From Deltaproteobacteria bacterium (GTDB taxonomy: Bacteria > JAUYMQ01), in assembly GCA_030698575.1 (NCBI GenBank), contig JAUYMQ010000434.1, positions 1 to 9,909 of the forward strand: DNA of 9,909 nucleotides, in the 5' to 3' direction. Below the pieces are notes generated by a model. That model had not been told where the DNA came from, made no database searches, and worked only from the letters and a program-made list of their open reading frames with translations. The translations under genes and the position numbers were made by a program. Positions 1 to 9,909 of this stretch are shown one piece after another. Position 1 is the first letter of the stretch. Each line of letters begins with the position of its first letter.

Positions 1-2
1 CC

Positions 3-554
3 TTCACCGAGACCGGCATCATGCTTCAATCCGGAGAGGAGCTGCCCGCCCACATCATCGTCACTGCAACCGGCATGAACCTGGTGACCCTCGGCGAGGC
101 CGAATTCGTGGTCGACGGAAACCCTGTCGACTTCTCCAGGACCTGGACCTATAAAGGCTTCGCCAGTTCCGACGTCCCCAATCTTGCCTCGTCGTTCGGC
201 TACATCAACGCGTCGTGGACGCTGCGCGCCGAGCTCACCTGTGAGTATGTCTGCCGCCTGCTGAACCACATGCGCGAGACGGGGACCGACCAGTGCACGC
301 CCCGTCTCCGGCCCTCCGACCACGAGATGCCAGAGCGACCCTGGATCGACAGCTTCACTCCCGGATACATCCAAAGGAAGATCCATCTGTTTCCGAAGCA
401 GGGGGACCGGGCCCCCTGGATCAACCCCCAGCTTTACTCGAAGGACAAGAAGCTGTTCCGCGAGGCCCCGGTTAACGACGGCGTCATGCAGTTCACGAAG
501 TCGAATCGGGATCGTTCCGGCCGCGCGCGCAACAAGTCAATAAGTCACGCCTGA
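3..554 (+). CDS. Flavin-containing monooxygenase (FMO/Baeyer-Villiger-like), C-terminal part
   Basis: Partial gene: the frame is open from base 3 and ends at TGA 552-554, giving 183 visible residues. The visible part matches the C-terminal third of class B flavoprotein monooxygenases, which use NADPH and FAD to oxygenate small organic substrates in the cytoplasm. Seen in the sequence: an ATG-type motif (VTATGMNL, about visible residues 20-27), which in this family lies near the NADPH/FAD domain junction, and a later stretch reading NLASSFGYINASWTLRAEL that resembles the usual segment before the final helices. The basic tail (RDRSGRARNK) looks poorly structured. The FAD and NADPH Rossmann motifs would lie upstream of the window, so substrate and subclass (N-oxidising FMO versus Baeyer-Villiger) cannot be decided. 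A terminator follows 6 bases after the stop, so the gene is transcriptionally separate from the envelope cluster. Confidence 0.8.
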   Translation, partial: FTETGIMLQSGEELPAHIIVTATGMNLVTLGEAEFVVDGNPVDFSRTWTYKGFASSDVPNLASSFGYINASWTLRAELTCEYVCRLLNHMRETGTDQCTPRLRPSDHEMPERPWIDSFTPGYIQRKIHLFPKQGDRAPWINPQLYSKDKKLFREAPVNDGVMQFTKSNRDRSGRARNKSISHA

Positions 555-560
555 CCCCGC

Positions 561-586
561 AAAAGTCCCCGTCTTTACGGGCTTTT
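561..586 (+). terminator. Rho-independent terminator after the monooxygenase gene
   Basis: Hairpin with stem CCCGT (568-572)/ACGGG (577-581) and tetraloop CTTT (573-576). A two-base bulge (TC, 566-567) separates it from an outer AAAAG (561-565)/CTTTT (582-586) pairing whose T run serves as the U tract. It lies 6 bases after the monooxygenase stop codon. The A-rich left arm could in principle support termination on the other strand too, but no minus-strand gene points at it. Confidence 0.75.
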
Positions 587-589
587 CGC

Positions 590-618
590 TTGACGCATGC
601 CCCCGCCGGGGCTAGACT
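590..618 (+). promoter_or_regulatory. Sigma70-type promoter for lysS and probably the whole cluster
   Basis: The -35 element TTGACG (590-595) and the -10 element TAGACT (613-618) are separated by exactly 17 bp. Matches to TTGACA and TATAAT are 5/6 and 4/6. The promoter begins 3 bases after the terminator's T run, a typical boundary between two transcription units. Transcription would start near base 625, giving a leader of about 117 nt before lysS. Since no other terminator is visible to the right edge, this could drive the entire cluster. Confidence 0.6.
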
Positions 619-624
619 CCCGCC

Positions 625-741
625 AACTCAAGGGATTTCGGCGATCAGGGCCCGCGCGGGGGGCGGCGGGAGCCCTGAACCTCGTCCCGCCATAGGGCTG
701 CGCCCACCGCTTCATCCCCCTGGAGAGCCCCCCGGAGAGCA
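625..741 (+). other. lysS 5' leader with a GC-rich stem-loop and ribosome binding site
   Basis: Predicted untranslated leader. It contains an inverted repeat CAGGGC (646-651)/GCCCTG (672-677) enclosing a G-rich 20-base loop that can itself pair partly (CCGC with GCGG). A related AGGGCT occurs downstream at about 694-699, so alternative pairings are possible. The Shine-Dalgarno is GGAGAG (734-739), with GGAG 4 bases from ATG 742 and 10 bases from a second in-frame ATG at 748. I see no T-box core sequence or other riboswitch signature that I recognise, and no convincing small gene. Confidence 0.4.
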
Positions 742-2301
742 ATGCCCATGGCGTCCGCCGACGAGTCGAACCGGCTGATCCAGAACCGCCGGACGAATCT
801 TGAGGCCGTCCGCGCGGCGGGCGGAGCGGCCTATCCGAACCGGTTCGTTGTCACCTCCACTACGGCCGCGATCCGCGAGCGCTTCGGTGACACCCCGGCG
901 GAGGATCTCGCCAAGGTGGGCGAGCAGTTCCGCCTGGCGGGACGCATCATGGCGCTGCGTGCCCACGGGAAGACCGCCTTCGCGGATCTCCACGATCGGA
1001 CCGGCCGCATCCAGCTCTTCGTCAGGAAGGATCAGCTCGAAGGGGCGGGGACGGAGACCCTCTCCCACCTCGATCTCGGCGACCTGGTGGGGGCCGAGGG
1101 GGGCGTTCTGCGCACGCGCACGGGGGAGCTGTCCGTCGAGGTCACAAACATCGTCCTTCTTGCAAAGTCCCTCCGGCCGCTCCCCGAGAAGTGGCACGGG
1201 CTCAAGGACGTCGAGACGCGTTTCCGGGAGCGCGCGGTCGATCTGCTGGTCAACCCCGGGGTGCGCGAGATCTTCGTCAAGCGCGCCCGGATCATCCAGT
1301 TCATTCGCGAGTTTCTGTCATCCCGGGGGTTTCTCGAGGTTGAAACCCCGATGATGCAGGCGCTCCCGGGGGGCGCGACGGCCCGCCCCTTCCGGACCCA
1401 TCACAACGCCCTCGGCATGGATCTCTACCTCCGCATCGCGCCCGAGCTCTATCTGAAGCGGCTGGTGGTCGGAGGGCTCGATCGCGTCTTCGAGATCAAC
1501 CGGAACTTCCGCAACGAGGGGCTCTCGACGCGCCACAACCCCGAGTTCACGATGCTGGAGTTCTACCAGGCCTACGCCACCCACGAGGATCTGATGGCGC
1601 TCACCGAGGAGATGCTGAGCGAGTGCGCCCGGGAGATCCTCGGGAGTGCGCAGATCGAATATCAGGGGCAACCGATCGATCTCTCTCCGCCGTGGGGGAG
1701 GCTCTCGCTCCGGGATGCCATCACACGGCATACGGGCATCGCCGGCGACGCGCTGGCCGATCGCGGCAGCGCCCTCGAGGCCGCCCGGGCCCTCGGCGTC
1801 AAACTGAAGGATGACGACAGCCTCGGCAGAATTCTGGCCAAGGTCGTCGACGCCCTGGTGGAGCCCCATCTCGTGCAGCCTACCTTCGTCGTCGACTACC
1901 CCACCGAGGTGAGCCCGCTTTCGCGGCCGCGGGACGACGACCCCTCCCTCGTGGAGCGATTCGAAGCCTTCATCGGCGCGCTCGAGGTGGCCAACGGCTT
2001 CAGCGAGCTGAATGATCCCGATGAGCAGCGCCGCCGCTTCCTGTCGCAGCTTGACAATCGGGATCCGGACGATCCAGACGTCGACATGGACATCCGGGAG
2101 ATCGACGAGGACTACATCCGCACGCTCGAGGTCGGCATGCCGCCGACGGCGGGCGAGGGGATCGGAATCGACCGGCTGGTCATGCTGCTGACGAACAGTC
2201 ATTCCATCCGCGAGGTAATCCTCTTCCCGCAGCTCCGGCCGGAGCACGGGAGGGGTGTGGCGGGAGAGGGCGGAGAGCCGCCGAGCTCGGAGAGCGCCTG
2301 A
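742..2301 (+). CDS. lysS: Lysyl-tRNA synthetase, class II
   Basis: Charges tRNA-Lys with lysine in the cytoplasm (ATP-dependent, class II fold, dimer). At 519 residues it is near the usual bacterial length of about 500. An N-terminal anticodon-binding OB fold (about 62-140, with AGRIMALRAHGKTAFADLHD at its start) precedes the catalytic domain. Motif 1 is near 183-204 (ending FLEVETPMM). Motif 2 is near 250-275, with the signature FRNEGLSTRHNPEFT. Motif 3 is near 471-500, with GEGIGIDRLVMLLTNSHSIR and its arginine at 478. The lysine-pocket segment NGFSELND (418-425) is intact. Start: ATG 742, or ATG 748, which lies at a better distance from GGAG 734-737; the protein differs by two residues. 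A Gly/Glu/Ser-rich tail of about 19 residues follows motif 3, and its coding bases include the ribosome binding site of the next gene. The stop TGA shares its A with the lolC ATG (TGATG), implying translational coupling. Confidence 0.97.
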   Translation: MPMASADESNRLIQNRRTNLEAVRAAGGAAYPNRFVVTSTTAAIRERFGDTPAEDLAKVGEQFRLAGRIMALRAHGKTAFADLHDRTGRIQLFVRKDQLEGAGTETLSHLDLGDLVGAEGGVLRTRTGELSVEVTNIVLLAKSLRPLPEKWHGLKDVETRFRERAVDLLVNPGVREIFVKRARIIQFIREFLSSRGFLEVETPMMQALPGGATARPFRTHHNALGMDLYLRIAPELYLKRLVVGGLDRVFEINRNFRNEGLSTRHNPEFTMLEFYQAYATHEDLMALTEEMLSECAREILGSAQIEYQGQPIDLSPPWGRLSLRDAITRHTGIAGDALADRGSALEAARALGVKLKDDDSLGRILAKVVDALVEPHLVQPTFVVDYPTEVSPLSRPRDDDPSLVERFEAFIGALEVANGFSELNDPDEQRRRFLSQLDNRDPDDPDVDMDIREIDEDYIRTLEVGMPPTAGEGIGIDRLVMLLTNSHSIREVILFPQLRPEHGRGVAGEGGEPPSSESA

Positions 2302-3593
2302 TGCCCTACGAGTGGTTCATCGCCATGCGGTACCTTTTCGCGCGGCGAAAACAGACCTTCATCTCGATCACGAGCGCCATCACGCTGCTCGGCGTCGCGC
2401 TGGGCGTGTGGGTGATGATCACCGTCCTCTCCGTCATGAACGGTTTCGAGGAGCAGTGGCGCGACAAGATCATCGGCGCGAACGCTCACGTGATCGTGAC
2501 CCGCGTCGACGGCGCCATGGATCAGTACGATCAGGTACTCGCACGAATCGACAAGGCGCCCGGCGTGACGGGGGCCGCCCCCTTCCAGCTCTCGCAGGTC
2601 ATGCTTCGCTCGGAGTCGGGGGTCATCGGCGTCGAGCTGAAGGGGATCGACCCGGAGCGGGCGCCGGACGTGACCAACATCAAGGTGGATCTCCGCGAGG
2701 GAAAGCTCGAGTGGCTGGACAACCCTCCGCCGATTCCCCCCGCCGAGGGCGAAGAGCCGGGGGAGCCCACGCGCTACCCGGGAATCATCATCGGCGAGGA
2801 GCTGGCCTCACTCCTCGACGTCCGGCTGCAGGACACGCTCGTGATGGTGAGCCCCTTCGGAGGCCGCCTCACGCCGGCCGGCCCCTCGCCCAAGTACAAG
2901 CGCTTCCAGGTCGTCGGCCTGTTCAAGTCCGGCTTCTACCAGTTCGACGCGCAGGTGGCCTACCTCTCACTCGACAGCTCCCAGGAGCTTCTCTCGACGG
3001 GGAAGGTCGCCTCGGGAATCGAGGTCAAGACCACCGGGGTCTTCGAGGCGGAGAAGGTGGCGCGAGCCCTCGAGACTGAGCTCGGATTCCCCTTCAACGC
3101 CCGCGCCTGGACCGAGTTCAACCCGACCTTTTTCAGCGCGCTTCGCACCGAAAAGGTCACGATGACCATCATCCTGGTCTTCATCGTCGCCGTGGCCGCC
3201 TTCGGCATCATCAGCACCCTGGTCATGATGGTCATGGAGAAGCACAAGGATATCGCCATCCTGAAGACCATGGGCGCCACGAATGGGGGCATCAGCCGCA
3301 TCTTTCTGATCGAGGGGCTTCTCATCGGCGGCGGCGGAATCGCGAGCGGGCTCAGCCTCGGGCTCTACACCGTGGCGAACATCGAGAGGTTGCAGCGGGG
3401 GGTGGAGAAGATCGTCGGTTTCAACCCGCTCCCGCCGGACATTTACAACCTCTCCCAGCTCCCCGCGAAGATCGAGGATGCCCAGATCACCCTCATTCTC
3501 GCGTCGGCGCTCGCGGCGAGCGTGATCGCCACGGTCTTCCCGAGCTGGCAGGCGAGCCGGGTCGATCCCGTGGAAGGGTTAAGGAGCGAATAA
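2301..3593 (+). CDS. lolC: Lipoprotein-releasing ABC transporter permease, LolC/LolE/LolF family
   Basis: Inner-membrane permease that, with the ATPase LolD, extracts outer-membrane lipoproteins from the inner membrane and passes them to LolA. It has 430 residues and the family topology: TM1 about 21-46, a large periplasmic MacB-like domain about 47-283, then TM2 about 285-312, TM3 about 330-358 and TM4 about 394-414. After TM2 comes the cytoplasmic coupling segment MEKHKDIAILKTMGAT (312-327), which contacts the ATPase. The C-terminus RVDPVEGLR is typical of the family. The periplasmic domain holds a Pro/Glu-rich stretch (about 141-160, NPPPIPPAEGEEPGEP) that looks like an inserted linker. 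Only one permease gene is present, so it probably acts as a homodimer (LolF type) rather than a LolC-LolE pair; a second permease elsewhere is not excluded. The start ATG 2301 is preceded by GGAGAG (2289-2294) at 6 bases and overlaps the lysS stop by one base. Confidence 0.93.
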   Translation: MPYEWFIAMRYLFARRKQTFISITSAITLLGVALGVWVMITVLSVMNGFEEQWRDKIIGANAHVIVTRVDGAMDQYDQVLARIDKAPGVTGAAPFQLSQVMLRSESGVIGVELKGIDPERAPDVTNIKVDLREGKLEWLDNPPPIPPAEGEEPGEPTRYPGIIIGEELASLLDVRLQDTLVMVSPFGGRLTPAGPSPKYKRFQVVGLFKSGFYQFDAQVAYLSLDSSQELLSTGKVASGIEVKTTGVFEAEKVARALETELGFPFNARAWTEFNPTFFSALRTEKVTMTIILVFIVAVAAFGIISTLVMMVMEKHKDIAILKTMGATNGGISRIFLIEGLLIGGGGIASGLSLGLYTVANIERLQRGVEKIVGFNPLPPDIYNLSQLPAKIEDAQITLILASALAASVIATVFPSWQASRVDPVEGLRSE

Positions 3594-3637
3594 TGAAGGA
3601 AGTTTTTGACCGTCAGGGAGGCTGTGTTATCATTTGA
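3593..3637 (+). CDS. Possible 14-codon leader peptide between lolC and lolD
   Basis: ATG 3593 shares its A with the lolC stop (TAATG). It is preceded by a perfect Shine-Dalgarno AAGGAG (3581-3586) at 6 bases, the best ribosome binding site in the window. The ORF reads MKEVFDRQGGCVII and ends at TGA 3635-3637, which overlaps the proposed lolD start TTG 3634-3636 as TTGA. The peptide itself resembles nothing I know. Its likely role, if translated, is to carry ribosomes from lolC to the weak TTG start of lolD. Alternatives: an untranslated coincidence, or the remnant of an earlier lolD N-terminus in a different frame. A -1 shift at its end would fuse it to lolD. Confidence 0.35.
   Translation: MKEVFDRQGGCVII
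3606..3633 (+). promoter_or_regulatory. Promoter-like sequence overlapping the lolD start
   Basis: TTGACC (3606-3611), a 16-bp spacer, and TATCAT (3628-3633), preceded by the TGT of an extended -10 (3625-3627). Both hexamers match the consensus at 5/6, better than the cluster promoter. The local sequence is AT-rich against a GC-rich background. The difficulty is position: transcription would begin near 3640, beyond the proposed TTG start at 3634 and just before another TTG at 3643, so the message would be nearly leaderless. It may be a true internal promoter, or a chance product of the AT-rich junction. Confidence 0.3.
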
Positions 3638-4308
3638 CCCCTTTGATCCGGGCCGAAGGGCTCTCCAAGTCCTACAAGACGGGCGAGACCACGCTAGAGG
3701 TGCTGAGCGATCTCCACTTCAGCATTCTCCCGGGGGAGACCGCGGCGGTGGTAGGTGTTTCGGGGGTGGGGAAATCCACGCTACTTCATATTCTGGGGAC
3801 GATCGATCGGCCGACCTCGGGGCGGGTCCTATTCGAGGACCGCGATCCCTTCGGGCTCAATTCCGCCGATCTGGCGAGATTTCGGAACGAAACGATCGGC
3901 TTCGTATTTCAGTTTCATCATCTGTTGCCCGAGTTCTCGGCGGTCGAAAACGTCATGATGCCCGCGCTCATCCGCCGCCTGCCGCGCCGCGAGGCACGGG
4001 AGCGCGCGGAGGCGCTTCTTGAAGAGGTCGGGGTGTCGAACCGCCGGGGGCATCGGGTCGGGCAGCTGTCCGGCGGCGAGGCCCAGCGGGTGGCCATCGC
4101 CAGGGCGCTCGTTCTCGAGCCGCGCGTCCTGCTCGCGGATGAGCCGACAGGAAATCTCGATCCCCGGACAGCGGGAACGATCCAGGATCTTATTCTCGGC
4201 CTCAATTTGAGGAAGAAGCTGACCATCCTGATGGCGACGCACAACGAGAAAATGGCGGCAGGGATGGGCCGCCAACTTCATCTCTCGGACGGCAAGCTGA
4301 ACCCTTGA
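3634..4308 (+). CDS. lolD: Lipoprotein-releasing system ATP-binding protein LolD
   Basis: Cytoplasmic ABC ATPase that powers the neighbouring LolC/F permease. The 224-residue length is normal for LolD. All nucleotide-binding motifs are present: A-loop Tyr14, Walker A GVSGVGKST (41-49), Q-loop Gln93, signature LSGGE (145-149), Walker B VLLADE (165-170) and H-loop His203. The stretch FQFHHLLPEFSAVENV around the Q-loop is characteristic of LolD and distinguishes it from MacB and FtsE relatives. The start appears to be TTG 3634: the frame is closed upstream by TGA 3607-3609 with no ATG or GTG in between. GGGAGG (3616-3621) lies 12 bases upstream, rather far. TTG 3643 is the alternative and costs three residues. 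The first half is less GC-rich than its neighbours: I count 64 G+C in the 120 bases 3841-3960. Confidence 0.94.
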   Translation: MTPLIRAEGLSKSYKTGETTLEVLSDLHFSILPGETAAVVGVSGVGKSTLLHILGTIDRPTSGRVLFEDRDPFGLNSADLARFRNETIGFVFQFHHLLPEFSAVENVMMPALIRRLPRREARERAEALLEEVGVSNRRGHRVGQLSGGEAQRVAIARALVLEPRVLLADEPTGNLDPRTAGTIQDLILGLNLRKKLTILMATHNEKMAAGMGRQLHLSDGKLNP

Positions 4309-4330
4309 GGCCCCGCGCGGAGCGCGGGCC
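4309..4330 (+). other. GC-rich hairpin between lolD and bamA
   Basis: CCCGCGC (4312-4318) pairs with GCGCGGG (4322-4328) around a GGA loop. Two further G-C pairs (4309-4310 with 4329-4330) form if C4311 is bulged. It begins directly after the lolD stop codon. No T run follows, so it is not a standard intrinsic terminator; it may protect or process the message, or tune read-through into bamA. A small inverted repeat AAGAG/CTCTT (4332-4342) follows. Confidence 0.4.
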
Positions 4331-4353
4331 GAAGAGGCTCTTACGATCGGGGT

Positions 4354-7300
4354 GTGATGGCGGGGACACCATCAAGGGCGGTTGGTTCCATCGCGGCAGC
4401 GATCGGGTTCTTCCTGATCCTGGCGCATGGGCTATTTGGCGTTGCTCCGGCCCATGCGGTCGAGGGCGCGAGCGCACCGACGCGTGAGACGCGGGTCGTA
4501 CTCGCGATCTTGCCCTTCGAGGTGAGCGAGCCCGAGCGCATGACCTACCTGCAGGAGGCCGCCATGGACCTCCTGAGTTCCCGCCTCGAGCAGCACGGCG
4601 GCATCCAGGTCATCCAGAAGTTTCTTGTGCTCGAGGCCGTGGGCGACGCCGCCGGCAAGGCCCTCGCCGAGCAGCGGGTCCAGGGGGTGGGGCAGCAGCT
4701 CCAGGCCGACTACGTCGTGCTGGGGAGCATCACGAAGGCGGGGAGCAGCTACTCGCTCGATGTGAAGGTCTGGAGCGTCGCCACAGCCTCCACCGCCGGC
4801 CGGGTCTACTCACTCGCCCGCGGAGACGACGCCATCGTCCCGCGAATCCAGGAGGTAGCCGACAAGGTCGCGTCCATCGTGGCGGCGCCTCCGCCATCCG
4901 CGCCGGAGCCCGGTAAGGAGACCCTCAGCTTCATCTCCGAGATTCAGATCCAGGGGGCCGATGAAGGGGAGGAAGACGAGATTCTGCTCTCTCTCGAGAG
5001 CCACGTCGGGTCCACGTTCTCCGAGCCTTCGCTCGGGGAGGACATCCGGCGCCTCCTGACCAGGCGCAACGTCCGCGACGTCGAGGTGCGGGTCACGGAC
5101 ACGCCGGAGGGGCGCGTGCTCACCTACCGCATCACGACGGGCAAGGGGCCCAAGGCCTCGGTGAGCGTTCCCCAGGCCGAGCGTGTCGCCGAGGTCCGCA
5201 TCACGGGCAACTCGCGTATCGAGGAGGAGACGATCCGCTCCCGAATCGTGATGCAACCCGGCGATCCCTACACGCGAGAGGGGCTCCAGGATGATGTCCG
5301 CAACGTTCACCGGCTGGGTTACTTCCGGGACGTCCAGGTTGACGTTCGCGGGTCCGAGCAGGGTAAGACCATCACCTTCATCGTATCCGAGAATCCGATC
5401 ATCCGTTCGATCAACTACGCCGGGAACCGCCATACCAAGAAGGACAAGCTCGACGAGGTTCTGACGATCAAGCCGAACGAGACGCTCGACTTCAAGAAGC
5501 TCTACGAGAATCAGCAGCGGCTCCAGTCCTACTACTCCCAGAGCGGCTACTACCTGGCCAGCGTGAAGTACAGCCTCCTCCAGGTCGACGAAAACAGCGT
5601 GGCGGTGACCTTCGACGTGGAGGAAGGGAACAAGCTCAAGCTGAAGTCGGTCGAATTCGTCGGGAACGAGAAGTTCAGCGATCGGCAGCTCAAGGGCGTG
5701 ATGAAGACCAAGACCTGGGACTTCATCTCGCCCATCATGAGCAAGATTAACAATCGCGGAATCTACCGCGAGCCGATCTTCTACGAGGATATCCAGAAGG
5801 TGCAGGAATACTATCTCGATCACGGCTACCTGCGTGCCCAGGTTGGAGAGCCCGACGTGACGCACGACCAGAAGTGGCTCTTCGTGAAAGTCGATATCAC
5901 CGAGGGGGATCCCTACAAGGTCGTCCAGGTCGACGTCGAGGGGGACGAGTTTCTCGACAAGGGCGCCGTGCGCAACGACTTCCAGATCAAGACGGGTGAG
6001 ACCTTCAATCGGCAGCTCATGACCAACGACATCGACAGGCTGACCGAGCGATACTCGAACCGGGGTTTCTTCTACGCCAATGTGACGCCGCTTACTGAAG
6101 TCGACGACGAGAAACAGTCGGTCGAGATCACCTACGACGTCGAGAAGGGCAACATCGTTTACTTCGAGGACATCGACATCGTCGGCAACACCAAGACGCG
6201 CGACCCAGTCATCCGGCGGCAGGTGGCCGTGAGCGAGGGCGAGCTCTACAACGCCTCGGCCGTGGAGTACTCCAAGAACCGCGTGAAGGCCACGGGCTTC
6301 TTCGAAGACGTGACCGTCAACACGCGGGTGGGGTCCACGCAGAACCAGCTCGATCTCACCGTCGGGGTCAAGGAGCGCCCGACGGGCTCCTTCAGCTTCG
6401 GCGCAGGCTTCAGTTCGGTCGACGAGTTCATTTTTGCCGCCCAGATCCAGCAGCAGAACCTCTTCGGCCGCGGCCAGCAGCTCGGGCTCTCGGGGGACTT
6501 CGGCGGACGCCGGACCGACGTCACGGCCCGCTGGTCCGACCCGTACCTGTTCGGCTCGAACTGGGGCGGGAACGTGAGCGCCTTCGCTGATCGCCGCGAC
6601 TTCAACGATTTCGAGCGCCGCGCGGCGGGCGCCAGCGCGAACATCGGCTATCCGATCTTCGACAACACGCGGGTCTTTGTCGGCTACAGCTACCAGAATC
6701 TCGAGGTGGATCAGGTCGGGTTCGACTCCACGGCGCTGCTCATCCGGGAAGATCTGAGGGGCGGCGCCACGACCGGCGCCTTCACTCCCTCGATTATCCG
6801 CGACACGCGAAACGACCGGCTCGAGCCGACGGCGGGCTCGCTCTACAGCCTGGGGTTCGAAGTGGCGGGGGGTGGACTCAGCGACAACGAATTCACAAAG
6901 GTCGAGGCGCGCGCGACCTGGTGGTGGCCCTTCAAGCTCTTTCCCTGGGATTCCGTGGTCGCGCTGAACGTCCGCGCCGGTGGGGCCGACCCGAAGAACA
7001 CGCTCGACGACTACGGTATCGTCGAGCCGGTTACGAACCTCGGGACGGTCGGCGCCGACGGCTTCGAACCTCCCATTTGCTGCTCCGGCGGGCGCGAGGC
7101 GGTGGCGGTTCCCGGGAACGTGAAGATGGCCGTGGGGGACTCGTCCCACCCGGACACGACATTTCCCCTCTCGGTTCTCGACAGCGACCAACTGCTGCCG
7201 ATCACCGAGCGGTTCTTCCTCGGCGGCCTGAATTCCGTCCGCGGGTTCGAGGCGCGCTCCCTCGGGCCGCGCCGGGCCATCATGCAGCGCGTGGAGCTGG

Positions 7301-7692
7301 AGGACGTGGAGGGCGGCATCGGCGCGGGGGCCGGAAGCCCTATTCCCAACGGTACCATTCAGTATATTGCGTTCGACTCCAACGGAAACGGCATCGTCGA
7401 TTTCGAGGAGTCGGAGGTCATCGGCGGCAACAAGTACGCGGTCATCAATTTCGAGTACCAGTTCCCCATCAGTCGGAAGGCGGGCCTGGGCGGGCTCTTT
7501 TTCATCGACAGCGGCCAGGCCTTCGCCGAGGGCGACTCCATCAACCCGAGCGATTTCCGGACCGGCGCGGGCGTGGGGGTGCGCTGGCGCTCCCCCTTCG
7601 GTCCGTTAAGATTCGAGTGGGGAGTCCCGCTGGACAAGGAAGAGGGAGAGGATAGTTCCGTTTTCGAGTTCAGCGTGGGCAGCCCCTTCTAG
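4354..7692 (+). CDS. bamA: Outer-membrane protein assembly factor BamA with extra N-terminal domain
   Basis: Outer-membrane Omp85 insertase that folds beta-barrel proteins into the outer membrane. At 1112 codons it is far longer than E. coli BamA (810). A signal peptide has a hydrophobic core near 13-30 and a likely cut after AHA (33-35). Residues about 46-178 form an alpha/beta domain resembling TolB-N or CsgG-like folds (VVLAILPFEV; ADYVVLGSITKAG). Six POTRA-like repeats follow, near 191-262, 278-346, 349-425, 428-518, 521-598 and 601-673. The last five align in order with E. coli P1-P5, so the first is extra. The 16-strand barrel spans about 675-1112, with the loop-6 VRGF motif at 962-965 and a terminal aromatic (FEFSVGSPF). 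Insertions lie near 877-945 (with Cys909-Cys910) and in loop 6 (EF-hand-like 1008-1019). The start is GTG 4354 or ATG 4357; both have only a weak ribosome binding site (GGGG 4349-4352). It lies 45 bases after lolD. Confidence 0.96.
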   Translation: MMAGTPSRAVGSIAAAIGFFLILAHGLFGVAPAHAVEGASAPTRETRVVLAILPFEVSEPERMTYLQEAAMDLLSSRLEQHGGIQVIQKFLVLEAVGDAAGKALAEQRVQGVGQQLQADYVVLGSITKAGSSYSLDVKVWSVATASTAGRVYSLARGDDAIVPRIQEVADKVASIVAAPPPSAPEPGKETLSFISEIQIQGADEGEEDEILLSLESHVGSTFSEPSLGEDIRRLLTRRNVRDVEVRVTDTPEGRVLTYRITTGKGPKASVSVPQAERVAEVRITGNSRIEEETIRSRIVMQPGDPYTREGLQDDVRNVHRLGYFRDVQVDVRGSEQGKTITFIVSENPIIRSINYAGNRHTKKDKLDEVLTIKPNETLDFKKLYENQQRLQSYYSQSGYYLASVKYSLLQVDENSVAVTFDVEEGNKLKLKSVEFVGNEKFSDRQLKGVMKTKTWDFISPIMSKINNRGIYREPIFYEDIQKVQEYYLDHGYLRAQVGEPDVTHDQKWLFVKVDITEGDPYKVVQVDVEGDEFLDKGAVRNDFQIKTGETFNRQLMTNDIDRLTERYSNRGFFYANVTPLTEVDDEKQSVEITYDVEKGNIVYFEDIDIVGNTKTRDPVIRRQVAVSEGELYNASAVEYSKNRVKATGFFEDVTVNTRVGSTQNQLDLTVGVKERPTGSFSFGAGFSSVDEFIFAAQIQQQNLFGRGQQLGLSGDFGGRRTDVTARWSDPYLFGSNWGGNVSAFADRRDFNDFERRAAGASANIGYPIFDNTRVFVGYSYQNLEVDQVGFDSTALLIREDLRGGATTGAFTPSIIRDTRNDRLEPTAGSLYSLGFEVAGGGLSDNEFTKVEARATWWWPFKLFPWDSVVALNVRAGGADPKNTLDDYGIVEPVTNLGTVGADGFEPPICCSGGREAVAVPGNVKMAVGDSSHPDTTFPLSVLDSDQLLPITERFFLGGLNSVRGFEARSLGPRRAIMQRVELEDVEGGIGAGAGSPIPNGTIQYIAFDSNGNGIVDFEESEVIGGNKYAVINFEYQFPISRKAGLGGLFFIDSGQAFAEGDSINPSDFRTGAGVGVRWRSPFGPLRFEWGVPLDKEEGEDSSVFEFSVGSPF
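7375..7410 (+). other. EF-hand-type calcium-binding loop within BamA loop 6
   Basis: Codons for BamA residues 1008-1019 read DSNGNGIVDFEE. This fits the 12-position EF-hand loop at every key position: Asp1, Asn3, Asn5, Gly6, a hydrophobic Val at 8, Asp9 and the bidentate Glu12. It lies after VRGF...LGPR and before the strand beginning GGNKYAVINFEYQFP, the segment that aligns with extracellular loop 6 of E. coli BamA. Calcium binding is inferred from the pattern alone. Confidence 0.6.
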
Positions 7693-7727
7693 AAGGACTA
7701 AACCCCAACCCAATCCGTTTATAGAGA

Positions 7728-7744
7728 GCCGTCCCCGGGACGGC
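7728..7744 (+). other. Hairpin just upstream of the skp ribosome binding site
   Basis: GCCGTCC (7728-7734) pairs perfectly with GGACGGC (7738-7744) around a CCG loop. It ends one base before the Shine-Dalgarno AGGGAG (7745-7750). There is no T run, so it is not an ordinary terminator. In the message it would sit against the skp ribosome binding site and could modulate skp translation or protect the downstream transcript. The rest of the 66-base bamA-skp gap shows nothing I recognise. Confidence 0.4.
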
Positions 7745-7758
7745 AGGGAGCCTGAAGC

Positions 7759-8304
7759 ATGCTCGGCAGACACCTGACCTATTCGCTTGCAGTCGCATTG
7801 CTCATTGGGGCGTTCGCCGTGCCGGCGATGGCGGAAGACCTGAAGGTCGCCTATGTGGACATGGAGCGCGCGTTCACCGAGTGCGAAGCCGGAAAGACCG
7901 CGAAAGGCGTGTTCACGCGGAAGCTCGAGAGCCTCACCCGCCGCATCGAGGGCGAGGAAGGCCAGCTGACCCGGATGCGCGATGATCTGGAGAAGTCCGC
8001 CTCCACGCTGAGCGGGGACGCCCGCAGCGAAAAGGAAATTAGCTACCGGGACAAGTACCGCAACTATCAGCGGCTCGTGAAGGACTCCCAGGACGATCTC
8101 AGGCGGGAGGACTCAGAGCTGACGAACAAGATCGTGGGGACGTTGCTCCAGGTAGTCGAGAAGGTGGGGAAGGGTGGGGGCTACACGCTCGTTCTCGAGA
8201 AGAAGTCGGTTCTCTACGCGGCGCAGTCGATCGATATCACCGACCAGGTGATCCAGGAGATGAACACGCGACCCAATCCTGTAACCGTGACGGAAAAGAA
8301 CTAG
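7759..8304 (+). CDS. skp: Periplasmic chaperone of the OmpH/Skp family
   Basis: Periplasmic holdase that, in the known family, forms a trimeric jellyfish-like cage around unfolded outer-membrane proteins on their way to BamA. It has 181 residues. A signal peptide (hydrophobic core about 9-20) has a likely cut after AMA at residue 25. The mature start is KVAYVDMERAFTECEAGK (29-46), the usual family opening strand and helix. A long charged, coiled-coil-prone region (about 47-130) forms the tentacle, and a return strand pair follows (YTLVLEKKSVLYAA, 142-155) with a final helix (ITDQVIQEMN). One cysteine, Cys42, lies in the mature protein. The start ATG 7759 has AGGGAG (7745-7750) at 8 bases. Its place directly after bamA is the classic arrangement; fabZ follows after 7 bases. 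Confidence 0.9.
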   Translation: MLGRHLTYSLAVALLIGAFAVPAMAEDLKVAYVDMERAFTECEAGKTAKGVFTRKLESLTRRIEGEEGQLTRMRDDLEKSASTLSGDARSEKEISYRDKYRNYQRLVKDSQDDLRREDSELTNKIVGTLLQVVEKVGKGGGYTLVLEKKSVLYAAQSIDITDQVIQEMNTRPNPVTVTEKN

Positions 8305-8311
8305 GAGAGCC

Positions 8312-8809
8312 ATGTCGATCCCCCCGTCCCTGGATCAGGAACGGATCTGCGAGCTGCTGCCGCACCGCCCACCCGCGCTCATGATCGAGATGGTGACGGA
8401 CGTGAAGCCGGGCGAGTACGCGGTCGGCATCAAGACGGTCCGGCCGGGAGATTCGTTCCTTCAGGGGCACTTCCCGGACCAGCCTGTCATGCCGGGCGTC
8501 GCGATCATCGAGTGCATGGCGCAGACGGCGGCTGTGCTCAGCCACCTGACTGCGCCCGAGGCGCTGAGCACCGGTGCTGTGGTTCTCCTGGGGATCGATC
8601 GGGCGCGTTTTCGGCGGCCGGTGGTTCCCGGCGACACGCTGCGGATTGAGGTCCGGATAGTCCAGCGCCGCGACCCGATCTGGAAGTTCCATGGCCTGGC
8701 CCTGGTGGGAAATGAAAAAGCGGCGGAGGCGATGATTACCGCGGGCCTGACGACCCGGGGTGAGTGGACCTTCAGCCCCACCCGCTCGAAACCGGAGGGG
8801 AAGAGATGA
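8312..8809 (+). CDS. fabZ: 3-hydroxyacyl-[ACP] dehydratase FabZ
   Basis: Cytoplasmic hot-dog-fold enzyme that dehydrates (3R)-hydroxyacyl-ACP to trans-2-enoyl-ACP in type II fatty acid synthesis. Its substrate pool is shared with LpxA, which explains their usual pairing. It has 165 residues, slightly longer than E. coli FabZ (151) because of a basic tail. The active-site motif GHFPDQPVMPGVAIIECMAQ (52-71) supplies catalytic His53 and Glu67. The opening LLPHRPPALMIEMV (15-28) and the segment RARFRRPVVPGDTL are also typical and distinguish it from FabA. The start ATG 8312 is preceded by AGGAG (8303-8307) at 4 bases, partly inside the skp stop codon. The stop TGA 8807-8809 overlaps the lpxA start as ATGA. 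lpxD, which commonly sits between skp and fabZ, is missing here. Confidence 0.96.
   Translation: MSIPPSLDQERICELLPHRPPALMIEMVTDVKPGEYAVGIKTVRPGDSFLQGHFPDQPVMPGVAIIECMAQTAAVLSHLTAPEALSTGAVVLLGIDRARFRRPVVPGDTLRIEVRIVQRRDPIWKFHGLALVGNEKAAEAMITAGLTTRGEWTFSPTRSKPEGKR
8794..8798 (+). promoter_or_regulatory. Ribosome binding site that fixes the lpxA start
   Basis: GGAGG lies 7 bases before ATG 8806. This supports starting LpxA at 8806 rather than at the in-frame GTG 8764, which would lie inside fabZ and add 14 residues unlike the family's N-terminus. Confidence 0.75.
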
Positions 8810-9585
8810 CCGAGATCCATTCCACGGCCATCATCCATCCGAAAGCCCAGCTGGGCGAGAACGTGCAGATAGGCCCCTATTCCACGGTCGGGCCCAACGT
8901 GAAGATCGGCGACGCCGCCGTGATCCACAGCCACGTCGTGGTGGAGGGCTGGACGGAGATCGGCGCGAGCGTCCAGATTTTTCCCTTCGCCTCGGTCGGG
9001 CCGGCGCCCCAGGATCTCAAGTACCAGGGTGAGAAGACGGTCCTCCGCATCGGCGACGGCACCGTGATCCGCGAGTCGGCGACCCTACATCCTGGCACGA
9101 CCGGGGGCGGCAGCATCACGGTGGTGGGTTCGAACTGCCTGATCATGGTTGGCGTTCACATCGCCCACGACTGCATCCTCGGCAACAACATCATCATGGC
9201 CAACGGCACTCACCTGGGGGGCCATGTCACGATCGACGACGGAGCGATCCTCGGTGCGCTTTGCGGAATCCATCAGTTCGTGCGGATCGGCGCGCTTGCC
9301 ATGACAGGCGCCGGCTCGATGCTGGCGCAGGACCTCGCGCCCTACTGCATGGCCCAGGGCGATCACGCCTCGCTGGTGGGACTCAACCTTATCGGCCTCC
9401 GGCGCAACGGCATGACCACGAAACAGATCTCGAACATCAAGAAGGCCTACCATATCCTCTTCCGCAGCAAGCAACTTTTCAAGGACAGGCTCGCCCAGCT
9501 CGAGCGCGAGCTGTCGGGCGCTTCCGAGATCGACCGCATGATCAAGTTCGCGCGCGGCGACTCGAAACGCGGTCTGCTGAATTGA
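8806..9585 (+). CDS. lpxA: UDP-N-acetylglucosamine O-acyltransferase LpxA
   Basis: Catalyses the first step of lipid A synthesis: transfer of a (3R)-hydroxyacyl chain from ACP to the 3-position of UDP-GlcNAc (or its 3-amino analogue), in the cytoplasm, as a trimer. From ATG 8806 it has 259 residues (E. coli 262). The N-terminal two thirds form a left-handed beta helix of hexapeptide repeats beginning IHSTAIIHPKAQLGENVQIG. The catalytic histidine is His121 in HIAHDC (E. coli His125). IHQF at 155-158 carries the equivalent of E. coli His160. The helical C-terminal domain (GLNLIGLRRNGMT to the end, from about 192) is typical. The acyl-chain ruler position, Gly173 in E. coli, appears to be Ala169. 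The start overlaps the fabZ stop (ATGA), and the stop overlaps the lpxI start (TTGA). Confidence 0.97.
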   Translation: MTEIHSTAIIHPKAQLGENVQIGPYSTVGPNVKIGDAAVIHSHVVVEGWTEIGASVQIFPFASVGPAPQDLKYQGEKTVLRIGDGTVIRESATLHPGTTGGGSITVVGSNCLIMVGVHIAHDCILGNNIIMANGTHLGGHVTIDDGAILGALCGIHQFVRIGALAMTGAGSMLAQDLAPYCMAQGDHASLVGLNLIGLRRNGMTTKQISNIKKAYHILFRSKQLFKDRLAQLERELSGASEIDRMIKFARGDSKRGLLN

Positions 9586-9909
9586 CCTCAGACGTCCCGA
9601 AAACCGTGGGCCTCATCGCGGGTAACGGGCGGCTCCCCTTCGCATTCGCAGAAGCCGCGCGCGCGCGCGGTGTTTCCGTGGCGGCTGTCGCCATCCGGCA
9701 GGAGACCGATCCGGCGCTCGAGGGGCAGGTCGATCGCGCCGGATGGTTCCACGTCGGCGAACTCAGCGGCATGATCGCTTTCCTGAAAGCCGCGGGCTGC
9801 AACGACGTCGTCATGGCGGGGCAGATCCAGATTCGCCACGTGTTCGAGGATTGGGAAAAACTTGCGGTCGATCCCCTGGCGCTCGACCTCCTTACGCGCA
9901 TGGGCGATC
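9582..9909 (+). CDS. lpxI: UDP-2,3-diacylglucosamine pyrophosphatase LpxI, N-terminal part
   Basis: Partial gene cut by the right edge, with 109 complete codons visible. LpxI hydrolyses UDP-2,3-diacylglucosamine to lipid X and UMP, the fourth step of lipid A synthesis, replacing the unrelated LpxH of E. coli. Family features visible: the N-terminal strand-loop VGLIAGNGRLPFAFAEAA (9-26), in which GxGxLP is the hallmark, and the VVMAGQI segment (76-82). The visible part is about 40% of a usual family member (about 270 residues). The proposed start is TTG 9582, overlapping the lpxA stop as TTGA with no clear Shine-Dalgarno, so translation probably depends on ribosomes ending lpxA. GTG 9606 is the alternative but would leave almost nothing before the first strand. 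Its position right after lpxA is common where lpxI is used. Confidence 0.9.
   Translation, partial: MTSDVPKTVGLIAGNGRLPFAFAEAARARGVSVAAVAIRQETDPALEGQVDRAGWFHVGELSGMIAFLKAAGCNDVVMAGQIQIRHVFEDWEKLAVDPLALDLLTRMGD

Follow-up and report, generated by a model that had tools for sequence, protein, structure and literature searches.

We identified a calcium-type loop in an exceptionally enlarged extracellular loop 6 (L6) of BamA, encoded on a 9,909-nucleotide contig from a Deltaproteobacteria bacterium (the window). The loop, DSNGNGIVDFEE, is encoded at positions 7375..7410 of the plus strand and comprises BamA residues 1008-1019. The initial annotation had placed a perfect EF-hand loop at precisely these positions, and the translation agrees with it residue for residue. 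All 12 EF-hand loop positions are satisfied, with D1008, N1010, N1012, the backbone oxygen of I1014, D1016 (through water) and E1019 as the expected calcium ligands. The motif is therefore real and correctly located, and the statistics given below show that it is non-random. We think that calcium probably acts here as a structural staple within an enlarged, lineage-specific L6 cap.

The 1112-residue protein that carries the motif is a genuine BamA. Its gene, bamA (4354..7692, plus strand), encodes an N-terminal extension, POTRA domains and a 16-stranded barrel. In profile searches it scored 626 bits against TIGR03303, above the equivalog cut-off of 297, and Pfam recognised five POTRA domains and an Omp85 domain. 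POTRA repeats, a 16-stranded barrel and a VRGF motif in L6 are thus all present. The N-terminal extension of about 275 residues (4354-5180) precedes the region matched by TIGR03303 and shows weak similarity to TolB_N-like (E-value of 0.04) and DUF3280 (E-value of 0.013) profiles; residues 194-263 may form an extra POTRA domain. Around bamA lies an ordinary set of genes, in the order lysyl-tRNA synthetase-like, FtsX/MacB-type permease, ABC ATPase, bamA, ompH/skp-like, fabZ and lpxA. In other bacteria lpxD often sits between the skp-like gene and fabZ. Here the skp-like gene and fabZ directly adjoin each other (together 7759-8809), and lpxD is absent between them. The sole further Omp85-superfamily gene found in the genome (L123, on contig C501) looks TpsB/FhaC-like, has a short L6 and, on inspection, contained no calcium-type loop.

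The extent of L6 was read from an AlphaFold2 barrel model, for which an alignment of 52 BamA/Omp85 sequences was the input. The model has 16 strands and a mean pLDDT of 82, and it superimposes on E. coli BamA with a Z score of 34 over 333 residues. Strand beta11 (867-880) ends at residue 880 and beta12 (1027-1040) starts at residue 1027, so L6 spans residues 881-1026 (6994..7431, plus strand). With 146 residues it is nearly three times as long as usual: in the 51 other aligned barrels its median is 52 and its length never exceeds 60. The enlargement consists of two insertions. One, of about 60 residues, lies in the ascending arm (6994..7236, plus strand), which counts 81 residues before VRGF compared with 17-24 (median 19) in the 51 other barrels. 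Pfam gave no match to this insertion. Its structure is predicted with no confidence (block pLDDT 37-51), and it holds the adjacent pair C909-C910 (7078-7083, plus strand), the only two cysteines in the whole protein. At the tip of L6 stands the VRGF lid-lock motif (residues 962-965; 7237..7248, plus strand), the RG of which is invariant in the alignment. The other insertion, of about 30 residues, lies in the descending arm (7249..7431, plus strand), which ends in the conserved GGN (1024-1026), and lengthens the distance from VRGF to GGN to 65 residues, compared with a median of 32 in the other barrels. The calcium-type motif, located between VRGF and GGN, forms the end of this descending insertion.

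Two insertions in one loop, with arms of 81 and 65 residues, could also point to a docking function. The enlarged L6 and its calcium loop would then form a platform for a lineage-specific partner, such as a lipoprotein, a surface polysaccharide or LPS, and calcium would give the interface its shape. In Flavobacterium johnsoniae an extended outer loop of BamA, L5, is such a platform and carries BamM (PMC12611786). The BamA of that organism resembles ours in its enlarged extracellular loops, with 76 extra residues in L5 and 16 in L6, and BamM contains seven metal ions that were assigned as calcium (PMC12611786). However, these reported calcium ions reside in the partner and not in L6 of BamA. 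For our protein any such partner would be putative, and the ascending insertion offers neither a Pfam match nor a confident fold. We regard a docking platform as a fair alternative that would be compatible with the staple, albeit a rather improbable one.

Chance could produce an acidic turn in an expanded surface loop, and the motif might thus be a coincidental, Gly/Asn-rich turn that drifted into an EF-like form without specific metal binding. Compact BamA L6 loops often contain D-x-N-G-N or D-x-D-G-x as an ordinary turn just before GGN. D/N/G turns without the full motif are found at the same spot in GPKDANGNEFGGN (L074), GPLDEDGEAVGGN (L059) and GPKDSDNDPVGGD (L012), and the Pfam EF-hand scores of our motif are weak. 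However, its second half also fits (G6, V8, D9, E12 and the Phe at position -1), beyond D-x-N-G-N, and no other L6 loop, out of about 80, went as far. Per shuffled BamA, 0.0003 occurrences of the strict motif are expected, and 0.019 of the loose 12-position form. Across the whole 4.1-Mb genome, the codon pattern of the motif gave 18 matches and its reversed-pattern control gave none. Most of the other matches fell in proteins that carry either TSP3 repeats or a dockerin or GspH pseudopilin domain, kinds of protein with known calcium binding, and a few in proteins without a Pfam match to any of the three. This company and the contrast with the reversed control show that the codon pattern marks calcium-type loops in this genome rather than background. 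Taken together, we consider a coincidental turn unlikely. Three RHS-repeat proteins of the same genome (L103, L109 and L110) contain bacterial TSP3 repeats of the DxDxDG type, and L110 also matches a Pre-toxin TG domain.

The metal-binding reading does not make the motif a canonical EF-hand. It fits the 12 loop positions of the PROSITE PS00018 pattern, but it fails the full 13-residue form, which demands a hydrophobic residue at position 13; here that residue, 1020, is Ser. Pfam EF-hand profiles scored it at 13.4-15.0 bits, below the EF-hand_1 cut-off of 25.4. In the barrel model, a short predicted strand precedes the loop (residues 1004-1007, YIAF, with Phe at position -1; 7363..7374, plus strand; model residues 331-334). 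This is followed by a DSNGN turn and a second short predicted strand inside the loop (residues 1013-1016, GIVD; 7390..7401, plus strand; model residues 340-343). The predicted setting is thus strand-loop-strand and not helix-loop-helix, at modest confidence (block pLDDT 62 and 70). An AlphaFold2 prediction of the isolated 60-residue fragment was set aside, as it had a mean pLDDT of 49.5 and no predicted fold. Without flanking helices, with Ser at position 13 and with Pfam scores under the gathering cut-off, a canonical EF-hand was rejected.

The Dx[DN]xDG calcium loop appears to be the better class. The linear motif D-x-[DN]-x-[DN]-G-x-[ILV]-[DSTN] with a distal acidic ligand is matched by DSNGNGIVD..E, with Asn, the less common choice, at position 5. 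A 38-residue query against PDB sequences returned EF-hand calcium-binding proteins at the top, namely calcium vector protein, EhCBP1, troponin C and calmodulin (best E-value 7e-4), and judged by its sequence the motif is probably a working calcium loop. Rigden and colleagues described Dx[DN]xDG loops with demonstrated calcium binding in several structural settings, strand-loop-strand among them, and noted that a calcium site arose in CD2 once one of these loops had been placed between two of its strands (PMC3123361). The BamA loop shares with these the linear motif, the Glu at position 12 and, as predicted, the strand-loop-strand setting; it differs in its Asn at position 5 and in that we infer its calcium binding. 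The text of that paper uses neither the term outer membrane nor the term beta-barrel (PMC3123361). As only three ligands are acidic (D1, D9 and E12) and positions 3 and 5 are Asn, the affinity may be modest.

As far as can be seen, the motif appears to be lineage-specific. No other barrel among the 52 aligned BamA/Omp85 barrels (19,502 amino acids) contained a Dx[DN]x[DN]G motif in our search, and it was likewise absent from all of the approximately 80 other L6 loops examined. The nearest other BamA barrels in the alignment are about 40% identical over this region, and phylum searches around these barrels led to very small phyla and contributed little. A search by phylum returned the source genome alone, and the BamAs compared are more distant. 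A contig search recovered 22 relatives titled Myxococcota-related or Deltaproteobacteria, with 27-38% identity, all of which have a short L6; the more distant BamAs examined all have a shorter L6 and lack the ligands. Scanning 386 genomes for the EF-loop-plus-GGN pattern revealed no second BamA, and the two other matches were both non-Omp85 proteins rich in DxDxDG repeats. This pattern requires GGC-AAC anchor codons, so loops in AT-rich genomes can be missed by it. A search of viral contigs for close relatives found none; the pattern had 15 matches there.

How the calcium-type loop relates to the disulfide of E. coli BamA can be seen from an alignment with the K-12 protein (L127). The motif lies opposite CATQDGAKDLC, the C690-C700 segment before GGN, which bears out the proposal that it occupies the place of the L6 disulfide. 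The two loops are alike in that both occur in the descending arm of the same protein, at the same spot just before GGN. They differ in that E. coli has a Cys pair there, and our BamA has the calcium-type loop together with the ascending insertion of about 60 residues. The initial annotation further stated that no cysteine is present; this is true of the descending arm only, as the ascending arm of L6 contains C909-C910. A second correction concerns size, since with 146 residues the whole loop is much larger than the annotation indicated.

Whether calcium has taken over the work of a disulfide is a question that these data answer in part. A good calcium-loop sequence and the aligned position are both consistent with such a replacement. 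On the other hand, cysteines between VRGF and GGN occur in only one of the 52 aligned L6 loops (L069). In most BamAs, L6 lacks a disulfide and a calcium loop alike, so in general there is no cross-link that needs replacing. The need for one may arise here only from the unusual length of L6. Among the four longest descending arms seen, the calcium-type loop is found in that of the window (62), a Cys pair in those of L138 (60) and E. coli (47), and neither in that of L128 (48). A cross-link may thus go with descending-arm length, for which four cases are an indication and not a test. The descending-arm Cys pairs of L138 (DCAATPGC) and L069 (CGDEEFQSDC) are both near the place of the E. coli disulfide.

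A structural staple would work as follows. The 12 residues would form a Dx[DN]x[DN]G-type calcium site, resembling an EF-hand loop, between two short beta segments of the L6 descending arm. Because extracellular calcium is usually plentiful, the site would be filled nearly always. The bound ion would hold the additional L6 stretch in a defined shape atop the barrel, in the position that the disulfide-closed mini-loop has in E. coli BamA, and the VRGF tip would thereby be left free for its usual seat in the barrel. The data show the motif itself, its position in L6, how improbable it is by chance, the size of L6 and that the other BamAs examined lack the motif; calcium binding, constant occupancy and stapling are inferred. 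Calcium is known to order the extracellular loops of another outer-membrane barrel, BtuB (PMC7360065). The likeness is limited to this ordering of outer loops, as BtuB uses an aspartate cage with two ions, in connection with vitamin B12 binding, and not an EF-type loop.

The same position in L6 had led to the suggestion that calcium controls the insertase. Binding and release of the ion would move L6, the position of the lid would switch the insertase, and insertion of outer-membrane proteins would depend on external calcium. L6 with its VRGF is functionally central in BamA (reviewed in PMC4890855), and an insertion in E. coli L6 at F648 yields a protein that is unable to rescue BamA depletion (PMC3871556). 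However, E. coli L6 beyond A672, which includes the part aligned with our motif, may be non-essential (PMC3871556), and this argues against the segment being central to catalysis or regulation. Nothing in our data suggests a switch, and an extracellular site probably meets a fairly constant calcium concentration. Calcium-dependent control is therefore unsupported, and we consider it very improbable.

Of the mechanisms considered, a structural staple has the best support. New in the BamA described here are the 146-residue L6 and its two insertions, one of them with an adjacent Cys pair. Our searches of open-access full texts, which leave aside most subscription papers, found no EF-hand-type calcium site described in BamA. 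L6 counts among the signature elements of the Omp85 superfamily. If the loop is indeed stapled by a metal, the extracellular half of the insertase lid would be free to evolve new stabilised caps, and disulfide and calcium would be interchangeable solutions for holding them.
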